Source: an uncultured Flavobacteriales bacterium (GTDB lineage Bacteria; Bacteroidota; Bacteroidia; Flavobacteriales; BACL11). Taken from it: a DNA stretch of 40,042 nucleotides. Position 1 is the stretch's first letter. Each line of letters opens with the position of its first letter. The stretch is from the NCBI GenBank assembly GCA_905478555.1, contig CAJQIZ010000013.1:1-40042 (forward strand), written 5' to 3'. Below the pieces are notes generated by a model that searched no databases, was not told where the DNA came from, and saw only the letters and a program-made list of their open reading frames with translations. Of this stretch, positions 1 through 40,042 are shown in pieces. Position numbers and translations under genes: made by a program.

Positions 1-3000
1 TCAGCAAGATCGGTAATTGTTGTTGGACCGGAATTAAAACTTCATGAATGTGGTATTCCTAAAGATATGGCAGCTGAGCTTTACAAACCATTTATCATTA
101 GAAAACTGATTGAGAGAGGGATTGTAAAAACAGTAAAATCTGGTAAAAGAATTATTGATAACAGAGAAGCTGTGGTTTGGGATATTTTAGAAAATGTAAT
201 GAAAGGACACCCTGTTTTACTAAACAGAGCTCCTACTCTTCACAGACTAGGTATTCAAGCTTTCCAACCAAAAATGATTGAAGGAAAAGCTATTCAACTT
301 CACCCATTAGCATGTACGGCCTTTAATGCCGATTTTGATGGGGATCAGATGGCAGTTCACTTGCCACTTGGTGCAGACGCTATATTAGAAGCACAAGTTT
401 TAATGCTTGGTTCTCATAATATATTGAATCCTGCAAATGGTGCTCCTATTACGGTTCCTTCTCAGGATATGGTTTTAGGTCTTTATTACATGACTAAGCC
501 AAGAAAATCTACTGAAAATCATATTGTTAGAGGAGAAGGAAAAGCATTTTACTCTTTAGAAGATGTTAAAATAGCATATAACGAGAAAGTAATTGATCTT
601 CATGCAATTATTAAAGTAAAAATTACTAAAGTAGATGGAACTAATGAATTAAAAGAAACTTCCGTTGGTAGAGTTTTATTTAATGAATTTGTTCCTTCTG
701 AAGTAGAATATGTAGATGAGTTGCTTACTAAGAAATCTTTAAGAGATATTATTGGAGGTATATTAAGAATTTGTGGAGTTCCTAGAACTGTACAGTTTTT
801 AGATGATATTAAAAATTTAGGTTTTGATATGGCCTTTAAAGGTGGACTTTCGTTTAATTTAGGTGATATTATTGTACCAAAAGAAAAAGTTGGTTTATTA
901 GAAGACGCCAATGCGAAAGTTGTAGAGGTGAAAAATAACTATAACATGGGTTTCATTACTAATAACGAAAGATATAATCAAGTTATTGATGTTTGGACAA
1001 ATACAAATGCAAAACTTACCGACACGGTAATGAGCGATATGATTAACGATAATCAAGGATTTAACTCTGTGTATATGATGTTAGATTCAGGAGCAAGGGG
1101 ATCCAAAGAACAAATTCGTCAGTTAGCAGGTATGAGGGGATTAATGGCAAAACCTAAAAAATCAGGTGACCATGGTGAATCAATTATTGAAAATCCAATT
1201 ACAACTAACTTTAGTGAGGGACTTTCAATTTTAGAGTACTTTATTTCAACTCACGGAGCTCGTAAAGGTCTTGCCGATACAGCACTTAAAACTGCAGATG
1301 CAGGTTATTTAACAAGAAGACTTGTTGATGTATCTTCTGATGTTGTTGTTGTAGAGGAAGATTGTTTAACTTTAAGAGGTCTTGTTACAACTGCTCTTAA
1401 AAATAATGAGGATATTATAGAATCATTATACAATAGAATTTTAGGTAGAGTAAATCTTCATGATATTTATCATCCGAAAACTGATGATTTAATTTTAGCT
1501 TCTGGTTCGCAAATTTCTGAAGAAGTTGCTGCTGAAATTGAAGAAGTTGGAATTGAAGAAGTAGAAATAAGATCTGCACTTACTTGTGAAACTAAAAGAG
1601 GTATTTGTGTGAAATGTTATGGTAGAAGTATGTCAACTTCTAAAATGGTTCAACAAGGGGATGCGGTTGGTGTAATTGCAGCTCAGTCTATTGGTGAACC
1701 AGGTACTCAGTTAACACTTAGAACTTTCCACGTTGGGGGTACTGCTTCTAGGTCTGCTGTAGATGCTTCTGTAATAATTAAGAAAGAAGGTGTTATTTTA
1801 ATTGATGATTTAAGAACTCTTAATACTAAAGATGATGATGGAAATGATGTAGAATTAGTTGTTTCTAGATCTGCAGAATTAAGAGTAATTGATGAGAGAA
1901 AAGATATGGTGATTGCTACTCATGCAATTCCGTATGGCTCTACAATCTATATTAAAAATGGTCAGGTGAAGAAGGGAGATGTTATTTGTGATTGGGATCC
2001 GTATAATGCTGTAATTATTTCTGAGATTGATGGTACTACTGAATTTGATTATATTGAAGAAGGTATTACCTATAGAGTAGAGTCAGATGATTTAACTGGA
2101 TTTAAGCAAAAAGTAATTATCGATAGTAGAAGTAGAAAACAATCTCCTACAATTATTATTAATGGAAATAAAAAAGATGGTGAAAGATCATATAGTATTC
2201 CTGTAGGTGCTCACGTTTCTTTAGACGATAACAAAAAAATTAAGAAAGGTCAAATTCTTTGTAAAATTCCTAGAACTATAGGCTCTTCCGGTGATATTAC
2301 CGGTGGTCTTCCTAGAGTTACTCAGTTGTTTGAAGCAAGAAATCCTTCTAACCCAGCTGTAGTTTCTGAAATTGATGGTATTGTATCTTTTGGTCCTAAA
2401 ATTAAGAGAGGTAATAAAGAAGTTATTATTACATCTAAAGATGAACAGATTAAAAAATACTTAGTTCCTTTATCTAAACATATTTTAGTACAAGAACATG
2501 ATTTCGTAAGAGCTGGCTCTCCACTTTGTGATGGTGTAATTACTCCAAGAGATATTCTGGCAATTAAAGGTATAAAAGCGGTTCAGGAATATATTGTAAA
2601 TGAAGTACAGGAGGTTTACCGTTTACAAGGGGTGAAGATTAATGACAAACACTTTGAGGTTGTTGTAAGACAAATGATGAGAAAGGTAGAAGTTACTGAT
2701 GCTGGTGATACTACTTTATTGCAGAAACAAATAGTGAACAAGAACGACTTCATGGAAGCTAATGATAAGATTTTTGATAAGAAATATATTGAAGATGCAG
2801 GTGATTCAGAAAAGTTTGACGCGGGGCAATTAGTTTCTGTTCGTCAGTTAAGAGAGGAAAACTCTAAATTGAAAAGAAAAGATCTTAAATTAGTTCAGGT
2901 TGTTGATGCGACTCCAGCTATATCTAATCCTATTTTGCAAGGTATTACTAGAGCTTCTTTACATAACGATAGTTGGGTTTCTGCTGCATCTTTCCAGGAA

Positions 3001-3243
3001 ACTACTAAAGTATTGAATGAAGCTTCTATTAGAGCGAAAGTGGATACTTTAAGAGGATTAAAAGAAAATGTAATTGTAGGTCATAGAATTCCTGCAGGTA
3101 CTGGTCTTTACCCTCCAAAGGATGTGTTAGTTGCATCTCAATTAGAAATGGATAGATTAGAAGCTTTAAAAAACTCAGCTCCTGAAAAAGTTGTTGTAGA
3201 AGCAGAAACTACTGAATTAGTAGAAACTACTAAAGAAGATTAA
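1..3243 (+). CDS. rpoC: DNA-directed RNA polymerase subunit beta' (5' end outside window)
   Basis: Largest subunit of RNA polymerase, carrying the catalytic magnesium site. The frame is open from base 1, so the gene is cut by the window edge; about 1080 C-terminal residues are present out of roughly 1400 usual in Bacteroidota. The metal-binding motif NADFDGDQM is encoded near 325-351. The second zinc site ([11 protein letters not shown]) lies near 1590, and the bridge-helix/trigger-loop region ([20 protein letters not shown]) near 1670-1730. The C-terminus is an acidic, threonine-rich tail. An 8-base gap separates it from the DUF3467 gene, so the two are probably cotranscribed. Identification is essentially certain. 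Confidence 0.99.
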
Positions 3244-3251
3244 TTATAATT

Positions 3252-3566
3252 ATGTCTGAAGAAAAAAAAAAAGAGGGATTAAACATTGAGTTAGGAGAAG
3301 AAATTGCTGAAGGTACTTATAGTAACTTGGCAATTATCAACCATTCTCCCTCTGAGTTTATTGTTGATTTTATACAAATGATGCCAGGAGTACCAAAGGC
3401 AAAAGTAAAGTCCAGAGTAATTTTAACTCCTCAACACGCTAAAAGATTGATGAAAGCCTTACACGACAACATAAATAAGTATGAAGATCAGTTTGGTAAG
3501 ATTGCTGATGTAGATCCTAATAAAGGAATCCCAATGAATTTTGGAGGACCAACTGCTCAAGCATAA
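3252..3566 (+). CDS. DUF3467 domain protein
   Basis: A 104-residue protein of the DUF3467 family, whose biochemical role I do not know. Recognisable family features are the segment around INHSPSEFIVDFIQMMPG (residues about 29-46), the VKSRVILTPQHAKRL stretch, and a C-terminal helix ending in INKYEDQFG. There is no signal peptide or membrane segment, so it should be cytoplasmic. It follows rpoC by 8 bases and is closed by a strong terminator, so it is probably the last gene of the rpoBC transcript. The position directly after rpoC is, to my knowledge, common in Bacteroidota and suggests a housekeeping role, but this is inference. Confidence 0.9.
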   Translation: MSEEKKKEGLNIELGEEIAEGTYSNLAIINHSPSEFIVDFIQMMPGVPKAKVKSRVILTPQHAKRLMKALHDNINKYEDQFGKIADVDPNKGIPMNFGGPTAQA

Positions 3567-3589
3567 TTTAAAGTCATAATATTAAAAAA

Positions 3590-3614
3590 CCCACTCAATT
3601 GAGTGGGTTTTTTT
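3590..3614. terminator. Bidirectional intrinsic terminator
   Basis: An 18-base perfect palindrome (CCCACTCAATTGAGTGGG, 3590-3607) is preceded by an A run and followed by a T run. It can therefore end transcription from the rpoC/DUF3467 operon on plus and from the M1 peptidase operon on minus. It lies between the two convergent stop codons. Confidence 0.92.
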
Positions 3615-3634
3615 GATGACTTAAATTTTATATC

Positions 3635-6547
3635 TTAAAATCCTAAATTAGTTAATTGTATTTGGGTAGATAATTGTAATCTGATTCCCTCATGGTATTT
3701 CCCTCCATTAAACATCCCTTGTTCTGTATAAATAGGTAAGTAAATATCAATTCCTTGCAGATTCATTTTTACACCAGTTCCGTAAGCAAAATCAGTTCCA
3801 TTTGTTCCTGCTTCTGCATATACATCTATCATCTTAAGTAAGTTATAATCTAAACTTAATGAAGTTAAGAAATTATCAGATGTTATATTAGTATAATGTT
3901 TTAACCCACCTTCTCTAATAAACATTTGTTTGCTTAAATCACCAACATCTTCTCTAGAGAAAGTTCTTTCAGAAAAGGAGTAGTCCATACTACCGTTCCA
4001 AGCAGACATCTGAATCTTATATTTACTATGACCTGCATGTATTTTTGCAATTCCAGCATAAAACCTTGAACTTATCTTTTTATTTTTAGTAAGTTGATAA
4101 TCATAATTGAATATTAGATTACCCTTTGTGAAATCTTCTCCCTTTTCAATTGAGAAATTAAAAATATAGGGATTTATAGTTTTATTATTTTTAAAAGAAT
4201 ATTCTATGTTTAGGAATTTTTTATTTTCTTTAACATCATGATCTCCTCCATCATAATTAGGGTCTTCAATTCTAGGTATTCCATCTTTATGTAGAATATT
4301 ATATGATGTTTTAATACTACTTTCTTTTTTACTTCTTAAGTTGTTTTCATTAAAGATTAGAGTTAAAGAAGGAACTATTTTATTATATGCAAATTCTTCA
4401 GAATAATTATACCGTTCCGCATCTATACCTAATTTAACTTTTGAGAAGATTGAAGAATGAGAATACTTTGTAAAGGCAAGATTTCCTCTACCAACTAATT
4501 CTTGTGTACCGAAACTGTACATAGGAGATAGTTTATAAGAAAAACCTCCCTTAGGAATGAATCTGTTATACATACTTAAACCAACAGAGTAGGTGTTGTA
4601 TTTATTCCAACTTAAAGAAGGGTGGAAGAAAATTTGAGTTTTTTCTGGATTATATAAACTACCAATAAGTTGTAGTTTTATTGGTTCGCATTGTTTAAAC
4701 AAACCTTTAATCTTGTAAATATTATTGTTTCTGTTTGTCTCTGGCATCTCTCCATGGTAGTCAATTCTTATGTAGTCGTATCCTCCGTTAATATACGGGA
4801 CTGTTTTAGTTCCTTCAAATCCTTCTACCCAAAGTTCTTCACTTACAACTCCATCTGTTACTCCACAAATTACTACAGGACCAGGAATCTTTCCGTTATT
4901 TTTTAAGGTTATGTGTAAGTTTTTAGGTCCCTTCTTAATTTTAGATATAGAATAATCTAATTGATTTGTTGTAGGAATCATATTATCGAAAAACCAAGAT
5001 AAATCTTTTCCTGTTTTGTTTTCGAAAATTGCTTTTAAATCTTTTGGTTGAGGGTGTTTATATTTGAAAGTCTCAAAATAATTTTTCATGCATTCATCAA
5101 AAATTTCTTGACCTAAATAAGTTGCCAAATAATCTAAACAAATAGCAGATTTCATATATACAATTCCACCATAGTTCATTCCTGTGTACTCTGAAGATGG
5201 AAAATCCATTGGTTGGTCTTTTGCAGTCCAAGCTCCCATAAAATACATCATTTCTCCCATTATATTTTTATTAGTTACCTTTTCTAGGTCTAATAACTTG
5301 GTAGCTATTTTAGGTAGGTTATCTGTTATCTTCTCATTAGGATATTTCTTTTTCATGTATCTATGTTCGTTATAGGAATTTATTCCTTCATCCATCCAAG
5401 CGTGATCTCTTTCGTTAGATCCTAAAATTCCGTAAAACCAATTATGACCAACTTCATGCATTATTACAGTTTCTAAAGATTTTGCTGATCCGCTAGCTCC
5501 AATAACCGTTACATTTGGGTATTCCATTCCTCCTCCTGCAGCAATAGTTCCATCTACTGCAGTACAATAATCGTAAGGATAATCTCCATTCCAAAGAGAG
5601 TAATAATATACTGCATCATGCATATATTCTATTGAGTTTTTCCAAAGGTGAGCTTCATTATTAGTAAACATAGTGTAAAGAGTTACCGTTCTGTCAGAAT
5701 GAGGAAGTTTTACTTCTCCTTTTAAAACATGAAATCGTTTATCTGCAAACCATCCGAAATCGTGCACTTTATCTTGTGTAAAACGAATTGTTTTTGTTTT
5801 CTTTTCCGATTCTGGAAAATTCATATTCGATCCATATTTTGTAATGGTATCTGTTATTGCAGCAAGTTCGTTTAACCTGTTATGTTCTCCTTTGTTTTGT
5901 AAATCTCCTGTTGCTCCAACTGTATAATTTTGTGGTAAAGTAATACGAACATCAAAACTACCAAATTCAGAATAGAATTCTCCTTGACTTAAATAAGGCA
6001 TTATGTGCCAACCATTTTTATCGTAAACAGCAGGTTTTGGGTACCATTGTGTAATCATGTAAGACTGATCTACATGTCCTAATCTAGAAAATTTAGCATT
6101 CGGTATTTTCACCTTAAAAGGAGTTTTTATAGTTATTGTTCCTCCAGCTTTTATGGGTTTGTTTAGTATTAGTTTGCAAATATCAATGTGTTCTGGGTGG
6201 TATTGCCACTCTACCTTTTTTCTATCTACTGTAAAATTAAGATTGGATATACTACCTCTTTCTTCTTCTGTTGCATTATAAAGGCTGGTACTTCCTCCAT
6301 CTAATTGGTGTTTGGATAATGCAGTAGTGTTGTCTTTATAAGCATTTGGCCAAATATGAAACCATAAAATATCTAAATCATCAGGAGAATTATTGGTGTA
6401 TTCAATTATTTCTTCAGCAATTAAAGTGTGGTTTTTGTCATTTAATTCTACATTAATGATGTAGTTTACTTCTTGTTGAAAGTAATCTTGTGCCGAAATG
6501 TTTATACTTAAAAGTGTTAGTAGGGATAGAGTTATTTTTTTATACAT
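3635..6547 (-). CDS. M1 family zinc metallopeptidase with probable C-terminal outer-membrane barrel
   Basis: A 970-residue exported aminopeptidase-like protein. Residues 1-19 form a signal peptide (ending ISAQ). The M1 exopeptidase motif is seen as GGMEYP at about 339-344, and the zinc site as H364-E365-x2-H368 with the third ligand E387 after 18 residues (HEVGH...DEG). These match the gluzincin M1 pattern, so it should be catalytically active. After about residue 620 the sequence changes to alternating polar/aromatic strands and ends in LTNLGF, a terminal phenylalanine typical of outer-membrane barrels. I infer a peptidase tethered to its own barrel. It is the last gene of a minus-strand operon, 3 bases after the prenyltransferase gene. 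Confidence 0.93.
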   Translation of the reverse strand: MYKKITLSLLTLLSINISAQDYFQQEVNYIINVELNDKNHTLIAEEIIEYTNNSPDDLDILWFHIWPNAYKDNTTALSKHQLDGGSTSLYNATEEERGSISNLNFTVDRKKVEWQYHPEHIDICKLILNKPIKAGGTITIKTPFKVKIPNAKFSRLGHVDQSYMITQWYPKPAVYDKNGWHIMPYLSQGEFYSEFGSFDVRITLPQNYTVGATGDLQNKGEHNRLNELAAITDTITKYGSNMNFPESEKKTKTIRFTQDKVHDFGWFADKRFHVLKGEVKLPHSDRTVTLYTMFTNNEAHLWKNSIEYMHDAVYYYSLWNGDYPYDYCTAVDGTIAAGGGMEYPNVTVIGASGSAKSLETVIMHEVGHNWFYGILGSNERDHAWMDEGINSYNEHRYMKKKYPNEKITDNLPKIATKLLDLEKVTNKNIMGEMMYFMGAWTAKDQPMDFPSSEYTGMNYGGIVYMKSAICLDYLATYLGQEIFDECMKNYFETFKYKHPQPKDLKAIFENKTGKDLSWFFDNMIPTTNQLDYSISKIKKGPKNLHITLKNNGKIPGPVVICGVTDGVVSEELWVEGFEGTKTVPYINGGYDYIRIDYHGEMPETNRNNNIYKIKGLFKQCEPIKLQLIGSLYNPEKTQIFFHPSLSWNKYNTYSVGLSMYNRFIPKGGFSYKLSPMYSFGTQELVGRGNLAFTKYSHSSIFSKVKLGIDAERYNYSEEFAYNKIVPSLTLIFNENNLRSKKESSIKTSYNILHKDGIPRIEDPNYDGGDHDVKENKKFLNIEYSFKNNKTINPYIFNFSIEKGEDFTKGNLIFNYDYQLTKNKKISSRFYAGIAKIHAGHSKYKIQMSAWNGSMDYSFSERTFSREDVGDLSKQMFIREGGLKHYTNITSDNFLTSLSLDYNLLKMIDVYAEAGTNGTDFAYGTGVKMNLQGIDIYLPIYTEQGMFNGGKYHEGIRLQLSTQIQLTNLGF

Positions 6548-6550
6548 ATT

Positions 6551-7399
6551 TTAACTTATTAGTAAATCCAGAATTACAAAAGTACCAAAAATGATGGATG
6601 CAATTCCATTTGTAGTGAAGAATGCTAAGTTTATTTTACTTAAATCATTTTCCTTTATCAAAGTGTGTTGGTAAATTAGTAGAGCAGAGAAAACCCAAAA
6701 ACCAATCCAATAATATCCTCCAAAATCAACTAATGAGCCAACAATACTTAGTGCGGAGAAAGTGAAAAAATGAAATAATTTGGATAATTGGAGTGCGTGT
6801 TTAGTGCCTATAATTACAGGAATAGAATGTAGTTTTTTTTCTTTGTCAAAATCTTCATCTTGCAGGGAATAGATAATGTCAAATCCACTAACCCAAAAAA
6901 GTATGGCTACTGAAAAGAATATAGGTATAATATTAAATTCACTACTTACTGCTAAGTATGATCCTATAGGAGCAAGGGAAAGTCCCAATCCTAAAATTAA
7001 ATGGCAAAGGGCAGTAAATCGTTTGGTGTAGCTGTATCCTAAAATAATTAAAAGTGCAATGGGGGAGAGGTAAAAACAAATTGTATTTATAAAATAAGTG
7101 GTGCTAATAAATAGGAAGGAATTGATAATTACAAAAAGAAGTGCAGAATTAGCACTTATACTTCCGTTCGGAATTTCTCTAATATCTGAAGTTCTTGGGT
7201 TTGCTTTGTCTATATTTCTATCAATATATCGGTTAAATGCCATTGCTGCCGATCGAGCAAAAATCATACATAATATAACATATACTAATGTAAACCAATT
7301 AAATGTGTAGGACTGAGAAGCCAGAAAGAATCCAATTAATGCAAAGGGCATTGCAAATATGGTATGACTAAATTTAATTAGAGAGAAATATTTTTTCAT
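6551..7399 (-). CDS. UbiA-family prenyltransferase, MqnP/4-hydroxybenzoate prenyltransferase type
   Basis: A 282-residue polytopic membrane enzyme that transfers a polyprenyl chain to an aromatic acid in quinone synthesis. The first aspartate-rich motif is NRYIDRNIDKANPRT (residues 56-70, D60 and D64). The second is around DIIYSLQDEDFDKEKK (about 174-189). The NPRT...REIPNG context fits the UbiA subgroup that includes MqnP of the futalosine menaquinone route. Other menaquinone genes are absent from the window, so the exact substrate is not settled. It lies 2 bases after the NTF2-like gene and 3 bases before the M1 peptidase gene, in one operon. Confidence 0.9.
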   Translation of the reverse strand: MKKYFSLIKFSHTIFAMPFALIGFFLASQSYTFNWFTLVYVILCMIFARSAAMAFNRYIDRNIDKANPRTSDIREIPNGSISANSALLFVIINSFLFISTTYFINTICFYLSPIALLIILGYSYTKRFTALCHLILGLGLSLAPIGSYLAVSSEFNIIPIFFSVAILFWVSGFDIIYSLQDEDFDKEKKLHSIPVIIGTKHALQLSKLFHFFTFSALSIVGSLVDFGGYYWIGFWVFSALLIYQHTLIKENDLSKINLAFFTTNGIASIIFGTFVILDLLIS

Positions 7400-7401
7400 G
7401 A

Positions 7402-7872
7402 TTAATAGGAGGAAGTGGAATCTTTAGTGATTTTCCATTTTTCTTCAATTTTCCTTAATTCTAAGAGAAAATCACCTTGAGGATTGTCCTCTTTCCTAAT
7501 TAGTTCCCAACATCCATTAAGGTAAGCAGATATACTATCAGGATTTATTTTAATATGTAAAAATTTAAATTTCAATTCTCCCATACTTTCTTTTGTTGGG
7601 TAACTGTTTTGGTACCTTTCTAAGTTGTTCTGCCATCCATATGTAGGTGTATGTTTAGCAGATGTGAAAATAAGTTCTTCTGAATTCCAATATCCATGCA
7701 TAAACCCATTAATATCTCCATTGTTCCAGCATTCTTGCTGTTTTTCTAACACTAATCTTATGTTCGATATTTCAGGATTTTCTTGTTCCAATTCTTTGTT
7801 TTTACTCATAGATAAATATAATACCAACAGGATTGTAGTTGTAAAAAAGAATATGTTTAAAAGTGATTTCAT
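7402..7872 (-). CDS. NTF2-like (DUF4440/SnoaL-type) membrane-anchored protein
   Basis: A 156-residue protein with an N-terminal hydrophobic segment (residues about 4-22) and a soluble domain. Its pattern of an ECWNNGDINGFM helix, SEELIFTSA, and a final strand pair with EKWKITKD fits the DUF4440/SnoaL-like NTF2 fold. These domains bind small molecules or act as uncatalogued enzymes; no specific function can be read. The frame extends four codons upstream to a TTG at 7884. I prefer the ATG at 7872 because a -7 box (TAGATTTG on minus) lies at 7882-7889 and would cover the longer start. It is first in the operon with the prenyltransferase and M1 peptidase. Confidence 0.8.
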   Translation of the reverse strand: MKSLLNIFFFTTTILLVLYLSMSKNKELEQENPEISNIRLVLEKQQECWNNGDINGFMHGYWNSEELIFTSAKHTPTYGWQNNLERYQNSYPTKESMGELKFKFLHIKINPDSISAYLNGCWELIRKEDNPQGDFLLELRKIEEKWKITKDSTSSY

Positions 7873-7881
7873 AATTAACTT

Positions 7882-7889
7882 CAAATCTA
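7882..7889 (-). promoter_or_regulatory. Bacteroidota -7 promoter box (TAGATTTG) for the minus-strand operon
   Basis: This matches the TAnnTTTG consensus of Bacteroidota sigma-ABfr promoters and sits 9 bases upstream of the ATG at 7872. No clear -33 TTG is visible. It supports the short start of the NTF2-like gene. For hisS on the other strand only a one-mismatch box (GATATTTG, 7926-7933) is seen. Confidence 0.55.
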
Positions 7890-7953
7890 TTAAAAATAAA
7901 CAACTTAGAGTAAATTATATTTTACGATATTTGCAACGAAATTAATAAATAAA

Positions 7954-9300
7954 ATGACAACAAAAGCTTCCACACCAAAAGGGATGAGAGATTTTTCTCC
8001 ATCCGTAATGTTTCGGAGAAATTATATATTTTCTGTAGTTAGATCTGCTTTCGAAAAATATGGTTTTTCTCCAATAGAAACGCCTGCAATGGAAAATTTA
8101 GAAACCCTAACAGGTAAATATGGTGATGAGGGAGATAGATTAATTTTTAAAGTTTTAAATTCAGGAGATTTTCTTTCTAAAGCAAATATTGATAAAAATT
8201 CTCCTTCAAAATTGGTTACAAAACAAATTTCAGAAAAGGCTTTACGATATGATTTAACCGTTCCTTTTGCCAGATATGTAGTGCAAAATAGAAATGACAT
8301 CACTTTTCCTTTTAAGAGATATCAAATACAAAATGTTTGGAGAGCAGATAGACCTCAAAAAGGTAGGTATAGAGAGTTTTATCAATGTGATGCAGATGTA
8401 ATCGGAACAGAATCGTTACTTTCTGAAATTGAACTAATTCAACTTTATGATGAAGTTTTTGATACTTTAAAAATTCCTAATATTGAGATTTGTATTAATA
8501 ATAGAAAGGTGTTGAGTGGAATGGTGGAAGTAATGAATTCGGAAGAATTATTTAACGATATTGTAATCGCTTTAGATAAGTTAGATAAAATTGGAATAGA
8601 AAAAGTAAAAAAGGAAATGAAAGTAAAAGGGGTTTCTGAAGAAGCTCTTTTAGTGTTGGTACAATTTCTTTCTCTTGATAAAATTTCAGAATTAAAGAGT
8701 TTACTTACTAACTCTGAGATAGGAAGCAAAGGAGTAGAAGAATTACAGTTTGTTTCTGATAATGTAAATAAATTAGGATTAAAAAATTCTAACTTAAAAT
8801 TTGATATAACTCTGGCAAGAGGAATAGATTATTATACCGGTTGTATTTTGGAGGTTGTTCAAAAAGATGTGAAAATTGGTTCTATAGGTGGTGGTGGTAG
8901 ATACGATAACCTTACTTCCGTTTTCGGATTAGATAATGTGTCCGGAGTTGGTATTTCTTTTGGATTGGATAGGATGTATATTGTAATGGAGGAATTAAAT
9001 GTTTTTCCAGATAATATAGATCAAAATACAAGAGTTATGATTGCTAATTTTGGGAAGGAAGAATCTGTTTATTGTCTTAATTTGTTGAAACAATTAAGAG
9101 AAAATGGAATTAGTTCGGAGTTGTATCCTTCCAATTCAAAAATGAAAAAACAAATGAGTTATGCCGATAAAAAATCGGTAGAGTTTGTAATAATGTTTGG
9201 TGAAAACGAAATGGAGTCTAATACTATCACAATAAAAAACATGAAGTTAGGAACACAAGAGGAGTGTACTATTACAGAGTTTATTACAAAAATAAAATAA
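7954..9300 (+). CDS. hisS: Histidine--tRNA ligase
   Basis: Class II aminoacyl-tRNA synthetase that charges tRNA-His; cytoplasmic, 448 residues, the usual length. The N-terminus carries the GMRDFSP motif. Motif 2 is around FKRYQIQNVWRADRPQKGRYREFYQCD. The histidine-specific motif RGIDYYTG is near residue 289, followed by GGGGRYDN near 312 and motif 3 GVGISFGLDR near 330. A C-terminal anticodon-binding domain follows (from about residue 360). The stop TAA overlaps the ATG of hutH by one base (TAATG), so the two genes are translationally coupled. Confidence 0.98.
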   Translation: MTTKASTPKGMRDFSPSVMFRRNYIFSVVRSAFEKYGFSPIETPAMENLETLTGKYGDEGDRLIFKVLNSGDFLSKANIDKNSPSKLVTKQISEKALRYDLTVPFARYVVQNRNDITFPFKRYQIQNVWRADRPQKGRYREFYQCDADVIGTESLLSEIELIQLYDEVFDTLKIPNIEICINNRKVLSGMVEVMNSEELFNDIVIALDKLDKIGIEKVKKEMKVKGVSEEALLVLVQFLSLDKISELKSLLTNSEIGSKGVEELQFVSDNVNKLGLKNSNLKFDITLARGIDYYTGCILEVVQKDVKIGSIGGGGRYDNLTSVFGLDNVSGVGISFGLDRMYIVMEELNVFPDNIDQNTRVMIANFGKEESVYCLNLLKQLRENGISSELYPSNSKMKKQMSYADKKSVEFVIMFGENEMESNTITIKNMKLGTQEECTITEFITKIK

Positions 9301-10817
9301 TGTTAGAAATATATAAGATTGGAGAGAGTTTTCTTTCTTTATCAGAAATATCCAGAATAATATCGGAAGGTTTAAAGATAGAATTATCTTCAAAATCAGA
9401 AAAAAAAGTAATTGAATGTAGAAATTATTTAGATGAGAAGATGAAGATTTCTGATGATCCTATTTATGGTATAAATACGGGTTTCGGATCTTTATGTAAT
9501 CATAAAATATCGGACGATGATTTAGGGAAATTACAAAAGAATTTAGTTATTTCTCATTCTTGCGGTACGGGTGATGAAGTGCCTCATACGGTAGTGAAAA
9601 TTATGTTGCTTTTAAAAATTCAATCTCTTTCTTATGGTCATTCTGCTGTTCAATTGATTACTATAAGCAGATTGATAGAAATGTTTAACAAAAACATATT
9701 ACCTGTTATTTATCAGCAAGGTTCCTTGGGTGCTTCTGGTGATTTAGCTCCACTTGCGCACATGTCCTTAGTTTTATTAGGAATGGGTAAAGTAGATGTT
9801 TTAAATAATGAAAATGGTTTCGATAGAAAAAATACTTCTGATGTAATGTGTGAAATGGGATGGAAAGATATTCAGTTAAAATCTAAAGAAGGATTGGCAC
9901 TTTTAAATGGCACTCAATTTATGGTAGCTTATGGGGTCTGGTCGTTATTAAAATCTCAAAAACTATCTTATTTATCAGATTTGATAGGAACTATTTCGTT
10001 AGAAGCTTTTGATGGTAGAAATGAGTGTTTTGATGAATTGATACATTTAGTTCGTCCTCATAAAGGTCAGATATCAACTGCTGAAAATATTAGAGGTTTA
10101 TTAGAAGGTTCTGAAATTCAGAAACAAGAAAAAGAACATGTTCAAGACCCTTATTCTTTTAGATGTATGCCACAAGTTCATGGTGCTACAAAAGATGTGA
10201 TTTCTCATGTGAAATCTGTTTTCACAACCGAAATGAATTCTGTTACCGATAATCCAACTGTTTTTCCAAAAGAGGATAAAATAATTTCTGGTGGTAATTT
10301 TCATGGTCAGCCTCTAGCTATGTCTATGGATTATTTAGCGCTTGCTATTTCTGAATTATCAAGTATATCCGAAAGAAGAACTTATCAACTTATTTCTGGT
10401 TTAAGAGGTTTGCCAGCATTTTTAGTAGCTGACCCAGGATTAAATTCTGGAATGATGATTCCTCAATATACAGCTGCAAGTATCGTGAGTCAGAATAAAC
10501 AGCTGTGTATGCCTGCTTCTTCAGATTCTATTGTTTCTTCCAACGGACAAGAAGACCATGTAAGTATGGGGGCGAATGCTGCTACAAAACTATACAAAGT
10601 AATAGAAAATGTAGAAAGAGTATTAGCTATTGAATTGATGAATGCCGTACAAGCAATTGCCTTTAGAAAGAATACTTCCTCTGTTTTTATTGAGAATTTT
10701 ATTGATACATACAGAAGTGAAGTTTCATTTTTAGATGAGGATAGATTGCTTCATACTGATATTCAAAAATCGATATCCTTTTTACAGTCCTTAGAAATTG
10801 ATGAAGAGTTATTGTAA
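9300..10817 (+). CDS. hutH: Histidine ammonia-lyase
   Basis: Converts L-histidine to urocanate and ammonia, the first step of histidine degradation; 505 residues, the usual length for bacterial HAL. The prosthetic MIO group forms from A145-S146-G147 in GSLGASGDLAPL. YGINTGFGSL is at about residue 56. The selectivity pair S85-H86 (LVISHS) is the histidine type, against HL in tyrosine and FL in phenylalanine lyases. The frame is open 12 codons upstream, but I chose the ATG overlapping the hisS stop (TAATG). No hutU, hutI or other hut genes are nearby, which is unusual for a catabolic role. The 3' end overlaps the convergent SPOR gene by 9 bases. Confidence 0.94.
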   Translation: MLEIYKIGESFLSLSEISRIISEGLKIELSSKSEKKVIECRNYLDEKMKISDDPIYGINTGFGSLCNHKISDDDLGKLQKNLVISHSCGTGDEVPHTVVKIMLLLKIQSLSYGHSAVQLITISRLIEMFNKNILPVIYQQGSLGASGDLAPLAHMSLVLLGMGKVDVLNNENGFDRKNTSDVMCEMGWKDIQLKSKEGLALLNGTQFMVAYGVWSLLKSQKLSYLSDLIGTISLEAFDGRNECFDELIHLVRPHKGQISTAENIRGLLEGSEIQKQEKEHVQDPYSFRCMPQVHGATKDVISHVKSVFTTEMNSVTDNPTVFPKEDKIISGGNFHGQPLAMSMDYLALAISELSSISERRTYQLISGLRGLPAFLVADPGLNSGMMIPQYTAASIVSQNKQLCMPASSDSIVSSNGQEDHVSMGANAATKLYKVIENVERVLAIELMNAVQAIAFRKNTSSVFIENFIDTYRSEVSFLDEDRLLHTDIQKSISFLQSLEIDEELL

Positions 10818-11402
10818 TTCAATAACTTTTCCAGATTCTTTAATAGAAATAGTAGAGTTTAGATATTGATTTGCTTCCTCTAACTTGTTAAAAGGTCCAA
10901 TATAAGTTTGGAAAATCTCTTCTTCTGAATCAGAAACACCAGAAAGTTGAAATACATCACATTTATATCCTTCACTTATATAGTGCTGAACTTCAGCATT
11001 AGCTATAGTAACATCCTCAAAAGAATTAAGAATAATTAGATAATTTCCAATAAATTCTGATTTATGATATGTTATTTTCTTTGTTTTATCTGTTGTTACT
11101 TCTTTAGTTTCAGATGAAAATAATTTATCAAAATTAATAGAATTATAGGCTGAAAATCCTCCGTAACCTAACAAAGCAATTATAAAAAATATAATAAAAT
11201 ATTTTAAACTATTAGTTTTTTCTTTTGGTTCTTTTTTTGAAGGTTTTATATTAGATTTTTCCACTAAATCTTCCTTAAAAACAGGAGCTACTGGTTTGTT
11301 TTTTTCTGTAATTGATTGTTGTTCTTTCTCTTTTTTATGTTGAATAGTGGCTAATCTTTCTTGTAAGATTTTTAGCTTTTCTTCATTAGTTTTTTCACTC
11401 AT
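10809..11402 (-). CDS. SPOR domain-containing membrane protein
   Basis: A 197-residue bitopic protein. A charged, lysine/glutamate-rich cytoplasmic N-terminus (1-66) is followed by one transmembrane helix (about 67-85), a linker, and a C-terminal SPOR domain (about 118-195). The SPOR domain is recognisable from NYLIILNSF..., a central GYKCDVF strand and the TYIGPFNKLEEANQYL repeat. SPOR domains bind denuded septal peptidoglycan, so a role in division or wall maintenance is likely. The upstream gene on the same strand is ddl, another cell-wall gene, 30 bases away, so they probably form an operon. The two C-termini of this gene and hutH overlap on opposite strands, and no hairpin terminator is visible there. 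Confidence 0.87.
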   Translation of the reverse strand: MSEKTNEEKLKILQERLATIQHKKEKEQQSITEKNKPVAPVFKEDLVEKSNIKPSKKEPKEKTNSLKYFIIFFIIALLGYGGFSAYNSINFDKLFSSETKEVTTDKTKKITYHKSEFIGNYLIILNSFEDVTIANAEVQHYISEGYKCDVFQLSGVSDSEEEIFQTYIGPFNKLEEANQYLNSTISIKESGKVIELQ

Positions 11403-11432
11403 TTTTTGTTGTAATTAAGTTTGCTAATATAA

Positions 11433-12404
11433 TTATTTATTTAAAGTAGTTTCAATACAATTGTCAAAAAGTTCTGATAAAGTAATTCCAGCCTCTTTTG
11501 CTTGTTTAGGAATGATGCTTTCTTCTGATAATCCTGGAATTGTATTAATTTCAATAATATAGGGAGTTTCGTTCATTACAATAAAATCTATCCTGCAAAT
11601 TCCTCTTAAATCCATTTTCTTGTACACCTCTTCTGTAATGTTCTGTATTTTTTCTGTTAGTTTTTCACTAATTCTGGCAGGTGTAATTTCCTGAGATAAA
11701 CCGTTATATTTAGCTTGATAGTCAAAAAAATCATTTTCGCTTACAATTTCGGTTATTGGAAATGCAGTTATTTTACTATTTTGAATATTGACTCCACAGC
11801 TAAGTTCAGTACCGTCAATAAACTGTTCAATTAATACAATGTTGTCATGTTCCCAAGCGGTATGTATAGCCGATTTAATATCTTCCTGTTTATATACTTT
11901 AGATATTCCGAAACTAGATCCGGCCTGATTTGGCTTTATAAAACAAGGAAGTCCTAGAGTGTTTTTTATAAATTCGGATTGTATGTTTTCTCCCTTTTCT
12001 ATATGTAATGATTGAGCACAGTGGAATCCCATTTTACTAAGTTGTTTATTACATTCTAACTTATTAAATGTAAGTGCAGATACTTCTGAATTGCAACTGC
12101 TGTATGGTAGTTTTAGTTGATCAAAGTAGGGTTGTAAAATACCGTTCTCTGCAGGAGGTCCGTGTAGTGCCATAAAAACATAATCAAAATATTTAATTTC
12201 ATTGTTAATACAAAAACTAAAGTCATTTTTGTTGATTTCAACTTGATTATTATTGCTATTTACTATCCATTTATTGTCTTTTATATGGATAATTGTTCCA
12301 TTGTATTTATCTGAATTTAAATTATTTAGCACCACTTTAGCGCTTTGAATTGATATTTCGTGTTCTGCTGAATCTCCACCTGTAAGTATAGCTATTTCTT
12401 TCAT
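11433..12404 (-). CDS. ddl: D-alanine--D-alanine ligase
   Basis: ATP-grasp enzyme making D-Ala-D-Ala for peptidoglycan; 323 residues. Visible motifs are the N-terminal GGDSAEHEISI, the HGPPAENG loop (normally HGxxGE(N/D)G), PCFIKPNQAGSSFGI for ATP binding, and RIDFIVMN...YIIEINTIPGLSEES carrying the metal and substrate residues. The loop has alanine where most homologues have glycine, which may be a lineage variant. It is divergent from the PASTA protein gene with a -7 box facing each way. ddl, PASTA and rluD genes are, as I recall, commonly clustered in Bacteroidota, and this order is preserved here with insertions. Confidence 0.96.
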   Translation of the reverse strand: MKEIAILTGGDSAEHEISIQSAKVVLNNLNSDKYNGTIIHIKDNKWIVNSNNNQVEINKNDFSFCINNEIKYFDYVFMALHGPPAENGILQPYFDQLKLPYSSCNSEVSALTFNKLECNKQLSKMGFHCAQSLHIEKGENIQSEFIKNTLGLPCFIKPNQAGSSFGISKVYKQEDIKSAIHTAWEHDNIVLIEQFIDGTELSCGVNIQNSKITAFPITEIVSENDFFDYQAKYNGLSQEITPARISEKLTEKIQNITEEVYKKMDLRGICRIDFIVMNETPYIIEINTIPGLSEESIIPKQAKEAGITLSELFDNCIETTLNK

Positions 12405-12420
12405 CTCTTAATAATAAGCA

Positions 12421-12428
12421 CAAATCTA
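12421..12428 (-). promoter_or_regulatory. -7 promoter box (TAGATTTG on minus) for ddl
   Basis: An exact TAnnTTTG match read on the minus strand, 16 bases upstream of the ddl ATG. No clear -33 element is visible. It is paired with an outward-facing box for the PASTA gene 34 bases away. Confidence 0.55.
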
Positions 12429-12462
12429 TAAATTATTATACTAATTTACATCTGATATTTTT

Positions 12463-12470
12463 TATATTTG
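12463..12470 (+). promoter_or_regulatory. -7 promoter box (TATATTTG) for the PASTA-rluD operon
   Basis: An exact TAnnTTTG match, 19 bases upstream of the ATG at 12490. No clear -33 TTG is visible at the expected distance. It would drive the five overlapping or closely spaced genes up to the GIY-YIG gene. Confidence 0.55.
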
Positions 12471-12489
12471 TATTTCTTTTAAACAAAGT

Positions 12490-13509
12490 ATGGACGGAAT
12501 GAAAAAATGTAATAATGGTCATTTTTACAGAGAGGATTTAGATAGTTGCCCTTTTTGTGTTACTTCTGAAGATGTAGAAAACATTAGCTCTGATTCAGAA
12601 AATGTTTCTATTTCTAATGAAATTTCTTCTTTAGAAGATAAGAACAGTTTCTTTCAAAAAGTAAAATATTTTTTTAATGATTTAAAATTCAAAATTTCTA
12701 ACATTAGTTTTACAGATGTGAGTTTATTTTCTTTTTTAAAGAATAAAGTATTTTACTTTCACTTTATTTTATCCTCTTTAGTTACTCTATTGTTATTTTA
12801 TTTATTGTTAATATTTTTAGGATTTTATACATTAAATTGTCAAGAGTATGAATTGAGAAATTTTCAATCATTTACTTTAGGGGAGTTAGAAAGTGAAATA
12901 GAACTCAATAATTTAAAATATTTAATATTAGATTCAGTTTACACAGATTCGGTTCCAAAAGGTACTGTTTATACTCAAGAACCCCAACCAGGAACATTTG
13001 TCAAAGAGGGTAGGGAAATATATATCACGATTAACTGTAATTCTAGTCAGAAGTTTAGTGTCCCTGATGTTTATAATAAATCTAAACGAGAAGCTACTAA
13101 TCATTTGAAATCTCATTTTAAATTAGAGTATGCTAAATCTGATAACTATAATTCTAATTCATCTGTTGTTACAAAATTAAAAGTTAATAACACTGAAATT
13201 TTCCCTAATCAACAACTTATTGAAGGTACTACTGTTACTTTGTATTTTGGAAGTGGAAGAAGTTCTTCTTTAATAAGAGTTCCTTTGTTAATAGGTAGTT
13301 CTACTCAATTTGCTTTAGAAGTTATAGAACAAAGTAATCTTAAATTAGGAATGATAATTGCTGAAGGTGAAATTTTGGATACTCTTAATGCAATTGTAGT
13401 GAGCCAAAGACCGCTATCAGAATCTAAATTACAACATGGAGATATGATTGATATAGTTATTCGTCAGTATGCAGATACTATTAATAAGATAGATTCATTA
13501 GTTAAATGA
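12490..13509 (+). CDS. Zinc-ribbon, single-TM, PASTA-repeat protein
   Basis: A 339-residue bitopic protein without a kinase or transpeptidase domain. The N-terminus has a probable zinc ribbon with C7, H11, C20 and C23 (KCNNGHFY...SCPFC). A polar cytoplasmic linker follows, then one transmembrane helix (about 89-113) and three extracytoplasmic PASTA domains (about 123-188, 191-257 and 264-330, each with a PG/KEG-type ending such as PKGTVYTQEPQPGTFVKEG). PASTA domains bind peptidoglycan or muropeptides. Divergent from ddl, it fits a wall-sensing or scaffolding role, but no partner is known. A second ATG three codons in (12499) is possible. Its stop overlaps the next start (ATGA). Confidence 0.85.
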   Translation: MDGMKKCNNGHFYREDLDSCPFCVTSEDVENISSDSENVSISNEISSLEDKNSFFQKVKYFFNDLKFKISNISFTDVSLFSFLKNKVFYFHFILSSLVTLLLFYLLLIFLGFYTLNCQEYELRNFQSFTLGELESEIELNNLKYLILDSVYTDSVPKGTVYTQEPQPGTFVKEGREIYITINCNSSQKFSVPDVYNKSKREATNHLKSHFKLEYAKSDNYNSNSSVVTKLKVNNTEIFPNQQLIEGTTVTLYFGSGRSSSLIRVPLLIGSSTQFALEVIEQSNLKLGMIIAEGEILDTLNAIVVSQRPLSESKLQHGDMIDIVIRQYADTINKIDSLVK

Positions 13510-15335
13510 TGAAGAAATTAATTGTTTTATTTTGTTTTTATTCTGTATCTCTTTCTTCTCAAGAAATGGTTTCAGATTTAATCACTAATTCACAATTACA
13601 TCATGTAAAAGTAAAAAAAAATAATAATAAATCTGTCTTGAGTTTACCTTTCATTGATGATTTTTCATCTAATAATAGGTATCCAGATTCTAATTTGTGG
13701 GTGGATAATTATGTGTTTATAAATAGAGATTATGGTTCTAACCCTATAACAATTGGGGTTGCTACTTTTGATGGATTAAATGAGAATGGTAGAGCTTATA
13801 ATATTGCACTTACTGCAACTGACTCTGAAAATGCAGATACTTTGACTTCACAAAAGATTGATCTTTCTAGTTCTGATTCTGTTTATTTTATGTTTTACTA
13901 TCAACCTCAGGGAAATGGTAATGATCCTCAATTAACAGACTCTCTAATATTAGAATTTGCTTCAGGTTCCGATAATTCAGGGAATACTATATGGAATACT
14001 ATTTGGAAAAAGGAAGGAGGTACTAATTATGATTTCAAGAAGTTTGTTTATGTATTTACAAATCCAGATTATTTAACAGAAAATTTTTATTTTAGATTCC
14101 GGAATTTAGCAACAGTTTCTGGGAACTTTGATCATTGGAATATTGATTATGTAAAGTTAGACAAGTATCTTTCTTCTTCTGACACATCTTTACTAAATGA
14201 TGTTGCTTTTGTAAGGAATACTCCTCAAATATTAAAAAGATATAGAGAGATGCCGTGGGTTCATTTTGTAAATGATGTAAATTTAGAAATGAATGATTCT
14301 TTAGAAATAATACTTAGAAATAATACAAATATTATTCAGTCTATTGATTATAGATATGATGTATTTAAGAATAATAATTTAGTATATCATTATCCTGTTT
14401 TAGGTGGTAATAATTCCACCAGAAATGTAGATGTCCCACCTTTTTCTAATAGTGGTATTTATTCTTTTAATAATCCACCTGTTATGTTGTATAGTCAGAT
14501 TTTTCCAGTTTCATCTTCTGATAGTGCTGAGTTTGTTTTCCGTAATTCAATTAAAACAGAACCATCTGATTATAAAAACAACGATACTGTTTTTCATCTT
14601 CAGAAATTTTATAGTCACTTTTCTTATGATGATGGTAGTGCAGAATCTGCATATGGTATAAATGTGCAAGGAGCTAAATTGGCTTATGAGTTTAAGTTGA
14701 ATAGGCCAGATACATTGAGAATTATTCAGATGAAGTTTGTAGAAATGCAGGAGGATTTAACAAATAATAAGTTTTCTTTAACTATTTGGTTGAATAATAA
14801 TGGAGAACCAGGGCAAGAAGTATATAAAGATACTGTAGAAATTGAATATAAAGATAGAGGTAAATTCACTAATTACTTCCTTAAAAAAGGGGTGGGAATT
14901 GTCGGAACATTTTTTGTGGGTTGGGAACAAATAACCAATGATATTCTTAATTTAGGATTGGATAAAAACTCTATAGCAAATCAATATATGATGTATAATA
15001 TTGGTGGTGGGTGGATTAATTCTCAATTTCCAGGAGCTTGGATGATTCGTCCTGTAGTTAATTATAACGAACCGTTAGTGAATTCTATTACTGATAATCA
15101 GAAATTAGAATGCAAAATATATCCTAATCCATTTTCTGAATTTACATCTATTTATTTTTCGGAAAATAAAGAAAGAAAAATTTCTATTTATGATATCGTA
15201 GGTAGAAATGTAAGAACTATTATTGCTGGGGAAAAGAAAGTAGATATTTATAAAGAAGATTTGAAAAATGGAATGTATTTTATTCAAATTTGTGAAGGAG
15301 AAAAACAAATGATAAAAAAATTAATACTTAATTAA
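13506..15335 (+). CDS. T9SS-secreted protein of unknown function
   Basis: A 609-residue secreted protein. It has a signal peptide (residues 1-19, ending LSSQ) and a beta-rich body with two recognisable segments: a jelly-roll-like stretch at about 50-220 (FIDDFSS..., LTSQKIDLSSSDSVYFMFYYQPQG, HWNIDYVKL) and a middle Ig-like part. The C-terminal type A sorting domain starts near residue 540 with IYPNPF and ends in KLILN. The FDDF/WNID pattern resembles MAM or choice-of-anchor domains. No catalytic motif was seen. It overlaps the PASTA gene by 4 bases and the DNA methylase by 1, so it is in the same operon. Function is unknown. Confidence 0.87.
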   Translation: MMKKLIVLFCFYSVSLSSQEMVSDLITNSQLHHVKVKKNNNKSVLSLPFIDDFSSNNRYPDSNLWVDNYVFINRDYGSNPITIGVATFDGLNENGRAYNIALTATDSENADTLTSQKIDLSSSDSVYFMFYYQPQGNGNDPQLTDSLILEFASGSDNSGNTIWNTIWKKEGGTNYDFKKFVYVFTNPDYLTENFYFRFRNLATVSGNFDHWNIDYVKLDKYLSSSDTSLLNDVAFVRNTPQILKRYREMPWVHFVNDVNLEMNDSLEIILRNNTNIIQSIDYRYDVFKNNNLVYHYPVLGGNNSTRNVDVPPFSNSGIYSFNNPPVMLYSQIFPVSSSDSAEFVFRNSIKTEPSDYKNNDTVFHLQKFYSHFSYDDGSAESAYGINVQGAKLAYEFKLNRPDTLRIIQMKFVEMQEDLTNNKFSLTIWLNNNGEPGQEVYKDTVEIEYKDRGKFTNYFLKKGVGIVGTFFVGWEQITNDILNLGLDKNSIANQYMMYNIGGGWINSQFPGAWMIRPVVNYNEPLVNSITDNQKLECKIYPNPFSEFTSIYFSENKERKISIYDIVGRNVRTIIAGEKKVDIYKEDLKNGMYFIQICEGEKQMIKKLILN

Positions 15336-16156
15336 TGATAAGTTATATAGGAGGGAAGAGTAGAATGAGTAAGTGGATATGTGAGTATATTCCGGAGGAT
15401 ATTGAAACTTATATAGAGGTTTTTGGTGGTGCTTTTTGGGTGTATGTAAATGGTGATATTCACCAAAAACCAAAATTAAAAGAAGTTATTTATAATGATT
15501 TTAATAGATATATGGTAAATTTTTTTGAGTGTTGTCGAACTCCAGAGGAATTTCATCAATTTATGATAGATTTAAAAGCTCAAAATGAAAAATTATTTTA
15601 CAAATTTCAAAAAGAAATTTTTAATAACAAAGATATCGAAAGTATAGAATTAGGTGATTTTGAATTTGGACAGAAATATTCTTATATTATGACGCAAGTT
15701 TTTTCAGGATTAAATGCAGAAAAAGCAAAGTTTATTGATTTAAAAGGTAAATATAAGTCAAAATTTGATTCCTTCAGAGATAAGTTAGTTAAACCAAAGT
15801 TTATTGAGAAACTACATAAAATAACTAAATGCGAAAACCTAAGTTATGAGCAAGTCATTGAAAAATACGATAGTCCGAAAACTTATTTTTATGTAGATCC
15901 TCCTTATTGGAAAACAGAAAATTATTATTCTTTACATGATTTTGATGTAGAAGATCATAAAAATTTATGTACTCAGTTATCCAATATTAAAGGTAGATTT
16001 TCTTTGTCTTATTATGAGTTTGATCTTTTAAGTGAGTGGTTACCTAAAGATAAATTTGTTTGGGAAAGTAGAGAATTTGTAAAAGCAGCTTCTGCATCAA
16101 AAGGCAGGAAACAAAATAAAGGTACAGAAATTTTAGTTATGAATTATAACGTATAA
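15335..16156 (+). CDS. D12-class DNA adenine N6-methyltransferase
   Basis: A 273-residue SAM-dependent methyltransferase that methylates adenine in DNA. The N-terminal SAM-binding part is ISYIGGKSRMSKWICEYIP followed by YIEVFGGAFWVY (motif I, about 26-37). The catalytic motif IV DPPY lies at residues 188-191 (YFYVDPPYW). Order and size fit the D12/Dam class. The variant VFGGAFW resembles phage and orphan Dam enzymes more than E. coli Dam. The target site cannot be read. It overlaps by 1 base with both the upstream T9SS gene and rluD, so it is in the operon. A GIY-YIG nuclease gene lies just after rluD, so a split restriction-modification pair is possible. Confidence 0.9.
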   Translation: MISYIGGKSRMSKWICEYIPEDIETYIEVFGGAFWVYVNGDIHQKPKLKEVIYNDFNRYMVNFFECCRTPEEFHQFMIDLKAQNEKLFYKFQKEIFNNKDIESIELGDFEFGQKYSYIMTQVFSGLNAEKAKFIDLKGKYKSKFDSFRDKLVKPKFIEKLHKITKCENLSYEQVIEKYDSPKTYFYVDPPYWKTENYYSLHDFDVEDHKNLCTQLSNIKGRFSLSYYEFDLLSEWLPKDKFVWESREFVKAASASKGRKQNKGTEILVMNYNV

Positions 16157-17163
16157 TGGAAGAAGATAAAGAGCTATTTGAGCATTACAAATTTGATGCA
16201 GATAAAGGACAAGAACCTTTAAGAGTAGATAAATTTCTAATAAATTTTATTGAAAATGCAAGTAGAAGTAAAATTCAACAATCTGCAAAAGATGGATATA
16301 TTCATGTGAATGGATCTCCTGTAAAATCAAATTACAAGGTAAAAGGAGGAGATGTAGTAACGGTAGAATATAAGAACCCTCCAAGAGATCACGAACTTGT
16401 TCCTCAGGATATTCCTGTAAATATAATGTATGAAGATGATGATATTCTGATTGTAAATAAAGATGCGGGAATGGTGGTACATCCAGGTTTTGGTAATTGG
16501 GAAGGAACCTTGGTAAACGCATTAGCATTTCATTTTAAGAATTTACCCAATATGGGAGATGATACTCGTCCAGGATTAGTACATAGAATTGACAAAAATA
16601 CTTCAGGTATTTTAATAATTGCTAAGAATGAAAAATCCATGACTATAATGGGGAGTAAATTTGCAAATAGAGATTTGAATAGAAGGTATTTAGCATTGGT
16701 TTGGGGAAATGTAATAGAAGAAGAGGGAACGATTACTGGAAATATTGGTAGAAGTTTAAAAAATAGAAAAGTAATGGATGTATTCCCTGATGGAGAATTT
16801 GGAAAACATGCCGTAACTCATTGGAAAGTAGTAGAACGATTTGGTTATACTACTTTGGTAGAATGTAAATTAGAAACTGGAAGAACTCATCAGATTAGAG
16901 CGCACTTTAAGTTTATGGGACATCCTCTTTTTAATGATGAGGAATATGGTGGAGATAGAATTTTAAAGGGAACTACTTTTACAAAATACAAACAATTTGT
17001 TCAAAATTGTTTTAAACTATGTCCGAGACAAGCTCTGCATGCAAAATCGTTAGAATTTAATCATCCTACTACTAATCAGGAAATGAAGTTTGATTCGGAA
17101 TTACCAGAAGATTTCTCTTTGCTTTTAGAGAAGTGGAGAGGGTATGCGACTCATCAAAAATAA
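16156..17163 (+). CDS. rluD: RluD-type 23S rRNA pseudouridine synthase
   Basis: Isomerises uridines in 23S rRNA (helix 69 in the RluD group); cytoplasmic, 335 residues. An N-terminal S4 RNA-binding domain (about 22-75: RVDKFLINF...SKIQQSAKDGYIHVNG) precedes the RluA-family catalytic domain. The catalytic motif reads HRIDKNTSG with Asp146 (usually HRLDKDTSG). ECKLETGRTHQIRAHF and LHAKSLEF are also present. A subfamily assignment to RluD rests on the S4 domain and overall length. The start ATG overlaps the methylase stop (TAATG). A 16-base gap follows before the GIY-YIG gene. Confidence 0.94.
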   Translation: MEEDKELFEHYKFDADKGQEPLRVDKFLINFIENASRSKIQQSAKDGYIHVNGSPVKSNYKVKGGDVVTVEYKNPPRDHELVPQDIPVNIMYEDDDILIVNKDAGMVVHPGFGNWEGTLVNALAFHFKNLPNMGDDTRPGLVHRIDKNTSGILIIAKNEKSMTIMGSKFANRDLNRRYLALVWGNVIEEEGTITGNIGRSLKNRKVMDVFPDGEFGKHAVTHWKVVERFGYTTLVECKLETGRTHQIRAHFKFMGHPLFNDEEYGGDRILKGTTFTKYKQFVQNCFKLCPRQALHAKSLEFNHPTTNQEMKFDSELPEDFSLLLEKWRGYATHQK

Positions 17164-17179
17164 ATACTAAAATAAAAAT

Positions 17180-17776
17180 ATGGAAGGGTATATTTATATA
17201 GGTGAACATTATGATGTTCTTGAGAGAAAAGTAGGAATATCTGATAAAAAAATAGGACAATCTATAGACCCTGTTTCTAGGGAAAACAGTTTAAATAGAA
17301 CTAAATCCCCAGTTGGATACAGAATATTAGAAGTGTTTTTTGTAGACAATATGGATAAGGTAGAGAATTTATTGCATGCAATATTAAATAGTAGAAACAC
17401 AGAAGGAGAATGGTTTAGGGATGATGAAGATACATTAGTATCAGAATTTGTAAAATTTATGTCTATTTATGACGCTACAAGATGTGATATTGAAGAGTTA
17501 AAACCGACAGCTTTAGAAACAGATGATAGATTAAAGTCTATTGGTGAAAAATATGGAACTCCATTAAGTCTAATTAGACCATATAAAGGATTGGATTATG
17601 AAGTTATTCTTACTTCAAGTTTCTTTTTAAAACTTGTTATTACGGGAGAAGAATTTAACACTCCTAATAAATTGTATAATAATGGTATTGTTAAACATAG
17701 TAAAGGTGTTAGAGGAAATAGTGGAACTAATTATTTGTCTCAATTTAGACTAAATGGAAAATTTCTTATTGATTAA
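17180..17776 (+). CDS. GIY-YIG nuclease-family protein (T5orf172/MUG113 type)
   Basis: A 198-residue protein. The N-terminal half (about 3-95) shows the GIY-YIG layout of the T5orf172/MUG113 group: GYIYIG (Y4, Y6), KIGQS (24-28), R34, catalytic-type E62 in VENLLH, and EWF (77-79). A metal-dependent DNA endonuclease is the expected activity. The C-terminal half (about 105-198) is basic and beta-rich (SSFFLKLVITGEEF...LYNNGIVKHSKG) and unrecognised; it may be a DNA- or modification-recognising part. It sits 16 bases after rluD and two genes after a DNA adenine methylase. The 3' end overlaps the convergent DUF1801 gene by 11 bases. Confidence 0.82.
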   Translation: MEGYIYIGEHYDVLERKVGISDKKIGQSIDPVSRENSLNRTKSPVGYRILEVFFVDNMDKVENLLHAILNSRNTEGEWFRDDEDTLVSEFVKFMSIYDATRCDIEELKPTALETDDRLKSIGEKYGTPLSLIRPYKGLDYEVILTSSFFLKLVITGEEFNTPNKLYNNGIVKHSKGVRGNSGTNYLSQFRLNGKFLID

Positions 17777-18233
17777 TATTATTTCCTAAAACACTTTCAT
17801 ATTTACTAATCCAATTTTGTGTAGTCATTTTTTGCATAAGTTCTCCAATCAATTCAAAAGGAATGTCATCCATTTTTTTAAAGCGGATACAGCTTTTTCC
17901 CATATCTAATTTTCTTTTAGAATGTTTTGTGTATTCTTTTACAAACCAATTTAAGAGTTTAGGTGTTGCATAAATCCCCATATGATAGAGTGCTATAAAA
18001 TTCTTTTGAGATGCAACAGAAACAAATGGTAAAGGTACTTCTGGACTACAATGATATCCTTTAGGATAAAGCGAGTGAGGAACTACCCAAGCCGGCATTC
18101 CATATCCTAATTCTTCAGAAAATCCTTCTGGGATATTATTTCTAATTACATCCATTAATTTTGCAAAAATTTCTTTTCTTTCTTCAGGAATATTCTGAAT
18201 ATATTCTTCTATATCTTTTGCTTTAATTTTCAT
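17766..18233 (-). CDS. DUF1801 (YdhG-like) domain protein
   Basis: A 155-residue small cytoplasmic protein of the DUF1801 family. Features seen are the N-terminal helix pair (IEEYIQNIPEERKEIFAKL), the EELGYGMPAWV segment, the strand FIALYHMGIY, and GKSCIRFKKMDDIP before a last helix. The function of the family is not established; no catalytic residues are evident. It is convergent with and overlaps the GIY-YIG gene, and divergent from apbE with only 34 bases between the two starts. Confidence 0.85.
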   Translation of the reverse strand: MKIKAKDIEEYIQNIPEERKEIFAKLMDVIRNNIPEGFSEELGYGMPAWVVPHSLYPKGYHCSPEVPLPFVSVASQKNFIALYHMGIYATPKLLNWFVKEYTKHSKRKLDMGKSCIRFKKMDDIPFELIGELMQKMTTQNWISKYESVLGNNINQ

Positions 18234-18255
18234 AGGAGTAAAGATATAAAAATTC

Positions 18256-18263
18256 TACATTTG
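18256..18263 (+). promoter_or_regulatory. -7 promoter box (TACATTTG) very close to the apbE start
   Basis: An exact TAnnTTTG match ending only 4 bases before the ATG at 18268. With the usual start point a few bases downstream of this box, the transcript would have little or no leader. Confidence 0.45.
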
Positions 18264-18267
18264 CCAA

Positions 18268-19257
18268 ATGAAATATATCTTTTTTGCATTTTTGGCTTTT
18301 CTTTTTTCCTGTTCCTCTTCCGAAGTAAATACTATATTAGTTCAAAACACAGGGCAAACCCAGGGTACTTTTTATCATATTCAATACATGTCGGAAAATG
18401 GTGAGAGTTATAAAAATCAAATAGATAGTTTACTTTTAGAAATAGATTCTTCTCTGTCTAGCTATTTAGATTTTTCTATTATTTCCCGAGCAAATAGAGG
18501 AGAAAAAGTAAAGTTAGATCAGATCTTTTTGAATGTTTTTTATGCTGCTGATAAAGTGTTTTTGGAAAGTGAAGGTTTGTTTGATTGTTCTATTGCTCCA
18601 TTAACTAATTACTGGGGTTTTGGTCCTGATAATGATGTGTTGAAAGTGGATTCCGTTGAGGTTGCAAAGAGATTAAAATTGGTAGATTATTCTAAACTTG
18701 AAATTATAAACGATAGTTTGACACTTCCAACAGGAATGCAGTTAGACTATAATTCCATAGCACAAGGTTATTCAGTAGATTTAGTAGCTGACTATTTATC
18801 TTCTAGAGGTATTGTTGATTACTTAGTGGAGATAGGGGGGGAGTTAACTGCAAAAGGTGTGAATTCAGATTCTGATTTTTGGTGGATTGGAATTGATAAA
18901 CCATCTGAAGAAACAGATTATAATTCTCGTTATCAAATTATTCTTCCTTTAGAAAATTCTTCCTTGGCTACGTCTGGTAATTATAGAAAATATAAAGAAA
19001 TAGATGGAATAAAATACTCGCATACTATTAGTACTGAAACTGGTTATTTTGCAAAAAATAGAATGTTATCCGTTACAGTTATTCATCCTTCTTGTATGTT
19101 GTCGGATGCTTATGCAACTGCTTTTATGTGTATGGGAATTAAAAAAAGTAAAGAATTTGCTAGAGATAATCCAGACTTGAAATTATATTTTGTGTATTCT
19201 GATAAGAATGGAAATTGGAAAACCTTTTCTACTAGAAATTTAGAAATTTCAGAATAG
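18268..19257 (+). CDS. apbE: FAD:protein FMN transferase (lipoprotein)
   Basis: Attaches FMN covalently to a threonine of target flavoproteins such as NqrB/NqrC or RnfG; acts outside the inner membrane. 329 residues with a lipoprotein signal (lipobox ending at C15, FLFSCS). Family motifs are TGQTQGTFYHIQY near the N-terminus, LDYNSIAQGYSVD and the YLVEIGGE strand in the middle, TSGNYRKY, SHTISTETGY and the metal-binding LSDAYATAF near the C-terminus. Its stop is 2 bases from the end of a convergent Cys4 membrane protein gene. NqrM and ApbE are both maturation factors of Na+-NQR in other bacteria, so that pairing suggests NQR maturation, though no nqr genes are in the window. Confidence 0.94.
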   Translation: MKYIFFAFLAFLFSCSSSEVNTILVQNTGQTQGTFYHIQYMSENGESYKNQIDSLLLEIDSSLSSYLDFSIISRANRGEKVKLDQIFLNVFYAADKVFLESEGLFDCSIAPLTNYWGFGPDNDVLKVDSVEVAKRLKLVDYSKLEIINDSLTLPTGMQLDYNSIAQGYSVDLVADYLSSRGIVDYLVEIGGELTAKGVNSDSDFWWIGIDKPSEETDYNSRYQIILPLENSSLATSGNYRKYKEIDGIKYSHTISTETGYFAKNRMLSVTVIHPSCMLSDAYATAFMCMGIKKSKEFARDNPDLKLYFVYSDKNGNWKTFSTRNLEISE

Positions 19258-19259
19258 TA

Positions 19260-19469
19260 CTATTCTTCTTCTTTTTTTTTACACTTTTCTTCTGGTAATG
19301 CTCCACAAAAACTACAAGATTCTCCTTCTTTATTTAAATAAGGACTCTGACTAGCACAAGTTCCGGAAAATTCTCCATTTTTTTTAAGTAATATTTTTAT
19401 TCCAATTCCAGCAAATACAAATACCATAAAACCTATAGTAATTAAGAATAGTGGTAAGAAGTTTTCCAT
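19260..19469 (-). CDS. Small Cys4 single-TM protein, NqrM-like
   Basis: A 69-residue protein with one N-terminal transmembrane helix (about 5-27), then a short soluble tail with exactly four cysteines: C38, C52, C55 and C63 (SGTCAS, SCSFCG, EEKCKK). The tail ends in a charged run. This architecture, a helix followed by four cysteines, is that of NqrM (DUF539), which is needed to insert the iron centre of Na+-NQR. The sequence itself is divergent, and proteins like this are often annotated in flavobacteria only as membrane or secreted protein. It is convergent with apbE (2-base gap) and has its own -7 box. Coding status looks firm; the NqrM link is inference. Confidence 0.78.
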   Translation of the reverse strand: MENFLPLFLITIGFMVFVFAGIGIKILLKKNGEFSGTCASQSPYLNKEGESCSFCGALPEEKCKKKEEE

Positions 19470-19486
19470 GTTAAATTATTTGTCTG

Positions 19487-19494
19487 CAAAATTA
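19487..19494 (-). promoter_or_regulatory. -7 promoter box (TAATTTTG on minus) for the Cys4 protein
   Basis: An exact TAnnTTTG match read on minus, 17 bases upstream of the ATG at 19469. No -33 element is clear. Confidence 0.5.
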
Positions 19495-19514
19495 TAGGTT
19501 TTATTAAGATTAAC

Positions 19515-19522
19515 TAAGTTTG
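19515..19522 (+). promoter_or_regulatory. -7 promoter box (TAAGTTTG) for mazG
   Basis: An exact TAnnTTTG match, 18 bases upstream of the mazG ATG. Together with the minus-strand box at 19487-19494 it makes a divergent promoter pair. No -33 TTG is seen at 17-23 bases. Confidence 0.5.
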
Positions 19523-19540
19523 CATTAAATAATTTATTCT

Positions 19541-20323
19541 ATGCAGGAAAAAACAGAAGCTTTCTCTCGACTTATAACTATAATGGATGAGTTACGCGAA
19601 AAATGCCCTTGGGATAAAAAACAAACTTTAGATAGTTTACGCTACCTAACTATTGAAGAAATGTACGAACTTTCGGATGCTATCCTTGATAAAGATATGA
19701 AAGAAATAAAAAAGGAGTTGGGTGATGTACTGCTTCATATTGTGTTTTATTCTCGTATTGCTTCCGAAACAAATGATTTTGACATTTCAGATGTTATCCA
19801 TTCTCTTTGTGATAAGTTAGTACACCGACACCCTCATATTTATGGAGATGTAAAAGTGAAAGATGAGGTTGAAGTAAAAAGGAATTGGGAATTATTAAAA
19901 CTAAAAGAAGGAAGAAAATCAGTTTTAGAGGGAGTGCCAAAATCTCTACCTGCAATTGTAAAATCTTTTAGGATTCAGGAGAAGGTTAGGGGAATTGGAT
20001 TTGATTGGGATAATAAAACACAAGTTTGGGATAAGGTATTAGAAGAAATAGAAGAGTTAAAAGTGGAAGTTAAAAAAGGAGATGTAGATAGAATAGAATC
20101 AGAATTTGGTGATGTGCTTTTTGCACTCACTAACTACGCTCGATTTATAGATGTAAATCCAGAAGACGCTTTGGAAAGAACTAATATAAGATTTATTAAA
20201 AGATTTCAGATAATGGAGAATTTATTAAATGAAGATCATAAAAAACTAGATGATATGACACTTTCAGAAATGGATGTTTATTGGGAGTTAGCGAAAGCTG
20301 AGTATTATGATCCCATGATATAA
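19541..20323 (+). CDS. mazG: Nucleoside triphosphate pyrophosphohydrolase MazG
   Basis: Hydrolyses (d)NTPs to monophosphate and pyrophosphate, a house-cleaning activity; cytoplasmic, 260 residues, the usual two-domain length. The first MazG domain starts with LREKCPWDKKQT (about 17-28), followed by LTIEEMYELSDAI and KKELGDVLLHIVFY, which supply the metal-binding glutamates and aspartate. The second domain repeats the pattern with EIEELKVEVKKGD and ESEFGDVLFALTNYAR, then DALERTNIRFIKRF. It is divergent from the Cys4 membrane protein gene with a 71-base spacer holding a -7 box on each strand. Confidence 0.96.
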   Translation: MQEKTEAFSRLITIMDELREKCPWDKKQTLDSLRYLTIEEMYELSDAILDKDMKEIKKELGDVLLHIVFYSRIASETNDFDISDVIHSLCDKLVHRHPHIYGDVKVKDEVEVKRNWELLKLKEGRKSVLEGVPKSLPAIVKSFRIQEKVRGIGFDWDNKTQVWDKVLEEIEELKVEVKKGDVDRIESEFGDVLFALTNYARFIDVNPEDALERTNIRFIKRFQIMENLLNEDHKKLDDMTLSEMDVYWELAKAEYYDPMI

Positions 20324-20390
20324 ATTAAATATCGTCTAACTATAAATTAATTAAAATAGTATTCCGTATAGATATTTATAGAAAATATTA

Positions 20391-20398
20391 TACATTTG
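20391..20398 (+). promoter_or_regulatory. -7 promoter box (TACATTTG) upstream of the M43 protease gene
   Basis: An exact TAnnTTTG match, 19 bases upstream of the ATG at 20418. No -33 TTG is seen. It may start the long accessory transcript running to cdd. Confidence 0.5.
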
Positions 20399-20417
20399 TA
20401 AATTATAACATAAAAAT

Positions 20418-22262
20418 ATGAAAAGAATAATATTATCAATCCTAATAATTACCTCACTATTCAGTTATTCTCAAGATAGATGTGGAACTGTTCTAAATAC
20501 TTTAGAATTAATAGAACGATATCCTCAGTATGGTGTTGAAAGAGAAAAAGTTAACGTTCAAACCCTGAAATGGATAAAAGATAATCCAGATCATAATGAG
20601 AAAACAATCATTACTATTCCTGTAGTTGTGCATGTAGTATGGAACACAAATGCTGAGAATATTTCTGATGCACAAATATTTTCTCAAATAGATGTATTAA
20701 ATGCTGATTTTAGAAGAACAAATACAGATGCTATTAACACCCCTAATGTTTGGCAGAATATTGCAATAGATTCAGAGATAGATTTTTGTCTTGCTAATAT
20801 TGATCCTAATGGATCTGCTACAAATGGTATTACTAGAACGCAAACTTCTCAGACTTCTTTTTCAATTAATGGTAGTGATATGAAATCTTCATCAAGTGGG
20901 GGAATTGATCCATGGGATAAGGATGATTATCTAAATATTTGGGTTTGTGACTTAACGGGAGGTATTCTTGGTTACGCAACACCCCCCTCTAATTTTAATA
21001 ATCCTCAAGATGGAGTTGTTATTGGATATAAGTATTTTGGTACCATTGGAACTGTACAGTCTCCATATAATAAAGGAAGAACATCAACTCATGAAGTTGG
21101 ACATTGGCTAAATCTTGACCATGTATGGGGAAATGGAAATAATTGTGGGAATGATAATGTTAGCGATACTCCTACCCAAGAAGAAGAAAATTATTCATGC
21201 CCTAGTTTCCCTCATAATGTCAATAGCTGTGGTACGACTAATGCTAATGGTGATATGTTTATGAATTATATGGATTATACTAATGATGCTTGTATGAATA
21301 TGTTTACTGCAGGGCAAAAAACAAGAATGATCTCAGCAATCAATCAATATAGACCTAATCTGTTAAATCATAATCTATGTAGCGGAAGTACTAATCCTGT
21401 TTCTTGGAACTGTCTTAATGGTGGATGTGTAGATCCTGGTACTGGTAATGGAACTTATAGTAGTTATAATGCTTGTTTTTCTGTTTGTGGATGTACAGGA
21501 AATATACCTCCAATTATAGAGGGTTTCCAAAACGGAACACTACCAAATGGTTGGTCAATTGATAATCCAGATGGTAGTGATACATGGATAATTAATTCTA
21601 GTTATGGTTATAATAGTAGTAGTTCAATATCTATTGAAAATTCAGTATATTCAGCTAATGGGCAGTATGATGATTTGAATTCTCCTATAATGAATTTCTC
21701 AAATGCTAATAATATTAATCTAAGTTTTGATTATGCTTATTCATTATGGACTAATCCTAACTCATCTGAAGTTTGGTCAGATACACTTATTATTTTAATT
21801 TCTTCAGATTGTGGAATAACTTGGCAAAAAATATGGGAAGAAGCTGGAGCTAATTTATCAACTACTACTAATATATTTAATGGATTTGAGTGGTTCCCAA
21901 ACAGTAATAATGATTGGGATTCTGAAAATATTAATTTAAGTAATTACTCTAATCTAGATGGGGTAATAGTGAAATTTAGAAATGTAAACCAATATGAAAA
22001 CAATCTCTTCCTTGACAATATTAATATTACTACAGATGGAAGTACTTATATAGATAAAGTGACTGAAAATAGTATAAAAGTATATCCAAACCCGACTAAT
22101 AAAAATATTAATATCATCCATGATGGTTTAAAAGAAATATATACGATTTTAGGAGAAAAAATATTAGAAACATATGAGAATGAAATTAATGTTTCAAATT
22201 TATCAAAGGGAGTATATTTGATAAAGGTAGACAATATTAGCATTCGTCTTATTAAACAATAA
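20418..22262 (+). CDS. M43 (pappalysin-type) metalloprotease with Cys4 repeat and T9SS signal
   Basis: A 614-residue secreted zinc protease. It has a signal peptide (1-18, SYSQ) and an M43 catalytic domain (about 60-315). The metzincin site is H225-E226-x2-H229-x5-H235 (HEVGHWLNLDH), and the Met-turn is at NYMDY. At about residues 329-357 there is one copy of a four-cysteine module (SWNCLNGGCVDPGTGNG...). This is the same module found thirteen times in the large protein at 35580-38945. A MAM or choice-of-anchor-like beta domain follows (about 367-535), then a type A sorting domain beginning VYPNPT near residue 555. It begins the accessory block and is separated from the arylsulfotransferase-like gene by 22 bases. 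Confidence 0.93.
   Translation: MKRIILSILIITSLFSYSQDRCGTVLNTLELIERYPQYGVEREKVNVQTLKWIKDNPDHNEKTIITIPVVVHVVWNTNAENISDAQIFSQIDVLNADFRRTNTDAINTPNVWQNIAIDSEIDFCLANIDPNGSATNGITRTQTSQTSFSINGSDMKSSSSGGIDPWDKDDYLNIWVCDLTGGILGYATPPSNFNNPQDGVVIGYKYFGTIGTVQSPYNKGRTSTHEVGHWLNLDHVWGNGNNCGNDNVSDTPTQEEENYSCPSFPHNVNSCGTTNANGDMFMNYMDYTNDACMNMFTAGQKTRMISAINQYRPNLLNHNLCSGSTNPVSWNCLNGGCVDPGTGNGTYSSYNACFSVCGCTGNIPPIIEGFQNGTLPNGWSIDNPDGSDTWIINSSYGYNSSSSISIENSVYSANGQYDDLNSPIMNFSNANNINLSFDYAYSLWTNPNSSEVWSDTLIILISSDCGITWQKIWEEAGANLSTTTNIFNGFEWFPNSNNDWDSENINLSNYSNLDGVIVKFRNVNQYENNLFLDNINITTDGSTYIDKVTENSIKVYPNPTNKNINIIHDGLKEIYTILGEKILETYENEINVSNLSKGVYLIKVDNISIRLIKQ
21402..21488 (+). repeat. Single Cys4 module inside the M43 protease gene
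   Basis: It encodes one copy of the W(D/N)C...G-x-C-x-DPG-x-G-x-G-x-(Y/F)-S...C-x3-C module that forms the arrays in the gene at 35580-38945. The two genes are about 14 kb apart. Confidence 0.85.
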
Positions 22263-22284
22263 CTTATTTAATTATTAAAAATAA

Positions 22285-23853
22285 ATGAAACAAAAAATTA
22301 CAATTTTAACACTTTTATTATCATTACAGTTTGCTTATGCACAAAATTTTAACGGTTTTGCCTTGTATAATTCTCAAGGTTCAAATACTACTTATTTGAT
22401 AGATGAAAACGAAAATATTGCTCATACCTGGAACATGTCAACCGAATGTAATTATACAGTTCAATTAAAAAGAAATGGAAATTTAATTAGAGGAACAAAA
22501 AATAATGGAAATATTTTAAGTGGTGCAGCAGATGCTGGAAGAGTACAAGAAATTGCTCCTGACGGAAGTATAGTTTGGGATTATGTTTATTCAACTACTG
22601 ACTATTTAAGTCATCATGATTTAACTTTAGTGGGTGATAATGTCTTGATTACCGCTTGGGAAGTGAAGACATCAACTGAAGTAAATGATGCTGGCTATGA
22701 TAATTCTTCTTCAGATAAATGGCCTACTCATTTTGTAGAACTTGCGGATGATGGAAATGGTGGAGCTACTATTGTGTGGGAATGGCATATTTGGGATCAT
22801 CTGATACAGGATATGGATCCAAATAAACCTAATTATGGAGTAATCTCAGATAACCCTCAATTGATTGATATAAATATGATACAAAGTCAAGGAGGTCCAG
22901 GTGGAGGTGGTGGAGATTGGTTTCATGTAAATGGTGTAGATTATAATGAAGATTTAGATCAAATTATTTTCTCATCTCGTCATGCGTCAGAGATTTATAT
23001 TATAGATCATAGTACAACAACTAATGAAGCTGCTTCTCATTCTGGAGGAAACTCAGGAATGGGTGGAGATATTATGTACAGATGGGGAAATCCAGATAAT
23101 TATAATATGTCTGGAAATCAAGTAATTCCTTCTGCAGTTCATGATGCCAGATGGATTGAAAATGACGGAAGACCTAATGGAGGATTTCTTCAGATATTTA
23201 ATAATAGTGGGGTGAGTAATAGTCAATCTTCAATTGATGGAATTTCAACTCCTTGGGATGCAACTACAGGAAGTTATTTGAGAACTACAGGTCAATCTTT
23301 CGGACCATCTAATTATACAACACGATATGAGTGTGCTTACTCTGCTTCTGGACAGTCTGCTTCAGATAGAATGTCCAATGGAAACATTTATGTAAATGCT
23401 TCTGGAGGACAAGGTGGGGCTGGTGTAATGTATGAAGTAGATTCTTTAGAGAATATTATTTGGGGACCTTATAATGCTCAATCTCCAAAAGGTTTCAGAT
23501 ATGAATGTGATTATCCAGGTATTATTGCTTTAGAACCTTATATGAACAGTGAAACATCATCTTGTTTTAATTCAACTTCTGTAGAAAGTATAAATAAGGA
23601 AGGACTTTCAGTTTACCCAAACCCTACAAATTCGGATATAACTATTGAATTTGAATCGTCTATTAATTCTGATATTAAAATTGGAGTGTATAATACTTTA
23701 GGTCGGGAGGTTTTTAGTCAGCAAATAAATAGTTTCTCCGGGCAATTTAAACAAGAAATAGACTTGAAAGATTTTTCAGAAGGGATCTACATTGTAAATG
23801 TAATAAGCGAAAACGGAAAATTGTTCACGAAAAGAATTTCTTATATTAAATAG
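22285..23853 (+). CDS. Arylsulfotransferase (ASST)-like secreted protein with T9SS signal
   Basis: A 522-residue secreted protein. A signal peptide (1-19, AYAQ) precedes a propeller-like body typical of bacterial PAPS-independent aryl-sulfate sulfotransferases: YLIDENENIAHTW, EIAPDGSIVWDY, the SHHDLTLV histidine segment (near 110), DWFHVNGVDYNEDLDQIIFSSR (about 210-232), then YRWGNP and HDARWIEN. These segments fit the ASST family, which transfers sulfate between phenolic compounds. Catalytic activity is probable but substrates are unknown. A type A sorting domain begins with VYPNPT near 449. The stop is immediately followed by the ATG of CotH 1. Confidence 0.86.
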   Translation: MKQKITILTLLLSLQFAYAQNFNGFALYNSQGSNTTYLIDENENIAHTWNMSTECNYTVQLKRNGNLIRGTKNNGNILSGAADAGRVQEIAPDGSIVWDYVYSTTDYLSHHDLTLVGDNVLITAWEVKTSTEVNDAGYDNSSSDKWPTHFVELADDGNGGATIVWEWHIWDHLIQDMDPNKPNYGVISDNPQLIDINMIQSQGGPGGGGGDWFHVNGVDYNEDLDQIIFSSRHASEIYIIDHSTTTNEAASHSGGNSGMGGDIMYRWGNPDNYNMSGNQVIPSAVHDARWIENDGRPNGGFLQIFNNSGVSNSQSSIDGISTPWDATTGSYLRTTGQSFGPSNYTTRYECAYSASGQSASDRMSNGNIYVNASGGQGGAGVMYEVDSLENIIWGPYNAQSPKGFRYECDYPGIIALEPYMNSETSSCFNSTSVESINKEGLSVYPNPTNSDITIEFESSINSDIKIGVYNTLGREVFSQQINSFSGQFKQEIDLKDFSEGIYIVNVISENGKLFTKRISYIK

Positions 23854-26109
23854 ATGATAATAAAGAGAATTCTGATATTTATATTTGTTGTTTTCAATCA
23901 GATAAATTCTTTTTCACAATCTGATTTTTATGATGTAGATACTGTCAGAGAAATACGCGTCTATTTTCACCAATCAGATTGGGATGCTCTTTTAGATAGC
24001 TTTTATGTACTGGGAGATAATGATAGAGTTCTGGCTGATATTATTATTAATGGTTCCTCTTACGATAGTGTAGGAATTCGGTATAAGGGATTTAGTTCGG
24101 CAAGTGTAAATAGGATTAAAAACCCATTCAATATAAAACTAGATTATATTATTGATGGACAAGATCATCAAGGAATAGATAAATTGAAACTTTCTAATGT
24201 AATTCAGGATCCCTCTTTTATACGGGAAGTGTTGAGTTATGAAATTTCCAGGAAGTACCTACCTTCCTCTAAAGCAAACTTTACAAATTTATATATTAAC
24301 GATACTTTATGGGGTTTGTATACTAATGTAGAATCGGTAAATAAATCATTTTTAATAGATAATTTTGATAGTAAATACAATGCTTTTGTAAAATGTAATC
24401 CGGAAAATTTAAATGTACAAATTTCGGCTGAAAATTCTAATTTGAGTAATACACACGGAACGGATAGTACAAATTATGAATCTTATTATAGTTTGAAATC
24501 TGAATATGGTTGGACAGATTTATATAACCTTATTGATACTTTAAATAATTTTCCGGATAGTTTAGAACAAGTTCTGAATGTGGATAGAACACTTTGGATG
24601 CATGCTATTAATTATTCTCTTGTCAACTTTGATTCTTACATTGGTTATGGTCAGAATTATTATTTGTATAAGGATAGAACAAAACAATTCAATCCTATTT
24701 TATGGGATTTTAACATGTCTTTTGGTAGTTTCAGATTAACGGATGCTTCTCAATTGTATTTTAACGGATTTGATATTTTTCAGGCACAGGAGATGGATCC
24801 TTTAATCCATCATAATTTTATCTCTGTAGCTCCAAGGCCATTAATGAGAAATTTATTTTCAGATGAGAGAAATAGGAAGATGTATTTGGCTCATATCCGA
24901 ACTATAATGCAGGAAAATTTCATAAATCAGGATTATTATCTGAGAGGTCAACATTTTCAAAATTTGATTGATACTCATGTTCAAAACGATACTAATAAAT
25001 TTTATTTGTATTCTGATTTCACTACTAATCTTACTAATCAAGTTTCATTAGTGGCATCTATTTGTCCTGGAATTACACAGTTAATGGATGCTCGTTCTAC
25101 TTATTTAAGTTCTTATTCAGGATATTCTGGAGAGCCATCTATTAGTAACATTTCAACTTCTCAAAATATTAGTTTAGGAGATAATCTATGGATAACAGCT
25201 GAGATTTTTGACGCTACTTATGCAAGAGTATCTTATCGATTTGGAGAAAATCAAAGATTTAAAAATCAAGAAATGTTTGATGATGGAATACATAATGATG
25301 GAGCGTCTGGAGATGGAGTTTACGGATGTAAGATTAGTAATTGCAGTAATGCAATAGATTATTACTTTTATGCAGATAACGATAGCTCAGGGGTTTTTTC
25401 TCCTGTAAGAGCAGCTTATGAGTATTTTTCATATCAGTTTGGTGTAAGTTCTGGTGATTTGGTGATCAATGAAGTGATGTCTAATAATGTAAGTACAGTT
25501 ACAGACAATAGTGGAAAGTTTGAAGATTGGATAGAACTTTATAATACTACAAATTTTCCAATTTCTACACATGGATTATTTATAACCGACACAATTACTA
25601 ATCTCCATAAATGGAATTTACCAAATCATATAATTTTACCAAATTCTTATTTTATTATCTGGGCGGATGAAGATGGAAGTCAAGGTGCAGAACATGCAAA
25701 TTTTAAACTTTCTAATTTTGGAGAGCGACTTATATTATCTAATTCCGACAGCTCTATTATCGATTCTATAACTTACCTACCTCAGTTAGAAGATGTTTCT
25801 TTTGCCAGAAACCCAAATGGAACAGGACCTTTTAGTATGATGCCTCCAACTTTTAACAAAAACAATAACACTACTGCAACTGAAGATATTCCCGTATCAT
25901 CTTATGTTTGTTATCCAAATCCATTTTCAGATAAATTAAATGTTATATCTGATGACGGATTTTTTGTGATGGATATTTTTGGTAGAATAATTCTAGAGTC
26001 AAATCATTCAGAAAAAATAATAAATACATCTTCTTGGAGTGACGGACTTTATTTTGTACATTTGAAGGGTGGTAGTAACACGACAATTAAACTAATTAAA
26101 ATCAATTAA
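23854..26109 (+). CDS. CotH-family secreted protein kinase 1 with lamin-tail domain
   Basis: A 751-residue secreted protein. A signal peptide (1-22, NSFSQ) is followed by a CotH kinase-like domain (about 28-400): the VGIRYKGFSS start strand, NPFNIKLDYI, DKLKLSNVIQDPSFIREVLSYE, then FDSY...NYYLYKD and LWDFNMSFG (about 283-291), which carries the expected metal-binding Asp. A linker domain (about 425-530) precedes a lamin-tail domain (about 534-675, starting LVINEVMSNN) and a type A sorting domain (from about 686, CYPNPF). CotH in Bacillus phosphorylates spore-coat proteins; here the target would be at the cell surface. It abuts the ASST-like gene and precedes the propeller gene by 2 bases. It is paralogous to the protein at 27400-29598. 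Confidence 0.9.
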   Translation: MIIKRILIFIFVVFNQINSFSQSDFYDVDTVREIRVYFHQSDWDALLDSFYVLGDNDRVLADIIINGSSYDSVGIRYKGFSSASVNRIKNPFNIKLDYIIDGQDHQGIDKLKLSNVIQDPSFIREVLSYEISRKYLPSSKANFTNLYINDTLWGLYTNVESVNKSFLIDNFDSKYNAFVKCNPENLNVQISAENSNLSNTHGTDSTNYESYYSLKSEYGWTDLYNLIDTLNNFPDSLEQVLNVDRTLWMHAINYSLVNFDSYIGYGQNYYLYKDRTKQFNPILWDFNMSFGSFRLTDASQLYFNGFDIFQAQEMDPLIHHNFISVAPRPLMRNLFSDERNRKMYLAHIRTIMQENFINQDYYLRGQHFQNLIDTHVQNDTNKFYLYSDFTTNLTNQVSLVASICPGITQLMDARSTYLSSYSGYSGEPSISNISTSQNISLGDNLWITAEIFDATYARVSYRFGENQRFKNQEMFDDGIHNDGASGDGVYGCKISNCSNAIDYYFYADNDSSGVFSPVRAAYEYFSYQFGVSSGDLVINEVMSNNVSTVTDNSGKFEDWIELYNTTNFPISTHGLFITDTITNLHKWNLPNHIILPNSYFIIWADEDGSQGAEHANFKLSNFGERLILSNSDSSIIDSITYLPQLEDVSFARNPNGTGPFSMMPPTFNKNNNTTATEDIPVSSYVCYPNPFSDKLNVISDDGFFVMDIFGRIILESNHSEKIINTSSWSDGLYFVHLKGGSNTTIKLIKIN

Positions 26110-26111
26110 TT

Positions 26112-27362
26112 ATGAATTTTTTTTCTTTTTTAATTTCTTTCCTTTTCTTAATTAATTGTAATGCTCAAACTATTACAAACTACACTACTGCAGATGGGCT
26201 TTTAAATAATTTTGTAGAATGTATAGACGTAGATGTAGATGATAATATATGGTTTGGTACTTCAGTTGGACTTCAAGGGTTAAATCCATTATCATCTTCT
26301 TGGGAAATCTATAATTTAGTAGGCCCACTATCTGGCATGGTTTCAGAAAATGTTAAAGAAATTAAATTAACCAAAAACCCACTACTTGTTGTTCAGGAAC
26401 AATTTTGGATAGGTACTGATTTTGGAGCTCAAGTTGTTAATCCTGGGAATCCTTCTTGGATAACTTATGATAATACAAATGGTCTTGTTGGAAATCAAGT
26501 TAAAAGTATTGATGAAGATGAAAATGGAGGAACATGGATTGGAACTAACCAAGGGGTTTCTTATTTTGATGGTAACTCTTGGGTGTCTTACTCTTCTCCT
26601 GACTTACATTGGAGTGGGGTGAATGCTACAGTTTTTGACTCTAATGGAGATAAGTGGTTTGCTTCACCACTAGGTGGTGTTACTCATTTTGATGGAACAA
26701 CATTTACTGTATACGATACTTCAAACGGATTACTTTCACAAAATGTAACTGCGTTACTAATCGATAACCAGGATAATAAGTGGATAGGGACTGGAAGTGG
26801 AATGTCGGTTTTGAATGCATCTAATACATCTTTTACTCAGCATACTAGGATGTATATAATGCCTCCTCCAGACACTTTAAATCCTGTGGTGGATATTGCA
26901 ATGGATTCATATGGAAGAATATGGGTTGCTATTTATGTTGGTTATTTGGCGGAAGGTGGGATAGCTTATTGGGATGGAAATCATTGGGAAGATTTTCATG
27001 TTTCAGATGGATTAGTTGGGCCAAATGTAAGAGGATTAGCAATTGATTCTGAAGATAATGTTTGGGTAGCAACTAGTACAGGAGTTTCTAAAATATCTTC
27101 TATTCCTAGTTCTTTAAATTCTGTTTCTATCTCAAATGTTGAGGTATTTCCAAATCCTTCTTCTGGAATTATAACAGTTTCATGTGATGAGAATCTTAAA
27201 AATATAGAAGTATATAATGTATTAGGTAGTTTAATACAATCTGAAAAGATTCATTTTCAAAATGAAATTTCAATTAATTTATCTCATCTTTCATCCGGAA
27301 TATATCATCTCGTTTTGCGTAATGAAAACCTAATTCTAAATCAGAAGATTATTATAGAATAA
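26112..27362 (+). CDS. Two-component-regulator-type propeller protein with T9SS signal
   Basis: A 416-residue secreted beta-propeller. A signal peptide (1-18, NCNAQ) is followed by repeated propeller blades with the pattern DxxxxxWxGTxxGxxxxN, for example NIWFGTSVGLQGLN, QFWIGTDFGAQVVN, GTWIGTNQGVSYFDG, KWIGTGSGMSVLN and NVWVATSTGVSKIS. The type A sorting domain begins with VFPNPS near 344. No histidine kinase or DNA-binding part is present, so it is likely a binding or scaffold protein at the surface. It sits between the two CotH genes. A 37-base gap follows before CotH 2, containing only a weak -7-like TAACTTTA. Confidence 0.88.
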   Translation: MNFFSFLISFLFLINCNAQTITNYTTADGLLNNFVECIDVDVDDNIWFGTSVGLQGLNPLSSSWEIYNLVGPLSGMVSENVKEIKLTKNPLLVVQEQFWIGTDFGAQVVNPGNPSWITYDNTNGLVGNQVKSIDEDENGGTWIGTNQGVSYFDGNSWVSYSSPDLHWSGVNATVFDSNGDKWFASPLGGVTHFDGTTFTVYDTSNGLLSQNVTALLIDNQDNKWIGTGSGMSVLNASNTSFTQHTRMYIMPPPDTLNPVVDIAMDSYGRIWVAIYVGYLAEGGIAYWDGNHWEDFHVSDGLVGPNVRGLAIDSEDNVWVATSTGVSKISSIPSSLNSVSISNVEVFPNPSSGIITVSCDENLKNIEVYNVLGSLIQSEKIHFQNEISINLSHLSSGIYHLVLRNENLILNQKIIIE

Positions 27363-27399
27363 GTTTCTTTTAATTTTTTAACTTTACAAAAAATTTAAA

Positions 27400-29598
27400 A
27401 TGAGAAAAATAATATCTTTACTTATCGTTATATCTTGTTCTTTTTCTACTTTCTCTCAAGATGTTTTTGATGTTGGAATCCGAAAAATTGAAATCTTTTT
27501 TAGTGACCCTAATTGGGATGATACTCTTGATGTATATTACTCCAATGATATTGGAGAACGATTAGTAGCTGATTCAATTTTGATAGATGGAATAGCTGAT
27601 CAAAATGTAGGAATTAAGTACAAGGGAAACAGCTCTTATAATGTAAGTAATATCAAAAATCCAATGAATATAAAGTTGGATTACATCAATAATGGGCAAT
27701 CAATTGATGGTTATAATGTATTGAAATTATCAAATGGATTTAGAGATCCATCATTTGTACGTGAAGTATTAAGTTATGAAATGGCAAGGGAGTACATGCC
27801 TTCTCCAAAAGCAACTTATGCTAATGTCTTTGTTAATGGCACTTTAATTGGGTTGTATACTTGTGTGCAATCTATAGATAATGATTTTACAAACGAGCAT
27901 TTTTATGAGCGTAAAGGTCCTTTTTTCAAAGTTGAAAATACATCTGTTCAAGTTGTAGGTTGTCCTCCAGGTCCTAATGGGATTTTAAAATATTTCTCAG
28001 ATACAAATTGTTATCAAAAAGCTTATGAAATGGAGTCTACTAATGACTGGCAGAAACTAAGTAATTTTTTGGATACTTTAAATAATTATTTTACTGAGGT
28101 TGAAAATGTAATGGATATTGACCGTACACTTTGGATGATGGCTTTTGAAAATTTAACGGTTTGTTTGGATGGTCCTATTAATTCTATTCCTCATAATTTT
28201 TATTTATTTAAGGATAATAATGGTAGATTCTCTCCTTTATTGTGGGATATGAATATGGCTTTTGGAACTTTCACTAGTGGTTTACCTAGTCCTGTGCAAC
28301 TTTCAGATTTACAAGAATTAGATATTTTTCATAATAGTAATGATGCTAGCAATATGCTAACTACTCAAGTGTTTTCTTCTGATAGATACAAAAAAATGTA
28401 TGTTGCTCATATGCGTACTATTTTGAATGAGCAGTTCGCTAATAATAATTACAGTACAAGAGCTTCACAATTGCAACAATTAATTGATACTGATGTAAAC
28501 ACAGATCCAAACACCTTTTATTCTTATACTGATTTTACATCTAACATGAGTAGTTCAGTAGCTAATATTGTAGGTGTCTCAGAATTGATGAACGCAAGAG
28601 TTTCTCATTTACAAGGGCTCAATGAGTTTACTTCAACTCCTCCAACAGTTTCGTTATTGAATAATACTTCTGTTTTGCCTCATACTTCTGTGAGTATTAC
28701 GGCAAATATATATAATGCGAATTATGTATATTTAGGATATAGGTTTAGATTTTCAGATAAATTTGTAAAAATTCAGATGTTTGATGATGGAAACAATGGT
28801 GATGGAACTGCAGGAGATGGGATATATGGAGCAATAATAAATGTAGATGCTAGAGATATTCAGTATTATGTTTATGCGGAAAATACGGATGCAGGGATTT
28901 TTTCTCCTGAAAGAGCGGAAAAAGAATTTCATCAGATTGCAGTTGTTAGTGGATTGGTAATAAATGAAATAATGGCGGCTAACCTTTCTGTTTTAACGGA
29001 TCAAAGTGGAGAGTATGATGATTGGGTAGAACTGTATAATGGTGGAAATTCTGCAATTAACTTAAACGGATTTTTTCTTTCGGATAATGAAAATGATCTT
29101 ACTAAATGGTCTTTCCCAAATACTACTATTCAACCTAATGATTATCTTATTGTTTGGTGCGATACTGCTGGGAATTCTCAAAGTGGTTTACATACTACAT
29201 ACCGACTATCTGCAGATCAAGAAGAAGTGTATTTGTCAGACCCAACTGGAGTAGTTGTAGATGCAGTTCATTTTGTAAATATGCCAACTGATGTTGCTTA
29301 TGCCAGAGTACCAAATGGGAATGGGGTGTTTACACATCAATCAGAAACCCAAGGAAAGATAAATCAGATTATTAGTTCTGTTTCGGAAACCTTCACACAA
29401 AAAATGAGGGTGTATCCTAATCCTTCAAATAGTAAAATATATGTGTTGGGAACTATGGATAAAATTGAAGTTTATAATATGATTGGTGAGTTAGTTTTTA
29501 CTTCAAATAATAAAACTACAATTAATATCTCAGATTGGAAAAGTGGAATTTATTTTGTGAAATCTGGAGCTGCTGTGGTGAAAATAATAAAACAATAA
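27400..29598 (+). CDS. CotH-family secreted protein kinase 2 with lamin-tail domain
   Basis: A 732-residue paralogue of CotH 1 with the same domain order. It has a signal peptide (1-19, STFSQ) and a CotH domain with VGIKYKGNSSYN, NPMNIKLDYI, VLKLSNGFRDPSFVREVLSYE, CLDGPI...HNFYLFKD and LWDMNMAFG (about 281-289). A lamin-tail domain begins LVINEIMAAN near 518, and the type A sorting domain begins VYPNPS near 671. Both conserved Asp positions of the kinase core are kept, so activity is plausible. It is followed by a lipoprotein gene and the VTC/DUF4956 pair in the same orientation. Confidence 0.9.
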   Translation: MRKIISLLIVISCSFSTFSQDVFDVGIRKIEIFFSDPNWDDTLDVYYSNDIGERLVADSILIDGIADQNVGIKYKGNSSYNVSNIKNPMNIKLDYINNGQSIDGYNVLKLSNGFRDPSFVREVLSYEMAREYMPSPKATYANVFVNGTLIGLYTCVQSIDNDFTNEHFYERKGPFFKVENTSVQVVGCPPGPNGILKYFSDTNCYQKAYEMESTNDWQKLSNFLDTLNNYFTEVENVMDIDRTLWMMAFENLTVCLDGPINSIPHNFYLFKDNNGRFSPLLWDMNMAFGTFTSGLPSPVQLSDLQELDIFHNSNDASNMLTTQVFSSDRYKKMYVAHMRTILNEQFANNNYSTRASQLQQLIDTDVNTDPNTFYSYTDFTSNMSSSVANIVGVSELMNARVSHLQGLNEFTSTPPTVSLLNNTSVLPHTSVSITANIYNANYVYLGYRFRFSDKFVKIQMFDDGNNGDGTAGDGIYGAIINVDARDIQYYVYAENTDAGIFSPERAEKEFHQIAVVSGLVINEIMAANLSVLTDQSGEYDDWVELYNGGNSAINLNGFFLSDNENDLTKWSFPNTTIQPNDYLIVWCDTAGNSQSGLHTTYRLSADQEEVYLSDPTGVVVDAVHFVNMPTDVAYARVPNGNGVFTHQSETQGKINQIISSVSETFTQKMRVYPNPSNSKIYVLGTMDKIEVYNMIGELVFTSNNKTTINISDWKSGIYFVKSGAAVVKIIKQ

Positions 29599-29645
29599 CT
29601 ATGAAACATGAAAAGTCTACAATCACTTTTTGGAACTTATTAAAA

Positions 29646-30056
29646 ATGAGTAAAAAAACAGTATTTTTAATTTCTGTAATGTTGTTTTTTTCTTCTTGTG
29701 AAAAAGTTGCTGGAGAAGGAGGGACTTCTGTAATAAATGGAAAAGTAACTTATTTTACTACTTCTTATAATGCGCAAACATCAATGATGGATACTAGTTA
29801 TTACCCAAAGGCAGGGAAAGATATTTATATTATTTATTCCGATAATGAGGATGATATTTTTAACGATAAAACAGAAACAGATTGGAATGGAAACTTCCAT
29901 TTTCAGTATTTAAGGAAAGGTGATTATACTCTTTATACTTATGTAGATAGTTTAGTAGTTAATTCTGTAAATTATGATTTTCCAGTTTTCCGACATCTAA
30001 ACATTTCTGAAAACAATTCTACCAATATAATAGAAGATTTTATTATTTTAAAATAG
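29646..30056 (+). CDS. Small lipoprotein with carboxypeptidase-regulatory-like fold
   Basis: A 136-residue lipoprotein. The signal has the lipobox FFSSC at residues 14-18. The mature part (VINGKVTY..., AGKDIYIIYSD, ETDWNGNFHFQYLRKGDYTLYTY) fits a carboxypeptidase-regulatory-like or prealbumin-like Ig domain common in surface proteins of this phylum. No enzymatic motif was seen. The frame also has an ATG at 29601, just after the CotH 2 stop; I prefer 29646 because it gives a normal-length lipoprotein signal. The stop overlaps the GTG start of the VTC gene by one base (TAGTG). I assume it belongs to the CotH-VTC operon. Confidence 0.78.
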   Translation: MSKKTVFLISVMLFFSSCEKVAGEGGTSVINGKVTYFTTSYNAQTSMMDTSYYPKAGKDIYIIYSDNEDDIFNDKTETDWNGNFHFQYLRKGDYTLYTYVDSLVVNSVNYDFPVFRHLNISENNSTNIIEDFIILK

Positions 30057-30820
30057 TGGAAAATATTAATTCTATTATACAATCTTTTAATCCAATTTCT
30101 CTTTCAGAAATGGATGATGTGAAATTAATGAGCAGAACTGATACTAAGTTTGCTTTTAACGCGTCTCATCTTCAATTAATTTTAAGTAAACTAAAGGAAT
30201 ATTATTCTGTATTAGAAATTGATGGAAAAAGAATGCACGATTATAAATCATTGTATTTCGATACCAAAGAAAGAAAATTTTATTTAGATCATCATAATGG
30301 AAGAGTAAATAGAAATAAAATTAGGTTTAGAGAATATGTGGGTAGTGGTCTCACCTTTTTAGAAATAAAACTAAAAAATAACAAAGGTAAAACGATTAAA
30401 AAACGAATAAAAGTAGATTCTATAACAGACGATCTATCAGATAAACAACAAAAATATATTGATAAAATTGTTGGAAATAAGTTAGAGGTGAGTGCAAAAC
30501 AGTGGATTGACTTTAGTAGAGTTACATTTGTTCATAATACTCATTTAGAGCGACTTACAATGGACATGAATCTTACTTTTAAGAATAAAATAAAAGAAGG
30601 AGATTTGAAAAATATTGTTATTGCAGAGGTTAAACAAGAAAGAATGAGTAGGAGTTCTGATTTTATGAAAATTGCAAAAGAAATCAGTATTTTGCCTGTC
30701 AAAATTAGTAAATATTGTATTTCAACTTTAGAGTTGAATCCTGAGATAAAACAAAACCGATTTAAAGAAAAAGTATTATTTATAAATAAATTAAAATTAC
30801 AGAAAAATGAATCCAAGTAA
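30056..30820 (+). CDS. VTC-domain protein (polyphosphate polymerase-like, triphosphate tunnel fold)
   Basis: A 254-residue cytoplasmic protein with a VTC domain, the triphosphate tunnel metalloenzyme fold of yeast Vtc4 polyphosphate polymerase. Motifs seen are RTDTKFAF at about 26-33, YKSLYFDT, the basic NKIRFREY strand, FLEIKLKN (E-x-K), KKRIKVDS, IAEVKQER and the C-terminal KISKYCIST. The basic tunnel residues and acidic metal ligands appear conserved, so phosphate-chain chemistry is likely. The start is GTG, chosen because it overlaps the lipoprotein stop; an ATG 18 codons downstream would remove little. It overlaps the DUF4956 start by 14 bases. To my recollection, VTC proteins recur beside DUF4956 and CotH genes. 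Confidence 0.87.
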   Translation: MENINSIIQSFNPISLSEMDDVKLMSRTDTKFAFNASHLQLILSKLKEYYSVLEIDGKRMHDYKSLYFDTKERKFYLDHHNGRVNRNKIRFREYVGSGLTFLEIKLKNNKGKTIKKRIKVDSITDDLSDKQQKYIDKIVGNKLEVSAKQWIDFSRVTFVHNTHLERLTMDMNLTFKNKIKEGDLKNIVIAEVKQERMSRSSDFMKIAKEISILPVKISKYCISTLELNPEIKQNRFKEKVLFINKLKLQKNESK

Positions 30821-31754
30821 CCTTTTAAAAACAACATCAAAATTAGTCTCAATAATTGCTTTTATGATGTTATTAATCTTTCCTCAAACTAGTTTTAGTC
30901 AAGTTGATATTTCTAATCAACTAGATATTGAGTTAAACACTAATGAAGTAGAATTAGAAGATGAGAAAAATAATGATAAGGTAGAGAAGAAAGGAAAAAG
31001 TAAAAGAGAAAAATTAGAGAAGGAACTTAATCGTCTTGATGAATTAAAATATTCTACTAATAACAATGATGTAGAAGAATTAAAAGAAATAGAAAAACAG
31101 ATAAAGGAAGTTAAAAATGAAATAAAAATTCTATTTAATGAACCAGAATTCTTAGGAACTCCAATTTATGATGCAGAAGATTTTTGGAAATTAATGACAA
31201 AAGGTATTTTTAACTTATTTATAATTTTAATTATTGTAAGGTATATCTATTATCCTGTAACCAGAAATAAAGATTATTTATTTACTTTTTTACTAATTAG
31301 TTTAACTGTGTTTTTACTTTGTGTACTTCTGGATAGTGTGAAACTTGAATTAGGTTTTGCTCTTGGTTTGTTTGCTATTTTTGGGATTATTAGATACAGA
31401 ACTGACCCTATTCCTATTAAGGAAATGACTTATTTGTTTTTAGTGATTGGTATATCTGTAGTTAATGCATTAGCAAATAAAAAGATTAGTCATGCTGAAC
31501 TTCTATTTGCTAATTTATTGATTGTATTTGTCACTTTTGGTATGGAAAGAATTTGGCTTTTAAGACACGAAAGTAGAAAAAATGTTATATACGAGAAGAT
31601 TGAGTTAATTGTACCTGAAAGAAGAGAAGAGTTAATTGAAGATTTGAAGAAAAGGACAGGTATTGATATAATTAGAATTGAAATCAGAAGAATTGATTTT
31701 CTGAAAGATGTTGCAAATATCAGAATTTTCTATTATGAAGACGATAAGAAATAG
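30807..31754 (+). CDS. DUF4956 membrane protein with signal peptide and coiled coil
   Basis: A 315-residue inner-membrane protein. It starts with a probable cleavable signal peptide (1-31, TSFSQ), then a charged periplasmic coiled-coil stretch (about 45-110, KSKREKLEKELNRLDELK...). The DUF4956 core has four or five hydrophobic segments (about 130-150, 155-173, 176-190, 198-214 and 221-238), including the family signature LGLFAIFGIIRYRTD. A soluble tail follows (VPERREELIEDLKKRTGIDII). The role of DUF4956 is unknown; overlap with the VTC gene suggests that the two products act together, perhaps as enzyme and membrane partner or channel. The last 20 bases overlap the DUF2490 gene. Confidence 0.87.
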   Translation: MNPSNLLKTTSKLVSIIAFMMLLIFPQTSFSQVDISNQLDIELNTNEVELEDEKNNDKVEKKGKSKREKLEKELNRLDELKYSTNNNDVEELKEIEKQIKEVKNEIKILFNEPEFLGTPIYDAEDFWKLMTKGIFNLFIILIIVRYIYYPVTRNKDYLFTFLLISLTVFLLCVLLDSVKLELGFALGLFAIFGIIRYRTDPIPIKEMTYLFLVIGISVVNALANKKISHAELLFANLLIVFVTFGMERIWLLRHESRKNVIYEKIELIVPERREELIEDLKKRTGIDIIRIEIRRIDFLKDVANIRIFYYEDDKK

Positions 31755-32376
31755 TACATTCCTTTTATTATTCTGTTCGATATCTGTATATTCTCAGCAA
31801 GCTGATTTTCAGAACTGGTCTAGTTTTAAACTTTCAAAAAAGGTTTATAAACGAACTAATATTTCTGTTAAAGAGGGGGTAAGGTTTAGAGAGAATTCTT
31901 CCTTAATAAAAAAGGTTTTTACAGATGTAAAACTATCTCATCGAATTAAGAAAACAGATTTAGAAATATCGATTGGTTATAGACTTGCAGATGAATACGA
32001 TATTACTTTTTCTTCTGAGTATAAATACCGATACTATTGCGATTTTGCTAATGAATATAAGTTTAAAAGGTTCACTTTTTCTTTTAGAGAGAGGTTTCAG
32101 TTACAAGGAAAAAATACCTATTTTACTCCTTTGTTTCGACAAAAGGTGGAAATGTCCTATAATGTGAGAAAAACTCCTTTTAAACCTTATGTTCAATTGG
32201 AGCTCTTTATAAATTTCGATGATCAGTTAGAGAAGATGAGATATACTGCAGGTTTTGCTCATCCATTAACTAAAGATTTAAATGCTACTTTGTTTTATAG
32301 AATTCAGCAGGAATTCAATACCTCTATTGGAGAAAATTTATTTATTTTAGGAACCTCTTTAAGTTATAAATTATGA
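31735..32376 (+). CDS. DUF2490 outer-membrane-type protein
   Basis: A 213-residue protein with a signal peptide (1-20, SVYSQ) and alternating beta strands rich in aromatic and charged residues (KRTNISVKEGVRFRE, LEISIGYRLADEY, RYYCDFANEYKFKRF, PYVQLELFI, LNATLFYRIQQEFN), ending in TSLSYKL. This fits DUF2490, a predicted small outer-membrane barrel. The frame extends nine codons upstream inside the DUF4956 gene; I chose the ATG at 31735 because it begins the signal peptide. It overlaps DUF4956 by 20 bases and cdd by 4, so it is part of the operon. It may be the outer-membrane end of the CotH/VTC system. Confidence 0.83.
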   Translation: MKTIRNSTFLLLFCSISVYSQQADFQNWSSFKLSKKVYKRTNISVKEGVRFRENSSLIKKVFTDVKLSHRIKKTDLEISIGYRLADEYDITFSSEYKYRYYCDFANEYKFKRFTFSFRERFQLQGKNTYFTPLFRQKVEMSYNVRKTPFKPYVQLELFINFDDQLEKMRYTAGFAHPLTKDLNATLFYRIQQEFNTSIGENLFILGTSLSYKL

Positions 32377-32861
32377 TAGAAAAGAAAATTACCACAACAT
32401 TTTACCAAACAGATTATAATTCGTTAAGCTCATTAGAAAAGAATTTAATTGACCTATCTAATCAATCTTTAAATGAAGCATATGCTCCTTATTCTGGATT
32501 TATGGTAGGTGCTGTTGTTTTGTTAGAGAATGGAGAAATCATTTCTGGGAACAATCAAGAAAATGTTGCGTATCCATCTGGTTTATGTGCCGAGAGAGTA
32601 GCTATTTATTATGCTGGTGCAAAATTTCCTAATGTGAAAGTTAGCTCTATTGCTATATCAGCAAAATCAAAAAAGTTTGAAATTAAGGATGTTATTTCTC
32701 CTTGTGGTGCTTGTAGGCAAGCTATAGCAGAATATGAAGTAAAACAAGAAGAAAATATCAGAATATTATTACATCAATCAGATAATAGTATTTTAATTGT
32801 AGAATCAGTTTCTGATTTACTTCCATTTATGTTTAAGAGTAAAGGGCTTCAAAATTTCTAG
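32373..32861 (+). CDS. cdd: Cytidine deaminase
   Basis: Zinc enzyme converting cytidine and deoxycytidine to (deoxy)uridine in pyrimidine salvage; cytoplasmic, 162 residues. The first zinc motif is CAERVAIYYA (Cys plus catalytic Glu, near 70), and the second is PCGACRQAIAEYE (about 112-124). AYAPYSGFMVGA precedes them. Three cysteine ligands mark the homotetrameric type. Its ATG overlaps the DUF2490 stop (ATGA), so this housekeeping gene is translated from the end of the accessory operon. Its 3' end overlaps the convergent Sua5-family gene by 4 bases. Confidence 0.95.
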   Translation: MIEKKITTTFYQTDYNSLSSLEKNLIDLSNQSLNEAYAPYSGFMVGAVVLLENGEIISGNNQENVAYPSGLCAERVAIYYAGAKFPNVKVSSIAISAKSKKFEIKDVISPCGACRQAIAEYEVKQEENIRILLHQSDNSILIVESVSDLLPFMFKSKGLQNF

Positions 32862-33472
32862 AGAATTAATTTTCCTTTGGCTTGTCTTATTATTTCAAAA
32901 TCATTTCCTGTACAATCTACAATTGTAGAAGGTTGTATTCCAGTAAACCCTCCATCAATTACAATATCTACTAAGTGTTTTAGTTTCTCATAAATTAATT
33001 CTGGATTTGTACTATGTTCCAATATTTCATCATCTTCTTTTACAGAAGTGGTGATTATAGGATTTCCTAGTTGAAGAACAATTTCTAGTGGTATGTTATG
33101 ATTTGGTACCCTAATACCTATTGTTTTTTTATTGATTTTAAAAAGTTTTGGAATGCTATTGTTTGCATTTAAAATAAAAGTAAAAGGACCTGGTAAATTC
33201 CTTTTCATTAATTTATAAGTACTGTTATCTATTGGTTTTGTGAAATCTGAAATATGACTTAAATCGGAACAGATAAAAGAGAAGTTATTTTTTTTAATGT
33301 TTATCCCTTTTATTTTTGCTATTCGTTCTACTGCTTTTTTATTAAAAATATCGCATCCAATTCCGTATACAGTGTCAGAGGGGTATACAATTACTCCACC
33401 ATCTCTTAAGCACTCTATTACTTTTTTTATTTCTCGGCTATTAGGATTGTCTGGGTGTATTTTTAAAATCAT
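32858..33472 (-). CDS. Sua5/YciO/YrdC-family L-threonylcarbamoyladenylate synthase
   Basis: A 204-residue cytoplasmic protein of the Sua5/YciO/YrdC family, which makes threonylcarbamoyl-AMP for the t6A modification of tRNAs. Features: IECLRDGGVIVYPSDTVYGIGCDIFN, the KIKGINIKKNNFSFI segment (normally KxRxxxxP, here altered), LMKRNLPGPFTFIL, IGIRVPNH, and a final STIVDCTG. The altered KxR region resembles the YciO subgroup, so true t6A function is likely but not proven. It overlaps the cdd 3' end. Two tiny membrane-protein genes lie directly upstream on the same strand with 1- and 0-base gaps. Confidence 0.88.
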   Translation of the reverse strand: MILKIHPDNPNSREIKKVIECLRDGGVIVYPSDTVYGIGCDIFNKKAVERIAKIKGINIKKNNFSFICSDLSHISDFTKPIDNSTYKLMKRNLPGPFTFILNANNSIPKLFKINKKTIGIRVPNHNIPLEIVLQLGNPIITTSVKEDDEILEHSTNPELIYEKLKHLVDIVIDGGFTGIQPSTIVDCTGNDFEIIRQAKGKLIL

Positions 33473-33473
33473 A

Positions 33474-33593
33474 TTATGATATTATCCATTGTAAAATAAT
33501 GTAAAGAATTGTTAAGTCTATAAACAGTAGTACTCCAAATAAAGTAGGATTTTCTTCATACAATTCCTTAAGTTTATCTAAAAAATGTTTCAT
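33474..33593 (-). CDS. 39-residue single-TM membrane protein
   Basis: A very short gene: ATG at 33593-33591, stop at 33476-33474, 39 residues. It begins MKHFLDKLKELYEENP with a short amphipathic helix and ends in one hydrophobic helix (about 18-37, FGVLLFIDLTILYIILQWI). Its ATG directly follows the TAA of the upstream 62-residue gene, and its stop is 1 base from the Sua5-family start, so translational coupling of all three is likely. The regular helix-plus-TM pattern and tight packing argue that it is real. Function unknown. Confidence 0.68.
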   Translation of the reverse strand: MKHFLDKLKELYEENPTLFGVLLFIDLTILYIILQWIIS

Positions 33594-33782
33594 TTATTTT
33601 CGGATTTTTAATATGGATTTAGCAAGGTACAGAGGTATTGCTGCTCCTATAAAACTTGCCCAAACTGGTATATTATATTTGTTTATTGTAATATTCCATC
33701 CGTAAAATATACGGATTAAATTTAAGATACCTAATATAAATAGAAATATAGAAACTGTTGTTAGTAAGTTGTTTTTTTTCAT
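33594..33782 (-). CDS. 62-residue two-helix membrane protein
   Basis: A small membrane protein starting MKKNNLLTTVSIFLF, with two hydrophobic segments (about 6-27 and 38-55) and a basic end (SILKIRK). Longer starts exist at ATG 33800 and TTG 33803, but the ATG at 33782 gives a normal positively charged N-terminus. The stop TAA is directly followed by the ATG of the 39-residue gene. Function unknown; it is first in a presumed operon with the 39-residue gene and the Sua5-family gene. Confidence 0.7.
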   Translation of the reverse strand: MKKNNLLTTVSIFLFILGILNLIRIFYGWNITINKYNIPVWASFIGAAIPLYLAKSILKIRK

Positions 33783-33883
33783 AACTATAAATTTATGCAT
33801 CAAACTTAAGAATTATTTTCAATTATTTCCTAATTAGTATGGGTATGGCAGATATATTTATGTAATACATGTATTACTCAGTG

Positions 33884-35296
33884 TTATTTCAATTCTAGTA
33901 CTACTATATTTTCTACATGATGGGTTTGTGGAAACATGTCAACTGGCTGAATATGAGACACTTTGTATTTCTCATCCATTAAAGCTAAATCACGAGCTTG
34001 GGTAGCGGAATTGCAACTTACATATACTATTCTTTTCGCTCCAATTTTCAGAATTTGTTCTACCACTTTTTTGTGCATTCCATCTCTAGGCGGGTCAGTA
34101 ATTATTACATCCGGAGTACCATTTTTTGCAATGAACTCATCTGTAAAAATCTCTTTCATGTCTCCTGTATAGAAAGTACAGTTTACAATATTATTTCGTT
34201 CTGCATTTTCATAAGCTGCTTTTATTCCTTCCTCAACAGAGTCAATACCCACCACTTTTTTGGAGGATGTAGCTACATATTGTGCAATGGTTCCAGTTCC
34301 GGTATATAGGTCGTACACCAAATCATTTTCAGTAATTTGAGCCAATTCTTTTGTTTTTCGATACAATACTTTTGCTTGTTCACTATTGGTTTGGAAAAAT
34401 GATTTTGCTCCAATTTTAAAGTGAAGGCCATCCATTTCCTCCATTATATAATCTTCTCCATTGTAACAAACAACTTCTTGGTCGTACATGGTATTATTTG
34501 CTTTTTGGTTAATAATATAGAGTAAAGAAGTGATTTCAGGAAAAGAGGTTTTGATGTGTTCCATCAATAGATTGATGCTTTTTATATCGTTTTCATAAAA
34601 CTGAACCAACACCATTAAATCGTTTGTGGAAGAAGTACGGATCATTAAATTCCTTAATAACCCTTCCTGATTACGGATGTCAAAATAAGTAAGTCCTTTT
34701 TCATCAGCAAACTGTTTTACAGAAAGACGAATGGCGTTGGAAGGTTCTTTTTGTAAGTGGCAATTATTTAGGTTAATTACTTTATCAAACATTCCAGGAA
34801 CATGAAAACCAAGAGCATCTTTATCTTCAATTTCTGCTTCCGATTGTACTTCTTCTATGGTAAGCCATCTTTTATTGGAAAAGGTAAACTCCATTTTATT
34901 TCTATAAAAATATTTATTTTCACTTCCAATAATTTCAGAATGGGTTGGTAATTCAATCCCTCCAATTCTTTTTAGGTTGTTGAGTACTTCATTTTGTTTA
35001 AAATTTAACTGAGATTCGTATTTCATGTTTTGCCATTTGCAACCACCACAAGTTCCAAAATGTTCACATTTTGGGTCAGTTCTTTTTTCAGAATAAGTAT
35101 GGATTTTTTCAATTCTAGCTTCCCAAAATTTCTTTCTTCTTTTAAAAACCACAATATCACAAATATCTCCTGGAACGCCTCCTTGTACAAAAATAGCTCT
35201 TCCTTCATGTTTAGCTACTGATTTTCCTTTACTGGCTGTATCAATTATTTCAATATTTTCTATTAAAATAGGCTCTCTTCTGTTTTGTCTTCCCAT
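33884..35296 (-). CDS. rlmD: 23S rRNA (uracil-C5)-methyltransferase, RlmD/RumA type
   Basis: SAM-dependent enzyme making 5-methyluridine in 23S rRNA; cytoplasmic, 470 residues. It starts with a TRAM RNA-binding domain (about 8-65). The iron-sulfur cysteines are C77-x5-C83-x2-C86 (CEHFGTCGGC) and C179 (NNCHL). The SAM site is YDLYTGTGTIAQYVA (about 320-334). ITDPPRDGMHKKV carries the active Asp/Pro motif, and YVSCNSATQARDL holds the catalytic cysteine. Several RumA-like paralogues occur in bacteria, so the exact uridine (1939 or another) is assumed. A decayed copy of the first 20 codons of this gene is found at 39023-39081, upstream of rocD. Confidence 0.93.
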   Translation of the reverse strand: MGRQNRREPILIENIEIIDTASKGKSVAKHEGRAIFVQGGVPGDICDIVVFKRRKKFWEARIEKIHTYSEKRTDPKCEHFGTCGGCKWQNMKYESQLNFKQNEVLNNLKRIGGIELPTHSEIIGSENKYFYRNKMEFTFSNKRWLTIEEVQSEAEIEDKDALGFHVPGMFDKVINLNNCHLQKEPSNAIRLSVKQFADEKGLTYFDIRNQEGLLRNLMIRTSSTNDLMVLVQFYENDIKSINLLMEHIKTSFPEITSLLYIINQKANNTMYDQEVVCYNGEDYIMEEMDGLHFKIGAKSFFQTNSEQAKVLYRKTKELAQITENDLVYDLYTGTGTIAQYVATSSKKVVGIDSVEEGIKAAYENAERNNIVNCTFYTGDMKEIFTDEFIAKNGTPDVIITDPPRDGMHKKVVEQILKIGAKRIVYVSCNSATQARDLALMDEKYKVSHIQPVDMFPQTHHVENIVVLELK

Positions 35297-35330
35297 TCGG
35301 TAAAAGTATAGATTTACTAATTAATTCTAC

Positions 35331-35338
35331 TATATTTA
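35331..35338 (+). promoter_or_regulatory. Relic of the rocD -7 box (TATATTTA)
   Basis: This aligns with the intact TATATTTG at 39116-39123 upstream of rocD. The final G of the consensus has become A, consistent with loss of promoter function in the decayed copy. Confidence 0.5.
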
Positions 35339-35358
35339 TACTTCATAAAATTTAAGAT

Positions 35359-35445
35359 ATATAAATAATAGAATTAGAAGACAATATGGATCGCATATTT
35401 ATTTTCCATACCAATTTTTTATTAAAAATAGAAGGTGTTTTTTCT
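35359..35445 (+). pseudogene. Decayed 5' fragment of rocD
   Basis: This is the remnant of the first roughly 35 codons of ornithine aminotransferase. It aligns with rocD at 39144-39245. The ATG is now ATA (35359-35361), about 12 bases are missing just after it, and there are further small indels. The remaining frame reads ELEDNM... against ALEDKY... in rocD, then LLKIEGVF against VLAKGEGVF. It cannot be translated as a functional protein. It lies between the rlmD start and the large Cys4-repeat gene. Confidence 0.82.
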
Positions 35446-35579
35446 TTTATTGAGATTAAAATATTTATTTACTTTTTTGTTTATTATTTTTGATACAGCT
35501 GACTGATTTTAGATTTCTCATTATATATATCATCATTTAACTTTTTTTTTTATTTTTGTCAAAATTAATTAAAAAAAAT
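35446..35579. other. AT-rich leader before the Cys4-repeat gene
   Basis: The non-coding interval from 35297 to 35579 is 283 bases. Its first part is the decayed promoter/rocD copy. The remainder, described here, may contain further, weaker rocD similarity to about 35505, and carries a possible -7 box TATTTTTG at 35551-35558, 21 bases before the ATG at 35580. I see no other gene or hairpin in it. Confidence 0.5.
35551..35558 (+). promoter_or_regulatory. -7 promoter box (TATTTTTG) for the Cys4-repeat gene
   Basis: A TAnnTTTG match 21 bases upstream of the ATG at 35580, embedded in a T-rich stretch. No -33 TTG is visible, and the T-rich context makes a chance match possible. Confidence 0.4.
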
Positions 35580-38500
35580 ATGAAAAAAATATTTACTCTA
35601 ATCTTTGGTCTTTGCTTTTTTGTAGCAAATTCTCAAAATGCGTGTACTCACACTTTTAATATGTATGATCAATATGGTGATGGATGGAATAATGCTTCTG
35701 TTGATGTAACTGTAAATGGAATAATAGTTGTTTCTGCAGCTACTGGAATTGTTGGTGCTCAAAATAATGTTCCTGCCCCTTGTGGTTCAGAAATTTTTTT
35801 AGCATCTACAGGTGATGCTATTACCCTTTCTAATTGGGTGTCTGGATCTTATGATATAGAGATATCTTGGGATATTAAAGATGATAATGGAACTATAATT
35901 GCTTCTGGAGGAACAATGGTAAATGGTGGAGGATACGGTATGTTAGCCAATTGTAATGGTTCTTGTTCAGGTGTGCCTTCTTCTTGGGATTGTAATGCTA
36001 ATGGAACATGTACTGATCCTGGTGACGGTAGCGGCCAGTTTTCATCTCAATCTGGTTGTTTGAGTCAATGTTTATCAAATCCATCTTGGGATTGTAATGC
36101 TAATGGTACGTGTTCTGATCCTGGTAACGGAAGTGGTCAATATTCTACTCAAACTGCTTGTTTAAATGCTTGTATAGTAATACCATCTTGGGACTGTGAC
36201 GTAGCTAATGGAACATGTGTTGACCCTGGAAACGGTAGTGGACAATATGCAAATTTGAATACTTGTCTAAGTGTTTGTGTAATAACAAATTGGGGATGTG
36301 ATCACACTTTTAATATGTATGATTCGCTTGGTGATGGATGGAATGGTGTTACTGTTGATATAACTGTAAATGGAGTAACAGTCGCTACATCTACTTTAGC
36401 ATCTGGTTCTTCAGGTACAGAAAACTTTCAAGCATTTGGAGGTGACATTATTGACCTTACTAATTGGACTTTTGGTAGTCAACCTTATAGTCAAACTACT
36501 CAAATATCTTGGGATATTAAAGATGGTGATGGAAATATAATTGCTGGAGTAAATTCTAATACTTTAAATAATGTTGGAGCGTTTGGTGGACCTCAATATA
36601 CATCAACTTTTCTACCTATTTTAGGTTTTTGTTCTCCTCCAGCCTCTTGGGATTGTAATGCTAATGGAACATGTTCTGATCCAGGTACGGGATTAGGTCA
36701 GTATTCAACACAAGCTGCTTGTGTGAGTGCTTGTGTAGTAACACCATCTTGGGATTGTGACGGTACTAATGGTACATGTTCTGATCCTGGTGACGGTAGC
36801 GGTCAGTATTCAATTCTGGCTGCTTGTGTGAATTCTTGTATAGTAACACCATCTTGGGATTGTGACGGATCTAATGGTACATGTGTTGACCCTGGAAACG
36901 GAAGTGGTCAATATTCAACTCAAGCTGCTTGTGTAAGTGCTTGTATAGTAACACCATCTTGGGATTGTGACGGATCTAATGGTACATGTTCTGATCCTGG
37001 AGATGGTAGCGGTCAGTATTCAACACAAGCTGCTTGTGTGAGTGCTTGTGTAGTAACCCCATCTTGGGATTGTGATCCTACTAGTGGAACATGTTCTGAT
37101 CCTGGTAACGCTAGCGGTCAGTATGGGTCTCTATCTGCTTGTTTGAGTGCTTGTGTTGCACCAACATCTTGGAATTGTGATCCTAATGGAATCACATGTT
37201 CTGATCCTGGAAATGGTAGCGGTTCGTTTTCATCTCAATCCGCTTGTTTAAGTTTGAGTACTTGCGCACCAATAGTTTCAATGAATAATGATGTTCCTGT
37301 GCATTTTATGATATTTACAGACAGAACAGGTATGGGAACTCCATCTTCACCTAACCCTATGCCAGGTGTATCTGTTTCAATTGCACCACATGTTAGTAAC
37401 CCAAGAAATTATCTTAATCCTGGAAAAATAGTTAGGTTTAAAGCTGGAGTAACTAATTTGTTAAGTACAAATTTGACTTCAGCTCTAATTACTCTATCGT
37501 CAACTTTTAATGATCCTTATGTGACCATTATAAATAACCAGGTTGGATTAAATAATATTACATCAAATGAGACTGAATTTACACTTACTGAATTTGAAAT
37601 TTCAATTGACTCTTCTTGCCCTCCAGGACATATATTCTATGCTAATTTTGAGATAGTGAACCAAATTACTAGCACCACATATAATAGTACAGCTTATCCT
37701 ATATCTATAGAGCCATTTGTCAATGTAGAGCAAACTGTTCCAGGTCTTAGTCCAGGAACAATGATAGATGATGACACTAATCCTGATAGTGACGGAGATG
37801 ATGATCATGTTGTAGATGCTAATGAAATAATAGAAATAACACCTCAACTAGCAGGAGCTTCTTTTGACATTACGAATTTGACAGATTTTGGTGGGAGTTT
37901 TTCCACCACTCATCCTTTTCCAGGACGGGAAGCTGCTTTGTCTGGTTGTTTTTTAAACCTTAATAATTATTCATATATAAATATCTGGGATAACGTACCT
38001 GGAGCTACAGGTGCTAATGTTGTGAGTTGCTTACCAGATTTTTCAATTGCTAATTCCAATTGGTATGTACAACCAATTCAAAATACTGATTATTTATTAC
38101 CAGGATATGATTTTGTTTTTGATTTTAATCATAATATTACTTGTAAATTTGATTTGTTTATAGAATTTGAAGCTGCTATTAGTTGGCATGAAACTAGTAA
38201 TAGTACATATAATGATAGAAAAAGATGGTTAAGTAAAATTACAATTAACCCAAATAGAATACCCTGTCCTATACTATCTTGGGATTGTGACGCTAATGGA
38301 ATGTGTTTCGATCCTGGAACGGGACAAGGCCAGTATTTGTCTCAAGCTGCTTGTTTGAGTGCTTGTGTAGTAACACCATCTTGGGATTGTGATATTTCTA
38401 CTACAAATTGCTTTGATCCAGGAACCGGACAAGGCCAGTATTCAACTCTAACTGCTTGTTTGAATGCTTGTGTAGTATCACCATCTTGGGATTGTAACCC

Positions 38501-38945
38501 AACAAATGGAACATGTTCTGATCCAGGTACTGGTCAAGGTCAGTATTCAACTCAATCTGCATGTTTGAGTGCTTGTGCATCAACACCATCTTGGGATTGT
38601 GATATTAGTAATTTAACATGTTCTGATCCAGGAACGGGTCAAGGTCAGTTTTCTACTCAATCTGCTTGTTTGAGTGCTTGTGTATCAACAAATACATCTT
38701 CATATACTATTAATTCTACCAAGATATTCCCGAACCCTTTTAAAGATAAGGCTATTTTAGAGTTACAAGATAATACAACTCAAAGCGTATTGTTATTTGA
38801 TGTTATGGGCAAATTATTAAGAGAATATGAAGATATAAGTAATAATAAGTTAATTATTGAAAGAGGTTCACTTAGTTCAGGTACTTATATTTTAAAGATC
38901 ATTAATGAAAATTCTATTATAATGCAAAGGATTATTATTGAATAA
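35580..38945 (+). CDS. Large T9SS-secreted protein with thirteen Cys4 repeats
   Basis: A secreted protein of 1121 residues. Signal peptide 1-18 (FVANSQ). Two copies of a beta domain (about 20-130 and 238-355) share the pattern C-x-HTFNMYD-x2-GDGWN...VTVNG. Thirteen modules of about 34 residues (SWDC...GTCSDPGxGxGQYST...C-x3-C, four cysteines each) lie in arrays of 3, 6 and 4. Between arrays 2 and 3 is a 330-residue beta-rich region with a DDDTNPDSDGDDDH acidic stretch that may bind calcium. A type A sorting domain begins IFPNPF near 1047. No catalytic motif was recognised; an adhesin-like or surface structural role is inferred. The frame extends eight codons upstream to a TTG, but the signal peptide begins at the ATG at 35580. 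The gene lies between duplicated rlmD/rocD sequences. Confidence 0.9.
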   Translation: MKKIFTLIFGLCFFVANSQNACTHTFNMYDQYGDGWNNASVDVTVNGIIVVSAATGIVGAQNNVPAPCGSEIFLASTGDAITLSNWVSGSYDIEISWDIKDDNGTIIASGGTMVNGGGYGMLANCNGSCSGVPSSWDCNANGTCTDPGDGSGQFSSQSGCLSQCLSNPSWDCNANGTCSDPGNGSGQYSTQTACLNACIVIPSWDCDVANGTCVDPGNGSGQYANLNTCLSVCVITNWGCDHTFNMYDSLGDGWNGVTVDITVNGVTVATSTLASGSSGTENFQAFGGDIIDLTNWTFGSQPYSQTTQISWDIKDGDGNIIAGVNSNTLNNVGAFGGPQYTSTFLPILGFCSPPASWDCNANGTCSDPGTGLGQYSTQAACVSACVVTPSWDCDGTNGTCSDPGDGSGQYSILAACVNSCIVTPSWDCDGSNGTCVDPGNGSGQYSTQAACVSACIVTPSWDCDGSNGTCSDPGDGSGQYSTQAACVSACVVTPSWDCDPTSGTCSDPGNASGQYGSLSACLSACVAPTSWNCDPNGITCSDPGNGSGSFSSQSACLSLSTCAPIVSMNNDVPVHFMIFTDRTGMGTPSSPNPMPGVSVSIAPHVSNPRNYLNPGKIVRFKAGVTNLLSTNLTSALITLSSTFNDPYVTIINNQVGLNNITSNETEFTLTEFEISIDSSCPPGHIFYANFEIVNQITSTTYNSTAYPISIEPFVNVEQTVPGLSPGTMIDDDTNPDSDGDDDHVVDANEIIEITPQLAGASFDITNLTDFGGSFSTTHPFPGREAALSGCFLNLNNYSYINIWDNVPGATGANVVSCLPDFSIANSNWYVQPIQNTDYLLPGYDFVFDFNHNITCKFDLFIEFEAAISWHETSNSTYNDRKRWLSKITINPNRIPCPILSWDCDANGMCFDPGTGQGQYLSQAACLSACVVTPSWDCDISTTNCFDPGTGQGQYSTLTACLNACVVSPSWDCNPTNGTCSDPGTGQGQYSTQSACLSACASTPSWDCDISNLTCSDPGTGQGQFSTQSACLSACVSTNTSSYTINSTKIFPNPFKDKAILELQDNTTQSVLLFDVMGKLLREYEDISNNKLIIERGSLSSGTYILKIINENSIIMQRIIIE
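35982..36287 (+). repeat. Cys4 repeat array 1 (3 modules)
   Basis: Three in-frame modules of about 102-105 bases, each coding for S-W-D-C...G-T-C-x-D-P-G-x-G-S-G-Q...C-x3-C. DNA similarity between modules is high, consistent with internal duplication. Confidence 0.9.
36645..37271 (+). repeat. Cys4 repeat array 2 (6 modules)
   Basis: Six tandem modules. Modules 5-7 are the most alike at the DNA level (the shared start reads TCTTGGGATTGTGACGG), suggesting recent duplication or gene conversion. The last module ends in an altered SLSTC instead of C-x3-C. Confidence 0.9.
38277..38690 (+). repeat. Cys4 repeat array 3 (4 modules)
   Basis: Four tandem modules marked by DPGTGQGQ, a variant not seen in arrays 1 and 2, which use mostly DPG(N/D)GSGQ. 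This array expanded separately from the other two. Confidence 0.9.
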
Positions 38946-38974
38946 TTATTGTTAATCTAAATATTAAAAAAAAA

Positions 38975-39002
38975 CCTGCAATTAATTGCAGGTTTTTTTT
39001 TA
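38975..39002 (+). terminator. Intrinsic terminator of the Cys4-repeat gene
   Basis: A perfect 18-base palindrome (CCTGCAATTAATTGCAGG, 38975-38992) is flanked by an A run and followed by a run of T. It lies 29 bases after the stop codon of the large gene and just before the rlmD relic. Confidence 0.9.
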
Positions 39003-39022
39003 ATAAATATGCCATTTTTTTA

Positions 39023-39081
39023 AGTGTCAATAATTTTAATATTTTATATTAAAATAGTTTCTCTTCTATTTTTCTACCCAT
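39023..39081 (-). pseudogene. Decayed 5' fragment of rlmD
   Basis: Read on minus from the ATG at 39081, the sequence follows the first 20 codons of rlmD: MGR, then after a one-base deletion RRETILI, a stop where rlmD has Glu, then NIKIIDT. The intact gene reads MGRQNRREPILIENIEIIDT. A further stop follows. This is a clear non-functional remnant between the terminator of the large gene and the rocD promoter. Confidence 0.85.
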
Positions 39082-39115
39082 TCTACAAAATCAGAGATTT
39101 ACTAATTAATTCTAC

Positions 39116-39123
39116 TATATTTG
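39116..39123 (+). promoter_or_regulatory. -7 promoter box (TATATTTG) for rocD
   Basis: An exact TAnnTTTG match, 20 bases upstream of the rocD ATG. The equivalent position in the left copy is mutated to TATATTTA. Confidence 0.55.
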
Positions 39124-39143
39124 CAACACATAAAATTTAAGAT

Positions 39144-40042
39144 ATGAAATCATCAGCAGAATTTATAGCATTAGAAGATAAGTATGGAGCTCATAATTAT
39201 CATCCCCTACCAGTTGTTTTGGCAAAAGGAGAAGGTGTTTTTGTATGGGATGTAGAGGGTAAAAAATATTTTGATTTTCTCTCTTCTTACTCTGCTGTTA
39301 ATCAAGGTCATTGCCACCCCAAAATTGTTGACGCACTTAAAGAACAAGCGAATACTTTAACGCTTACTTCACGAGCATTCCATAATGATGTATTAGGGCA
39401 ATATGAAGAATTTATTACTAAACTTTTTGGTTATGATAAAGTTTTGCCAATGAATACTGGAGTAGAAGGTGGGGAGACTGCTAATAAATTAGCTCGAAAA
39501 TGGGGATACATGAAAAAGGGTATTAAAAAAAATAAAGCTAGAATTATTTTTGCTAAGGGAAATTTTTGGGGAAGAACACTTGCTGCAATTTCTAGTTCTG
39601 ACGATCCTTCCTCTTATGAAGGTTTCGGTCCTTTTATGCCAGGTTATGATTTGATTCCTTATAATGACCTTGAATCACTAGAAAGAGAGCTTAAAGATTT
39701 TAATGTTTGTGCTTTTATGGTAGAACCAATTCAAGGTGAAGCGGGTGTAGTTGTGCCTGATGAAGGTTATTTGTCAGGTGTTAGGAAATTGTGTGATAAA
39801 TATAATGTTTTATTTATTGCTGATGAAGTCCAAACTGGTATTGCCCGTACTGGTAAGATGCTTGCTTGTGATTATGAAGATGCTAGACCAGATTTATTAA
39901 TTCTTGGAAAAGCTATTTCTGGTGGAGTTTTTCCTGTATCAGCTGTATTAGCTGATAACGAAATTATGCTTTGTATTCAGCCTGGAGAACATGGTTCTAC
40001 TTTTGGTGGTAATCCTCTTGCTTGTAAAGTAGCACAAGCTGC
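39144..40042 (+). CDS. rocD: Ornithine--oxo-acid aminotransferase (3' end outside window)
   Basis: PLP-dependent class III aminotransferase that converts L-ornithine and 2-oxoglutarate to glutamate semialdehyde and glutamate in arginine/proline metabolism. About 299 residues are present and the frame is open to the end of the window; family length is about 400-415. Ornithine-specific features are [18 protein letters not shown] near the N-terminus and [20 protein letters not shown]. The PLP-binding region has [12 protein letters not shown] and the Schiff-base lysine in [11 protein letters not shown] (near residue 256), followed by [14 protein letters not shown]. The start ATG follows a -7 box by 20 bases. 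A decayed copy of its 5' end is found at 35359-35445. Confidence 0.95.

Follow-up and report, generated by a model that had tools for sequence, protein, structure and literature searches.

The window, by which we mean the whole 40,042-nucleotide stretch of DNA analysed here from an uncultured Flavobacteriales bacterium, carries repeated copies of a four-cysteine (Cys4) module, an unnamed and unusually minimal extracellular module common to bacterial surface proteins and phage virion proteins. Our favoured explanation, to which we give about an even chance, is that it acts as a disulfide-locked connector where it stands singly and as a stalk where it stands in tandem. According to this proposal, some 31 residues would fold into a beta-hairpin followed by a short helix, with the four cysteines most likely paired in two disulfides, and would make a compact, protease-resistant connector, one copy joining two domains and tandem copies forming a stalk. 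In bacteria the module would usually link a catalytic or adhesive domain to a surface anchor (a tail for type IX secretion, T9SS, or a lipid), and in phages a conserved tail-associated base to exchangeable tips; the likeness of the copies at the DNA level would let them recombine with their neighbours, so that arrays may grow and cassettes may shuffle between genes.

The spacing of the module is near-rigid and reads aromatic-x-C-x(4-10)-C-x-D-P-G-x-G-x-G-x-[YF]-x5-C-x3-C. An earlier note on this DNA, made from the sequence alone, had described four cysteines in about 34 residues; the cysteines stand, and the length is better given as about 31 residues plus a short linker. The CxxxC ending that it proposed likewise applies to Cys4 modules generally and fails in one copy of the window, module 9 (37167-37271), which ends in C-x5-C. 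In the first 150 modules, taken from 64 bacterial ORFs, C2-x15-C3 and C3-x3-C4 are near-invariant. Cysteine fills the columns C1 to C4 in 97.6, 98.9, 99.5 and 95.7%, respectively, of 633 module matches (the bacterial modules together with loci added by pattern searches), and the apparent losses of C4 among them are mostly spacing shifts or cut local alignments. The aromatic residue before C1 is W in bacterial and Y in phage modules. At the DNA level, a pattern for the second half of the module, C-x-D-P-G-x-G-x-G-x-[YF]-x5-C-x3-C, matched 12 times in the window, as against 0 expected from 100 dinucleotide-preserving shuffles.

Thirteen modules lie in one large protein, P0001, in arrays of 3, 6 and 4 between 35982 and 38690; a regular expression returned exactly this count, as first reported, and also recovered the single module previously seen in the M43 protease P0002, now placed at 21402-21494. 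The order in P0001 is signal peptide, GDGWN-type domain, three modules, a second GDGWN-type domain, six modules, a 334-aa region, four modules and a T9SS tail, and its likely start is the ATG at 35580, the ORF list beginning at the TTG at 35556. The features are as follows, those marked (r, p) having been found by both regular expression and profile.

20418-22262, + strand: M43 metalloprotease P0002 with T9SS tail
21402-21494, + strand: Cys4 module of P0002, between catalytic domain and C-terminal domain (r, p)
35580-38945, + strand: P0001, large secreted protein of 1121 aa, start ATG 35580, signal peptide MKKIFTLIFGLCFFVANSQ
35640-35939, + strand: GDGWN-type domain, unnamed, copy 1 (52% identity to copy 2)
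35982-36083, + strand: Cys4 module 1, array 1 (r, p)
36084-36185, + strand: Cys4 module 2, array 1 (r, p)
36186-36287, + strand: Cys4 module 3, array 1 (r, p)
36288-36644, + strand: GDGWN-type domain, copy 2 (matches in 30 of 60 relatives)
36645-36746, + strand: Cys4 module 4, array 2 (r, p)
36747-36851, + strand: Cys4 module 5, array 2 (r, p)
36852-36956, + strand: Cys4 module 6, array 2 (r, p; first in the AlphaFold tandem model)
36957-37061, + strand: Cys4 module 7, array 2 (r, p; second in the AlphaFold tandem model)
37062-37166, + strand: Cys4 module 8, array 2 (r, p)
37167-37271, + strand: Cys4 module 9, array 2, C-x5-C variant (r, p)
37272-38273, + strand: central 334-aa region of P0001 (essentially private to this genome among 60 relatives)
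38277-38378, + strand: Cys4 module 10, array 3, DPGTGQGQ type (r, p)
38379-38483, + strand: Cys4 module 11, array 3 (r, p)
38484-38588, + strand: Cys4 module 12, array 3 (r, p)
38589-38690, + strand: Cys4 module 13, array 3 (r, p)
38724-38942, + strand: T9SS type A sorting tail of P0001 (PF18962 / TIGR04183)

Both P0001 and P0002 are T9SS type A cargo: their sorting domains score above the cut-offs of PF18962 (42.8 and 36.5 bits, cut-off 27) and TIGR04183 (42.4 and 28.8 bits, cut-off 23), and the translocon protein SprA is present in the genome (2645 bits). The GDGWN-type domain of P0001 has no Pfam match; relatives carry it in many repeats within very large proteins (e.g., G015:C2 and G016:C3). 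The profile search that had been suggested for the module, run over the whole genome with a profile of the 14 modules, gave 21 matches, which against the 14 in the window leaves seven further modules; these lie on contigs C12 and C17, in three more proteins, two of FG-GAP type and one Omp28 protein.

The earlier idea that the arrays of P0001 expanded locally is weakly supported, DNA identity being 80.2% within and 77.0% between arrays (permutation p = 0.005); exchange or shared ancestry across the arrays is also visible, from one cross-array pair with 88% DNA identity. Relatedness was read from identity tables, 31-aa modules giving too few columns for reliable tree branches. The gene as a whole is a newcomer at its site, where a degenerate direct repeat flanks it:

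35238-35442, + strand: left copy of the repeat (about 210 bp)
39024-39242, + strand: right copy of the repeat (76% identity to the left copy, E 2e-41)

Each copy covers the beginnings of both neighbouring genes, which from their translations appear to be, on the left, a RumA-type RNA methyltransferase and, on the right, an ornithine-aminotransferase-like gene. In three congeners these two genes are directly adjacent, about 62-65 bp apart, and P0001 is therefore a lineage-specific insertion: a stretch of about 3.7 kb containing it entered the divergent promoter region and duplicated about 210 bp. There is no other ORF of at least 120 aa in the inserted stretch, and hence no transposase is seen there.

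Beyond this genome, the module is found in 37 of 60 relatives, nearly all members of the window's own family included. An order-wide even sample of the Flavobacteriales gave matches in 64 of 395 genomes, of which 49 belong to the own family (52 genomes sampled) and 15 to four other families of the order (ten in f9 and five in f7, f8 and f15). None of the 394 other genomes in a phylum-wide even sample of 395 matched, the window's own genome being the only match. Among named genome records, nearly all that contain the module DNA pattern are assemblies of uncultured Flavobacteriales, Cryomorphaceae or Crocinitomicaceae, and the labels Chryseobacterium gleum, Euryarchaeota and Myxococcales among the matches look like binning or naming errors.

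The company that the module keeps is highly varied. Its carriers include M43, S8, Omp28, Kelch, FG-GAP, PKD, LRR and Reeler/Kazal proteins, as well as arylsulfotransferase-like (ASST), plastocyanin-like and LTD proteins, and these partner domains are unrelated to one another; in uncultured marine Flavobacteriales the module is a swappable building block of many unrelated surface proteins. Of 59 proteins with a complete C-terminus, 48 have their last module at most 94 residues from that end, nearly always 48-94, which is directly before the T9SS sorting tail. Such a position in most of the bacterial proteins could suggest that the module itself belongs to the signal for T9SS export or anchoring, as a pre-tail domain required for secretion. 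We regard this as extremely improbable, since phage-contig and lipoprotein-like carriers have the module without a T9SS tail, by which a general role is largely refuted, and since in several M43 proteases it sits about 257 aa from the C-terminus; in P0002 and in the M43 proteases of its closest relatives it parts the catalytic from the C-terminal domain.

Two further observations concern the ends of these proteins. In the lipoprotein-like proteins L113, L142, L197, L203 and L204 the module alternates with long Gly-Ser (GS)n linkers, and the same proteins end in a short NPxxF/W-like motif. Moreover, a C-terminal tail of about 45 aa, LLKIxDxLGRE...LFYIYDDGTVEKKIIIE, recurs in 51 bacterial ORFs (L049, L059, L064, L066, L071, L073 and others); in the proteins scanned it is covered by neither PF18962 nor TIGR04183 nor any other NCBIfam profile, and may represent a T9SS sorting tail of a class not yet described.

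That the module looked mobile, as the earlier note had put it, is borne out by these varied partners and, most directly, by one genome (G017), whose S8 protease (1224 aa) has only the last 369 residues in common with its Kelch protein (709 aa). This common end, modules included, is 79% identical in protein and, over 1071 bp, 82% identical in DNA; the S8 gene also has 527 bp in common, at 96%, with a third gene, so that entire domain-module-tail cassettes have been copied from one cargo gene to another, unrelated one. The evidence for mobility between genes is stronger than that within P0001. Recombination between similar copies would probably account both for the growth of arrays and for the shuffling of cassettes.

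In a collection of viral sequences the pattern occurred in 102 stretches, with 107 ORFs and 208 modules, and no T9SS tail was seen among the C-termini printed for these 107 ORFs. The largest group is a virion structural protein of about 1615-1630 aa, which belongs to the PHROG structural family phrog_14478 (E 3.6e-223), is related to structural proteins of the Flavobacterium elemo, Cellulophaga phi38:1 and Calle, and Tenacibaculum Gundel phages, and on contig L286 stands alongside a terminase (E 3.2e-95), a portal (E 1e-139) and further structural proteins. A smaller protein encoded downstream has a conserved start of about 60 aa, then 1-8 modules and then differing C-terminal domains, one of which also ends the large phage protein. 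Phage and bacterial modules also agree at positions that the search pattern did not cover, with aromatic-x-C1, T/S followed by L ahead of C3, and Q/E behind C3, and the best phage-bacterium pairs reach 86-89% identity (median best 68%); taken together, these agreements and identities indicate that the two sets are homologous. Bacterial contamination of the viral collection was considered and rejected for the main group, given two recognisable phage protein families in at least 43 loci and the terminase and portal of L286. A few contigs with metabolic genes are less certain; one of them is L312, where two typical modules lie beside metabolic-looking genes and whose viral nature is doubtful. A four-module tblastn query, run with the low-complexity filter on, had no match among cultivated phages and plasmids, and the 28.6 kb examined of the related podovirus MW202828 contained no copy. 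Another short module without a name, CTxPxAxNYxPxAxxDDGSC, was also met both in ORFs of viral contigs (L226, L246, L247, L282, L288 and L317) and in bacterial surface proteins (L051, L091 and L192).

For the fold we rely on prediction. AlphaFold, given the tandem pair of modules 6 and 7 of P0001 with 91 aligned pairs, returned for each module a predicted beta-hairpin plus helix, with pLDDT 83.7; of the five models only two were confident, and the pTM was 0.54, which weighs against the connector. The model of a 212-aa phage module protein (pLDDT 46) was too poor for use. Foldseek gave nothing significant, 10 of its 12 hits being Kunitz domains (E 2.8-9); VIA-align returned only Kunitz rows (Z 2.0-2.4); and against the sequences of the PDB the best profile match had E 0.36 and the second best, again insignificant, was the tick anticoagulant peptide, a Kunitz protein (E 0.69). 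Since some carriers are proteases, one may think of a trimmed Kunitz-type inhibitor that guards surface proteins or controls the proteases carrying it. It seems very unlikely to us: none of the scores is significant, the module with its four cysteines in about 31 residues amounts to about half of a Kunitz domain, defined by six cysteines in three disulfides over about 55-60 residues, PF00014 is reported for none of 42 members at E up to 10 (HMMER filters drop weak matches), most carriers are not proteases, and phage structural proteins have the module too. We treat the Kunitz likeness as a shared arrangement, not as family membership.

Other known families fared no better. The LDL receptor class A profile (PF00057) gave one eight-module protein a weak summed score with zero significant stretches and matched none of the 42 single modules, and the BACON profile of Pfam matched neither P0001, P0002 nor the 42 modules. 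Altogether the matches from Pfam and NCBIfam were confined to M43, the T9SS tail, domains of the partners and chance hits, and left the module uncovered. Hence the first impression that it belongs to no named domain held against both libraries as well as the PDB sequences (E >=0.36), and no description of it was found in the literature searched, whose coverage leaves out most subscription journals.

Two disulfides per module are plausible. Phage proteins, however, are made in the cytoplasm, and their disulfides would have to form after lysis, which speaks against the connector; VKOR was looked for and not found. As the phage copies keep all four cysteines in spite of that reducing compartment, zinc or another metal might be bound instead. 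We consider this quite unlikely, as the module is without Cys-x2-Cys knuckles and the bacterial copies are exported; a Cys-x3-Cys on a helix beside a hairpin is typical of disulfide mini-domains.

The principal competitor to the connector is a ligand-binding adhesion module, probably directed at glycans or a cell surface, whose single copies would target enzymes, whose arrays in P0001 would give avidity and whose phage copies would stick to hosts or particles. The module is present on enzymes that are secreted, on proteins resembling adhesins and on structural proteins of phages; arrays reach 13 copies in P0001, 8 in other bacterial proteins and 10 in phage-contig proteins; and the conserved aromatic (W/Y) beside C1, together with the conserved D-P-G-x-G-x-G loop, could be a ligand site. 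There are precedents in BACON arrays (PMC6949934) and Ig-like adhesins (PMC13370021), thought to act in this way in gut phages. Both the 13 copies in one protein and the presence in virion proteins would also suit a module that binds through avidity, which counts against the connector. On the other hand, the strongly conserved residues are mostly of structural types (Cys, Gly, Pro, Tyr), the module is found mostly at domain joints and less at free ends, a placement for which binding accounts less well, and the exchanged parts adjoin the module and do not lie inside it. We hold binding to be possible, with less credence than the connector.

The connector explains the single copies, the arrays, the position before the tail and the position between base and tip in phages, and, given that the module lies at the joints of unrelated and changing partners, it fits at least as well as binding; the two readings can also be combined. 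Tandem modules would then presumably work as stalks. More tentatively, and with some doubt, we suggest that one connector is common to bacterial surface proteins and to the tail proteins of phages whose host is probably this lineage, serving as an exchange joint for tips. If this is true, bacteria and phages both diversify their surfaces with the same part. Small secreted modules that move among the surface proteins of bacteria are a main route to new surface functions. The module offers one testable part for the diversification of T9SS cargo and for the sharing of surface domains by uncultured Flavobacteriales and phages, and a name for it would bring annotation to hundreds of proteins that at present have none.

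Compared with known systems, the module is like the C-terminal part of Kunitz/BPTI (PF00014) in its predicted hairpin and helix, the helix bearing Cys-x3-Cys, but it has four cysteines instead of six, 31 aa instead of about 55, and neither an inhibitory loop nor a significant score. The canonical Kunitz inhibitory loop is held by C14-C38, for which the Cys4 module has no counterpart. With LDL receptor class A it has the short stretch W-x-C-D-G-x-x-x-C-x-D in common, whereas the spacing and the number of cysteines (four against six) differ. BACON, a beta-sandwich domain, is larger and lacks this four-cysteine pattern. Tandem BACON arrays are associated with tail proteins of crAss-like phages, where a role in host binding has been suggested, and they are the closest precedent for a small tandem module common to Bacteroidota enzymes and phage tail proteins (PMC6949934). 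The Ig-like modular adhesins of gut Bacteroidota phages (PMC13370021) are alike in placing modular surface domains on phage structural proteins. Their fold is unrelated to that of the module. Unlike BACON, the Cys4 module is a cysteine-rich unit of 31 aa that occurs in uncultured Flavobacteriales and in phage contigs from the environment, placed at the joints between domains.
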